Assembly (NCBI GenBank): GCA_030248295.1 | Contig: JASANH010000938.1 | Coordinates: 496,001 to 560,000, forward strand | Length of the DNA: 64,000 nucleotides | Direction of reading: 5' to 3' | Source of the DNA: Mesodorylaimus sp. YZB2_4 | Taxonomy: Eukaryota; Nematoda; Enoplea; Dorylaimida; Dorylaimidae | In this document: piece by piece, positions 1 through 64,000 of the stretch | Layout: each line of letters starts with the position of its first letter | Numbering within the stretch: position 1 is the stretch's first letter | Translations under genes and position numbers: made by a program | The notes under the pieces: model-generated | Told to the model about the DNA's origin: nothing | Seen by the model: the letters and a program-made list of their open reading frames with translations, nothing else | Database searches by the model: none

Positions 1-3000
1 GTCAGCGGGTATTTCCCTCGGTGCAGCTGGTATCATTTTCAAATTACGGAATTCGGGCACTTGCTCGTGCCTGAGTTGCAATAAACGAAATCGTGGATTG
101 CGGAGGAGCACGTCCTCTGAAACCAGTTCGCACTCCTCGGGCTCCAGGCGGAAGCATTCTAGCTGCTTGGACGTGCCTTTAGTAAAGGCTTCAACGTCCT
201 TCATATGAAAGAGTCATGGTACAACTTTAAACTTTCATGAGCAGTGCGCCAGATTACCTTGATAATGGAGTATAAGCGGACATTTTCGGGATTATTCGGG
301 TCAAATTTGGAAGTTTTGAGCATCTGTTGCAGTTCCTCGATGGCGGCCACGCTAGCTGGCCCCATAGCTTGCGGGAATCTGAAACAGAGTCCTGAATAAA
401 GGGCCAAGTGGGGTCGCATTTAATGTTTCAACCCTGAACCAGCTAGGACTACTGTGTGGCGTCGATAAACCACAAGGAGTAATAAGACACCTTTATTTGC
501 ACTACTCTCATCCCAATTAGACCGGTCCTCATATAGGGATAGAGAAGGCAAAGAGACGGTTGAGCACTTGGTGAACTAAGCGAGCATTCCTGGGTGATTG
601 AGCCGGCGTAAGAAGCGTGAGCTAGGTGAATAATGCAGTAGCAGTGAGTTATGACTGGGGGTGGCTACGTAAGCAGGGAAATACAGTCAGAGAAAGGCGC
701 GGTAACTGTTCATGACTTTTAGCGTAAGACGCGACATACTGTACCTGCTGGTCATCATAGGGTGCAAAAGACTCACCGATCACTTTCACCGGTAATATAT
801 ACCATCCACACCCGATTACCTGTCGTGAAGATCCTCTTCAGTCTTGCTCGGTGGCACCTGCGGAGTTCCGTCCTTTGATCGGCCCCACAAGGCAGAACAC
901 TGCAATACACCTGATGTGCGAGGAATTATAGGTTTCTGCCCCTCGATTTGGAAATCGATAGCGACGCCTGGAAGAAAACTATTGACGATACTGCTTGGAA
1001 ATGCGCTTCACATACCGCTTCCGACACCAGCGTTAGTCTTTGACTTGGTGGTTGGATTGCTGAACTCTATCTCTTCGAGGGCATTGATACCGGCCGTGGT
1101 CACAAGAGAGATGGATGGCACTGGAACGCACACAACGGCCACTTGCTCCCAACCACCACCCACTGCCATGCCGACGCCAGTTGTTTCAAAAATCTGTGTA
1201 GCAGAAGCTCTGACGCGTGGTGTGTATAAAAACGAGGACACTACACATGTTGCCTGAGGCATATTTCCTGCAAGCACCTTATACTAGTACAAACACACAC
1301 AATGTTGGTCACCTTGATTTGAATGCTTTGCGGCCATTCATACACGTGCAAGTTATAAATTTGACCAAAAGTGATGCAGAAGTCGGAGTTGAGAGGCCGA
1401 GTGGGTGTCGTGCAGACTTCCAGCTCGTTGAAATAGATCTTCATATTGACTCGAGTACGCGCTATTTCCTGCCTGCGATCCCTCTCGGAGCTGCAAAAAT
1501 TCCGCTGAGGAAAACTGCACCTGAATGCTCATTCTCAAACTCACTTTGGACATTTTTCGATAGGCGTGATTGCAGCTGAACTACCCAAAACGGGTATGAA
1601 GATCGGTTCGCCTAGAACAGGGTGTTGCCAGGACCTCAGCTGAATTCAAGAGAGAAACAATAATTACCTGGATTTCGTCTTGTTTTTAGTGCATTTCTCG
1701 CCAGTTGCTGCCAAGACTCCTCGCGGTCAAAAGGCGGAAACTGTGGTGGCTCTGGCTGAGGGATAAATTCGCCCTCTGGTCGTTGGTCTTCGTTGTCTCG
1801 CTGAAATCAGTCAACTGCTGACTGCCTGGCGTCCATGCCACAGATTTCAACGCACCTGCTGAGTTGCATGGAAAACATCCATCTGTTTCTGGCACCATTG
1901 CGCGTAGTCCAATTCTTTTTCTTGAAGTTCTTCCATAAGGTCAGCTTCCCAATGAGCACGGTCAGAGTCAACATCTACGTCTTGTCTAAAATGGAGTCCG
2001 TCCAAGTGCTGCAATTGAATCACTCACTGGAATCTACTTTTTCAGATAAAGTTGGATGGTTGTTGTTACGTAGCCCTGTCTGAGACGAAGTCGCTTTATA
2101 ACGTTCCACGTATGAAGGATGTTCTGGAGCAGCTGTCTATCCAGAGTTTCTTGCTCATTTCGTTGCCGTCGCAATTCTCTGAAACACAAAAGTATACAGC
2201 TACAATCATATAAGAAGAGTTCGGTTCGTGCAGTACTTGGCCTCTTTCCGTTGCTGAGTCAATTGTTCATGTTGCTCCGCAGATAGGTCAGGTGTACGAG
2301 TAGATTTCAAGCCTCGCACCGTCTCCATCGTGGCGGTAAGCTGAAGCAGATGCGCTCCCCTGTAGAGATAATAAAGAGCTGGAAAAATGAGTAAAATATT
2401 ATTTACCTTGCGCGTGTAGTATTCTGTCATGTTTTCTTGAGCTCTTTGCAAATAGTTCTTGTACAGTTCCATGAGCCTCATTGCAAGAACGTTTTCCTTG
2501 GAGAACAATGGATGATGGGTGAACATTAGCTTCGATAGATCCACGTCTAATTGGTATGTTTCAACTCCTTGAGTGACACCTCGGCGAGCCATCACTGCCT
2601 GAAGCTTGTTTAATTATTGCAGGGACTGATTCCAGCCTGAATGCAATGGGCTCACCTTGGAATAAACCGCATCCAATTTCGGGTCGGGTGTGATGTCCAA
2701 ACGTGACGCAAAGTTGGCTATGGCTGGTGCTATTGTCTTCAGTCTGCCATCATCATCAAACCATCCAGCCCCCTAAATCGAAGACGTAGTTGCCACGCCA
2801 GATGACCAGGCAAGAGATTGGATACCTTATCCGGCTCCTTTAGCAGCCGTTCCTCCATCGTGTTGATGCTGCGTGTGGGCAGAGCGACTGTTTGTGGGGC
2901 ATACAGCCCCTCTTCTTCCAGTCTTCTAATTGCTCCTGGGCTTCTCGCCTTTGGCACTATGATCAGAGGGCCCGCTGATCTTCGAAGTAGCCAGAGCTAA

Positions 3001-4358
3001 GTGATCGCCTACTTGGGAAGAAGCTCGGTGTGAACAACACCATCTTTTCTTTGGTCATTTGTTCAGAGAAAGGAATCACGTGGGCCTTGGTCATAACAGC
3101 GGGTATCCAGGTCTCGGATTCGTTCAGTTTCTTGATGAGCAGTTTTGTTTCATCTGCAATGAACAGTAGAGAGATCGATTAAAGGGGCAGGCAGTCAACT
3201 GGCGAGTTACTTGTCTCCTCTGGGTGAGTCGCTTCTGTAACAATTTCTTCTTCCTCCTAAAGTTGAAGTGACCGATGCTTCCTCGTTCTGAAAACCATTT
3301 GAACGCTTACTTTTCCAAAATGAGGACCATCAATACCAGATGCAGTCGACTTTCTCGTCGCCGTTGTGGATTTAGTTTGGTCATAAACTTTCGTGAAGAA
3401 GTCGTATTGGACTTCGGGTGGAGGCAACGCCTGACTCAAGCCATCATATGTATAGCCAACAGAATTGAAATCGTTCAATGCATCACAACTTACCGGCCCA
3501 GCTGGTTTAGCAGTGGGCAATTGCTGCATGAGCGTATCGTGCTTCTGAAATGATCGTTGCAGCTTCTCTTCAATATTCTCGTTTCCGACTTCCTGAAACA
3601 CCATCCTGCGAAAGTGGACAACAGCCAGCTCTTCTCGCCCTATCGATGGAGGGCTCCAAGAGACCAAGCCAGGTGTGAAGAATGATCTAGGGGCCCTCTC
3701 ACGAAACGGCTCATTACTTCAAGCTCGCGTGTATCCACCATCGATTTTCGTCTGAGCATGGTCAGACGTCTGCTGAACCTTTCTCGCTTCTGAGCTTTGG
3801 TCTACAATGAAGAATAATTCACCGCATCGAAGACGTCATCGTTTTTAAATCTTACATAGACGTCCGCAAACTTGCTCCTGATACGATCGCGGATAGAAAG
3901 GTCTAATTCGGCTGACACGGACAACCGGCTGGTGTGACCTCGACTATGCTGATCTTCACCATCCATGCTATATTCGCTGGTCACTTCTGAAAAGATCCTT
4001 AGTGGCAGTGGCAGATATGGTTGATGAGCTACTTACCACCTCCATCTTGTCGCGAGGCGGTGTCATCATCGCTGAACAAGCTTTGCCTTCTTCTTCTTGG
4101 CCGGGTACTCATTTCCATATCCTCGCCGACGGTCTCAGTTGGACTCTTGAAAAAACGTTTGGCCATATCCGCTTAATATCATGCACACACCGAGCTTACC
4201 ATTGGCGTTCTAGCTCTCGATTCGTGTTTTCCATTGCTGTTATTGAGAGAAGCCGCTGCATCTTCGTTGTCGCCGGTCCAACTTACCCTTTTCCCTCTTT
4301 TAACATAAGTCTCTGCACTCGGCTCGGTATTAACGATTTCTTCGATATCGTCACTCAT
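1..4358 (-). CDS. mks-6: CC2D2A / MKS-6 ciliary transition-zone protein, partial (3' end beyond window)
   Basis: CC2D2A is a large coiled-coil and C2-domain protein of the MKS module at the ciliary transition zone; in worms that means sensory neuron cilia. The chosen start is ATG 4356-4358, with a possible splice acceptor just upstream. Readable exons include 4200-4358 (53 codons), a piece with FTHHPLFSKENVLAMRL near 2520, a C2-domain exon near 1311-1450 reading RPLNSDFCITFGQIYNLHV, the following C2 strands (VVCVPVP, ALEEIEFSN, VGSG) at 1010-1195, exon 258-378 (KFDPNNPENVRLYSIIK) and a last piece below 200 (RFRLLQLRHEQVPEFRNLK). These match conserved CC2D2A blocks in the right order. Several junctions between 2600 and 3750 were not resolved; near 3700 two frames are needed, which may be a small intron or an indel. 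The C-terminus lies left of the window. Confidence 0.9.
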
Positions 4359-5235
4359 TTTCGTAACCCTGAATTTCACTTTCAATCGCCTGCGTATGAG
4401 CTCTATTTATGACTCAGCTGCCAACTGTTTGTCCGCTTTGCTTGTATCCTTGACAACGGTGTGTACGTAGCTATGAATAAAGCGGGCAGTATGGGTCATC
4501 TCTGGGACACAAAAGGGCTACCTCGGAAGCAACTGGATTCCGAAATTTTGCGAATGCCAGCCTCGTTTAGCACGCACGGATGCACAAGTCCTAGCTTTCC
4601 TAATTACAAAAAAATCAAGCTGACTGTAAGGCGGAAAAAGTGGAAGAAATGCAACGCCTTGTATTGAGTAGAGGCAGATTGAGTGAACCAAAACTATTAT
4701 AAAAACTAGTCCCTGTTTAACAGCGTGAAGACACGGGTGATGAGTTGATGTACATAGGCTGAATCGGCATGCGGCAGCTAGATCGGATAGAAAGCACCGT
4801 AAATAGAACAAGCCTGGGCCAGCTGGCCGACTTTCGTTTCTAAATTTTCGTTTGATAATTCCACTTTTTAAATATTCCGATGAATTTAAGGGTGTCAGTG
4901 GGTCAATGACAGACACAGACACCCCAAAAAGGGGCGAGTTCGCGCCGCATTCGACTGTTCTCGTTCCGCACCTGATTCTTCGTCCTTTCACCACTTTCAC
5001 TCTCACCCGCACAAAATTCACCACCTTGCGACCACCCTTTGGACTAAAAGAGCATTTGCAACTGACCTGGCTTTAATTGGATGCTAGCACTGCCTCTGGA
5101 CAGCGCTTACGTTCTGCCACCAGTCTGTATTGCGGATTTACGTTCCTAGACAAATCGGTTATGCTTATTTGCATTCTATCGAAGTGTTTTTTGGAAGTCT
5201 AACTGGAATATTACCTTTTTCCAAATTTTTCAACT
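4359..5235. other. Intergenic, no convincing gene
   Basis: Region between the CC2D2A start and a small candidate gene. A 168-codon open frame runs on the minus strand (4518-5024), but it has no recognisable domain and its composition looks like non-coding DNA. A short inverted repeat (GGTGTC...GACACC) lies at about 4888-4922. Confidence 0.4.
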
Positions 5236-5560
5236 ATGACTAAGTGGAACTGGAAAACTAAGGTACGTTCTCTACCCTTTCTTCTGGAACGCAGTTTCAA
5301 TGGCCCTAACACATGCAAATGCACAAACTTAAACAAATGCAAAGTGCACCTTTTGAGGGCTAGTGGAGTAGAAGATAGTGGTGGCCATCAATACAGTCAC
5401 AGGCACCTGGACCAAGCCCAAGATAGATATAATTCTGAAACCTTTTTGCCCCTCTTTCGATGAATCTCTCCTGAGAGTGCGGGCAGATGAGCAAGGAGGC
5501 ACTGACCACTCTTGCCAACAAGCCAGTTTGTCAAAAAACCTGCCAGCTTTGAGATTATAG
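5236..5560 (+). CDS. Candidate small two-exon gene, 71 aa, unknown function
   Basis: Exon 1 (5236-5262) encodes MTKWNWKTK and ends at a good donor (AAG|GTACGT). Exon 2 (5372-5560) starts after an AG acceptor in matching phase 0 and reads KIVVAINTVTGTWTKPKID onward to a TAG stop. The total is 216 bases, a whole number of codons. A canonical AATAAA lies 22 bases after the stop, which supports a real transcript end. I see no signal peptide, membrane segment or known motif, and I do not recognise the family. The main doubt is its small size and a first exon of only nine codons. Confidence 0.35.
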
Positions 5561-5581
5561 CAACGGTCATCTACAACATCA

Positions 5582-5587
5582 AATAAA
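5582..5587 (+). terminator. AATAAA polyadenylation signal
   Basis: Canonical hexamer 22 bases downstream of the stop of the 71-aa candidate gene, same strand. Confidence 0.4.
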
Positions 5588-7502
5588 ATCCGTTTTTTCC
5601 CAAGTCAGGGATATAAAACCACTTTTAGATGCAGCATGGAATCTCAATAGTTGACATCATGAAAGGGAACTCTTCTGCGTTTTTACGTAGAGCAGTTGGA
5701 GCATTTGAAACCAACACGCCGAAGCGATAGGAGCAGTTTTTCCAAATCGTACGTTTAAGTTAATGTGGTCTCCTGAGAACAATAAAGTTACCTGAGTCTG
5801 ACAGGTATCGTGGGTGCTGGGCATTTCGATACAGAAGATTGCGTACTCTGAAGCATCCAAAAACGTTAACCAGATTCAGATGCTTTGAGGCATCGACTGG
5901 TGGACTGGTTTATACATCGTTCTTTGTTTCCATACGTTGAGACTCAGTTGCAACTAGTGCGTGATGTTTGCTGTCATGGAAAAAATGCTAAGAAACGAAA
6001 TTGTCCAGGCGAGAAGGCATTTCGTAAATTAATGCTCGTGTTGGTCGATGCCCGCGGGGTGTTATTTTTGTGACTACGTCGGACATCGGCTAACTACGGC
6101 GCATTAGTGGAAACTAGTCGATCCCGGCTGGACGTCGACACGAATCCGGGTTGGCATTTTTGATAAATTTACCCACCAAATATGGGCATTGAGTATGGGA
6201 GTAGATGCCGTCGCTAACTACAAAAGTAATTCCGAGGAACTGCTCGTATCGAACGGTCGTTTAGGAGACGAGTAGTGCCTGGCGATGGTGCGAGTGCGGG
6301 CGCGCCCTCTTTCGCGATCGCCACTAAAACCTGACCCGATTTGGCCGTGGGCGATCCCGGATTCTTCTTTGTCGCACCGTACATGGCAGTAGTTTCAAGA
6401 GAACATTGCGCACATGCGCACAATAGTATGCCCGCCACTACGCAGATAGAGAGGAGTGAAAAATTTTTATTCCACGTCAACGTCGTCGCCCCGCATCAAC
6501 CCTGGGGCCAACCGAATGACGGGATGCACGGGGATGAGGGAGGGGAGATGGCCGTCTACAGAATGCCCACTACGCGCCAGCAACAACAACAACATCGGCA
6601 GTAGCACGGTAGCAGTAGCCGTAGAGAGTGGGACGGACAGTAGCGACGTCGCGCAGATCCAGAGCGTGGCGGTGCCCAAAACCAGTCGTCCCGACGTCAA
6701 CTCTTCCAAGTTCGTACGACTGCGTGGAGAAGTGTTGTGTCTTGGAAGACTACTACCGCTTAGTCTTACATCTCCTTGAAAGGAAGGTAGCTCCGCTGCT
6801 GCTAAGCTCTGTCATTTCTTGACCAACGTTCTAATTATGCATCCGAGTGGACGTCCCTGCCTGCGCTTCTTCCACAGCTAACTTCCAGCTTACGTCGTCG
6901 CTGAAGGATTGTTAACCTCGGCCTCTTTTTGCGTCATAGTCATTTTCGTCATCTGGGGTCAAACGGCTGGCTGCTGGTTTTATTTTGTTCCGTGCTAATT
7001 GCGATCGTCGGCCCGTCCGTCGAAAATGAGGGGTAAAGAAGCGCTCTTTTTCAGTCCTTTTTATTCAGATACATGCACCAGAAAAGATCAAGATCAGGAA
7101 ACTGTGTTTATAGGACTGATCGCCCATCGTGTGACACTTGCCTTAATTGTGTGCATGGACTCTGAGAGAGTATGACCCTCCCAGTCCAATAACCCCTAGC
7201 GCTGGTGCGATGTTAACAGTTACGCAATCGTGGGAGAGCGCCACGGTATAAGCGCGCTGGGTCACCGTCCTCTCCCTTGATGGCTTCGGGTCGTTCGAGG
7301 TAGGCAACACTGTGTACCCTCTGTCTCTGCGCGTACAGGTAGCCAATGAGTGACCACTACGAGCCGCGTCCATCTATGGCCGTGTTTAGTCTCGGTCTCT
7401 CCTTTCCTTCGTCCATTGTCTTTTTCGTTCGCTGCCAGAGGAAGGCAGATTGGTCTCGACGTGAAGGCGGGTAGTGATCGGACTTGCTTGCGTTTTTTCT
7501 TC
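5588..7502. other. Intergenic / upstream region of nhr-23
   Basis: No gene supported. A short CAA run encoding Gln/Asn lies near 6578-6595. A minus-strand frame at 6214-6480 looks like a signal peptide but has no ATG (see rejected items). Promoter elements of nhr-23 probably lie here, but none is clear enough to call. Confidence 0.4.
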
Positions 7503-10500
7503 ATGGCTGCCATAGTAGTCAGCGATTCTGTACAAAACGGCATCAACTTGCTAGTGCCGTTAAAGAATTTTGGAAAAGCGAAGAGAAAAAAATCACTCGA
7601 GGAGGACCCGGATGGTAAAATTTTGTTTTGCCATTCTTACATCTTACATGTGCTTGGGTGCCTGTTTTGACTTTTGATGGCGCTTTTTCCTCATTTCCGC
7701 ACTTCACTTATTCACTCTGATGATAGTCTTGCCAGATGCCCTCGCTGATTGATTACGGCCTATTTTGTTTGACTTGGACCAGACAATTCGTGAAGTCTTT
7801 TAGCCGAGTTTGACCTTTTACGGAGAGCATTTTTTGGGGTTAGCCTGTACCAATTTCTTGCCTTCTTGCACCACCCTTTTTCACGGTGAGTCGCATGACG
7901 GATGGCACTTTGTTGCCTTTTCCCGAAATGGTCATATTGCGTCGTTTAGTGGCAGGACGGAAGATGCACTCGCCTGGAGACTTTTTGGACCTGCGCGCCC
8001 CAAATTCGAAGTAGGCCGAGCATGGGCGATGAAACAGTTGCATAGGTATGTCGCTGGATTTAATGTGATAGCCTCGACCCGACGAGTCCTTCGGATCAGA
8101 GCACGTAGGTGCCAGTGGGTACGAGGCGCCTCGTTTTTAGTTCACCACTTCGCCGAGTTCTTTTCAGACCATTTTAGGCAAGGTTAGTGTGTCAGGACGC
8201 GACTGCGGCGTTTTTCAAGCCTTCCGCGCATCGTCCGTTTAGAAAGGGCACCACAGCGTTTGCCACGGGTGAACCGTTGTGCTCAAATATCATGCTATTT
8301 ATATGTCAAAAGTACAGTCTTCATCAGCATCAGAGAGGAACAAAAAGGATACGTGCTGCAATACTCTACTCCTCTCAGGCCAGTGGCTCATTAGAAAATA
8401 TAGTAATCTCGGCGCTGGGGGTTTCCCACAATGCCTTCGCACGAGTGTCGGAATGATGGGCCCGTTCCATCATTCAACAGCAGATGGCAGATGCTTTTCT
8501 CGCAGTATGCATGGTACAATAGTGGGCTTTTCTTTTTTCGTCTCCTCGGAGCTTTCCTTCGTCGAGTGATGACCAAGGCGGGCATGGGGGCTGGGGTGGT
8601 GGTCAAATAAAGAAGACCGGCCAGGGCTGTATTCAATTAGTCGCTGTATTTATTTGGGCCTAGCCACGTCCACTCCTCAAAGAGCGAATGAACGGTCGAG
8701 CGGTTTGGACGCGGCGATTAGATAACTGCGGAGTCCGATGGATGTCCATTTCTCGACCAGGTCCATCAGCCGTTGTTACGGGCAAAGACTAGAAGAATGG
8801 GTGGTTGCGCCCGGCAGATTTTTATGGATGCCTACCATCCGCCGTTGCATTTTTCACTTGGATGTCTCGGCGAAGATGCACGTCAATCAAGCGAGGGTTC
8901 TAATCCGACTACCAACCATCTGATGGGGAGAGGGCCCGCCCGGCGTTGCGCTTGCCGCAACGTTTGTTTCCGTTCATCCAAGCTCAAACTTTCCGCCGTT
9001 CTCAGCATCGCGGAAGACGTTCTTCTTGACGAATCGTCGACGTTCGGACAGAAACCTAGATACATGCACTGCAAAGGCGCAAGCCACTGTCCGCTGCGAA
9101 TGTGTTTGCGACAGTAGTTTACCGCATATCATCACACTTGATGTGTTCCGAAGATGAAAAAGGGACTTTGGCTTATTCTTGACTTTGCAGCCTTACTTTC
9201 ATGTTTCTCGTTTCAACGCACAGCAGAGAAACGGCATTGTTTCAGAGGGCCTGGGCCACCTGTCAGCCTTGAATCCAATGTTTGCGCCGCAATGGTCCAT
9301 TTGTTTGCCTTACTCGCGGCGATTCTGCTGCCGTTGTAGCTGCGTATTAGCTTTGCTATTTTCTCTTAAACGAAGACCATTGGTGGACTGTTTACGTCCA
9401 CAGATGGCTTTGGCCAAAGGCGGGCGAAAAAAGAAAGCACCGCCGAGTTTGACTGGAGGTTTGTAAGAGAAAAAAGAAAAAGTTGACTCACACAGAATTG
9501 TCATTCTGCTGGTCCTTGGCAAACGTTCGACTCAGCTCTGTGTCTAAAAATTCGCTTTCATCATCGCTAGTAAAACAGTTTAATCGGGAAAATTTTAAAA
9601 CTTAGTCTTCAAATTCGACAGGCCGAGGAATTGCGAAATGTCTTACGCCAGCTTTGAAAGTCGCAGTCGGAAATACACTTCCTTCTTTTGCGGAAAGCGG
9701 ACTGATATGCTTGATGGGGGTGAAAACGGTATATGCCTGGACTGTGATAAATGACATTGCAATATCTGCTTGACCTTTCGATGCATAACACACTATATTG
9801 GATTCCAACTCTCATTTCTAAACGCTTGTGTTTTTTCAGCTCAAATCGAGATTATCCCTTGCAAGGTGTGCGGAGACAAGTCGTCGGGTGTCCACTATGG
9901 TGTGATTACGTGCGAAGGGTGCAAAGTAAGCTCGACTATGAAGGCTGTGGAAAAATTACTTGACAAGAATTTGTTCCGTTTAGGGCTTCTTCCGACGTAG
10001 CCAATCGGCAGTGACCAACTATCAATGTCCCAGGAACAAGAACTGTATCGTGGATAGGGTCAATCGCAATCGATGCCAGTACTGCCGTTTGAAAAAGTGC
10101 CTCGAACTTGGCATGTCACGCGATGGTAAGTTGCCGACTCGGTTTTCAACGTGCCATTTCTCGAACGACTCGCTTTTAGCTGTCAAATTTGGCCGAATGT
10201 CGAAGAAGCAAAGAGAAAAAGTAGAAGATGAAGTCAGATTGCACAAGCAGTTGCAAGAGCAGCAAGTGGTGGTGCCGCAGACGGCTAATGTCAGTGCGAT
10301 GATCAACTCGCAAGCTAACGCCTATGCTCATCACCAATACGGAAACGGGTGCACATCGCATCAGTATTCCCCCAACAACGTTTTTGAAGAGTAAATTGGT
10401 GCTTAGGATTTGCGTATTCCTGTTTTATATTGTGTTTACTTTCAGCTATTCTTATTCTGCCGCCGGAAGTCCGTACGTGGCCAGTAACGGCAATGGCTCC

Positions 10501-13500
10501 AATGGCACTAACGGTGGCCCAGGCAACGGGTACGTTCCGTACCAAGCGGTCAGTCCAGCCTCCAGTTACCCGTCATCGCAGCAGACCACGCCTGGAGCCA
10601 TTGCTAACTACGCCAATATCGCCTACCCGCCTTCGACTCCTGAATTGCGGATTAAAACTGATCACTTGGACGACCCCATGAACGGAATCCCGAGCTTAGG
10701 TCAGTAGCAGAGTCTGTGGTCGTATGTGTGCCTCTAACGTAGTCTGTCTGCCTCTTCCAGATATGCTTGCCAAAACGGTGTTGGCTGCCCACACGCACAC
10801 GTGCCTTTACACGCCAGAACAAAGACAGCAGCTGAAAATGATTCCGTTGGACCATGGGATGCTGATGAAATACAAAAGCATGGTAAGTGGATTGGATGAG
10901 CCCGAAATAGACTTTTGCTCTGTTCGTAATTCACGATTTGGGTAAGAATAGTGCGCCCCCATCTCGCGCCTTATTCGTCATTCCGCGTCCTTGAACAACG
11001 ACCTCGAATGTTTTGGTGACTGGTGCCATGTTCTCGGTTCTTGTACGAATGGTGGCCTCTCGGCACCACCGCCGCTCAACTTTCGCCGATTCGAGATCGA
11101 CGTACGGCGAGGATGGCACACGGCCATTAAGGTCATTGCTTACCATATTTGTGCCGCAATGCTTACAAAGATGGAGCGTGGAATTTAGACGAAATACGTG
11201 CACGTATCCTGTCAGCTCCGACTCGCCGTAAACGTCCTTGAACTTGATCGCATTTGTCCCTGATGGATACCATTCCCTTTTCCACTCATACGAGTATGCC
11301 TCTGAGGGGCCCTCACCTTCATTTTTAATTAGAGATTCAGTAGGAATGTGCATCCGCCTCAATTTCGTACGTTCATATCTGTATGAGCGAAAGTGGTGTT
11401 TTCTCCCTCGAAGAGTGTAGCGAGCAAAAATTTTTGTTGGCTCTCCTTTCTCGACTGCACGACTTATACGCACGGTTTTAGCAAGGATGCGTACAGTATG
11501 TACTCGATAGCGAATCGTGTTCGCAGCATGCTTGAGTGAAATAGACTGAGTGCTCTTCGACCAAGAAGTTGACAAGATTACGTCTAGTTCTCGTTTTTGA
11601 CAGTCGCCTCGAGCATTTTCGAAACATTGATGCCTGGGCGAACCTTTTTTCTGTTTCAGCTATGCTTTTTCGCAGAAGATGACTGTTTGATCGCTCTTCG
11701 TGGAAAATTCTTTGAAAATAGGAGTGGTTCGGGTTGGTTTGGAAAGACTGCTGACATGCTTGGCAAGTGCTCGAGGCCATTGAGTTTAGCCTACATTTTT
11801 TGTTGGAATTCGGGTCGAGTGCCAATGGTGACTACGCGCGGGTGAGTTAGGGTCTATGGATGCGTGTCAGTGGGTCACTGCCCGTACGTGACGTCTGATA
11901 TTGCGCAAGTTTTTGTGTTGATTTCCACAATCGGCCAATCCTAGCGCAATTTCGTTCTTCCATTCCCAAAAGTTGTGCATCAATGAGCAGAGCTAAAACC
12001 GTTCCTAGGGGTCCGATATCAGATGACGTATGGCTGGAACATCCGTCATGGGGCGAGGTTGGTGGATTTTTCTGTAAACATACGGACAGTACCGCCAGGT
12101 TGGGAACAGTCTCGTTTCGGAACCCATTTTTTGAACAGTTTTTCATCGTGTCGCTGTCTGCAATACTCCCCAATACAGCTGTACTTTAGAGGGGTACTCG
12201 CATGTGCTGAAGTACACTGACAGGAAGCCGTATAAGTAACACAGCATGAAAAACGAAAATGAATGCATCAGACACACCAGCACACACGCTCGAGTACTCG
12301 CATCCCTTTTGGGGAGAAACGTAAGCGTACGTGTGTCCTGTATATTCAGCGCTCGTCCAGCGTATGTTTGATGAGACGCCATGTCTGGCACGGTTGTTCT
12401 ATTCGAACCGTGACCTAGTCACCTCGAGGTCGTCGGATCCATCTTGAACCAAAACGTTGTAGGGAGATGTGTCGTTTAGAGAAATTGTTGAGCACAATGC
12501 CGCGATTTATGCCCATGGCGACTCCTCGTCGTAGTGCCTTTTCTGGCCGTCCATATTCGGGGTTAATCTGAGACAAAGTTACCTTGCGAATAAGGTTTTT
12601 CTGTATGCGCTTCCGAGTTCAAGGTCGTCGTAATGTGAGAGTGTCGTCATGAAAAACCAGGAAAGGGAACACGCCTTGGTTCGTAGAGATGGAGTAAAAG
12701 TTGCAACAGGGATATGCACAGTAACGTAAAAGAAAAAGGCCTCAAAACGTACCTGCTTAAACCTGAAGTCTAAAGTACAGTAACAGTCTTTCTGCTGACT
12801 GAAAGTGTTCATGTAAACTTGCAGGAAGTTACCTGCTGAGCAGGTTAGCCAAACATGCTAAAATTGGATCTTTTCTTAGAATCGTTTGGAATGGTGGTTA
12901 GACTGCGCCAACAAGTTGACGGCAGTTATTCAACAAATAATCGAATTCGCCAAATTGACTCCAGGATTTATGAAATTGCCGCAAGATGACCAAATTATGT
13001 TGCTCAAAGGAGGTACGTAGTTGTTAGCGAGCTTACTGTGGTATGGTCAATGTCCATCTCCAATAAGTGACGATGGACATATTTCTGCCGCGAGACTAAC
13101 GATAAGCTCCGAGCTGAGCGTTTGAAACATCTTTGCTTTCAGGCACTCTGGAAGTTGCAATTATTCGCATGGCTACACTCTATGATCTCCATTCGGATAC
13201 GATACTTTATGGCGGGATGTACATTCCTGCCGCGTTATTCTCCAGCGAGGATCCGATGGAACAGAAATTTATTCAAGACGTATTCATCTTCGTTCGTGAG
13301 CTGTCTAGCTTTTGCCTAACCGAAACTGAAGTAGGCTTGTACAGCGCACTCGTTCTCATGTCTCCGAGTAAGTGCCGCAAAGGCTAATTTATCCGACGTC
13401 TTCTTACCAAATCATCTTTCCAGATCGAGCGGCCATCCGTAACCAAAATGAGATCCGTGACACTTACGAACGATTTGGCGAATGCTTAGCCACCGAGCTG

Positions 13501-13665
13501 AGACTGAATCATGGCAACGTGCCTCTCTTTCAACGACTATTAGCCTTAACCGGATCTTTGCAAGATATAGCCTCGCAGCACGTCACAATTTTGGCTCAAT
13601 TCAAAAAGTTGTCCGCTGTCGAATTGCCTCCTTTGTACAAGGAACTATTCACGTCGGACAGTTAG
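7503..13665 (+). CDS. nhr-23: NHR-23 / ROR / DHR3-type nuclear hormone receptor
   Basis: This transcription factor drives the moulting cycle in nematodes. Nine exons join in phase: 7503-7614, 9840-9925, 9984-10125, 10180-10390, 10446-10699, 10761-10882, 12880-13012, 13143-13367 and 13424-13665. The total is 1527 bases, or 508 aa. The DNA-binding domain starts at about residue 39: [20 protein letters not shown], then GFFRRSQ, the second finger [14 protein letters not shown], and the ROR-type extension [20 protein letters not shown] Ser/Gly/Asn-rich hinge follows. The ligand-binding domain (helix 3 signature [17 protein letters not shown]) ends in an AF-2 helix, [12 protein letters not shown]. 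Exon 1 is the least certain part, but it joins exon 2 in frame and gives DAQIEII,the usual start of the ROR finger region. Intron 1 (2.2 kb) and intron 6 (2 kb) are long for this window. Confidence 0.93.
7615..9839 (+). other. nhr-23 intron 1 (2.2 kb)
   Basis: No in-phase coding exon was found. The length suggests enhancers or alternative first exons. An isolated 61-codon ATG frame (9154-9339) has hydrophobic segments at both ends; see findings. Confidence 0.6.
10883..12879 (+). other. nhr-23 intron 6 (2.0 kb), with an antisense open frame
   Basis: The donor (ATG|GTAAGT) and acceptor (TTCTTAG|AAT) are clear and join KYKSM to NRLEWW in phase 0. A stop-free minus-strand frame spans 10931-11575, with its first ATG at 11353; see findings. 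No other coding signal is evident. Confidence 0.6.
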
Positions 13666-15953
13666 TGCCTTCTTGAAGCAATACTAGCCGCCAGGGCGGC
13701 TTTTGTACTTATATGTATTTATACCTACTGTAAACGTGCTGCACTGCACGAAGTGAAGGTAGCTTGGGGGAGAGCACAATCTCGCTTGGGCACTTTTTAG
13801 CTTCAAAACCAATTGACTTAATTTTTTGGACATATATACGCCGCTTTTTTGGGTGCCTTTTTTGAGAACTATTGACGTACACGCGCTTATGTCTTTACAA
13901 CCAAATACGTCCTTGGCTTTGGCGCAATATTGTCTCAGGTTAACGTGCGTTGGACACTGTTTCTGTTATACTCGCCCACAAAAGACCAGCCAATGTTTCA
14001 AAATCTGTTTTGTTCACTGTCGTTGAAGTTCTTGTCATTCCTGACATCAGCTAATTTATCAACCTGCAAACTCGAATATCACTCCAAAAATTAAATGCAA
14101 ATTCTTCAGCGCCAGAAACCGTCCTTTTCTTCTTTTATGTTATGTGTAAGTACGTGTTTCTTGCAGTATCTACGTGCAATGTAAGTTTAGTACTCTACAA
14201 ATGACGTGCATTTTCGCGAATGCAGTTCTTGCAAAATGCGTGGGTTCAAGGTATTTTATGCTGTGCTCATAGTTTGCTGCGCTTTCATTTTTTGCGTCTT
14301 TTTAGAACTGAAGCTTGTTATTATTAGCGTTCTCCTATCAGAAGGAAATATAAACTTAGTAGTTAGGTTTTCGGAAGCGTCTTAGGGTTGCTTTGGTTCT
14401 AATATTGGCTGGTGTAAGCACCATTTTCGAGACTGTAGCTTGGCGTAGATGGTGTTTCAGACCTCAGTTGAATACTGCGACTTAGTTGGCATTTAAGTGT
14501 ACGAATGATTTATATTATACTTGGACTAAGTTGTACGAAGGGCGCATGGCGCATTCGGAAAAGCGTTGTCCATTCTTGTATTATGTTTTATGTAGGATTT
14601 AGGGAACGTGCCTTGATTTTGCTTATCCACTATGCTTTGCTGCCACAACAGCTGCTGCATCAGGGTCGGTGCAATGCCGCTGGTTCACCACATTGCCCTC
14701 TTTTAAAACAATCGTTTTACCCTTTTCATGTGACAATCGGATTTGAGCAATGCATTGTTTTAAATAAGTTGGATACTTTGCATTTTTATCTTCATATATT
14801 TGTGCATATTAATATCAATGAATAAGATGGGTGCTGAATCGAAAAGGAGCTGAGATGTTGTTCTTGAGGAAATGAGCCAACATTTTACCGTCTCGCCTAG
14901 AAATCAGCCGAGAGACTGTACCGAGAGAGGAGTTCTGTCTCCACTAAAGAGTACCTTCACGAGAGGTCAACGTGGAGAAGATACCAACTTCTTTGGACCA
15001 TGGACCTGCCTATACGACAGCCGAGACAGTTACTCATTAGGTTTCTCTCTCTCCGAGATCCCTACTGGGAGGGTACCGTGAGTCACTCACACCCATCCTG
15101 TCCGAACGCTGAATCACCCACACCACGATAGCCGCTTATGAAGACCATTCCGTGGGGCTTTGATTTTTGAATCTGTGAAAGGCAGCCTGTAGTATGCTGG
15201 GATCAAAAACCCTTATCTGAGGTGATTGGCGAGACAACCAGAATAAATGTAGCCATCGATTTCGGGAGTGGATTAATTATGTATCCTGACGGAACTAGTG
15301 CGCCAGGTACAGTACCTGTCGCCTAAAGCGTCATTTTGCTGGTCATCGGTTGTGGCATCCCAGCGCAGCTCCCGTATCTAAGAGGGACTCTATTTAGGGG
15401 GAGATGATCAACGATTCCCAATACTGTAAAATCGTATTGTAATATTCCATCAGGTCATATAAAAGTTGAATCATCATGCCGTACGCTATTCCATCGGATG
15501 ATGCCATCCATAAGAAGTTTACTGGTTTCTAAAATCTGCACATACTGTAACTCCGGTATTATGGTACAGTATTAACCTATGTACTGTATTTTGTAGAGAA
15601 ATACCATTTCCTACGTCAGCAAGAGCCAACACTGAAACAATAGTATACTACCCAATTATTCTCCAAGGTAAGTTGGCCCACGCAAAGTTTACTTTTCCTA
15701 GAGTACAAGTTGAACTGTCGCCTTGCATCAAGCGCACGTGGAAATGGCAAAGTGATAGCGGAACGGCGAGGCAAAGCCGCTCGACGCGATAAATCTATTG
15801 TTAGGAGACGAGACATGCGCGCAAGCGTTCTTGGCTGGCTTTCTTTGCTTTTCAAATTTCCTGCAGTGAATCATGTGCAAACACTGGCAGCATTGCACAA
15901 CGACGTTGTTGATGAGTAAGCAAACGCAATATAAGCTTTAGATGGCAGGAAAG
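13666..15953. other. nhr-23 3' UTR and intergenic DNA
   Basis: T-rich sequence after the nhr-23 stop probably includes its 3' UTR. No gene is supported. A weak copy of a dispersed repeat lies at 14935-15090. Short palindromic TACTGTA / TACAGTA motifs cluster at 15420-15590. Confidence 0.4.
14935..15090 (+). repeat. Degenerate copy of a dispersed repeat (family with 36.7 and 41.2 kb copies)
   Basis: The stretch with CGACAGCCGAGAC, a TCTCTC run, GGTACCG and GTGAGTCACTCAC follows the same order as the copies at 36700-36990 (plus) and 41085-41360 (minus), at lower identity. No coding capacity or terminal repeats are visible. Confidence 0.45.
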
Positions 15954-17693
15954 CAGGTGTTGGGCGTCGCCTAATGATGAGTCATCTTTTACCTATAACT
16001 ATTTTCGCCATCCTTTGAAACTCTCACTCGTCTCTGTGTGGCGTGGAAGTATGAAAACTTGCGGGTCCATGACTAGTCCTATCACGAGCGAAAGTTTTCG
16101 TTACGACATGAGTGGCGGTGCTGGTTTTTCGAGCGATTTAGATAAAGCTGAATTCGAAACTGACTTCTTTTCTCCTCTTTCTCACTATTCCACATCTATG
16201 ACCATGTCGGAATCGGATCTGTCACCACTTCCCGTCTACAACGATTCCAGCAACGGCTTCGTTTCCTTCTCGAGTTCTCACTTCGGGCGTAGAATGGGTG
16301 GCCACGGCGATCCTTCCTCCACCGACCACCCTTCGCCTATGGTCGATGAACAGAAAAGAATGAAACAGGCCATTCGAAGAGAGAGGAATCGAGCTGCGGC
16401 GGCCAAGTGCCGACAGAAGAAATTGGATCGTATTCAATATCTTCAGACGACAGTCGAAAATATCAAGGCTGCCAACAATCAGCTGATACTGACCAGTTTT
16501 CAACTTCAGCGTGAAATTCAGGAGCTCCGGCAGTGCCTGGCCGAACATCAACGACAGGGATGTAATTGCGAGTTTGGAATGGGCTCTTCGCGCAACTATC
16601 ACTGACGGCGGATAGATACTGTACTGTAGGTCATCCAAAACCGACTGCCTTATTGTTAAGCTGATGCGGACGTGCTTTATTCTCTGCTTTACTTATGTGA
16701 ATGCCAAAAGTGCGTTTTGTAGCCACCTCGCATTGTGGAATAGCCTCCTTAATCGCGAATGCGAGTTTGATTCATGAGCAGGATGGAGTAAACTGTGACC
16801 AGGCTGGGCGAAGAGTATGTCTTGCCAGACAACGATGTATCAAAATTGAGCGGGGAAGTGTTTAGGCATGAAACAAGGGATATGACCTTATCGTCCTGTC
16901 CATCCAGGTGCGCTGTCTTTTCATTACTATGCATCTGCTTATATGGAAGAGATATGACAAATTGCGCCATGTCAGGCTAATCGCAAGACAGCTGAGCAGT
17001 GAGCATAGAAAATCTGCATGGAAGAATCTATCGAAAAACAACTCTTTGTAGAACTGCTTTTGCCAAAGCTAAACAGCTAAGCTACCACTAGCTTCCCCCT
17101 CACTTATATCACCAGCTGTAAAACAGTCATAGCCCTTATGTCAAATCCAGATATATGAAAGTAATTTTACCACGAATCGGATGTGGCTGATCAAAGTCGG
17201 CAGGACAAAAACTGCAATTCGAGCAAGGCGAGTCTAGGACTACACTTGCAGCTGAAACATCAACCGAGGGCTTGATATTTCTCAGCCAGGGGTGATCAAT
17301 AGTTCTCTACCACGCGCCATATCCCACCAGGCGCAGGGGTTACACAAGTTATAATTACGAATGATGCGGATATTTGGAATTGCTAAAATTTGGATGCGGT
17401 ACCTATACTAAAGTAATTGTGGATCTTGGAACTGTTTACAGTGAGTGACAGAGGTTCGATGAAGTAGGTCATATCCATAATAGGCACTGGCGCAGAGAAA
17501 TACACTGCACAGGACTTCAGTGAATAGAGCCTCAAAGCCCCTACTTTGATATGCTCATCCTCTCGCTTGTGGGCCCTACGTAAATTTAGCAGGCCTTTAC
17601 TTCCCTAACTGATGTAAATTTGCAAATACGAGTGATAATCCCAATCTGTTTGGTAGTTTCAGATATATGCACCGGCTAGCCAAATCTGTTGTT
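15954..17693 (+). repeat. bZIP locus flanks that are duplicated at 25676-26322
   Basis: Two parts of this block recur near 26 kb: 15954-16050 (the bZIP 5' leader, including CTATTTTCGCCATCCTTTG) and about 17189-17693 (presumed 3' UTR or downstream DNA). In the second copy they are separated by about 60 bases instead of the 1.1 kb that holds the bZIP coding exon. Confidence 0.85.
16051..16605 (+). CDS. Jun/AP-1-like bZIP transcription factor, single exon, 184 aa
   Basis: The protein has an acidic, Ser-rich N-terminal half that could activate transcription. The basic region carries the AP-1 signature NRAAAAKCR at residues 113-121, followed by KLDRIQYLQ and a leucine zipper to about residue 165. 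A Cys-containing tail (QGCNCEF) ends the protein. The KCR followed by KKLDRI resembles Jun more than Fos or ATF3. The start is the ATG at 16051; an open frame continues upstream but has no earlier ATG. No intron is needed. The 5' leader and downstream sequence are duplicated about 9.7 kb away without the coding part. Such factors bind TGACTCA-type sites as dimers. The subfamily assignment is inferred. Confidence 0.85.
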   Translation: MKTCGSMTSPITSESFRYDMSGGAGFSSDLDKAEFETDFFSPLSHYSTSMTMSESDLSPLPVYNDSSNGFVSFSSSHFGRRMGGHGDPSSTDHPSPMVDEQKRMKQAIRRERNRAAAAKCRQKKLDRIQYLQTTVENIKAANNQLILTSFQLQREIQELRQCLAEHQRQGCNCEFGMGSSRNYH

Positions 17694-18350
17694 GTCTGAC
17701 GGGAAATGCCGCGAACGTTTCGAATAGTCAAGGGACAGTTGGAGTGTCTTGTCGCAAGGACAGAATGCGCAGCTTCGAGGAAGAATGATGGTTTGAATAG
17801 ACCTCGTACAAAATTAGAGTTTCGTCAGATGGTATCGGTATCATAATTTCTCCGCATGAATCCAATGTAGTTTTCCCGCCGTTGACGCGTAAATGTACTA
17901 TATCGCTGCCTCATGCGCTATTCCCATGCTTACCTTATCCACAGCTGTGGTGGTTGTGGTGTATAAATCTTCTCTTCAGTCGCCAAGTGCAATTCCATGG
18001 GCGCGCGAATTTCAAATAGGTTGGCTAGCATAACCATGACCATGGCGTAGCGAAAAATATTTTATAGAATAGAGTCAACTTCACTGGTCTTTGTGTTCTT
18101 GTACATTTGGATCGTTTCTTATACAAACGGCTTAGCCGGTGAACGCCATTAAAATGCCCGAAAGCTACAAGTCTAGGATGTCTATAGGTAAATTTGAATG
18201 AGTTATTCGAAAAAGAGAAGCGAAGCGCCTGAATATTATTTTATTACTTCAATGAATGCATTAAAACGGAATCGGCAAACACAGAATACAGAGCTCTAAT
18301 TACACAAGATCCAGATATCACTTTGCACAGCATGCGGCCAATTGCACTAG
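16606..18350. other. bZIP downstream region and intergenic DNA
   Basis: No coding exon seen. 17189-17693 is duplicated at 25829-26322. The rest, up to the aminopeptidase stop on the other strand, shows nothing recognisable. Confidence 0.5.
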
Positions 18351-21300
18351 TTACATACGGGCCTTGTAAGCCTGCAGCCAATCGGTGACTGCCTTCTCAT
18401 AATTGTCAATCCACTGCTTATTCGCGCGGGCTCGTTCGAATTGTTGTTCATACATGTGTTTTCCTGGCCCCAGTTCAGTCGAGTGCTGATCATAGAATCT
18501 CTGCATCTGAAAAGAATACATTATCAAAGTTGTCTTTTTAAACAGAACCGCTACACTTACGCTGTTCACTTGCTCGTCAGTGTTGAAGTAGCGGGTTATG
18601 GAATAGACAATCCGTCGAAGGCCAGTTTTGGAGAACCTGATGGTACAATTGCTTGCAGTACAAAAGGCCGTCACATAGGAACTTTAGATACCTTCTCCTC
18701 AAATCTGGCCAGTTCTGTACAAAAAATGGCCACAGTATCGGGCGCGCTACTTCGTTCAGAGCCAGATTCGAGAACACAAATTGCACGTCCTGTCGTCTAA
18801 TCAGTGTCGTGTTAGGATTTAATGCCTCATCCAATAGCCTTCACGGACGGATATACCAAGCAGATAGAACAGCCCAAACGAGCATGGGTCTATTACTCAC
18901 CTATTGATCAGCGTAAGATTTTTAGCGCAGCTGAGTCCCGCCATCAACCGCTCTTTCTCGACCGCCACTTGCTCCTGAGCGTGGAGATTCCATAGGAGAG
19001 TCCAATGGGCAGATTGTTCATTGTCTTCCTGGGACCCGATACAGTAAACGGTAGACCTCAGACCGGGGTGTACACTGAACAGATTGGAACAGAACAGATA
19101 CAAGTTGGGATCCTTGCATTCTTGCGCACCTTCTTCTCCTTACTTGCTACAATCCGAGCTGCCAGTCTTGTGGTCTGAACAGGCCTTCACAAAAAGCCGG
19201 AACCAGAACTTTGCTATTTGGATACAGAAGGGTGAGCCGAGTCGACATTGCTTCCCGACGGCTAGCTGGCGCAAATAGCTATAAAAAGACATGCAAGAGT
19301 GACCAGTGCCCTGACCACATTCTCGCACAGTACTGGCTGGGAACGTCATCCACTGGTTCGATCGAGTCATCGAATCCGTAGTGATCGTATAAGTTCTTGG
19401 TCAAGGCGATAATGTAAGCCTGAAAATCGAGGCATGCTTTTTCAGTGCTAAAAACTTGTACTCGTATTAGGCATCAGCGCTACTCACCTTGTAAGCTGCT
19501 GAGCCTGGTCTACTTGCCAACATATCTTCCAGGTACTCCAGAGCTGCCACGGCTGATTGCCACGGCATCATGGCCGTTTCGTTAATCAGATATGTGGTGG
19601 TATCCAGAGCGATGTTGTAGGCGAGGTAGCCAGCCCTGACATGAGAGCATTTCCCGTTTCGTCTTATGCATTCCAAAATCAAAATATACATGCCTGGCAA
19701 GTTGCAAGGAATCGTCCAGCAATTGGGTCCGGCTTTTAGTATTGATCTTCTGCAATGCGCCCTGTGTCATACTTTGATGCCTCACACACAGAGTCAGGGT
19801 CATACCGTAAAATCGGATTTCAATTGTCGTTGAAGCATACGCCAGTTACGCTCGTCGTAGTTGACTCGACAGAACGCGGCCGCTTCGTAGTTGATCAAAA
19901 GCCACTTGTCATCGTCGGCAGTATAGAGGGTTACTGAAAACACGGATTCTAATTAATCAATCTTTCAGCTCCAAATGGAAGAGTCATACATGTCTTGTTC
20001 GCTTCCACCCATGTTGACTGAGGTGCTGGACTTTCTTCGGTGTGGTACCACAGAGGCACGTGCCAGGTGAAGCTGGAACGCAAGAAATCTGATATGATTT
20101 GACCTGTCATGTCCATAACACTTACTTGTAGAGTGGTTTCAAATAGGCGGGATTAGCATAGCTTTTTTGCTTATTCTCGTCAAGTACGAATCGTCGTTGG
20201 GTTATGTTGGCCGACTTGCACCAGCTGTCGTAAGTCCGTTGCACATCGAGGACTGGATAGCCCATTTGCAAGACCCACGGGTTCAGAAATTCGGACACGT
20301 TTAGCTTGGTGCAGTTCCAGTTTTTTATTTTTTTATTTAGCGAGGCTGCCTAAAAGAGGACTTGACTCTAGTGCAGTTCAGAACGCAAGAGAGCGACTAC
20401 AGTACCTCTGTCATGGCACGCCACAAGTGTTTGTGGTTGGCATTTGCATAGCTGTTATTGGTCAGGTAAGCCTGCGGAAAAGAGGTCGCGTTGAAATGCC
20501 CGACGAACAGAATGATCAGCACTTACATGCAACCCCTGCCGGAACACTTCGTCCGACAATGTGTAGTTGAGCATTCGGATAATCGATCCACCCTAAAAAT
20601 AAGCAGCAATCGTACAAGCCAAAGGTGGGCGGAAGTCAGTGGACTACCTTGTCGTAAGAGATGTCATCAAAAACAGCAAATATCTCATCTATATCCGAGA
20701 CTGGAACAAATATGGGATGCGAAGTGTCCAGCTGGTCTAAAGCCATCGCATCCCGAACGGAGCGTGAGACGAACTGGGTGTCCTAAGCACGAACGAGCAT
20801 GATAAAAGGAACACTGATGATAGAATGAGCAGTGCGTGACGACCACTGATAAGCGATACCATGTTAACCACTTTAAATTCATACCATGCTGAACGCGTTG
20901 TTGGATATGACATCGGCTCCAACATATTCCATGTAGTCGGCGAATCCTTCATTGAGCCAGATATCGTCCCACCACTCCATCGTCACTAGATCGCCGAACC
21001 ACTGGAGCAAAGGTGCTATGGCAATCCAGTGAACGGTCCAAAAGTGGGGTCCTACCTGATGAGACAATTCATGGGCAATGACCATAGCCACTCGTTGACG
21101 GTTCAGGGAGCTCGAAACCTCATCGTCATAGAGAAGAGCAGTTTCGCGATACGTAACCAGTCCCCAATTCTCCATAGCGCCAGGCCCAAAGTCTGGCATG
21201 GCGAGCATGTCTAAAACAGGATTTGGCTCAACACTGCACATGAGAAAGTGAGATGCTAGTGCATCCCACGTTGTGATATGCTTTCATGTGTGCGCTCTCC

Positions 21301-22962
21301 GCCGAAAGTATTACTAACAGTCATTTAGAAGGCTCACTGTGCCTAGAAATATTGCCTGTGTGTCAACAGCCCCTGTATTCCCCTGCATTTGATACCTTGC
21401 TTCGATAACGGGAATGGTATCTTGAAATAATCGCTGTAATAATCCAACACTTTTGGGCCCGCAGCTACGGCGTAGTCAGTCTTATTTATGAAAGACGGTC
21501 TTGCCCACACACGAAACTGAAAAATTTGCTGAAAAGAAACTGGCTACGACGTGCACAACATTCCTTACCAGGGTTTTTCCATCCTTGGTGTAATTGGATT
21601 TGGACTTGAAATCGCACACAGCCATGGCCAACAAGTACGTGGACATGTTGAGGGTGGGAGTGAAAGTAGTCACGCTCCAGCCGTTACTGAAACACGATGA
21701 CACTGATGACAGGTAAAAAAGGGCTTATTGCTCTAGCACTCATCGGAGTGCAATACCGACCCGAGTTTGTCTATCTGCTTTTCCATCCCGTTCGACAATG
21801 CAACCATGGACGAGGGGTGGATGATAGTGACGTAGAACACGGCTTTGTAGAACGGTTCATCGAAACAGGGCAACGCTCGCCTCGCGTCCGTCGCTTCAAA
21901 TTGCGTAGCTGCAAGCCATCTGAAAGCGAGCAGGAATCTTTGAGTTGTCAGGTACCGCACAACAGAAATGAGGGGTAGGTCATTAGACAAGTACTAAAAG
22001 AACACTGCACGCTCTTATCCTCAATCTGCTGCAACGCCCTCAAAAACAATACAGCGCGCGCGCACACTCCCATTCAGCCACATTCAGTAAACCCCCATAC
22101 AACTTACGAATAAGGCTCCTACTAATCTCACACCCATTTAACGTTCACTCAAAAGAATGTATGTCAAGAGCGTGGTAGCTGGGTGATAGGGTTTATGCTT
22201 CTGTAACTGACGATGAGAACCTCAAATGTTTAGTTCTGGGTGGCCAGGCGCGCCAAGAAAATACCGTAAAAGCAGAACGACAATTCTCCTGCTGTTCTTT
22301 TACCAGCCCAGCCGAGCTGACGCACCTGCTGGCCCACCCACCAAGAACCGGTCTTCCAAGATCAACAGATCCAAGCTTTTGAATGCGGGTTAGATAGGGA
22401 TAGGGTTATATGACCGAGGTCAGCATAAGCTATGACAACGCACATACCTCCACCTGCCTCCTTCGAAGTATCGACTCGTGTAGAATCCAGCCAAATCTTC
22501 GGCCTCCAAACTTCCACTGTAGCTGATATTCAACTGGTATACCTGGCCAGACTTCAAAGTCCTTCCAAAAAAGAAGGCTGCTTGTTGCAATTTTCCATCG
22601 TACTCGTACCGAGCCAAGTGACTCATAATTTTCCACGTCCCCTCAGCTTCCGCAAGGGTCACTGTGTCTTTGACCACCTCGATCTTGTCCATATTCAGTG
22701 TCACATTGTCAGTGTCGTCCAAGCACTCTATCAGAATGCTGACATTTCCCAGAAAGGTCAAGTTCAATTGCGGATCGTAACTTATGCCATCGGCTGGGAA
22801 GAATGGCTGCACTGAGAGTCGATAGTGAAGTGGTCTGAGAGTAGTGGGCAACGGTCCAAAGCGACGTCTTCTGGCCACTGATGCTGCATCACGGATTGAA
22901 AGCACGATGAATACAAGTTGACACACCAACTCGACAGCCCTTCTGCATCGACTGCTTGACAT
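18351..22962 (-). CDS. M1-family zinc aminopeptidase (aminopeptidase N type), 961 aa
   Basis: This type II membrane or secreted metallopeptidase removes N-terminal residues from peptides. Twenty exons join in phase to 2886 bases (exon 1 22448-22962; last exon 18351-18506). Residues 9-24 are a hydrophobic signal anchor. The exopeptidase motif GAMEN is at 315-319. The zinc site is HELSH at 351-355 with the third ligand Glu374 in WLNEGF. The catalytic Tyr438 lies in DDISYDKGGSIIR. The C-terminal ERAP1-like domain carries RSTVYC, WTLLWN and [18 protein letters not shown] 54-base intron (21002-21055), a multiple of three without stops, splits HELSHQ|WFGD. Intron 13 (19636-19693) appears to be GC-AG. 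Near 19125 an apparent TAA is avoided by a TTT|GTGAAG donor that keeps phase. The start is ATG 22960-22962. All key residues are intact. Confidence 0.95.
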
Positions 22963-24517
22963 GATAGCCACGGAACGGACTACTTCACAGCCCAATAACC
23001 CCTCTCTTCGACCCCTTTTTTGGCCTGGACCAAACGAATAGACCAAAACAGGATCGAATTGAGAACAGCCGTCACTGTGACGAAAACGATCGTTTTAATT
23101 GCGCCCCCCTTGCTCTAATCTTAAAACTGGTTTTGTTCAACCATTTGTGAACATATGCAAAATTGATGTTTGTAAATCGCTGAAGTAGCACTTCGACCCC
23201 AAAACCATAATAAAATACAGTCAGGCCAGCTAATAAGACTCTGCAAAAATCAAGGAAAAAGCTCTCTTATTCGCTGGTTTTTATAACCAGACTTCGTTGC
23301 GGCGGAAACAAATGGGGGTCGAAAACATGGCTCTTATATCCGAATAGCTCTTATAAATAGGAACGACAGACAAACCACAAACAATGTTGATTGGACAACC
23401 AGTATACGAGTACACGTTGTACAGTCAGACCTTTCTCAAACAGACGTTGCAAAAAGTGCACCCTCACACGTCGAGTACCGTCTCTAGTGTTTTCTTGAAG
23501 GGTGTTTTTCGATTGGATCCGCTGGTCTCAGCTCACTTTTCTAACCCGTCTGCGAATACGTAAAACTGATGTACGATCTCTACAATCGATATTGCGCCTT
23601 TCACACAATATCGATCTAAAAGCGCGAAAGCTACATTTGGATAACAAAGGAGACATGGTAACAGGGCGACAGGTGACCCTCTACGTCAACATGTGGTTTT
23701 GCCTGGCAACTGCATCAGCTCGGAATTTTGCACATCTACGTACGTATCTCACCACTGAAGCCTGAAGCCATTTGGGGACGCACAAGTTCCGAGTGCCTTC
23801 TTAGCAAAATAGCCAAGCTAGAGTTACTTCGATCACCGACGACTATATAAGCGGACCAAAAATAAGGCAGTGAAGGCGCAATTCAAGTCAGCTCAGAACC
23901 GGAATACGCACCCGCCAGGCTACTGTTCAATGTTCTGGACAATCAGTGGGGTGACGCCACCCAAACTGGCAGCCAAAGCTTAGCATCTAAATCGAAAAAG
24001 AAAAATTACAGCTAGCCATAATAACAACCAGCACCTCACGCGTCATCACTCGACCATCAGCACAGTTTGTGCTCATCCAGGGACGGACATTGCACCGTTT
24101 TCTCGATTTACTTTGCAAAAGAAAGTAATTTCTTCTCTTGAAATCTGTCAGCAATTTACTGCAGTCCGATGGGAAGCCCTCGTTTCGATAAGGCGACAGG
24201 AATGGTCACAGCTGCTACACCTGGAAAATAATAATGAAATCCTTGACCCGCTTTTGTATCATATCACCGCAGATTCCCCCACGATCCCAGAAATCAGTCC
24301 CGCAATCTTACCTGCCATATTGACTGGCTGCGTGAAAAGTCATCCTTGCGTTCTCTTTCGTATCCTTGCCCTTCTCCAGCCTTCTGGAAGGCTGGTGTCA
24401 AAGGGATATCCACTTTCGACTGACCACCTCGACCTCGGAGCACGTTGAAGAAGTCGTTTGCTATCAACCATCTGATCTCCAAAGCTTTTTAAAGCGATCG
24501 TTGGGCTCCGACCAATA
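22963..24517. other. Intergenic
   Basis: No gene supported. This contains the aminopeptidase upstream region and the 3' flank of the DYNC2I2-like sequence. The small open frames here lack motifs and splice partners. Confidence 0.5.
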
Positions 24518-25612
24518 CTATTTGCCACCGCTTTTACCGCTACCAACTGCACTGGCCGCCAGTTCGTGCAGCAGTTGCTCTTCCCTCGCTTGTGTCGATG
24601 CAAGCGCTTCGTCCAGATTCCAGACTTTCACATAGCCCGACGCGTCGCCTGTGGCCACGATGTGAGCTCGTCGAATATTGAACGCCACGGTCATCAGCGC
24701 CCCGACACGATCTTGCTACATCGCTTCGATGTTTAAAAAGGGACGATCTATACCTTGACTGACGATGAGATCAAATACCAGCAGCCGCAATTCGAGGCGG
24801 CACAGGCCAGCACGCACGATCTGACTGGCGACCACGACATGCCGAACAAACATCCCGAATTTGTATCGATTTCTAATGACGGCAAAGTTTGAAATGCTGC
24901 TCTGATTCGAACGAACCCATCGGCGCCACACGAAGCCATGGTAGTCGGTTCACGCGAGTGAAACGCCACTTTATATACGGGTCCATTGTGCGGTTTCTGA
25001 GCCAAGACGACCGGATCGTAGCACGGCGTCGGTCTGTCCGATCCAGCCACCATAGCTCGACCACCGACCTCATTCGCACCGCTCGTTTCGATGCTACATT
25101 GGAAAACGCCGCCCGTTTCTGTGCCGACGACGAAGCGGGACGTAAGCGGGGGACGAGCGAACGCAATCGTGCCACTACCAGTCCCCTTGTTCTCGCCGCT
25201 AGCTTTGCCGCGCACGGATCGCGGTGAGTTGGCAACGGTCAACTGAAAGGCCTTCGCCAATCCAAGCGTTCTTCCCTTTGATGGAACAGCCCAAATCAGC
25301 ACAAGACTGTCGGCCCCAGAACTAGCGAACATTAGAGCATCGGTCGTTGACAGCTGAGGTAACCAAGCCACGCAATCGACCGGGCCCTAGTCAGCGACTT
25401 GAGCCGACGCGATCGGATCAAGCACATCACCCGTGCACAGTGTAAGCGGCGAACAAATTCGGTACCTACGGTTGGATGGAATGCCAAATACATAGGCGCA
25501 GCAGGACACGGTTCATAAATGCGATCGACTTTGTTCGGATTCAAGCGTCATCGATCGACGTTCCAAGTCATGATGAAACCACGATGGGTACAGTACATCT
25601 ACGAGTACAATA
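24518..25612 (-). pseudogene. DYNC2I2 / WDR34 dynein-2 intermediate chain, 5'-truncated copy with in-frame stop
   Basis: The WD40 protein DYNC2I2 is an intermediate chain of the retrograde IFT motor. Exons: 25471-25612 (approximate), 24754-25386 (211 codons without a stop) and 24518-24715, joined in phase 0. Readable WDR34 blocks are FIMTWNVDR, YLAFHPT, CVAWLPQLS, RFVVGTETGGVFQCS, HNGPVYKVAFH, SCGADGFV, GMSWSPVR and GDASGYVKVWNL near the end. An in-frame TGA at 25548-25550 follows WNVDR. About 45 residues expected after HPT are missing. Homology stops near 25612, and the N-terminal part (roughly 200 residues in animals) is not found upstream, where a duplicated bZIP-flank block begins at about 25676. 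The long open middle exon suggests recent damage. A shorter protein starting at the Met of YLAFHPT is a possible alternative. Homology is strong; pseudogene status is inferred. Confidence 0.65.
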
Positions 25613-25675
25613 GAAAAGACCGTAAAGTGCATCAGACACAATAATGAGCATACCAATCGTCCTGCCCCAAGCCGC

Positions 25676-26322
25676 CAGGTGTTGGGCGGTGATGATAAGC
25701 CATCTTTTACCTATAACTATTTTCGCCATCCTTTGAAACTCTCACTCATCTCTGTGTGGCATGAAAGAATTAGTGAGTCAATGAGTCGATTACCCACCAG
25801 GCACAGCGGGGGAATCGTCACGGGACCGACCAAAGTCGGCAGAACAAAGACTGCAACTCGAGCAAGGCGAGTCTAGGACTACACCTGCGGCTGAAACATC
25901 AACCCAGGGCTTGACATTTCTCAGCTAGGGGCGATCAATGATTCTCTCCCACTCGCTATAACCCACCATGAGCAGGGGTCGCAGGCTATAGTTAGGAATG
26001 ATGCGTGGATATTTGGGACTTTTAAATTTGGATGTGGTGCCTATACTAAAGTAATTTTGCAGCTTGGAACTGTGCATAGTGAGTGACTGAGGTTCGATGG
26101 AGTGTCATGTCCATAATAAGCACTGGCGCAGAGAAATAAAATGTACAGGACTTCCGTAGTGTATAGAGCCTCAAAGCCCCTACTTGATATGCTAATCACC
26201 TTGCTCGGGGCGCTAAGTGAATTTAGCAGGCCTATTCACTTCCATAACTGTATTGCAAATATAAGTAATAAGCCGATCTGCTCCATGGTTTCAGAGATAT
26301 CGAAGAGCCAAATCCACTTTTT
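25676..26322 (+). repeat. Second copy of the bZIP-locus flanks, lacking the coding exon
   Basis: 25676-25770 matches 15954-16050 and 25829-26322 matches 17189-17693, same orientation. Between them are about 60 bases rather than 1.1 kb. It directly abuts the broken 5' end of the DYNC2I2-like sequence. Confidence 0.85.
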
Positions 26323-26566
26323 ACATTGCACGTCGGCTTGGCTGGTCAAATCGTAAGTAGGCTGATAAGTCTTTCAGCCTCAGGGAACAAGTGAATGGTA
26401 ACGGAGTATGGTAGGGTACCTATGTTGGCGGGGGGGGCGGTGCAATCACATCAGTATATGTATTGGCAGTGTAAAGTTCTCCAGTACGAGATATCCAGCA
26501 GCAATCTCATTAAAGTCAGCTGTCGTTGAGTGTGGCGGGTTGATACGAGTTTCTTTGCCCGCGTGA

Positions 26567-27221
26567 ATGCCGCCCGTGACGATTGCGATTGGTGCCGCAT
26601 CGATGGTTTCCGGTCTTGGCGTGGTGCTGATCTTGGCTGGTCTCATACTGATCGTCATACTGTGCGGAAGCAAGGACAAGAAAGAAGATGTGCCGCCCGT
26701 CGAAAACAAGCCTGCCGCCCCGTCGCCCGAACAACCCAAACCGGAGCCAGCTCCCGTTCAAACTCCCCCGCCGCCGCTAGAACCACCACAGAAAGACAAA
26801 TCGCCCAAAAATGAGCAAAAGAGTGAATCGCTTCGAATGGGGAACGCGTCGTTGATGATGAGGGAAGCTCAAGACCTGCAGCTCATGAGCAAAATGGTGA
26901 GTCAGTCCAAGAATAGATGGATCCCTCGATTTTAGGAAAGAATTTTGGTTTTAGGAAGGACCTCGCGGGGATGATCGATCGGTGAATCTGAAGCCGACGG
27001 CAGCAAAACCAACAGACCAGCCGAGTCTGATGCTCATGGGTCAGTCGTTCGTTGGCGCCCCGCTGCCGACTGGCTCGCCGAAAGGAAAGACGAAGAGTCA
27101 GGACAAATCGACTACGACCAAGTCCATGTCCGTCCGCGGCGATCCGACGGCAGCGCCCTCCGTCTCCATGCGTTCCTCCTCCAAATCAATTATCGGCCCG
27201 TCTACCCCGAGGAAGAAGTGA
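26567..27221 (+). CDS. Single-pass membrane protein with Pro/Lys-rich tail, 198 aa, unknown family
   Basis: Exon 1 (26567-26896, 110 codons) ends SKM|GTGAGT. Exon 2 (26955-27221) continues in phase 0 with EGPRGDDRS to a TGA. A short N-terminus (MPPVTIAIGAAS) leads into a strongly hydrophobic segment at about residues 8-33, ending in Cys and a basic stop-transfer stretch (SKDKKED). The tail is rich in Pro (QTPPPPLEPP) and then in Lys, Ser and Thr, ending STPRKK. The topology suggests a short lumenal end and a long cytoplasmic tail. The TM start resembles that of the membrane protein at 57293 (IAIGAASM versus LAIGSVASM), so the two may be related. No known domain. Confidence 0.75.
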
Positions 27222-27380
27222 TCCATGCGAAGACTGAAACGTGTTGCTGATCTCGTGGGTGTTCTCGAAGCTGGTCGTTTCCTGTCTCTGCCCCGTTGTC
27301 AAAGAATGATAAGCAGTAGTCGAGCGAGCCCAAATTTAGCAAAAGCATGAACTACTGGTCACATTTGCTTCTTCTGATCG

Positions 27381-28058
27381 ATGTTGCTTCCGTCGATGTC
27401 AGATGCAGTGCAGGGTGCGCTTAACAGGCCCCGGTCAATGCTCTTCGATAACCAAAACTTCCAAAGTGTTGGAAGAATTAGTGCATCCATTTTTTTGTTT
27501 AGATCCGCAAAGATTGCCCTGATCGTAATTCATGCTCTGATTTTGACAAGTGCACTATGCAAAGCCAGCGTATCGTAATTTACTCTTTCGCTGGCCGCTT
27601 CTTAAAAAAGCGCATTCCAAGCCGGGAACGAAGCAGTTTTATCAAGTTGACGAACCAATTTTTTCAAAATGGCATGATCATTTTTAGATCCGGTCTCATT
27701 ACTCAAGCTTGGATGTTCTCCTGCTCATAGCCTTGACGAGGACGAGTGGGATGATGGCACCAGGTCAGTCCAGACGGTATCATCTATCAATGATCTCATT
27801 CCGAGGCATTATTTCACTGCCTGCAGTCTCCCCGTTTTCTTATTTGATGGATTTACTTTCTGCCCTGCCTCGTGGCGACTGATCAAACCCACATTATATT
27901 AATAGCTCAGACGCGGATCTGCGCATTCCTCGCATTCGTTGAGTACGTACTCTACGTCATCTCTGTTTGGCATTGGGGCCTCAGCATTACGTCATGGGTT
28001 CCGCCAAAATGGGATCACTCAAAACAACTTTCAGTCAGGTAGGATATGCGAACCATGA
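27381..28058 (+). CDS. Candidate three-exon gene, 102 aa, unknown function
   Basis: Three exons join in phase: 27381-27465, 27688-27763 and 27911-28058, 309 bases in all. The start ATG has an in-frame stop just upstream. Exon 2 has an acidic cluster, SLDEDEWDDGT. Exon 3 is Ser-rich (AHSSHSLSTYSTSS) and ends GRICEP. The composition looks protein-like, but there is no signal peptide, TM segment or known motif. It lies 160 bases after the membrane-protein gene on the same strand, so it might be an alternative 3' end of that gene. Confidence 0.45.
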
Positions 28059-30386
28059 AAACAGCAGCATGGGCTTTGCTTTGAGCCAATTTATTATTGT
28101 CATTGAATGTCCTTGAGGGCGTCTAAATATGGTGGTAGTATGACGAGCGAGGATGAACATGGTCGTCGACCATCAGTCAATCTTGAAGTTTTGACGGCTG
28201 CGACTTGTGAACCTTTTGTTTAAAACGAACACACGGATTTGACCTGTTTGCGCCGACAAGATGGCGCCGCGCGAATTAGTCAGACGTCAAAAAAGTTACG
28301 GATCCTCCTCTAAGGAGCCGAGAAGAACTAGAAATTATGGCACTCGCAATCTTTGATATTCATGCGAGCTGGCGGCCAAGATCGTTGCTTACAACACCTG
28401 CTCGGCGGACGACCGAGAGGAAGCCTAAGAAGAGCAGGGAGGAATTTGAGGTGTGTGTGTGTGTTACTGACGTACGAGGAACATTGGCGTGACAGTCTAG
28501 AACAAGTCCAAATGTCCGTTACGAGACAAAGAAACTGAAATTGTGAGCAGTTTGGAGAATGAAAATGATGGGGTACAGGTGACAGAGTTGGGGGATAGAC
28601 AGGGACAGCTGTGAAGAGTGGAAACAGGATAGCGATCACATCACCCTTCGATACTTCCGTATCAATGCGTCGCAGGTAGAATCAGAGCTTCACGGACTTG
28701 CACCCACTCACACCCCTGGCATTTTGTCACAGATCCAAAATAAAGGTCATTAAATGAAAGGGTCAAAGAGTCACCCGATTCGTCCGAATGTGTTCGCTGA
28801 GAGGTTGCTCCCAATAATTTAAGACAATAAAAATATTGCGTTTGAAAAAGAAAAAACTTTCCGAAACGGTCATTTTTGACATTGACGCCAGTCTGTCGGG
28901 CGTCCGTAAAGAAAAACAGGCGTCGGCTTGGCGGTGCATTGTACACAAGTCACGTACATGTCGTTTTCTAAACTTGGTAGAGGGTGAGCAACGACATCAT
29001 CCTTTAGTGCCGTCTCCAACCAAGGTCGCGCGTCTGGGCCAAACGAAACGACACTTACAAGACGTTTTGTTGTACGTTTATATTAATTTTAGGAATTTAC
29101 TTGTCAACTGAAGGGCGTTGACTGCATGAGTATGAGTGGGTCGTATCGTTCACTTTCCTCACTTTCCCTCCCCCGCACTCAGTCTCAGAAGATGCCACTC
29201 AACTGTTTACATTTCAGCACGCAAATATGCAGCCCTGCACAATGACACAAATTACCAGCGTTCCCGGATTGTCGAAGTCAACCGTCGGACACCAGATGAA
29301 CAATGCAAACTTATTCATTAGTGCACTCTGACACAATAGCGTGTCTGATTTGTGAGACCATTTGTTTAAAAGTTCGCAAAAAAAAGAGTCAAGAATGCAA
29401 TGACGAAGTATAAAGCGTCTCCTAGTCTCGCATTTATCACATGGAAAGTGTCAGCAAAACGGTGCGTTAACGCCCATAATAGTCGAAGAAAATAAAATTG
29501 CCTTCATGGTCCGTTAGATCATGCGTCGTACGAAGTGACAGGCAGATGAGCCTCGGGGCCGCATTGTTGTCAAACGTAATCCATCTGCCAACGAAACGGA
29601 TATTCCATACTCCAACCGCCCATCTGGTACAAACCGATTTCTACAGGATGTCGTCGCAAAAAAATTTTGACTTTGACTCTTGATGTATAGTTCAGAAGGG
29701 GAACATGCACCATCAACAGAAGACGGGATAAAAATAGTTTTACATTGAAATTCTTTAGAATAAACACAAACATCCGAGGAATTTACGAAAAGGGCGCTCG
29801 AAAAGTGTTTGAATAGGGCATGCCTAACACACTCGATAAATACCGGAGGTGAGTGAATAAACGGAGAAAGTTGCGCAGTTTGGAGGGCTTATTGTCATTT
29901 CATGAGTTAAAGTACTTTGGAACTCTTTCATGCATGCTTTCTTGGAAACCGCCCATTTTTAGTCCAAAATGCGGTTTTGACCCCGAGGCGTCGAATTGTC
30001 GGCTCATTGGTGCGCGAAATAAGTTCTTGCAGGAGCGCACTTGCCGCCGCATTCTTCGCAGTCCTTTTCTGGAGCGACAATTCGTGGCTACAGTGCGCGT
30101 CGACGAGACTATGAGATTCGTAATCAACAAAATTCCGGCTGACGTCGTTTCGCGGCCGCATACCTGTGTTTTGTAGTAAATTTGAAAAGATGGATTGTCT
30201 AAAATGCACGGTTTTGCCCTCGGTACACCTGCCTCGATGCCCCGCGGACATGTATTTTCGTCAAGACGCACGAAATTAAAAACAACAAATAACGCAAACC
30301 CAAAAACGCCCGTGGGCGGCGGGTGGAAGAAATTTCGAGCGATGGATGGCGGGCGAAAACCGGAGTTTGTTGGGGGCATCAGCGCC
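28059..30386. other. Intergenic and promoter region
   Basis: No gene supported. A (GT)7 run lies at about 28450-28463. A 159-codon minus-strand frame at 29900-30379 overlaps the promoter of the next gene and shows no domain. Confidence 0.45.
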
Positions 30387-30394
30387 TATATAAG
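30387..30394 (+). promoter_or_regulatory. TATA box (TATATAAG)
   Basis: Strong TATA element about 90 bases before the ATG at 30481. This predicts transcription start near 30418 and a 60-base leader. The tandem paralogue has a matching element. Confidence 0.7.
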
Positions 30395-30480
30395 CTCGAC
30401 ACCGAGCCGATTCCCATCATCAACTCTCCGAGTATCCTATTCTCTGTCTCAAAACTCTTTTCTCGTCATAGTTTCGAACA

Positions 30481-31999
30481 ATGTTGTCCACGATCTCTCT
30501 TCTCTTGGCTTTGTGCTTCACTGCTCAGGCCGTCCGACGAGATTCGGTCTGGACAGTCAAACTGACACCGACCGACAATACCAACGACTACGAGGGTCAA
30601 GTCGAGGTCTTGGCCGTCTTCACCGACGGTAGGCAACACGCTGTCGTCCTGCCCTCCACCGAATTCCGTAAGGACGAGACGGCTAGCTTCACAGTGGGAC
30701 TAGTCTCACCCGGCCCGCTGCAGATGGTCTACGTCCGAACCCATGGCGTGTGCCCAATCGGTCTGATCCCGTTGAACGTTCTCCGTTTGAGCCGAATCGA
30801 GCTGATCTCTGAGGACACGAACACGAGCTACAGCAAGACCTTTGATGATCTGGCCATCAAAGACGCCTGCCAAAGCAGCAAGTCGCTGGGAACAGCCATT
30901 CAGGACTTCGATCAAGTCACTGCCGCCTACTGCCTGGTCGATGGCAAGCAGTACGCGGACGGTGAACAATTCGACATGGGCTGCGTGGCCAGGTGCACGT
31001 GCATCAAAGGCAACTTCGGTTGCGTGGACATGTGCCCCACTGTGCAATTGCCACCAGATCAAAAGTGCCATTTCGTACGCTTGCCTGGTCAGTGCTGCGA
31101 CACGGTCCGATGCGAGGAGGACAAGAGCATGAACTCCTGCGACTCGCCCGTACCCAAGTACACAATGGACGACAAACGGCAAGAGGCTCCCGCTCGAAGA
31201 TACCCGTGGTCAGTGTTCTTGTGCACGGATATCAAATGCTCGCAAGTCTATGCAGGCGTCATTGTTGGAAGCAGGTAAGAATCTGATGTTGCCTTCCTTT
31301 CTTGCGCACTATCTAAACCTAGCCCTTCTTTTCAGACATGTCTTGACCTTCGCTCCCGACCTATCCTCATTCACCAACCTTCGTCTGACCATCGGCCAGT
31401 ACATTGCTCCAAGTATCAACAACGCTGACGACTTCAGTCCTTTGCGAGTGGTCAATATCACCACCCACTCCGAGTTCGTCAATCCCGGTTCGCCCATCGC
31501 GGACAGCGCCTCTCGCTTGCAGCTCCTTCAATTGGACAGCGCGCTCATGTTTGACACTCAAATCCAAGCCGCCAACCTGCCTTTCAGCAAGGAGCAATGC
31601 AGCCAGCTGTCCAAGCAAAGCTGCCCTGTGATGACGGTCGGCTGGGACAGGACGGATGAGCAAGATCCCGAAGTCCGTCAGTGGTTCCTACACGCAGAAA
31701 AGTCCACTCTGGATCAAACAGCATGTGCGAAAGGAACAAGAGCGCATCCGAAAACGGTCACTGGTCCCAGAGTGCGTGGTGAACAACGCCTATGCATCAG
31801 TGGTTTGGAACGCACTGATTGCACAGGCCCGCTGGGCGGTGCCGTGGTCTCTAGCCGAGGCTCGGTTGACTTCTTGGTGGGTATGTTGGACCCGGACGCA
31901 GCCCTTTTTCAATGCGTCAACCGAGGCACGGCCTCCATGTTGTCCATATGCACATATGCTGACTGGATTTCGGCCACCATCACAGCGGGTAATAATTAG
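30481..31999 (+). CDS. Secreted PLAT-like / VWC / inactive trypsin-like protein, copy 1, 485 aa
   Basis: Two exons (30481-31274, 31336-31999) are separated by a 61-base intron. The signal peptide is residues 1-17. Residues ~23-110 form a PLAT/LH2-like beta-sandwich (VWTVKLTP, YEGQVEVLAVF, SPGPLQMVYVRTHG). Residues 151-211 are a von Willebrand C domain (CLVDGKQY, CTCIKGNFGCVDMCP, PGQCC). From ~241 the sequence follows an S1 peptidase (YPWSVFLC, HVLTFAPDL, CPVMTVGWD, CTGPLGGAVV), but the triad is gone: TAAHC reads TFAPD, the Asp strand reads SRLQLLQL, and GDSGG reads GPLGG. It is therefore predicted to bind rather than cleave. A tandem paralogue starts 2.2 kb downstream, also behind a strong TATA box. 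The PLAT label rests on fold pattern and is less sure than VWC and S1. The tissue is unknown. Confidence 0.85.
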
Positions 32000-34143
32000 G
32001 TTTATTTTTTTCTTGTTAAAATCATTTTCGAGCCAGTGACGATGTGTATGCATGTGTACAGTAGGCCCTGTAACCCATTTTCGGGAGTCTAGAATGGCGA
32101 TGTTGATTACTGTTTCGACTTGACGCAAAAGCGTGCCTTACGTGTATAAGGGACTTGTTGTCAATATTTGTGTGTCCGTCTGACTTGACGCCATGTGCGG
32201 CGAAGTGGTTGTCCCTATCTGTTGCTATGGCATGCCTTATGCAATATTTTATTTTGACTGCCATCTTTCGGATGGACACGCAAATCTGTTGGTTATACTG
32301 GTTATGTGATCAGTTCAAATAGAGGGATCTCCGATACTCGTGCTCTTTCCTTCCTCCGCACACAAACACGACCAGCACTCACTACCGCACGTTATGCGAA
32401 CATGTCAAACAGGTGCTCAGATTCCATTCCCTTTTCCCTTTTCACTATTCAGGTTGCGCATAAACGTAGGCGCGTCAAGCCCATTTAAAAAAAAGCAGTC
32501 TGGCGCTGTGATCGTTACAGTCCGAAGAGCAGTTTGAACGCTAATTTATTGGACAGTTGTTTAGATAGAGTCGTCAAAAATGACGGCTGGCGCACCTTTA
32601 TGACTCTCTCTATTTGCCTTCAAGGGTAAAAAAGAAGTAATGGCTTTGTACTTGGCTCTGGGGCACTTTGGCGAGTTAGGAAAATTAGGCGAATACAAAT
32701 TCGAAAGCACTGCGGGACCAGAAGATGCGAGAAGGTGTGTAAGGCTTCTGGCATCAGGGTGCACAGTGCACACCTCACGCTCGTCAGCGCCCGTACTCTG
32801 GAACGAGCATAATATGATTGCCAATGCACAACGGGCACAACGATTTTGTTGGACCAAGAAACCATTAGGCACTGCCTTAATTCAGTTGAAGTTCGATAAG
32901 GAATGTGGCGACAACCTGTACCAATTTCCTCACTCCTGAGCTTGCATCATAACCACTCATGAGATGTGGGTGCTTGGCGTTTGATCCTTCGTAGGGTCCA
33001 GAATTTGCGGAGTGACATATTTGTGTAATAACTATATTTCACTGCTCCTGACTAATGGCTCCGTCTGATAATAAATTTTCTTTCTCCCAGACTCACTCCT
33101 GTCAAACTACTTGAATCACATCTGCATTCTTGCCGGCATGACGCCTACCTCCTTGCATACCTAAATCTTTGACGATGCTGCACTTTTCTTGTCCTTTCAC
33201 TCCGATTATCGCTATTTTTGTCACCTACAAGTTACCGCACCTCACAAGCGAACCTTTCATGATTGGGATTAAACGACTGATGTTTGTTATTTCGTTTCGA
33301 TTGTACATGAGCCGGATCTTCTGACTGCTCAGAAAAATATTTTCGTTTTCGACTCACTGTTTCTGTTTTCGTTCATTTCGATTGGCAAACATCGTTTTCG
33401 ACATGTTTTTGAAATTGATAAGTCACAACATGTAATTTCCGCTCCGCAGGAAACATCACTATGCGGGGTGCTCGGGGGGGGGGGGGGGGGGGGGAACCTT
33501 GAAGACCCTGTTATTATGAACGCTCGAAGGCGGTTAATCACATCTTTGACTCGGCCACCCAAATACCGGGAGGCATCGTCAGTAAATTGCAAGGTACTGC
33601 AGTAATTGAAACGTTTTGATCGCATTTTTCGCTATCTGATCATGATAACTGAATCACCAAAAAAACATATGCCTGCTACGCTCCGTTTCATGAGAAGGAA
33701 AAACGCAGGTTTTTTCATTTTAAAAATCATTTTCGCTCTCTAACTGCATCAAAATTCCAGAACCATGTTCACCGGAGCTTATCTCATGTTTCGATTTGTA
33801 GAAAATTGTAACGCGCACGATTTCTTTCGCGTGCATTCGCTCTTTTCCTGCCTGCACCCATTCCACGCCTTTAATTACATTATCACTCGATCGTCAAAAA
33901 GACATTAATATGGAATTTCGGGCAATCGCATTCCACTGAAATGAGTTGAAAATTATGGAAAATACAAAAGACACGTACAGTATGTAAGACTGCGCAAACA
34001 AACTGCACGCCAAGACGTCAATGCATTCCTCGCGTAGCGATCCTAATAACAAAGAAAGAACTAGAATTGCCGAAGATGAACGTTGGTGACAATGGCCAGA
34101 AAGGAGACACGACTTTGCTCTGGCTGGACACTTACGTCTGCAG
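32000..34143. other. Spacer between the tandem PLAT-VWC-pseudoprotease genes
   Basis: 3' UTR of copy 1 followed by AT-rich DNA. It includes a 21-base G homopolymer at 33474-33494. No coding exon found. Confidence 0.5.
33474..33494 (+). repeat. 21-base poly(G) tract
   Basis: Uninterrupted run of G. It could form a G-quadruplex and its length may be unreliable in assembly. Confidence 0.9.
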
Positions 34144-34150
34144 TATATAA
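34144..34150 (+). promoter_or_regulatory. TATA box (TATATAA)
   Basis: Lies about 82 bases before ATG 34226. Transcription would begin near 34175, which is why the earlier open-frame positions at 34169-34225 are not used as the start. Confidence 0.7.
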
Positions 34151-34225
34151 AGTGCCATTCGACTTCGTTTGAGTCTTTGCATGGTCGATCAAGATTTCAA
34201 CAAGCTCTTTTTTGGAACGTCAGGC

Positions 34226-35797
34226 ATGGACGGTCTTTGGGGAAGTGTTTTAGTGATGAGCGCATTCGTATTGTCCACTGGATACGTCACTGCGGAAGAT
34301 TATCCGTGGACAGTCACTCTGACTGTGTCCCATGAACAGGGCAGCGAGTTCGAAGGAGTGGTCGAGATGTTGGGTCAGTTCGAAAGTGAGACATGGCAAT
34401 CGGCCCAGTTGCCCTTTAATAAATACGTTCTCGGTCGGGAGTATACTTTCCCCATCAGCTTCACCTCACCTGGCCCTTTGAGGATGGCCTATCTGAGGAC
34501 GCATAGCCGCTGTCCTCCTCTCAACACCTTGCGATTACAACGTTTGGCGTGGGTGTCACAATATCAGAACGTGACCTACACTTCTGCAGTGCACGAATTG
34601 GTCATCAAGGATTCGTGTTCAAGCAGCGATTCTCCAGGCACCCAGGTCGCGGACATTGACTCGAGAGTACAAGTGGCAGACTTGGATGCTATGAACGATT
34701 GCCTGCTGGACGGTGTGGTCTATGCTCAAGGTCAAAGTTTCGAGATGAACTGCCGAGCGTTGTGTACCTGCGATGGGGGCTCAATTGTGTGCGTGGATAA
34801 CTGCCCTACGACGACTTGGGCTTCAGAGCAGAAGTGCCGGGCGATTCGGACTCCTGGCCAGTGCTGTGAGGAGATACGATGCGACGAGGACTTTCGCATG
34901 CGATCATGCCAAATGCCAAAAAAGACTGGAACGCTGAGAGGAGAACTAGCGAATGGACAGAGATCCATACTAGGCGGTATTCAACGATATCCATGGGCGG
35001 TATTCATCTGTGCCGACAGCGAGTGCAAGACCACTTTGGGCGGTGTAATGGTCAGTGACAGGTACAGTATGACTCACCTCACAACAGGGATTCCATGCAC
35101 TACAAAAAGATTTTTCAGGCATGTTCTAACTTTTGCTCCCGATCTGAAAAACGCAAAAATACTTCGAATGGCGGCGGGAAAACACACACTTGATACTTCG
35201 CTTAACCAACGAGATGACGATATGAAAAAGATTGATATCAAAGCAATAATTACGCATCCGGATTTTGCCAAGGTGGGCGTGAATGGTTCGTTGACTTCAA
35301 GCAGCACCTCCCGTCTTCAGCTTATCGAATTATGGGATTTACCGCATACTGGCAAAGATTTACAAGCTGCCAATCTCCCCTTGAGCAGTACACAGTGCTT
35401 GAAACTGTCTTCCAGCGAATGCCCAGTCATGACCGTTGGCTGGGATCCGACGAACACAGATGCAGACGTTTCAACGGGCAAAGTGTATTTGCACGCCCAA
35501 ATCTCCAAGTTAGATCCCCGCCCATGTGACACTGGTCTATTCTTCACGAAAAGCGGGGGAATATTGACATTGACCAAGTCGAGAAACGGAAGAAGGGACT
35601 GTGTTAGTGGTCTTGTGCGGCAGGACTGCTCTGGTCCCACTGGTGGCGCCCTAGTAGCTACGGCGGGTGATAACACTGATTTTGTAATCGGGCTATTGGA
35701 GCAGAGGTCGACGCAGGAAGAATGTCCACGGCCAGGTTCTGCGCGAGTGCTACCTCTCTGTAGGTACATTGATTGGATAGACAGTTCGATTAGCTAA
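34226..35797 (+). CDS. Secreted PLAT-like / VWC / inactive trypsin-like protein, copy 2, 504 aa
   Basis: Exons 34226-35061 and 35119-35797. The 57-base intron is a multiple of three without stops, so an unspliced reading stays open, but the splice sites (GACAG|GTACAG, TTTTTCAG|GC) match copy 1 exactly in position. The signal peptide is ~1-23. PLAT-like residues ~27-110 include YPWTVTLTV and SPGPLRMAYLRTHS. VWC is at 159-219 (CLLDGVVYAQG, PGQCC). The S1-like part begins at ~254 (RYPWAVFICAD, HVLTFAPDL, CPVMTVGWD, CSGPTGGALV). The catalytic His, Asp and Ser are all replaced. An AATAAA at 35815 ends the transcript. The last part of exon 2 and the 3' UTR recur as a fragment at 36181-36424. Confidence 0.85.
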   Translation: MDGLWGSVLVMSAFVLSTGYVTAEDYPWTVTLTVSHEQGSEFEGVVEMLGQFESETWQSAQLPFNKYVLGREYTFPISFTSPGPLRMAYLRTHSRCPPLNTLRLQRLAWVSQYQNVTYTSAVHELVIKDSCSSSDSPGTQVADIDSRVQVADLDAMNDCLLDGVVYAQGQSFEMNCRALCTCDGGSIVCVDNCPTTTWASEQKCRAIRTPGQCCEEIRCDEDFRMRSCQMPKKTGTLRGELANGQRSILGGIQRYPWAVFICADSECKTTLGGVMVSDRYSMTHLTTGIPCTTKRFFRHVLTFAPDLKNAKILRMAAGKHTLDTSLNQRDDDMKKIDIKAIITHPDFAKVGVNGSLTSSSTSRLQLIELWDLPHTGKDLQAANLPLSSTQCLKLSSSECPVMTVGWDPTNTDADVSTGKVYLHAQISKLDPRPCDTGLFFTKSGGILTLTKSRNGRRDCVSGLVRQDCSGPTGGALVATAGDNTDFVIGLLEQRSTQEECPRPGSARVLPLCRYIDWIDSSIS

Positions 35798-35814
35798 AAT
35801 AACAATGTTAGCCT

Positions 35815-35820
35815 AATAAA
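35815..35820 (+). terminator. AATAAA polyadenylation signal of copy 2
   Basis: 17 bases after the stop of the second PLAT-VWC-pseudoprotease gene. The downstream duplicate carries AATCAA at this point. Confidence 0.6.
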
Positions 35821-36180
35821 GGTTATCCTGAGTCCATTAAACGGGTTTGCAAGGTACATTCTCAAGTGTATATGTCCGTATTTTATGACTCCGAGCCGTG
35901 TAAGCTGTGTACTGTACATGTTTCGATGCATTGTGCAGGGCGAACTGTGCTCGCCCAAGAATAAAATCATGGTTCTCCTCGAAGATAATAAAAGCAGCGG
36001 CTGGAAAATTGCAGCACGAGACTCTCCGATATCTTTATGGCATATTCCCTGGCACCATTCGTTGGCATTTTCAGCGGCGACAAACCATCGGTGAGAAATT
36101 TACATCAGGGCCTATCCGGAGGCTGGTGGTCAGGCCGCTCCCCCCAACCACCAGTAGGCCAAACATGCACATGCGCAACA

Positions 36181-36424
36181 AGAATGTTCACGGCCAGGTT
36201 CTGCGCGAGTGCTACCTCTCTGTAGATATATTGATTGGATAGACAGCTCGACTAGCTAAAATAACGAAGTTAGCCTAATCAAGGTTATCCTGAGTCCATT
36301 TAGCGGGTTTGCATAGTACAGCTCTTAAATGTATACTCGTAGGTCCGTTTTTTGACTTCGCACCGTGTAAGCTGTACACTGTAAGGGTACATGCTTCGAT
36401 GCATTCTGCCCACAGGCTGCACTG
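36181..36424 (+). pseudogene. Duplicated 3' end of the copy 2 gene
   Basis: Matches 35719-35947: same final exon (CACGGCCAGGTTCTGCGCGA, GATTGGATAGACAG), the same stop context and the same 3' UTR order. The polyadenylation hexamer is lost (AATCAA). The offset is about 460-475 bases, so it is a short direct duplication of a gene end, now without its 5' part. Confidence 0.85.
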
Positions 36425-36699
36425 AAACAAAACCTTGCACTTGGCCAAAAACATTAATACCTGCCATTTAGCCGTTGGTCCCTACCCCTAAGCCTAAGCA
36501 AATGCAAATCAACAACCGTAAATACGACAGCGAGCGGGGACGGATTGAGATCGAGAGCAACGTCATCTACAGCACAGCCAAACCATAGTCATCTTCTTTT
36601 TTAAAAATTTTTGTGCGCACAGTCCCGTTTTCGCTTATAGCCGGCCAGCAGTCAAATCTTAGAAGCAAGGCTGTGCAGGGAGCAGCACACACACCAGCA

Positions 36700-36990
36700 T
36701 CCCTCTGCGTGTCTCCACTGGGAACACCTCCACGTGAGGGCATCCTGGACCACACACCGACTTCCTCGGACGATGGCGGCTGGGCTTTGGAACCCTGGCG
36801 GTGTTCGACAGCCGAGACTGGCTTCCGTCTCTCCACTCGGAGCACCTCGACGGTACCGGGTGAGTCACCCACGGCCTGGTGTGCAAGGTCAGCGAGGGTT
36901 TATGGTTCGCAAAGCGACCTCCTTCACCGGGGATCGAAACCGGGACGAGTCCAGCCACTCGCTCCCAAGCAATACGGAGAGACGATTGCC
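36700..36990 (+). repeat. Dispersed repeat, plus-orientation copy
   Basis: Shares an ordered set of blocks (GAGGGCATCCTG, GTGTTCGACAG, GGGTGAGTC.CCCACGG, AGCGAGGGTTTATGG, GATCGAA.CCGGGACGAG) with 41085-41360 in inverted orientation. It is short with no coding capacity, so a non-autonomous element is likely; the class is unknown. Confidence 0.75.
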
Positions 36991-37884
36991 GAACCGCTGT
37001 ACCGCACGGATATAGTCAGCTTCTGGCATGAACACGTGATTTAGCAGATTTTTTTCTGGCTTGCTTGTACTTTTGTCTTACTCGGAAGACTCGCTTGTAG
37101 AAGTCAGAATTTGAAAATAACTTTGGACAGGGTTGGTGAATGCTCGTTTCGCTTCGAATGTGTGATCTTATACGAGTATAGTTGACAGCACCGGTTACCT
37201 TGTGAATGATTTGAGCTAATGAAACGAATACTGGAATACTATACGTCTTCCCTCGATATATCCAACATACGAGTAATAATTTTGGGTGCTGATCAGAAAA
37301 ATCTTTTGTTTTTTATTTGAAATGCGAGAAAATGGCTATTACAAAAAGCTTAGGACATACAGGTTTGACTGCACTGAGCGATACAGAATCTCTTGATATT
37401 ACAAATACCTACTTTCTTTTGCTACTACTTTACTGACTAATCTTGAAAACGCTTTTGTCCTAGAATACAATACAGTATATCCAGCTCTCGTCAAAACTTT
37501 ACCATATTAGCAACGAGTCCCAAAAATCTGCCAGAAGAAACAGAGCAGCCATCGTGGTGCTCTTTGGTAACGCTTTTGGGGTGCTGAATACGTGTTTAGA
37601 TCCAGGTGTTTAATCAGTAGACAACGCTTGCATGATTTGGAAGGCGAAACTTCTGTGTGAGAAGTACATAACGTCGACATGCACTGACTGACAGAGAAGA
37701 CAGCGCACTTTCGGCTCTCTGCAATAAAGTCAGTTTGTAGACCAGTACAAATGAAATTCGTCCTTAAAACTCCCATGTTATGCACTTATTTTCTCGCTTT
37801 GCATATCGCGCTCTACTGCTGTTCTTAAGAAACATTTTTCTGTGGAATCTGCTGGTGCAACTGCGCTCTTTCGATTCCATGCAA

Positions 37885-37975
37885 AAAGGGCGCAGCAAAG
37901 AGAGCGCATCCAAAAAGGGCGCATCAGTAATTAGGGCGCACAGAAAAAAGGGCGCAAGCATTGCAAAAGGGTACT
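37885..37975 (+). repeat. Irregular cluster of AAAGGGCGCA-like motifs
   Basis: At least five units of AAA(A)GGGCGCA or AGAGCGCA occur in about 90 bases. Related GCGCTCTTT motifs recur near 38735-38765 and 62695-62735. Confidence 0.6.
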
Positions 37976-37987
37976 AAAGCCCGAAGC

Positions 37988-38104
37988 ATAGTTCGATGCG
38001 ATGCGTCAAATAAGTGTGCGATGCGACACTTTTGGGTGACCTGACAATGTACCATATGCCTAAAACTCGCATCGCAAGCTTATTTGACGCATCGCATCGA
38101 ACTA
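37988..38104. repeat. Long inverted repeat (fold-back element)
   Basis: The left arm, starting TAGTTCGATGCGATGCGTCA near 37989, and the right arm ending TGACGCATCGCATCGAACTA at 38104 are nearly perfect reverse complements of about 38 bases, around a loop of about 40 bases. It could be a MITE-like element or a hairpin. Confidence 0.85.
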
Positions 38105-39041
38105 CATTTCCAGCTTAAGGAGCAAAGGCGCAATCAGCCACCGGTTATAAGTGAGCGATCGGTGTATTGATGACTATAATAATCATTCGACTGTCCAGTT
38201 TGACTTTCGAACCATACCCAAACCCATGGTTAGATTTCGCACCACGTATAACTAATACGTAGAGTATATCTACCGGAAAGAGAATATAGAGAAAATGGAG
38301 AAATGTCGTTCTAAAAGAGGAAAAATTGAGAGGAAATGTATGTAATATCTACAAGCAAAACAAAGGCCGCTGTTTTACACGAAGTCAAACAATTACAGAT
38401 GCGATCACAAGCAACCTGACGATTGCGAAAAGAACGATCAGCTATCGCAAAGCACAGAGGGAGCAAGATGCGAGTCAGTTAACTCATTTCTGCCTCTAAA
38501 ACTTGTTCAAGGTCCCGAGAGCCCATATCTCAATTTTTCAATCACAGCTGCTCAACGCGTTCGCACGGGCATTCTTGCTGCTCCAACAAAACTTCATCTC
38601 TTTCCAGGAGCTGTGACTCCGCATGATTATCAGAAATAAGGCAAACATTGGCTGGTCAGACGGCTCTTTATCGGTCAGGGTCCGAATGCAATTCTTGCCT
38701 TTCTTTGCTTTCAAAAAGAAAAAATTATATACACTTGCGCTCTTTCTGCCATGCGCTCTTTTTACCCATGCGATTTTTGAAAGCGCGTTCCTCAGCTTAT
38801 GAGTATTATTGATTGATCCACTTCGGATTGTTTCAAGCACCATTTGTAAAATAAAAGCAGGACAAAGCAATGGCAACTAACAATTTAGTAAACGCAAATC
38901 AGCTGGGGCGAGAGAAAAATGACTTTATCTTCATATTGAGAACAAATGAACTGCGTGATGAGTGATGGATGGTTGGCTGTGCCCAAAATTGATTGAACGG
39001 CTCGGTGGAGGGTCTTAGCCGCCCAATGACTCCAGCGATGT

Positions 39042-40115
39042 TTAATATCCAGGAGCCAAACGGGCTGGTGGGCAGTGGTCGCAGCTGCCTGGGGCACCGG
39101 GTTTTCCCTTTTCGCCTGGACCGCCTGGACCGCCATTTTTGCCAGGGCCGCCAGGGGCACCACCATCTCCGGGCGGACCAGCGGGACCGGGTCCACCATC
39201 CTTGCCTGGAGCACCGGGCAGGCCAGGGGAACCACCTGGGCCTGGTTTGCCAGCGGCACCAGGGGCTCCAGCGGGACCAGCTTTGCCGGGGACGAGCTTG
39301 CCGTTCTCACCTGAAGAGGCCCAAATGAGTGTTTAGGCCTTACATTATGACAAAATTAAGCCGCTTACCAGGGGCTCCCTTCTCTCCTCCGTTTCCAGGG
39401 GGTCCATTAGGGCCGGGTGGACCACGCGGGCCTTGGTCGCCTGGTTTGCCATCAGAGCCAGGAGTTCCAGGGTCGCCGGCTGGTCCGTCCTTGCCTTTCT
39501 CGCCTGGGGGACCACCATCTCCTGGTGGAGCTTCGCATGGGCATTGTTCGGCCACCTTGCCGAGCAACTCAGGTTGCGGTGGTGCAGCGGGACCACGGTC
39601 ACCGGGTTCACCAGGGAAGCCATCAACGCCGTCATGGCCGTCAACACCAGGACCACCTTGTGGGCCAGCTGGACCACGATGACAAGTACAGCACTGTCCT
39701 AATATGACTGGTGTCGTGGCCTGAGGCTCGTCCTTTTCGATCTTGCTTGCCCAGACCTTCAAGCTGGCTGCCGTGTTGGCCGCGGCACGGCGAGAACGCA
39801 GGTTGTTCAAAGCGTTTATCAAGCGGCCAGAGCGGGCATCGGCGCCACCACCAACCGATTGGATGTCCAACATTTCACGCCAGATGTCGCGAGATCGTGC
39901 CTAAACGGGGCTCAACTTTAATAGGCCTTCATTAAAACAAGTCTTTTCTGGTAGCGTACCTTGCAGAAGTCGATTTCGACCTGGACCGAGGCTTCCAAGG
40001 TTTGGACATAGTGGAAGACCATGGGGAATGTCAGGAGACATCCAGTGACAGCCACTGTGCTGAACACGATGGCCGCGAAGGCGATGGTACGCGACGACGA
40101 TGCTTGGTAACCCAT
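39042..40115 (-). CDS. Nematode cuticle collagen, 318 aa
   Basis: Structural collagen of the worm cuticle. Three exons (39960-40115, 39369-39900, 39042-39310) join in phase to 957 bases. The N-terminus [20 protein letters not shown] begins the nematode cuticle collagen domain with its membrane or signal segment, followed by [13 protein letters not shown] and [21 protein letters not shown] Cys cluster starts the triple-helical part, which has Gly-X-Y runs broken by a Cys-containing gap ([10 protein letters not shown]). It ends with [13 protein letters not shown], a typical cuticle-collagen C-terminus. The start is ATG 40113-40115; the open frame extends further only with a TTG. A TATA box lies 60 bases upstream. 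This gene is the clearest nematode marker in the window. Confidence 0.96.
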
Positions 40116-40174
40116 GCTGAGTGACAATGCTGCTCGGTCTCGACTTCACTGGTCACTCCCAAATATGCTGTGCC

Positions 40175-40181
40175 TTTTATA
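40175..40181 (-). promoter_or_regulatory. TATA box (TATAAAA) of the collagen gene
   Basis: On the minus strand, 60 bases upstream of the collagen ATG. Confidence 0.65.
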
Positions 40182-41084
40182 GTCTGCAAATAGGATGCGG
40201 CTTTGACCCATTTTCTCACCTCGCTGGCTCACTAAGCAGAGCAGAAGATAGGACTTCAGCTATTTCAGGAAGTCAATAATGTGTGACGGCTACTTTTCAT
40301 ATTTCTCTCTTCTGCCTACACAAAATCCACGCACCAGAAATAGTTGACCAGTTTCTTTTCGCGTCGTATTTCTTCCGATCTAGTTGACTCCATTTCGGCC
40401 TTTTGGGAAGATGAAGGATGAGCGTGTCGTATGCGAGTGCGCGCATCGTGTCTTTTATGGCTGGGAGGGAATCTCTGTATGGCTTTGTTGACTCTAAAAA
40501 GATCGTGCTAGGGCACCCAAATAAAATGAAAACGAGCGTGCTTTAGTGTTGATCTAAAATGGTTTAAAACTGGTATTGTATTAAAATTACCTCGTCCTTT
40601 GCTTCATCATGGCAACATGGTGCGGCGAAACTTCTATCTGATATTTCGCATCGACAGTTCCAAGTGCAAGGGAAAGCAGATAGTGACGTAGCAGTCATCA
40701 TTCTTCTCTCTGTTGAAGCCAGCCAAAGAAGTCAGCCGTAACATGCAAATATGTAGGGTACCTATGTATGTGGCTAAATCGGGTGGTATGATAAAATGTT
40801 CGCTTGGGTACTCTTGCTGATATTCCCCAGGCTAGAGCACTTCGTCATTACTCAGGGTGAAGCTGTGCAACTTTGACACAGGGAGTCCATGATGACACTA
40901 AATTATTGCAACTGATGCAGATGCGCTCACTTTACTACGGGGGGGGGGGGCTATTCCTGCCACGCAGACCCGGAACCCAAAGAAGATCACCCTTCTTGGT
41001 CTCCCACCTCTCGAGTGCATCTACATGTATTTTCTGTCGAGTAAACCGTGGATTGTGAAGGCAAAAGCGGCCGCCGTGGTGTCG

Positions 41085-41360
41085 TCGTCTACCAGTATTG
41101 TTTGGTGTGCGAGCGTAGGCTCGTCCCGGATTCGATCCGTAGCGACGGTGGCTTGTGTACCATAAACCCTCGCTGTCCTTGTAAGGCAGACCGTGGGCGA
41201 CTCACCCAGTAACATCGAGATCGAGAGACGGGAAGCAGCCGAGCGACTAGACAGTTCCTCTGTCGAACACAGGCAGGGTTCACAGCCTACTCGCCATTGT
41301 ACGTGGAAGCTACTGCCTAGTTCAGGATGCCCTCAAGTGGACGCAGAGAGTGATCCCCTC
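41085..41360 (-). repeat. Dispersed repeat, inverted copy
   Basis: Reverse complement of the element at 36700-36990 with the same block order. A 12-base G run lies just outside it at 40939-40950. Confidence 0.75.
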
Positions 41361-42205
41361 ACGCCCTTGCTTAGCAGGGCTCTGTTGAAGCGGGAGGAGT
41401 CAAGAAACTTGAACCATGAAGCGACCGTTATCGGGTCAGGAGTAAGGACTTATTGTAATACGACTGGGTCCGTATTACTGGAGGGAGTGACCGGTGGAGT
41501 GTTTGCACCACGCCAAAAACCCAGGGCAGTCTACTAAGTCCTCCGACCTAGTACATGGCTGAAACGTCACCCTGACGGGTGACGCTCCCAGCAGCCGGCT
41601 CCGTGCAGAATATCGATTGCCAGTCGAGCCTCTATATTATCAGTATGGACTGCCAGCCAACACTGCACTGACTGACGGCGCACCACTAAAAAGACAGGTT
41701 AGCATCAATGAAATCAAGGACCAGTCAGGATTAGTCAAATTCATACGTTGCCCACTTCTTGCATCACCACACTTCTGGGTGCACCAAACACGACGACAAG
41801 AAACGAAAACAAAAACACGAAATTATCGCAAGATCACTGAGGATCGCAAGATCACTGAGGATACCTCTGTTCGCAGTGCAGTGAACGTGCCTGTGAATAG
41901 CCAGCATTTATCTGATTGTACATATCTACATATGTGCTGTATCCCGTTCCTGTTTTTGAGTATTTCTGTATTCGGCTCATCTCATTTCGTACACTGCAAT
42001 AACGGATGATCGAGTGATTTGGTCACCGCCCGTTTGGACCATATCTGATACCACTAAGGGTGCACTAATATGGCGGAGTCAGTCTAGTTTTGGATTCTTT
42101 CTTGATCAGTGAATTACAAATAAAAAGAAGCACGCTTTGCTTGTTTTATAGTCGAAATAAGGTTAGGATTATGCATTTTCACAAGCATTTTATTTCTTCA
42201 TCCGC
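41361..42205. other. Repeat-like intergenic DNA
   Basis: A 130-codon open frame at 41617-42009 contains a small direct repeat (AAGATCACTGAGGATC...) and no known domain. It may belong to the adjacent repeat. No gene is called. Confidence 0.35.
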
Positions 42206-42457
42206 TCATCGCCATCTGCTAGTCCAGCTGCCCAGGCCGCTCAGATCTTTTGCGACTTGTCTCTTACAATAAATAAGCTGGGTAAACAAATTTAGAATAT
42301 CCAAGTCTTCGCTGATTCTTTTTTTCGCTGTAATTTCTTTCGCGAGCAGCACAATCATAGCATCTTTCACAGTAATTCGGCAATCTATTTTTGGCAAAGC
42401 ACTGCGATCAGGATAGTGCGGGAAAGCCAAGCGGAAAATTTGAGACAGTAGGTACAT
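42206..42457 (-). CDS. Candidate small ORF or terminal exon, 83 aa
   Basis: The frame starts MYLLSQIFRL, contains ITVKDAMIVLLAKEITAKK and ends SWTSRWR. On the same strand an AATAAA lies 12-17 bases after the stop, which supports a 3' end. It may be the last exon of a longer gene. Upstream minus-strand frames at 42385-42648 look partly protein-like but I could not join them confidently. No family recognised. Confidence 0.25.
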   Translation of the reverse strand: MYLLSQIFRLAFPHYPDRSALPKIDCRITVKDAMIVLLAKEITAKKRISEDLDILNLFTQLIYCKRQVAKDLSGLGSWTSRWR

Positions 42458-44291
42458 ATTTCCTCGCACGCCGTGTGCTGATATTCCCCTTTTTTCTGAA
42501 ATTTGTTAGCTTTTATTACGCCGCCAACGACTCTTAACGTTTGCATTGCGCCGAAATCACTACTGTAGGCATTTCTTGTACTTCGAGGCAGTATCATCAT
42601 CATGCTCACGCCCGCTCCCATTTTGTGCCAACTCGACAATACATGCAAGCAGTTCTGCGCTTGACCACCCTGCTCGGCTGCTGCGAGGCGATGAAAACAT
42701 CCTTGGGGATATGGTTCCTTAACAACCTACGCATAAAAAGACAGCCCCAGAAGTCAACGACAGACCCTTATCAGACTGGATTCCAGTTCATGCATCATTA
42801 GATCTAACAAGTCGCACGCAATCACTAAACCAGCAGAATTCTTTGAGAAAGCAAATGGTCCCAAACTCAAAAAAGGTTTTGGGGTTTAAACTGTAACTTT
42901 TACTCAAGAAAGCGTCTTATATCCGTCTAACTACCACACTCTGTAACTTCTTCTGTAGATATCGGCCAGGGTCTCTCGCACAACTGTCATTGGCAGGTTT
43001 TGCTCTTGCGAAGACTGAAGCCAAGCTTAAAGTCAGCACAAGCCAGAGCAAAATATTAACAAGTCTCCAGATCCCATTCGCACGCAGGAACTTGCTGAAA
43101 AGAAGAGGATGTAGTAGGACTTGTTGAAGCTCATGGTCAAGCTTCTAAATCATCAGTTTGTTCTATCGCGCCTTTAGCTCTTGATGACTAAAGAGATGAG
43201 AACCGTTCCGCTCCGCTCACCGATGACACTGCAATCGGTTGAAGAGGAAAGGCGAGCCAGAGACCACAGTAGGTAATCTTGTAAATGGATTGCGAACGAT
43301 TGCAGTGCCCTTGAGCACATTCGTAAAGGTTTAACTAAATAAAAGCAAATATTTCACTAGAACGACCATCTACTGATTTGCTGCTTATTGAAGTGTGCAT
43401 GTTTGCGCAAGTCGCTCACCGCAGGCCGAAGAGCCCACTTGCAGCTGTTAGCTATACCACTCCTACTACATACAAGCGCATTCAGAAAGTTCCCTGCATA
43501 CGCCCATCTGCGTGAAGTTTGGTCAGTTCAGAAAGTGGAGCACGCCCAATTACGGGGATTCAAACCAGTGTCCTCCCTAAGCGGAAGATAAGACATAACG
43601 GGGGCATAACAATTCGCACGAACAGGTAAACATCGGCCAGCACGCAACGCCCCACGTTGTCGAAGTCGTTCTGTAATGCTAACCTTCATCACAGTTTGCC
43701 TGTTCCGCAATGCGGCGTTTTCTTCCTACAACTGTGTGGGCGAGATCGATAGTCAGCTGCCCCTGACTGAGTCAACATCGCTTTTCGACGTCAGCTCGAC
43801 GTTGACTGTCACGAGGTCTTTCCAGGCGTTTCGAAATCGCGAGGACTACATTCGTGCGCAAGGCAGTATCAACAATTCTACCACATTTGGAGGAATCATT
43901 AAAACTTAATTGGGAGATCGACCTAATATTTTCATTGTAGAAATATTTAGTAATACTAGAGGCATCTTTAACCATTTTTTAATTTTACAGATTTGATCTA
44001 TTACTGAACTTATTGAGTAAACGGACAAAGCGTTATTTTCCTTAACGTGGCTCCGCACGCGACGCGGCCATGATGATGTTTCGCTTTGGCGAGTACAACA
44101 TGCCTCGACGCTATGCGGACCTCATTCGATCGTTCTAGATTCGTTGGGATCGGTCGGTTATCTTATTTCGTCTTGGAAATTCCGGTTGAAGGTACCAAAA
44201 CGTTAAGTCTGGTACTCTCTTGACCCTAGTGAGCACTGCCTACCATAGTTTTCTGAGTGAACCAGTATCTAAATAAGGTACAGTACCAAAA
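42458..44291. other. Intergenic with a gene fragment
   Basis: Apart from the duplicated fragment at 43088-43306, no supported gene is present. Confidence 0.4.
43088..43306 (+). pseudogene. Partial copy of the SERTA-like gene
   Basis: Matches 44690-44892 closely (GGACTTGTTGAAGCTCATGG, CCGCTCCGCTCACC, GAAGAGGAAAGGCGAGCCAG) in the same orientation. It has changes and an insertion near GACCACAGTAGGTAAT, and lacks the rest of the gene. Confidence 0.85.
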
Positions 44292-44996
44292 ATGACTTTG
44301 CTATCGAATGCGTTCGTTGCTGCTCCTAGCTCGAACTCAGACCATACGGTCGCCACCAGTGATCAAAGATCAGTCGCTGATTCGCCGTCGACATGCCAAA
44401 ATGGTTCGGCTCAAACCCCCAGTCAAGTGTTGGCCATGACGATCAAGAAGAAACGAAAGCTACTCCGAAAGAGAGACCGAAATTTGCGGGTAGAGATTCT
44501 TTTGACTTCAACAATCCGTCGTCTTTGTCAGGAGATCGGTGATCATTTGCGATCACGGCGAATGGGCAATTCAAAACGAAGATCGCCGACGTCAACGCCC
44601 GAACACGAAGAAAACGATGGCTGGTCAACGCCTACAGTAAGACACTGTCCCGCTAAACGGAGTCGTTTCGAGCAAGAGGACGAGACTTGTAGAAAAGAGG
44701 AGGAGGTGGGACTTGTTGAAGCTCATGGTCAAGCTTCCGAATCATCAGTTTGTTCTGTCGCGCCTTTAGCTCTTGATGACCAAAGAGATGAGGACCGCTC
44801 CGCTCCGCTCACCAATGACACTGGCGATCGGTTGAAGAGGAAAGGCGAGCCAGAGACTAGCTTATGTTGTAAACGGATTGCGAATAATGCTTCGCCCGCG
44901 ATTAGTGAGGACACTTTCAACGAGAAGGATCCGTTTGGGTTGGACGATTTCTTCAGGTCCTTGAGAACGTGTCGCGTTGGTGGATCAAAGCGATAA
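44292..44996 (+). CDS. SERTA-domain-like nuclear protein, single exon, 234 aa
   Basis: The protein starts MTLLSNAF with a Ser-rich N-terminus. Residues about 46-90 (VLAMTIKKKRKLLRK, then LRVEILLTSTIRRLCQEI) resemble a SERTA motif, a short helix-turn module in transcriptional co-regulators, preceded by a basic stretch. A second basic patch (PAKRSRF) may be a nuclear signal. The middle is acidic and the end (DPFGLDDFFRSLRTC) is an amphipathic acidic segment like those that activate transcription. The SERTA assignment is tentative. No introns are needed. Part of the gene is duplicated about 1.6 kb upstream. Confidence 0.6.
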   Translation: MTLLSNAFVAAPSSNSDHTVATSDQRSVADSPSTCQNGSAQTPSQVLAMTIKKKRKLLRKRDRNLRVEILLTSTIRRLCQEIGDHLRSRRMGNSKRRSPTSTPEHEENDGWSTPTVRHCPAKRSRFEQEDETCRKEEEVGLVEAHGQASESSVCSVAPLALDDQRDEDRSAPLTNDTGDRLKRKGEPETSLCCKRIANNASPAISEDTFNEKDPFGLDDFFRSLRTCRVGGSKR

Positions 44997-47900
44997 GTCA
45001 GTCCTGACTGGAATAACCCTATTCGTGCGATTTCCGTCCCGAGCTCAAGTCACTCCAGGAACTGGCATCATGTACGCACAAAGAGACAGTGCGTTGTAAG
45101 TGTTAAGTGATGAGCTTGCACATTTTTGTACGTATGCAGGACGCGAACCGATTTTGAGTCATTCCCACCTGACGATTTCGGGACTTCTGTACGCGGGCGA
45201 TCGATTCACGGGCGCTGACGATTTTGGTTATTTTGGTGTGTATTTTTTGGAATACTGTAATCCCGTATGGGTCTCGGGCCCTGGGTTTGGACTTATGCAT
45301 GACTTATGTACATAAACCTGTGTTGTTTTGAGGAAATAGAACCATCCATGCTTTAGATCGTGTCGCTACGATTTCTTTGTGTCTTTTACAGAAATGGCCG
45401 CCCCGAATCGTCAGCAGCTGGACGTCAGTCCAACGTGCAATTGCGAAGTCTTCAACGTCACGCTTAGCAAGCATTCAGTCAGGCCTGTTGGGTTTGCAGG
45501 AAGGGTGGGTTGGGTGGGTGGGGCGGGTAACACGTTTTGGTTAGTCATGCAGGACTTTCGATGACGTTGTCGTCGCTCAAGCCGTGACGTGGCGGGCACG
45601 CAGGAGGAATCTGGCAGAGCAGAAATCCGAACTGAGGTTCTCCCATCGAAATATGGGGCGTGCAAAAGATGGTGGCAAGTGGTGTATAAGTTTTCCAATC
45701 GTATCTTCGTCCCATCCATTTCGCATCGCTGGTCGATGCCCCCCTTTGGCCTAGTTCCATTTCAGTGCCACGCACCTGCGAAAGTAGAGCGCAGTCGTTC
45801 CAAATACATACATCTTCAGTGTTCGTCAAATATTCGAATCTACTTTTTGAATCAGCCTAAAATGGAGAATGGGTTTGACATGCAAGTGTGTTCCCTCGCC
45901 CTTGTCCAACTTGTGTGTCTATTTTTATCCAGATGCAGCTGTTGCGAAGACATCTCTATTCTTTTTTCGCTTGCGTAGTTCAACCCACGCATCGCTCAAA
46001 TTGGGCCAAGCCTATAAAGTGAAACTCCTTTGGACTCGGCTAAGTGACCTGTGTGGAGAGCTGGTTTGGACTGCTGAATGTTGTCGCCCTAACTTGCTGT
46101 GTAAGCGCGATTGTGTCGTGAGTTTTTATTACATTTAGCATGCGACGTCCTCTGGATCGCGCACCTGGCCTAGCCAATCGTGTTCGGTTTCGTAAGCCTT
46201 TTTATGGAGTTTCTGTTGGCTCTAGTGCTCGCCTTTTTTGTGTCCAACTCGAGGGTTGATTGCAGGTTCACAATAGCCGCTTTCTGTACTGACAGACGAG
46301 TGCCGAAAATGGGTGTCCACTTCTGGTGGTGATAGCTAGCAGAGTTTGTTGTGATCAGTGGTTCTAATTAGACCAATGGCTGACCTTTCATTTTGCTCTC
46401 TGGTGAATGATGTTTGGGTTTTAGAGAAACACTGGAGTTGTTTGATGGTATGAGGCAGCACACGTGTAAGTGGTATACTGAAAGAGTGGTTTCGCCTTTA
46501 CTTGCTTTAATTTTAGCAAATATGCTGACTACAGGGTCTCGTATCCAGGCTTTGGTTTGGGTGCTTGCCTTTTAGCTGTCGTAAGTTGCACCCCTGGAGT
46601 TTTTTCTGTTACAGTATATGTCATTGCCACGCGGTTGTCTATGGTGCACATAGATTTCATGGCCAATCACGTGTCGGGTTTGACGTTAGTAGCCGCTGGC
46701 ATGTTCCTTCGCGGTATGATTGCTTTATAACAGTCCAGTGAGTGGCACTCGCACCCGGACAGTCCCGAGTAACCTTTCTCCGTTGACCGTTCTAAAACTT
46801 ATGTTGTGCACTGGGTTACTTGCTATATTCTAGGTGCTCTGTTCAACTGAGACCCCTAATCGTGGATCATGTTAATTGAGTGTTATTGGCTTGCAGGTCT
46901 TTCTTTCTCAGCTTACAGCATCGATAAGTTGTGATTTGAGTTGCATTTTCAGAGAACACGCTATGATGCATTGCTAACTGTTAGCATACTCGTGAGTCAT
47001 CTCGCCAACAGTATGTTTTCCTTAATGTGGAATTTGTGGAGTGAGTACTTTTCCAGGCTTCATCGTTTAAAACTAGAGGCTGGTCTTGGCGTATGAAAAG
47101 CTTGCACTCGGTATTGTTTCAAGTAACTGATGCTTTTTCTTGAAACTATGTTAAGAGCACTGCTAGCACAGCAGGCACTGATGCTTTGATAACTTCTGTA
47201 CCTGGTCTTTGACGAATGGCGTTCAGGGATATCACTTAAATGTTGCCCGCCCCGCGGCTTCTTATTGAATGCACTTTTAGTGAAAGCGTCCTCAGTCAAG
47301 GTGTCATGGTGGGCTAATGCTAGTTCGAATGACGAATAGAGAGTAAGCAGTGGACATTTTCTGTTCCCCAACTTGTACGGATTTTGTAGATTCCTTGTCG
47401 ATGCGGTGTTGTTGCAGATTAGGGCTGCTATCCAAATGGTCTAATGACCTCGCTATGGGCTTGGTAATGCTTATGATGTGGATCCTTGTGTCTTATACTT
47501 TCAGATATCTCAAACTGACGCCTTTGTTATCTCATTTCCATAACGGGACTAAGTTAGTTGACTTGCTTTCTTGTCCAACATTGCACCTGCATTTTAGATT
47601 TCTGTCGCGATGAGGCTTGCTGGTTGGACCGTCGAGGTGTAATTTACAAACGCGTCCAGCATGGTGGGCTTCACTTTTGGTTTGGGTGCGAGTAGTTACG
47701 TTGGATTGAAAGGCTTTAACTAAACTATGATCAAGGCTCTTTTGTTCACACCTAGCACAGAATGGAGGGTGAATTCTTTTTGCTTTAGATGAAAGGGAAG
47801 TGGTCGTGGTGGTGTCTTGGCGTGCCTTGAGTTTGAATTGTTTGCGTCATTGTGGGTGGTGGTAACTCGATTTGGAACGGTCAGTTGGGTTGTGGAGTGA

Positions 47901-49795
47901 ATGTCATTGGAAAGCCTGAGGCTTACGATTGATGGGTGAGGGAGAGGACGAGGATGGATGTTGCGCTGTGGGTGAATATGCATGTGGAATGCAGGCGATC
48001 GAATGAGATTGACTGGGAACATTGAGAGAGTGGCCTTGTTTGCCTTCAGAGGAATCAATTTCGGTTTGGTATGATTAGTTTTCGATTATGAAGCCTCTTC
48101 CAGCAAAAGAATTTCTTGGCGCTCATTTTGAATTAGGCTAATGCTAAGAACATACAAATGCAACTTGAAATGATTCTGAACTAATTTGCATCACCTCGGC
48201 TAATTGACGACAGTAAGAAAGGTAGAAGTCTTTGTTCAAAATCCACTTGCAGGCCTAGGACAACCTCCATCCACCAGCATTGGGTAAAGCTTAAATACTT
48301 GAAGCTGTATCAACTGTCATCGTGGGCTTCCTTTGGTAAGCAAAGCCAGCTTTTCGTCAACCTCATCATGGTTTAGTGGGCAAGAAGTACGAATGAAATG
48401 CTAAATATATATTTGGACGAGGGGCTACCTTCAGTGCCTGAGAGAAATCTGATCATGAAGAGAATGCAAATTATTTCAAATAGTCTTCATCACATCGAAA
48501 AATAAGAAGTATTGAAGAAATCGCTTAGGCCTTCATAGCTACATCATCTCCTCTAATGGGAGGGTATTGTCTTGTGCAGCAGAACTGGAACCCGCTTGTC
48601 GTTGTTGGCATCTCGATATAACCTGCACTATGCTACCGACTCACAATCAGTCTCACCCCTTTTCTGGTAAGGACCATTTTGTACTTAGTTCCCCGAAAAA
48701 GATCTTATTGCAGTACACAACGAAGAAGTGAAAAATATCTAGCCGTTGCACGGTATGAATAAGAAACATTATCTTGGTTTCAAGAACTTCTAGAAGGCAC
48801 CCACTAATTATCCTCTTAACTTCGACTGTGTCCTTCGTTTTGGTGAGCCGGCGGGCCTTACGAGGTAGTCGCTATTTTCATGGCTGTCACTCACTAGTTT
48901 TCTGCGACCTACACCACTTCTAATTGCATTTTTTACGTGTACGCGTTTGTGATTTTTGCATCGCTTTCGTCCTTTGGATTACTAATTAGATGGGCCGCCT
49001 CTACTTGGATCGTCATCTGTGCGACAACTGCTTCCGCGTTCACCACAGCTTGGACTGCCTTTGGTCGTGTCAGTGTTGTGGGCGTGTGCACAATCTGGCG
49101 AGTTGGTTTGCACCCTGAACTACTAGAGACCACACCGCTCTCTATCACTTTCCGACGCCCGCAATTCACACCTGCGCTTTCCGTACCACAATGGGCTAGC
49201 AATGTGGACATGACTGGCCACTGGTTGCACGTAAGTGTTGGTGCTTACTCATCGAAGCTTGCAGAATTTAAGATGCATGAAGAGACTTTAGAGAAAATGC
49301 TTCTTTCGCCTGGATAGTGGATTAGGCCTGGCTTGTTCGTCGTGGCAACTGTCATTTATATTTTAGGGATATTTCACCTTGTTTTGTGCGAATAACACAA
49401 AAAATGCGTGACAACTCTTCGTAGAAAAAGGCGATCGTGTCGATTTTGTTTCGTGTCGTGTCGAATCGTGTATTGCGTAGTGCCGTGGCCAATTCTCACT
49501 GTCAGTCGCGTCCCCATGGTGCATCGCCGAGCACAGTCATTTTAGTGGTGATTCGCGACGCGTCTCAGTCGCTGTTTGGATCAGTGGTGCGGGCGGTCAT
49601 AGCTAGGAAGATAGAAGAATGACTGATGGAAGTCCTTTTGGAGCACTGCAGTAAGCGATGGAGGTTTCGCCCTGTAGACCAACCAGATTCTGTGCGCAGG
49701 AGTGCAGCAGCAAGCCGCAATTGGACTAGCACATTGAGTCACGAGTAACGTCGCGATCGGTGGACAAGCTAATGTGAATTTGCCAGACCATTGCG
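44997..49795. other. Long gene-poor stretch
   Basis: Sequence is rich in G and T on the plus strand at about 45800-48100, as for a long UTR, intron or non-coding transcript. Open frames at 45589-45978 and 48937-49317 (the latter without an ATG; it reads LHPELLETTPLS) are partly protein-like but lack supporting signals. Confidence 0.4.
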
Positions 49796-50077
49796 TCACG
49801 TTCCCACGAAAGGTTGGGTCCCTAGTTCAGGACAGGTCGTTCCCACAGAAGTGTCTTCGATCCAGCCGTCTTTTTGGGGTTTCCGCGTTTTGGTGCAGTT
49901 AAGTCGCAGTCCATCGAACCGAGCAATCATTTTTTCATCATCGACATCCAAGCCGTGGATGACACTGCAAATATTCGCTAGGATTGGTCCTGATACGCCA
50001 TTTAGTGGGTCCGTCTTTGAATGAGGAAGCCTAACAAGAGAAAAGATTAAGGCGCCAGTCACAGTCAGCCAGCGCAT
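49796..50077 (-). CDS. Small secreted-type protein, copy 1, 93 aa
   Basis: Starts MRWLTVTGALIFSLVR, a plausible signal peptide. It continues with DPLNGVSGP and HGLDVDDEKMIARFDGLRLNC. The DD...GLRLNC pattern recalls the DDTALNGIRLHC motif of VMO-I-type proteins, but this is a weak likeness. After the TGA another frame reads NVTQWSGKFTLACPP, so the true protein may be longer through a splice or be frameshifted. A related, shorter copy lies 420 bases upstream on the same strand. Confidence 0.35.
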   Translation of the reverse strand: MRWLTVTGALIFSLVRLPHSKTDPLNGVSGPILANICSVIHGLDVDDEKMIARFDGLRLNCTKTRKPQKDGWIEDTSVGTTCPELGTQPFVGT

Positions 50078-50340
50078 ACCAATCCGTCCCCATGCATTTT
50101 TACAATCGCGTTTTGGAATGAGGAAGAAAAAGAAAGGGCAGCTCCTTGTACCAGCTTAAGTGGAATAGAGGAAGCGTTGATCTACAATTTTCACCATCTT
50201 TATAATTCTACGAGACCAGTTCGTCAGTCTGCGATGCATTCGAGAACACAATTACCTCCATAGCTACTTTACTGCGTCACTCCTACAGTGCTACGAAAGG
50301 CCCCCGGTTCCATACAGGCCATTCCGCTAGTTTGGGCAGT

Positions 50341-50502
50341 TCAGTCAGTCCATCGGGCAACTGTCACTTTTTCACCATCGACTTTATCGCCGCAAAGAAA
50401 GGTTGGGTCCTGATGCGCCACTCCGTTCGATGGGGCCATGTTTGGATCTGGAAACTTCACAAACGAAAAAGTCGGGGCAATCAACAATAGCGTGGCCGTC
50501 AT
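50341..50502 (-). pseudogene. Small secreted-type protein, copy 2, truncated
   Basis: Starts MTATLLLIAPTFSFVK and aligns with copy 1 through NGV..., GDKVDGEKVTVAR, then stops where copy 1 continues GLRLNC. The DNA alignment suggests lost bases next to GATGGACTG that shift the frame. The 53-residue frame is therefore probably a decayed copy. Confidence 0.4.
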
Positions 50503-51529
50503 AGTCAGCCATCACAGCAGTCGGGGTTTCAAGCCGTCACAGAAGCAGAGGGATAAGAACACAAGTCAATTTAGAATCGTAGAGCAGGAATCAGTACATC
50601 GTTTTGGGCACACCAGTCGCCATTCGTCCTCATAAGAGATTCAGATACACAGTCGAAAGGAGATCGGTAAGATAGGAGCTCTTTTTATTTTCGGAAATGG
50701 ATTTTCTTTTAGGCTAGGGTCTCGCAGCCGGGCATACAGTGTATCGTTTTGGTCTTGCTTGCCATTATTTTTTCTCTGCACAAATTTGTCAGCATCGTGC
50801 CCAAAAGTTCAAGATTGTTTCCAAGCAGCAGCTTCTTACGTCCTCAACCCTAACGTCTCGCTTCATTCCAATACCCCAAATTTGTTTGGTTTGGCTTGCA
50901 TTATTCGTGTGTCCCTGGTTCAGCATCAAAATTATACCCTTTCACTGATTGGTAAAGGCGTTTTCCCATACTGATTCCCAGTTATTCAGAGCGAGCTTCA
51001 TTTTTCTGCCTACTTGGCTGCCACCTATCACATGATCAACGTGTGCACTCCAGCTATTCTCAAAGTCTACATTTACAGTATTTTTCTATTGAATCTCACG
51101 TCAGTTTATTAGCACCTTTTCCAGTATAGTTAATGTCAAAATCTCATTTCAACCCAAATTTTATTTCTGCTAAGCCGCGTTTCAGTTTGTATTCTAAGCC
51201 ATGTATTCTTCAAAGCATCATCGTCTTGAAGTTTATCTGCCATTTTTCGAGTCCATCGAGTCGAGTCGGTTCTCATGTATTTTATGATTTTGATTATTTC
51301 AAATTTGAATTCCTTGGGAAATACCGTTTTCAACATTTTCAAAATCAAAATGGTTTAATCAATGAATTAGTAAAAATCGTAGCGACCAACGTCTTTGCGT
51401 TATTGTCTAGCAGCAGCATTTTATCATCTAACATCCACAGGCGTCAGAGAAATCGAGTCATATCGGCTTCTTCATGATGTGCAAGTTAGAAATTTTGGGT
51501 TGCCAGAAATCAGAGTCAAAACTTGAAGA

Positions 51530-53408
51530 GTCTAGAAGCTAGAGCGAGAAAGAGCACAGAGACGAGTATCGACAAGACGAGGAGGGGAACGAAAGAAGGC
51601 TATGGGAAAATCGGGTACGGACGACATGAAACTCAATGTCCAACACACAGCAGTCCTTGCGTGGAACTTGGATCGGGACTCGTACTCGTAAGTGGTGGTT
51701 CTTTGACTTCTTATGGGACTCTGAGCAATCGAATTTTAGGATCTCCTTTGCCTCAAAACAGCAATTCAAACACGAGAAGATCTTAAGCAGCGATTTTTGA
51801 TTTCCGTAGGACAAATCCACTTAGCTGAGATGAAGCAAGAAAATGCATCGGTTTCTTTGCGAGACGAGCATAGGTTGCGTGTCATCGGATACCCGACTGG
51901 AACTAAATCTTCACTATCAGCAAACATTCCCTGCTTTACCTTCGGATGAGGTCGTCGTGTAGCTTCAGCATATCGTCTGCGAGCCAGAGACACAGCAAGG
52001 AATTCATGCTATAATCCACCAGGAACAAAGGACAACTAGCTTTATCTTCCGAATTTACTTCTGGCTACAGCCTTGATGCGAATTTGCCATCACCATCTAC
52101 ATGACGAAGTGCATGTTCAAGCAACAGCGTCAGGTTTCTGGCTGACTAGATCTACTTCATCCTTTTCGATTGAAACATATTGAGGTGTCCCAAGTCATGT
52201 TCGGTCTGTTTGCCCAGCCTCTAATTCCTAAAGTTTGAAGTTTCTGAAACGATACTCAAATGAATATTAGCTTAATGGATATCAAATCGCTTCGCAATAC
52301 TTGAAGATCGTTTTGTGATTTTGAATTCAACGAGTCAAAAATTTGAGGCTAGTGAGTCAATACGCTCTTTGAAGAGATTCTTCTGACACTAAAGAATCAA
52401 ATTCTAACCGTCCTCTCAAGAACTCGACTTCCAATCATGTACACTGTTCAGGCCACACGAGTACGCCTTGCATGGACAATATGTAAGTACCGTAGTTTCA
52501 AGAAATTTATTAGAAAATTCAGTGAACCAAACCATCCCTAAATTAATTCCCAAGCTGGCATAGTCTTCTCCAAAGTCCGATTGGACGCCGGCCCACTAGC
52601 TGCAAGTCTTGGTATGTACATTATTTTAGGATACACCAACTTCTCCACATGCTTCTTCGCCCAGGGGCAAGCCTATCTGCTTAACTCCAGAAGAGTCTCA
52701 AATTTATGTTTCTCTACATTTACTTTTTCTGCGCCACACTTGAACCAACACCTGTACTTGGAAGTCACTTCTAAACACAAAATTAGCCCCTCTTTATCAG
52801 CGAAAGACGCGCCTTCCACGCAGCCAAAGCACGTCCCTCTATTTTTGCTTGTAACTGCCTACTTGGTACTCCATGGTCATCTGCTACCATCGACTACTCC
52901 GGTTCTCATAACCTCTACCCGACTTGCTTCACACTACGATCATGTTTTATCTGAGCATTGAAAAAGCAGCAGACTACTGAGCAAACTGAGGAACCATTAT
53001 GATTAGAAGATCATTCTTCTGCGCTATTTTCTTTTATCACAACCGAAAATATTAGTTTTTCACCTGAGTACAGAAGAAGTGTTGGACTGCGTCCTGTTAT
53101 CAACATGTGCGCGGTACCATATCATCTAGCCATTCTTAAGAACCCTCAGCAGAGGCTAACAGATGCAGAGAAGAGGAAGCGTGAGAGGTCCAATGTGGGA
53201 ATGAAAAGTGCGCTTGAGGACGAATGCGACCGAATAAGCAAGTATTTCGAAGAATTTACGTTGAATAAGAAGTGGAGGCGAGAGAGTTAAGAATGGACTT
53301 GAAGTGGAATCATTAACGGGAATGGGTTATCGCAGGAACGATACAATGCAGGAAATTACTCTGGCTCAGATTTTTTGGGAGTATTTTGACATCTTTATGC
53401 ACCGAGGT
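51530..53408 (+). pseudogene. Fragmented coding sequence of a large unrecognised protein
   Basis: Protein-like segments follow one another on the plus strand, but in shifting frames: IHLAEMKQENASVSLRDEHR (51815), KGQLALSSEFTSGYSLDANL (52029), DEVHVQATASGFWLTRSTSS (52112), LFEEILLTLKNQILTVLSRT (52367), RVRLAWTI|C with a GTAAGT donor (52470), FSKVRLDAGPLAASL, an exon to 52961 (FSAPHLNQHLYLEV), FSPEYRRSVGLRPVINMCAV (53060) and LTGMGYRRNDTMQEITLAQI to about 53408. Some junctions have proper GT-AG introns with matching phase; others need 1-2 base indels (near 52102, and in a GA run near 53285). The retained introns argue for decay in place rather than a retrocopy. Assembly errors are the alternative. 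I do not recognise the family. Confidence 0.4.
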
Positions 53409-55803
53409 ATGCATTGTTCATGGGTTCAGATAGGTCTCAGTAAGGACTAGTTGGATTGGTCGTGGGAAGAGCCCTTTCTCTGCTGGTACTCATTGCTATT
53501 TACCCTTTCGGCTTGGAGTGACTTGTCTAATCGAGCCATGACGTCCAACCCAGCCCCGTTGCAACTTGATGAGTTCTTTCAGATTATTCAACTACGCCTG
53601 GGAAGCTAGGTTGTGAACGAGGTGTCAATAAGCCCCTTTCAAATCCCTGGACGAGTAGGTCTCAATTTGATTTCGGTCAGGAAATGGTTAATGCGAATTT
53701 CGATCATCGTGATAGACTTGTGAATGAGACTTGATAAGTCAGTGATTCTCGACCAGTCAAGGTCAGTGAAGGGAAGAGTTCGAATTTGGAGACAGTTTCT
53801 CGAGCCGACGCGGTAGAAGTAGCGTGTGGGTGATCTACGACTATGGACTAGGTTTTGCTTTAGCTGTCCTTGCTCGGGGTGACATGGGTGGGAAAGGGAT
53901 GGTCCTGGGTGGTCCAGTGGGGACGATGATCATTGGTGGAACAGCGATGAACCATCGGCATGGCGATCAATCAACAAAAGTATGTGCAGCTTTCGACATT
54001 CAATGCTCATGGTGAGTGGGGTTTACTGATCGATGTATGTCCTGTGTGATCGAAAGACCCTGTTGTGTTTCAGGGTTCAGGATATTTGTTCTTCCCCACC
54101 TGCACTTCTGTACTTTTAGGCACGATTCCGACACACGACAGACAACAATTTCAGTCAACCATCGTCACATTTCGACAATCAAATCAACAATTTTAACAGC
54201 TCAATCAACACGTCAACTGGCGGCATCATATTCAGTGCATCTATCTCATCTGATCCAGATTCAAGTACACCATGAACAGTGCAATATGAAATCATTGACA
54301 ATCACCCTTCTTTACGATTTCAGCATCGGCCACCCACTACTCTAGTTCTAATTTATGCGCTGTTTGCTGTTTTACACACAAGTTTGTTTAAAAAGTCAAG
54401 AAAACGGAAAAAGTTTGTTTTTGGAAAAGTATGATTTTATTTTTCTTATGTAAACCTTGCATGTCGTTTATGTGTTGGGTCGGGTTGGGTGCGTGTACGA
54501 TCGACTGCGGATTGAAATATGATGACGGAAACAAGTAAAATGAGTAAGACTTTATCCGCAGTGAGTAAGTTTTGATAAGTGAGTTGAAGGTTGTTCTTTC
54601 TTGTTTGTAAGTCGACGACAGTTCTGTGATCGGGATTGCAAGTAGGTGCGCAAGTAAGGCTCCTGTAGTCATGATCGTCCTTACCACTGTCGTGTGCGGG
54701 CACCAAGTGAGCTTTCCATGCCGAAATGGCTGTGAACAAGTTTGTCCATCAGACTTTATTTCCCTTTGCTAAGTGCTCTGTACTGCAGCGAACGCAGACC
54801 AAAAGTTTGTCAGTCTGTTTTTACTTGGAAACGCCTGTCCATAGCGAACGCAGCTCCAAGTTTGATCAAGTTGTTGACTTTACTTTGATTTCGAAATCTT
54901 ATACTCTGTTTTCACTTTGACCAAACCCGTGTTTATGCGCAGAGGATCGAATCGCTGTGGTGCCCACAAAGAGTACCTGAGCGCATGCGACTGTACGGCT
55001 CATTCTGATGCTATAGATGGCCGCACAGCCAGGAAGAATCCAGGCGGATTGGATTAGTGAGGCTGGAGGAGTAAGGCGTGCTGATCTAACGCGCTGTTGC
55101 TGGCCACTTCGATCGGGTCGTTTCAGAGGTGGCAGCCCAGGTCACAAACTCTGAACTAGGGTCCGCTCAGCAGACACGAAATCGACACGAAGTGGTGGAG
55201 AGGGACGGGAAGTAAGCGCAGTTTTCAAGTTGCAGTCATTCGTGAAAGCTAGCGCACACGTTTGAGGGTGAATCAGCATAAAAAAGTTGACTGGGCTTAT
55301 CACCTCGCTTGAATTTTGAGCAGTCTTACTGTGTTAGAGCGATGACAGGATAGTTGTCAGAGTGGCATACGAGCAGGGATCTTGATCACAGCATGGCTGA
55401 CCAGAGAGCAAATCGTCGAGTAGATCACACGCCCTCAGCTCTCAGCGTGTTACTTTCTGACTTATCGGTTTACTGCAGGCCCTACGAAGCCGATGGTCAG
55501 TGATATCACGCTGCAGATATCGAAGCGACGGTTCGTCAGTCAATTGAGCCGAAGCAATCAATTACCACATCCATCAGTTCTGTTCTGCTTATTCACGCTG
55601 CGTGGAAGTGCGAGTTATCTTCGTCCTCTGACTTCGATGCTATATTGGTATTGCGTACGTTGGTTCTGTCCTTTGTTCACTGTAAAATCAATGATTCTCG
55701 CTGACTATTTCGCTAGTTGCACTCATTCTCAAGTGTCCCGCGATACATCACCACCATTCATCATTCAGCAGACATCATGATCATCGCTGTACTTCACGGG
55801 CCA
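53409..55803. other. Gene-poor; possible further fragments of the decayed gene
   Basis: Short protein-like pieces continue to about 54300 (for example NPAPLQLDEFFQIIQLRL near 53550) without a consistent model. 54350-55803 shows nothing I can support. Confidence 0.3.
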
Positions 55804-57031
55804 TCAGGGCGGCTTCTCCGCATCTGGTTCAGGGGGCGCATTCTTCGACCGTATTTGCTAAAAACACCGTAGAACAGGATTTAACTGACTTGAGCGATAG
55901 AAGAATCATCTTACTCGTATCCGGCAGCTCATGTCTTCTTGGATGCACAGCATTCCGCCGGAGTTGGTGAACATGTTGCAATAATCAGGGGCCGAGAACA
56001 GGGTCACCAGTTTCTCGTCTGCGAAAAACTCGAAGCCATTGTGGACAACCTGGTCCGACAGGCACATAATGGTCTCAAGTCATGCTTCGAGAAAGTGCCT
56101 ATTACCTGATGAGCTCGAGCAATCAGGTCCAAGCCCAGGTTTTCACACACGTCGACCACGGCATCCACGCCGAACAGATACGAGATTCCACGCGGGCTGG
56201 GAATGAATCCTGAAATGGACAATTGGCATGCTGCTTTAGTAGCCGCGTCTCCTCGACTCACCAATCACATTTGGATCGGGATCCGCCCAAAGTAGGTCCG
56301 CCACGAGCCCCTCGTTCGGCGCTTCGGCGAATGGACGTTCTACGGTGCGTAATTGATCGAGACCTCGTAGATCCGGCGAGATGCCACCATGCATGCACAA
56401 GATCCGACCCGCCACCAGTCCCGACAGAGGCATCCATTCGAAGACAAGCTGAAGATGGCACCCACGGGCAGTCAAGAATCGAGGGTGGGAGAGCGCGCTC
56501 GCAACTTACGTTGATGAGCTCATAGAGCTCGGCGTCGTATCGGACCGTGACCTCTTCCATGAAACCGTACACGCGATTGATCGATCTCGTTTCATGATTG
56601 CCTCTCAGCAGGTAAATATCATTGGGTGACTGCAGTTTCAAGGCGAAAAGCAGAAAGATCGTCTCCAAGCTCATCGGACCACGGTCGACGTAGTCCCCTA
56701 CAACGGAGCCAATAGTTATTGATCTTTTTCGACGAAACTCAACCATCTTACCGAGAAAGAGGTACCGCGACTTTGGTGGCCATCCGTTCAGATCGAACAA
56801 ACGTATCAGGTCACGAAATTGGCCGTGTATGTCACCACATATGGCTATTGGATGAGGGGTCTCCACCAACGTCGGCTGGCCCTTGAAAACTGCCTTGACG
56901 TTGTCCAGCAACCACACCGCGTCGGCTCGATCCAATGGTTTTTCGTGGTATTCGTACACCTGCGCCTTGAACTTGTCGATAATGAGCTTCACTTTCTGAG
57001 CATCAGTCGCTTCGGGCGTCGGACTCGCCAT
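55804..57031 (-). CDS. Divergent PP1-type Ser/Thr phosphatase catalytic subunit, 315 aa
   Basis: This PPP-family enzyme dephosphorylates Ser/Thr residues. Six exons (56752-57031, 56510-56697, 56262-56448, 56106-56209, 55915-56049, 55804-55857) join in phase to 948 bases. All metal and catalytic motifs are present: GDIHGQ 66-71, GDYVDRG 94-100, RGNHE 125-129, HGG 176-178, SPRG with the conserved Arg, and RAHQV 250-254. The usual SAPNYCGEF reads SAPDYCNMF at 272-280, and many surface positions differ from PP1, so it is a fast-evolving paralogue; nematodes have sperm-enriched PP1 paralogues of this sort. Intron 1 (56698-56751) is 54 bases, in frame and stop-free, splitting the GDYVDRG motif. Its ATG lies 261 bases from the start of a divergent membrane-protein gene. 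Confidence 0.92.
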
Positions 57032-57292
57032 CTTCCCTCAATGATACGACTGAGCTACCGTCCTCCACCAAGCACGAGCGCACACTGATGCGAAACCCAG
57101 CATAAGCGAATGCAGAGGAAGTGTAAAGTGTCACGTGACCATAAGCTCCCACCCGAGAGCCGACTCCGTCTACCAGTGGCTCGTGGAATGGTCTGACGCG
57201 CCTGATCAGCCTGAGATCACCGTCCAAAGAGCTCGCATCTCCTACTGCAGCCGATCTGGTTTGGTTCACTCGCGAGTTAGAATTCCTCCAGT
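57032..57292. promoter_or_regulatory. Shared bidirectional promoter region (261 bp)
   Basis: All DNA between the two divergent start codons. No TATA box is obvious. The arrangement suggests co-expression of the phosphatase and the membrane protein. Confidence 0.55.
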
Positions 57293-59106
57293 ATGGCGCC
57301 ATTTTATACGTCCAGGTCCGTTGCTGATGGTGTTCAGTGGCTCGCGATCGGTTCCGTGGCCTCGATGGGCATCGTCTTATTAACTATGGGCTGCGTCTGC
57401 TGCAAAAAGAAAAGGAAGGAAAACTGCCCCAAGGTAAGGGCAGATGGCTGTGTGTCTGGATTGTACCTGAGTAATCCGTGCTGAAGATGACTGCAACTCT
57501 AGAAGCTGACCATTCTTTTCTGGTGCTCACAGGCGAAAGAAGCAACTAAAGCTCATGCACTGCGTACGAGCGAATCGGACAAGTCGAGCAAGTCGATCGA
57601 GAAGAAGGGTGCAGATGGAAAGTCCAACATCCTGCCTTTGCAAGAGAAGACAGTCGACAGCGGAATAGGTGACAGTCCCTTGAAGAAATCGATTAAGGAG
57701 ATCCCAAAACCCAAGATCGGTGCACTGGTAAAGTAAGTGTTGTAAAAATCGGGTTTACTGGATTCTCAAATAAGCAGGCTTAGTCAATTCAGAAACAAGC
57801 AACTCGTGAAACAGCACATGGTCCCCGCTTTAAAAGGAACCAAGGAACCAGCTACCCCTGCGCACCGCATCAATGTGAAACCCAGGTAAGAAATACTGAC
57901 CGAAACGTTTGTATGAGTAACCAAACTAGGTTTTTTAGCAAAAATGAACTGCCTCTGAAAAAAGGTAAACATTTTGCTAGATGGGAAGAAAAGGAGGTTG
58001 AGAAGAACGTGGATCTTTTGGCTACGTAAGTGAGCTATGACGACATGCGAGACGGTTGGCTTCAGAGTCAGTTCCTCTTTCAGTGCACGATCTGTGGAGA
58101 AAAGCAGCGAGGCAGTGACTATGCTATCCGCTAGGCCGCCGGGCATGAAAGCAGGTGGTAAGAATGTTTGTCACAATAAACTTTATGACTTTCCTACGAA
58201 CATTTCTTAGATGAAGGTCCACTCCTTGCCCAAAAAGTATCGGCCATGAAGTCGGATGAAAATCTCGCTGCTACGGCCATGACCATCGGGGCATATCGAA
58301 CCATGCTGGCAACTCAGAACGTCTCTGGTGATGGTGCCTATCGAAGCTTGACAACAGTGAAAATCGCCCCTGATGATGGTGCATATCGAACTTTGGCACA
58401 GACAACAGCAGTTCCTGGCGATGGAGCATATCGAAGCCTGGGACCAGATACTAAGGCTATGGCGGATGGAGCATACCTTAGTTTAGCGCCTTTGAAGAAG
58501 GGCGCCGATGCTCCGTATATCAAAATGGGTGGTAAGACTCATGCTCCAGCTAAGAAAGGGTTCGATGCGCCATATATCAAGATGGGTGCCAAGACGCACG
58601 CTCCAACAAAGCTCCAACACGTTCCAGTCAAAAAGCATTTTCGCATCCCATATATGGCACTGAGCGATGATGGTGCAACACGCGCACCTACTGTCTCGTC
58701 GTCGCACGACACAAGAGCCCCAACCGTCCCGACTGACCCGGCTACCGAATCTCCAGCCGGTGTGAAGGTTCCTTCGACTGGAAAGAAACAAGCCATTGAT
58801 GGGAAGGTTGGAGTGGCCGCTGGCAGATCTCCAGCCTGTGTAAAAGTGCCACCGACTGCAAAGAAACCCCAAACAGCCATTGATGGGAAGGCTGTAGTGG
58901 CCCTTGGCAAATCTCCAGCAGTCGGTTTGAAGGCTTTAGCAGGTGGAAAAGTAACCCTAGCAAAAGTGCCAGCAACTGGAGGAAAGCTATTGAAAGCACA
59001 GAATAAAGCTCCAGCAACAGCCAGCCCCGTCGTAAAAAGCATACGGTCGAAAACGGTAGAGTCAACTGAGGTCGACCTAAATTATTTCAGGTCGAGGTTT
59101 GTGTGA
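57293..59106 (+). CDS. Single-pass membrane protein with eight YxxPhi repeats, 501 aa
   Basis: Six exons (57293-57433, 57533-57732, 57778-57885, 57939-58025, 58084-58157, 58211-59106) join in phase to 1506 bases. Residues ~16-36 (LAIGSVASMGIVLLTMGCVC) form a TM segment followed by Cys-Cys and a KKKRK stop-transfer cluster, so the remaining 460 residues are probably cytoplasmic. The tail is Lys/Ser-rich and includes TVDSGIGDSPLKK. From residue 230 a repeat GAYR(S/T)L / APYIKM places Tyr at 232, 247, 262, 277, 292, 306, 325 and 351, all in YxxL or YxxM form, with exactly 15-residue spacing for the first five. A second region (~385-460) has repeats of AIDGK and KSPA...VKVP. YxxPhi is a known clathrin-adaptor sorting signal, and paired YxxL can be a kinase/SH2 site. 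The family is unknown. Confidence 0.85.
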
Positions 59107-60140
59107 TTTGATGTCTACATACTTGTGAGTCCAGTGCCCATGTCTTGTCATTCCCTGCCTTTGTTTGAATTCTGTGGCCGACATTGTGCAATGAGTGCGA
59201 CAGTAAAGTAACTAAGCTGGCTGTTGTTCCTCACTGGAAAGTGCCTCTGGAATTCTAAAAAGCTGGCAAAGCATCAGTGCCAGCTACATTCGGAATTACA
59301 GAAGATGTTTCTCCGACCGTCTTCGATTTGGTTTGCCATCGTTCGCTCGTTGCGCATCACTCGCAGTTTTGAAGACTGCGTATCTACGCGCTTTTGGGAT
59401 ATGGTGTGTACGTAGGTCCATCAACCACGCTTGACCTATCAATCACTCTTGCGTGGGTGCAAGACCAGAAGAACTTGTTGTATACATGCTGGTATCATGA
59501 CATGCAGTGCAGAATATGTTTTGCTTAGGTCTCCGTTTCCGATGCGCAATACCGGAAACGTGTGGCCAGTGTAGGTGCTTGCACCGTCCTCAACACCGGT
59601 CACGTTTCCGCATTGAGACGAGTTGTCTTGCCTTGCTAACTAATTCGTCGCTTCGCTCCGACCTGTTTGAAGATCGAAGTAAGACTGCCATTCGTCATCC
59701 TACGTCAAACAAGAGCCCACAGTTTGGATAACGGTAATGAAATCGCCCACGCCAAGCCGAGTGTGCCTACCCAATGGAGACCAGTAGTGGCGTCTTCGTA
59801 ACAGTTTTCGGCCCCGTCGTATAAGTTTTCAAACAGTCCATGATGGGTGCGTAGAAAGAGAAGAAAGAACTGACTGTTTTGGAAACTGGTTCGTGCACAT
59901 TTTCCACCATCTTACCCTTCTTTATCTAAGGCAGTAATCAAAGTCTGCGCACTCTTCGTTACCCAACTCGGCCCCCAATCCCGTGCGAACGAATCGAATT
60001 TTGGGAGCGGGCAGCACACGACTATCTCGGAGGGACTGCCTTGCTTTTACTTGTTTGACCTCTCTGAGCTATTTCTTGTCACGGCCAGGGATCGGCTAAT
60101 TGGAACGTTTTCTGATTGACGGGTATCCGAACTTGACAAT
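59107..60140. other. Intergenic
   Basis: 3' UTR of the YxxPhi protein gene and the promoter of the next gene. No coding exon supported. Confidence 0.5.
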
Positions 60141-61843
60141 ATGATGGCTGCGCATTTGGTTTGGCTCGCTATCCTTCTCTCGTCGTGTTACGCCAGAGAC
60201 AGTACGTGAACTGATATGCTGATGAGGGAGTGAGTTCCTAGGCTCCCAAGGCGGGATGGTGGATTTGGCAGTAGGTGACTCAGCCATCGTTCGTAGAGCA
60301 AGAAAGTAGGTGGTCCAGGTAGGACCACTCTGTCATTCTGTGTCTCTTACGTCATTGCGCCAAAAATGTTTTGACTCTTTTCTGGCACGTGTTTATCACT
60401 TTCAGTTCCAGCTCGTTTGGACATTTGTAACAGAGTGCCCTCCTGGAAATTGTGCCCGCAACAGGGCACTGAAAGTGCAGGACAAAACTTACCTCCTCGA
60501 CCCACTCCTCCACCGCCACCCCAAGCACCTCCTAGCGGCAACAAGGAAAGCTACTGCCAACAATACGAACCCCACTATACGTAAGTCCTGGCCCATGGTT
60601 CACCAGAGCTGGTAACTCGGGCATTACTTTTAGGTTTTACTGCACCGGAAGTGGCAACAGCAATCCAGAAGCCACCCAGTTTTGTCAAGCCTACACTGTT
60701 TCTTGCAATGTATCACAAACTCCAGGAGCTGCCAACATTAGTCCGGAACAAATCGCCGCTCTTTGTCAACAGTATCAGACGCAGGCGCAGACATTCTGCA
60801 GGGGCAATGAACAAGGCCAAGTCAAACAGTTGTGCGACCAGTATCGACAGTACTGTACCAACCCACCCGCTCAAGCTGCTCCCATTCCACCACCGGCACC
60901 ACTGGAAGATAAAATCCAATATTGTGGGCAGTACCAGAACTATTTCCAATACTACTGCGTTTCCAATCCGCAACAGGCCCAGCAGAATGCCCAGGTCGGC
61001 CAGTTCTGCTATTCATATCGAGACACGTGCGCCAATCTGCCTGCTAACTCTTTGGCTGCTTACGCCAACGCCAACAACAGCGCCCAGGCTCGGTACATCT
61101 GCACTCAGTACAGTACCATGGCTGACGCTTATTGTCCTGGTGAGTGCGGTCTCAGTGCAGCGCTTGTCTAATAATAAGAGGCCAATGGTTAGGTGACAGT
61201 GCCATGAAAATAGTCTACCCTCAGTAGCCTCAGTCACTGCGATAATGAGTTCCAGCTCTCACCCTTCAGGATACGAAACTGTGGAATTAAGGCAGTACTG
61301 CAACGAGTACCGTGTCTACTGTCGTGGCCAGAAACCGTTTCCAATCATCGATGGCAATGTTGGAGTGAACACGAGGAACTGGGGTGTGGCTGGAATCCCG
61401 TTCTACCCGTTCAACCCTGTAAGACATCTCCTAGCTACATCATCCAGAGTCGAACCCCAGCGTTTCCGTTTCAGCAAGGAGCCATCGCTGGTGGGCGGAG
61501 AACGGATGTCGGTTTCGGGGACTGGGGAGCATCGGTGACGAACAGAAGGGGAGTCACAGATTTCTGGGATCGGCAGGACAAGGTCTTAGCCAACTGGCAG
61601 CAAGGACAGTACGGAGGAGGCCGCAGCTGGAACGTGCCTCTGGTCGGTGTGGGCGGTTACCGAAGAACTGGAGTCAGTTTAGGCGGGCTTGCAAATCTGG
61701 CCGACTACCCCTCGTTATTCTCTGGCGGGGTACCTTTGCCCGGACCCGGCTTGGCTGGTATAAGTGGCTTGGCGGGCCAACCGAATCCGTTAGCTTTTGG
61801 GAATGGTCTGGGAACGCTGGGCGGTGGTGGTGTGCTGGGATAG
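60141..61843 (+). CDS. Secreted Cys/Tyr-repeat protein with Gly-rich C-terminus, 419 aa
   Basis: Five exons (60141-60201, 60406-60580, 60634-61139, 61270-61418, 61475-61843) join in phase to 1260 bases. The signal peptide is MMAAHLVWLAILLSSCYA. A Pro-rich stretch (PPRPTPPPPPQAPP) follows. The middle is a run of about eight units of the form C-x2-Y-x(2-7)-C, for example CQQYQTQAQTFC, CDQYRQYC, CGQYQNYFQYYC, CTQYSTMADAYC and CNEYRVYC. The last 150 residues are rich in Gly, Trp and Arg (GGGRSWN, LGGLANLADYPSLF, GTLGGGGVLG). The paired Cys and dense Tyr suggest a disulfide- and dityrosine-crosslinked matrix or cuticle protein. This role is inferred; I do not recognise a named family. Confidence 0.85.
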
Positions 61844-62848
61844 AGCCCGTGTGTGGTACCGTCGATTCATACTACGTCATTCGGGGTCCGAGTCGTTTTA
61901 TCACGCTTTGTCATGATTTTTACGTGGCAAGTCTCGGTCATTCTAGTATTGTACATATAAATCTATATACTCTGTCCATCTCAAGTGGTCACAATGTAAA
62001 AAAGGATGTGCCCCGTATTACATGGGCAAGTACAGTTTATGAAGGAGGCTCAGTTGTAGATGGGCAGTGTGTGTGGCGATGTGTTATGGTGTCTTCGACT
62101 AAAGATTCCTTTATGCTTAGTTATTTGGACGGAAACTAGTTTACACTCGTCCCCGAGGGCAATTCTGAAACGGATTTGCGCAAGGTGCACAAAAGTGTCA
62201 ACCCATTCCATGTTCGCAAGCGATTTGACTGGGAAAACTGAAATTGGAAAGTTCGAATGGCGCCTGCCTAACATGGGGACGGATAGGAAGATAAAGTTCG
62301 TTTATTCCAGACGCCCCTAGCTGTTTTCGCCGCCTTATAACCAGCCCGAGGAATGCGAGTTCGAATGTTTTTCGAAAATTAAACTCATTTTTCATCAAAA
62401 TGTGAATGAGAGGTGAACTTTTTAGGGTTGTCGTTTCAAGGAGTGTCAGCGGGTCCCTTTGAGTCAATTTTGGATATTTTGAGATTGCATTACAACGGCA
62501 GGCACAACCTCATGTCTAGTGTATACGACCAAAAAAAGAGCCACTCACAGCGCATATAATGGCTATGTTTGACACAACACAGCATCTTGACGATTGAGTG
62601 CGCAATACGTGCTTGTCAAGAGTAAATTACCAATCAATCAACACCACTCCCACGCTGAACACGCGCCAAAAATCATGACCACTGCATTCATATTCGCGCT
62701 CTCATTTTTCATTTTTCAAATTCGCGCTCTTTTAGTGTTCGCAGCTAAGTACCTAACTGCCATCATGCAAATATAAAGACCATAATCGTGAATAAATTTT
62801 TCGCATTCTCTCTCTTTTTCGTCACATAGGAATCAAATTTTGCAAGAA
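61844..62848. other. Intergenic
   Basis: 3' UTR and spacer. GCGCTCTTTT motifs at 62695-62735 echo the cluster near 37.9 kb. No gene supported. Confidence 0.5.
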
Positions 62849-63114
62849 ATGAACTCTATACGATTTTTATTACGTCATCGACTCATTTACGATAAAGTAT
62901 GCGTTATTTCGCGACGATCATTTGCAGGTAAGCCTGAGCAAATTATTTTGATGTTCAGCGAAAGAGAACCAAAGTTCTATTTTTGTAGCACCAAAAGCAG
63001 GAGCAGCTGCGCCCTTGAAAGTCATGCCGACCCAGGCCACTGAGGATCAGTCCTATATCGACATGGATACGGAGAAACTGACAAAGTTTTGCTGTTGCAA
63101 TTATTTGAAAGACG
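62849..63114 (+). CDS. mrpl-54: Mitochondrial ribosomal protein L54, 5' part only
   Basis: Exon 1 (62849-62927) encodes a basic, amphipathic presequence (MNSIRFLLRHRLIYDK, RRSFA) typical of mitochondrial import. Exon 2 (62989-63114) joins in phase 1 and reads VMPTQATEDQSYIDMDTEKL, then KFCCCNYLKDG. Animal mL54 proteins have this order: a Lys-rich start, then a short T/L-K segment before the conserved ...DG..PPLKPDSEYP block. That block is not found before 64000, so the next exon is probably outside the window. Identification rests on a short region. Confidence 0.6.
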
Positions 63115-64000
63115 GTAAGACGCGTTCGTCTTGCTTGTTCTTGATAAACAGTCATTGAGAAGATGGCTTGTCGGCTCACCAGTATACTATCTAGATTGAT
63201 CAGTGAAAATGTCTTAGCCGCGTTGCCGGCCTTCCAAAGCGCCAAAGCTCCTTCGATTTCTAGAAACCGTACAATTCAATTGTCCGGGTTGTTCACTTCC
63301 TAGGACTACCTATCTACTGTAGAAACACGACACGAACCAGAAGGTATAAGAATCCCCAGGGATGAATATGCGGTTGAGAGATATATGGATGGTGAGATAT
63401 GAGATGTACTGTAGGCCTATGGGTCTCATTCAAGGCGCTGAGAATGTTGAGGAACCAAAACCAAGCTAGCGAGAGAATTTGTGTTTGGTCAGAAAGTTTT
63501 CCTCAGAAGGACCCCAAATATTGTAGTTTTGATGTCCAAAACCAAGCAAGGCCTAATTACATTTCAAGTTAGCAGTGGATGGGCACAATGGCAGCAAAAT
63601 ATTTTTGTGCTACTGTTTTTTCTAATTCCTAAGTCTCAAACACTGTCAGAGAAACCCAAAGTGCATCTTTAGGAATTCTTGTATCTTGTGGTTCCTGTGT
63701 CTAAATAAGAACAGAAGATTTGAAATTGAAATGATTTCCGTGACGACTCGCAGCGGCCTGTTTTGCGGAACATACAACTGTAACAACAGCCGATTTCGAT
63801 AGATGTCTGCATTTTAGCGTTGAAACAAAAAGGTAACCCCAAGTAATATGAGCCTCACTGGTTGTACCATGAAATTGTTCTCGTGACTCTTCGTGCTGTG
63901 TCAGTGCCTGGAGCAAGATTTAACCAAGATGCTCCTAAGTCTTGCGCCCAAGTTATAGTACAATATAGTGCCGTGCCACTGCCTAACTCGATATTGTTGA
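63115..64000 (+). other. Probable intron of the mrpl-54-like gene
   Basis: Begins at a GTAAGA donor. No continuing exon in the required phase is recognisable before the window ends. Confidence 0.35.

What the first reader, a model, noticed from the sequence alone, without database searches (positions are those of the whole stretch)
30481..35797. Tandem secreted proteins combining a PLAT-like domain, VWC and a catalytically dead trypsin fold
Both copies keep the S1 core pattern (PW.VF.C, HVLTFAPDL, CPVMTVGWD, C(T/S)GP.GGA) yet lack His, Asp and Ser. The PLAT-like + VWC + pseudo-S1 order is not one I know. Signal peptides and strong TATA boxes suggest abundant secreted products, perhaps lipid- or matrix-binding decoys.
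Basis: partly seen in the sequence, partly recalled or inferred. Interest (0 to 1): 0.75.

Follow-up and report, generated by a model that had tools for sequence, protein, structure and literature searches.

The report
Nematode dead-protease family, PLAT-VWC-trypsin order
Two neighbouring roundworm genes encode what look like secreted proteins that join a lipase-like surface-binding domain, a matrix-type cysteine-rich domain and a trypsin-like domain that has lost its cutting residues, and they belong to a wider family of such dead proteases in this genome whose job is not known.

Summary
Genes A (485 aa) and B (504 aa), two exons each, span 30481-35797 and are 39% identical. The C-terminal domain is trypsin-like (S1): B passes Pfam's cut-off, A matches a tryptase, and a family profile matches 344 solved sequences. 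It is dead: His57, Asp102 and Ser195 are Pro, Arg and Leu/Thr. The middle domain is a ten-cysteine VWC of CCN3/NOV type. The N-terminal domain has no sequence match, but its predicted structure (pLDDT 84) hits PLAT-bearing proteins in all 50 PDB rows listed of 1171. PLAT rests on fold alone.

New here: gene C with homologous sequence throughout, and six divergent genes with VWC-like plus pseudo-S1 parts elsewhere in the genome. None of the nine keeps a full triad. All nine share one phase-2 intron, absent from the 9 S1 genes with an intact His motif that could be read of 10 fetched. Cuticle-collagen matches support a nematode (133). Inactive S1 homologues are common; ten paper searches did not show this domain order, but no nematode proteome was searchable. 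Likely secreted, non-enzymatic binding proteins; function is inferred.

The parts
30387..30393 (+). TATATAA motif upstream of gene A
   Evidence: 94 nt before the ATG; motif match only
30481..31274 (+). Gene A exon 1: signal peptide (by eye), PLAT-like domain, VWC, first strands of pseudo-S1
30547..30870 (+). Gene A PLAT-like domain (residues about 23-130)
   Evidence: AlphaFold2 model pLDDT 84, pTM 0.78; the 50 listed Foldseek PDB rows all PLAT-bearing
30931..31113 (+). Gene A VWC domain (residues 151-211), ten cysteines
   Evidence: Pfam VWC 24.0 bits, below the 27.6 cut-off; 28.9 bits and over it in the genome scan; CCN3/NOV 1.6e-08; cysteine count
31275..31335 (+). Gene A intron, phase 2, gt-ag, 61 nt
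31336..31999 (+). Gene A exon 2: rest of pseudo-S1 (57 is Pro272, 102 is Arg325, 195 is Leu431), stop TAG
34144..34150 (+). TATATAA motif upstream of gene B
   Evidence: 82 nt before the ATG
34226..35061 (+). Gene B exon 1: signal peptide (by eye), PLAT-like domain, VWC, first strands of pseudo-S1
34301..34618 (+). Gene B PLAT-like domain (residues about 26-131)
   Evidence: homology to A; similar strand order in the full-length model, block pLDDT 57-83 over its first 110 residues
34700..34882 (+). Gene B VWC domain (residues 159-219), ten cysteines
   Evidence: CCN3/NOV VWC 1.1e-10; Pfam 21.6 bits, below cut-off, 31.8 bits and over it in the genome scan
35062..35118 (+). Gene B intron, phase 2, 57 nt, open in frame
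35119..35797 (+). Gene B exon 2: rest of pseudo-S1 (Pro, Arg, Thr at the triad positions), stop TAA
   Evidence: Pfam Trypsin 29.7 bits, cut-off 20.6
35815..35820 (+). AATAAA polyadenylation-like signal after gene B
   Evidence: motif only

Best explanation
Genes A and B (and C on another contig) encode secreted, non-enzymatic S1 homologues. The PLAT-like domain docks the protein on a lipid or protein surface, the CCN-type VWC binds matrix or a secreted ligand or drives assembly, and the dead S1 domain is a protein-binding face that competes with or regulates active S1 proteases or their partners. Shown: gene models, S1 and VWC homology, loss of the triad, shared family intron. Shown by predicted fold only: PLAT. 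Inferred: secretion, surface docking, regulation of proteases. I put the identity (secreted PLAT-VWC-pseudo-S1 protein) at about 0.85 and the functional part at about 0.35.
For: S1. Triad lost in A, B, C, and no full triad in any of the 8 members aligned; in D3, the ninth, position 57 is Ser by its sequence and 195 is Leu by spacing. VWC. PLAT fold: model; of 1171 PDB matches at E up to 10 the 50 listed are all chains of proteins that carry PLAT (31 lipoxygenase, 13 lipase, 6 alpha-toxin chains, many of them repeats of one protein; probability 1.00, TMq 0.56-0.74); in the viral library nothing passes E 0.001, rank 1 has TMq 0.30 and the highest listed TMq is 0.39. In A, B and C the replaced pseudo-active site is itself conserved: 18 of 27 residues within 4 of the triad positions are identical in all three, against 60 of 219 in the rest of the domain (Fisher p 1e-4; 49 of 20,000 random three-window draws reach it; one radius tried). 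The genome has many S1 genes that could be partners (173 exon-level matches from 150 scored of 304 candidates).
Against: No sequence-level PLAT match: Pfam lists none (its filters drop most weak matches); profile comparison with five PLAT sequences of the same genome gives 0.3% probability; a profile search of PDB finds nothing. Only one Foldseek hit is under 0.001. A has no Pfam Trypsin hit and C has neither Trypsin nor VWC. Segments around the triad are structural core in any S1 domain, so their conservation may be for folding. No expression, localisation or binding data. N-terminal parts of E, F and H could not be shown to be PLAT; those of D1, D3 and G were not tested.
Confidence: 0.5

Rival explanations
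1. Structural proteins of an extracellular matrix (cuticle, eggshell, pseudocoelom), in which all three domains are only cystine-stabilised building blocks and no protease is regulated.
For: VWC of CCN type; an invariant cysteine between VWC and S1 plus two invariant cysteines inside S1, at the NLP-x-C and following position, in 8 of 8 aligned members fit a cross-linked scaffold; a cuticle-collagen gene lies nearby in the window.
Against: Neighbourhood means little in a nematode genome; repeat or low-complexity sequence typical of structural proteins is absent from A and B by eye; the derived pseudo-active site is kept.
Confidence: 0.3
2. The N-terminal domain is another beta-sandwich (C2, transthyretin-like) that merely resembles PLAT, so the architecture is beta-sandwich, VWC, pseudo-S1 without lipase-type docking.
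For: No sequence profile recognises PLAT; Foldseek E-values are modest; the alignment behind the model had four rows.
Against: The 50 listed PDB matches all carry PLAT, none of the 50 is an Ig, FN3 or transthyretin chain (the other 1121 were not shown); the model is confident (pLDDT 84).
Confidence: 0.15
3. Decaying pseudogenes left by tandem duplication.
For: A copied 3' fragment of gene B lies 462 nt downstream of its source. Some matched stretches on C111 hold stops, though the self-match of G also shows one, so these may be intron bases.
Against: Intact two-exon frames in A, B and C; dN/dS about 0.18 for A-C, with dS near saturation; canonical splice sites; derived residues conserved between genes about 40% identical.
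Confidence: 0.03
4. An active peptidase with a non-canonical mechanism, for example Thr at position 195 in B.
For: Gly193, Gly196 and Gly197 are kept in A, B and C; B carries an RSILGG motif before YPW that recalls the zymogen cleavage site. In D1, D3, F and G a Ser sits two places after 195 and a shifted alignment could bring it there.
Against: 57 is Pro and 102 is Arg in A, B and C and 194 is Pro; A and C have Leu at 195; D1, D3, F and G have no His at 57.
Confidence: 0.02

Closest known systems
Arthropod serine protease homologues, e.g. clip-A SPHs and masquerade-like proteins
   Same: S1 domains without a full triad, some behind a cysteine-rich N-terminal module; in Tenebrio 125 of 269 S1 proteins lack conserved triad residues (PMC11172050, abstract and passages).
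   Different: No clip domain was listed here; VWC and a PLAT-like fold take its place. Masquerade and the cofactor roles in phenoloxidase activation are recalled, not read.
CCN3/NOV and other CCN-type VWC proteins
   Same: Best match of the VWC in solved structures (1.1e-10 for B) with the same C-x3-C-x-C and CC-x3-C spacing in the printed alignment.
   Different: CCN proteins carry IGFBP, TSP1 and CTCK modules and no S1 domain (recalled).
PLAT domains of pancreatic lipases and lipoxygenases
   Same: Fold of the predicted N-terminal domain; the loop of residues 73-82 of the model, low in confidence, is hydrophobic in A and C, where lipases have their beta-5' loop (recalled).
   Different: No sequence match to PF01477; attached to VWC and a dead S1, not to a lipid-active enzyme.
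Nematode DUF316 (PF03761) trypsin-like proteins
   Same: Nematode proteins with an S1-like domain (recalled).
   Different: No DUF316 match was listed for the six proteins given or the six exon pieces, at E up to 10.

Membership tests
S1 (trypsin-like) domain superfamily, as homologue | Profile match over the whole domain | tested here: met
   B 29.7 bits, cut-off 20.6; A to alpha-tryptase 7.6e-07 over residues 234-477; 8-member profile to activated protein C 6e-15 over positions 2-235. A and C alone give no Pfam Trypsin hit.
Active S1 peptidase | His57, Asp102, Ser195 | tested here: not met
   Pro, Arg, Leu in A and C; Pro, Arg, Thr in B, in the family alignment and three joint alignments. 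One search placed 57 and 102 otherwise and is rejected; it too has no Ser at 195.
Active S1 peptidase | Cys42-Cys58 disulfide and Asp194 | tested here: not met
   In A, B, C position 58 is Asp, 42 is Val, Thr, Ile and 194 is Pro (one search aligns a nearby Cys with 42).
VWC domain | Pfam PF00093 gathering score | tested here: inconclusive
   A 24.0 and B 21.6 bits, below 27.6, in hmmscan; 28.9 and 31.8, over it, in the genome scan; member H passes both; C has no VWC hit.
VWC domain | Ten cysteines with CxC and CC motifs | tested here: met
   Ten each in A and B; five cysteines invariant in 8 of 8 aligned members, one of them just after the VWC; CCN3 alignment.
PLAT domain | PLAT beta-sandwich fold | tested here: met
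   Predicted structure only.
PLAT domain | Profile match to PF01477 | tested here: not met
   No hit listed up to E 10; 0.3% by hhalign against five own-genome PLATs.
Clip-domain serine protease homologues | Clip domain | tested here: not met
   None listed by Pfam.
DUF316 | Match to PF03761 | tested here: not met
   None listed up to E 10.
Secreted proteins | Cleavable signal peptide | not testable with these tools
   Hydrophobic N-termini read by eye in A, B, C and E.

The most novel reading that the evidence does not exclude
A nematode-lineage family of at least nine secreted pseudoproteases, built on VWC plus dead S1, in which one branch (A, B, C) carries a lipase-type PLAT anchor and has turned the former catalytic cleft (FAPD, SRLQ, C-x-GP-x-GGA) into a conserved ligand-binding site. 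Member E, which still has His57 and Asp102 but Asn at 195, would preserve an early step of the loss.
Probability: 0.3. Interest if true: 0.65.

Novelty: new variant of a known kind. Interest (0 to 1): 0.5.

Why it matters
Dead S1 domains are common in animals, but here a family has kept VWC-like plus pseudo-S1 parts while its members differ in how much of the triad is left, so the order of loss may be read inside one genome. A PLAT anchor on a dead protease, if confirmed, would be an unusual way to place a protease regulator on lipid or matrix surfaces, and it is simple to test with purified protein.

Tried and rejected
Structure of the whole of B: modelled from the unspliced open frame, which carries 19 intron-encoded residues; mean pLDDT 51, so I drew no S1 fold from it and did not fold-search it. 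Sequence proof of PLAT failed by Pfam, PDB profile and hhalign. PLAT in E, F, H: E gave a weak link to A-B-C (E 0.0044, 7.9% probability), F and H none. The 17-row alignment misplaced exon starts and the 6-row one a tail of E; the latter was trimmed and used. The three-group alignment with one trypsin misplaced segments around 57, 102 and, in D1 and G, 195; the triad table rests. Naming the species: one paper search gave a false lead, a human genome figure; not pursued. A VWC plus S1 gene with intact triad in this genome: none appeared, but these searches are exon-wise and capped. Chance-level Pfam hits (FnI_RECK, TILa, Fer4_11, FIT1_2 and others below cut-off) were not followed. Papers: ten searches used; by their listings none returned a paper joining VWC or PLAT with a nematode trypsin domain; most subscription papers are not held. 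The lipase review PMC8287333 (passages) concerns the beta-5 loop of the catalytic domain, so the beta-5' loop of the C-terminal domain stays recalled. PMC5106787 (passages) gave general background only. NCBIfam gave nothing.
Full report
Gene models. Two genes lie head to tail on the + strand. A is encoded by 30481-31274 and 31336-31999 (485 aa), B by 34226-35061 and 35119-35797 (504 aa). They align over 491 columns at 39% identity. The introns (61 and 57 nt) have gt-ag ends and sit at the same codon in the same phase. B's intron is open in frame, so its unspliced ORF of 548 aa should not be taken for the protein.

The S1 domain. Pfam Trypsin matches B at 29.7 bits (cut-off 20.6) and does not list A. 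A matches alpha-tryptase directly (7.6e-07, residues 234-477). A profile of eight family members matches 344 PDB sequences at E up to 0.001 (60 shown), best activated protein C (6e-15) along the whole domain. LTAAHC has become LTFAPD, NDIALL has become SRLQL[LIV]-like, and C-x-GDSGGP has become C-x-GP-x-GGA. In the family alignment, and in three joint alignments with an intact trypsin of the same genome, positions 57, 102 and 195 are Pro, Arg and Leu in A and C, and Pro, Arg and Thr in B; 58 is Asp and 194 is Pro. A smaller alignment put a nearby His and, in A and C, a nearby Asp on or near 57 and 102; I reject it, since VLTFAPD lines up with VLTAAHC, and Ser195 is missing there too. These proteins cannot work as classical S1 peptidases.

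The VWC domain. Ten cysteines lie in residues 151-211 of A and 159-219 of B. The best solved match is the VWC of CCN3/NOV (1.6e-08 for A, 1.1e-10 for B; 3.7e-11 for the family profile). Pfam scores lie below the curated cut-off in hmmscan (24.0 and 21.6 against 27.6) and above it in the genome scan (28.9 and 31.8); I count the domain as present.

The N-terminal domain. No sequence search finds a relative (Pfam; PDB profile). AlphaFold2 on 118 residues of A with three paralogue rows gave a confident eight-strand model (pLDDT 84, pTM 0.78). Foldseek against PDB found 1171 matches at E up to 10 and listed 50; all 50 are chains of proteins that carry PLAT: 31 lipoxygenase, 13 pancreatic or lipoprotein lipase, 6 alpha-toxin. 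I classified them from the printed names, that these proteins carry PLAT is recalled, and many rows repeat one protein. Probability is 1.00 and TMq 0.56-0.74, but only the first row has E below 0.001. In the viral structure library no match passes 0.001; rank 1 has TMq 0.30 and the highest listed is 0.39. I therefore accept a PLAT-like fold, with no claim of sequence homology: an HMM comparison with five PLAT sequences of the same genome is empty.

The wider family. Searches of the window's own genome (145.1 Mb, 1067 contigs) with parts of A, B, E, F, G and H give gene C (contig C220, 46% and 52% identical to A in exons 1 and 2) and more distant genes E (C85), F (C226), G (C54), H (C125), D1 and D3 (C111). 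I analysed nine genes: A, B, C, D1, D3, E, F, G, H. Two further partial copies on C111 (77.2-78.6 kb and 91.5-92.0 kb) were left out. Support is uneven. E and H pass Pfam Trypsin (46.8 and 37.9 bits) and H passes VWC (28.4 bits). C has neither Pfam Trypsin nor VWC and G neither; F, D1 and D3 have no VWC hit, D3 has a sub-threshold Trypsin hit (15.4 bits), F and D1 none. These are tied to the rest by pairwise matches to A exon 1 (C 1.2e-73, E 1.1e-11, D1 5.6e-07, F 1.2e-06, G 6.3e-04, D3 7.0e-04), H by matches to E (2.1e-05) and C (7.6e-05), by invariant cysteines and by the intron.

The shared intron. In all nine the S1 domain is split at the same place, two bases into the codon that precedes the strand [HWL]-x-LT or similar before position 57. 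Of ten fetched S1 genes, nine show the stretch from PW (or PF) to the intact His motif in one open stretch without an intron there; L042 showed no such stretch. These nine were not all checked for the rest of their triad. The intron thus sets the family apart from those S1 genes.

The triad across the family, in the order 57/102/195: A P/R/L; B P/R/T; C P/R/L; D1 S/G/R; E H/D/N; F N/N/I; G S/D/L; H N/D/D (8 rows), and D3 S/D/L, read from its sequence and spacing. So 57 is His in 1 of 9 and 102 is Asp in 4 of 9. Ser at 195 is absent in 9 of 9 by these alignments; the letters at 195 for D1, F and G differ in one of three joint alignments (never Ser). In D1, D3, F and G a Ser lies two places downstream (GSG), and a shifted alignment could bring it to 195; those four lack His57 in any case. 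No member has a full triad. Whether Ser195 went first cannot be decided.

Selection. For A-C the NG86 estimate is dN 0.47, dS 2.59, near saturation; A-B and B-C gave no ratio. In A, B and C, 18 of 27 residues within four of the three triad positions are identical, against 60 of 219 elsewhere in the domain (Fisher p 1e-4; 49 of 20,000 random three-window draws reach 18). The conserved residues there include derived ones (Pro57, Asp58, Arg102, Gln104, Pro194, Ala198). This hints at a kept function of the site, but those segments are core strands and loops in any S1 domain, so folding may explain it.

How it may work. Secretion is read from hydrophobic N-termini. The PLAT-like fold offers a docking face; the loop between the sixth and seventh listed strands (residues 73-82 of the model) is hydrophobic in A (PIGLIPL) and C (PLGLLP), shorter in B, and low in model confidence; lipases use a loop there for lipid contact (recalled). 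VWC domains bind matrix and growth factors (recalled). A dead S1 domain is best read as a protein-binding face; insects have many such homologues (PMC11172050, abstract and passages). I favour a surface-docked regulator or decoy for proteases, at about 0.35; a structural matrix role is the main rival.

Organism. 133 Col_cuticle_N matches, one of them inside the window (C2:535951-536079, window 39951-40079), support a nematode. The species was not identified. The genome has many S1 genes (173 exon-level matches from 150 scored of 304 candidates), more than I recall for Caenorhabditis.

Limits. No nematode or other animal proteome was searchable here, so novelty of the order rests on ten paper searches in an open-access library and on the absence of a named match in Pfam and NCBIfam. 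Expression, secretion and binding are untested.

Noticed in passing
window 36189-36320: A copy of the 3' end of gene B and its downstream sequence: 93 of the first 100 bases match the stretch from 35727; a 29-residue piece is 83% identical. It looks like a leftover of local duplication.
   Followed up: partly
window 39951-40079 and 39343-39900, - strand: Nematode cuticle-collagen sequence: Col_cuticle_N match and collagen repeats.
   Followed up: partly
G000 C85:342333-344858, - strand (L019): Family member E keeps His57 and Asp102 but has Asn at position 195, with a long acidic stretch near the C-terminus that may be coding or intron; a possible early stage of loss.
   Followed up: partly
G000 C111, about 73-79 kb and 90-95.5 kb (L017, L018): Tandem array of family members, with one exon 2 nearly identical between the two clusters; some matched stretches hold stops that may be intron bases.
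   Followed up: partly
window 34226-35797: Gene B has RSILGG shortly before YPW, which recalls the zymogen cleavage site R-IVGG of active S1 proteases; A and C lack it.
   Followed up: no
window 15916-16602 (+), 22423-23094 (-), 56261-57037 (-): Stretches matching a bZIP factor, an M1 aminopeptidase N-terminal domain and a calcineurin-like phosphoesterase.
   Followed up: no
window about 33475-33495: Long run of G between genes A and B, a possible assembly weak point.
   Followed up: no
own genome, many contigs: 173 exon-level Trypsin matches (a lower bound), with several on contigs C96, C68, C5 and C38.
   Followed up: no
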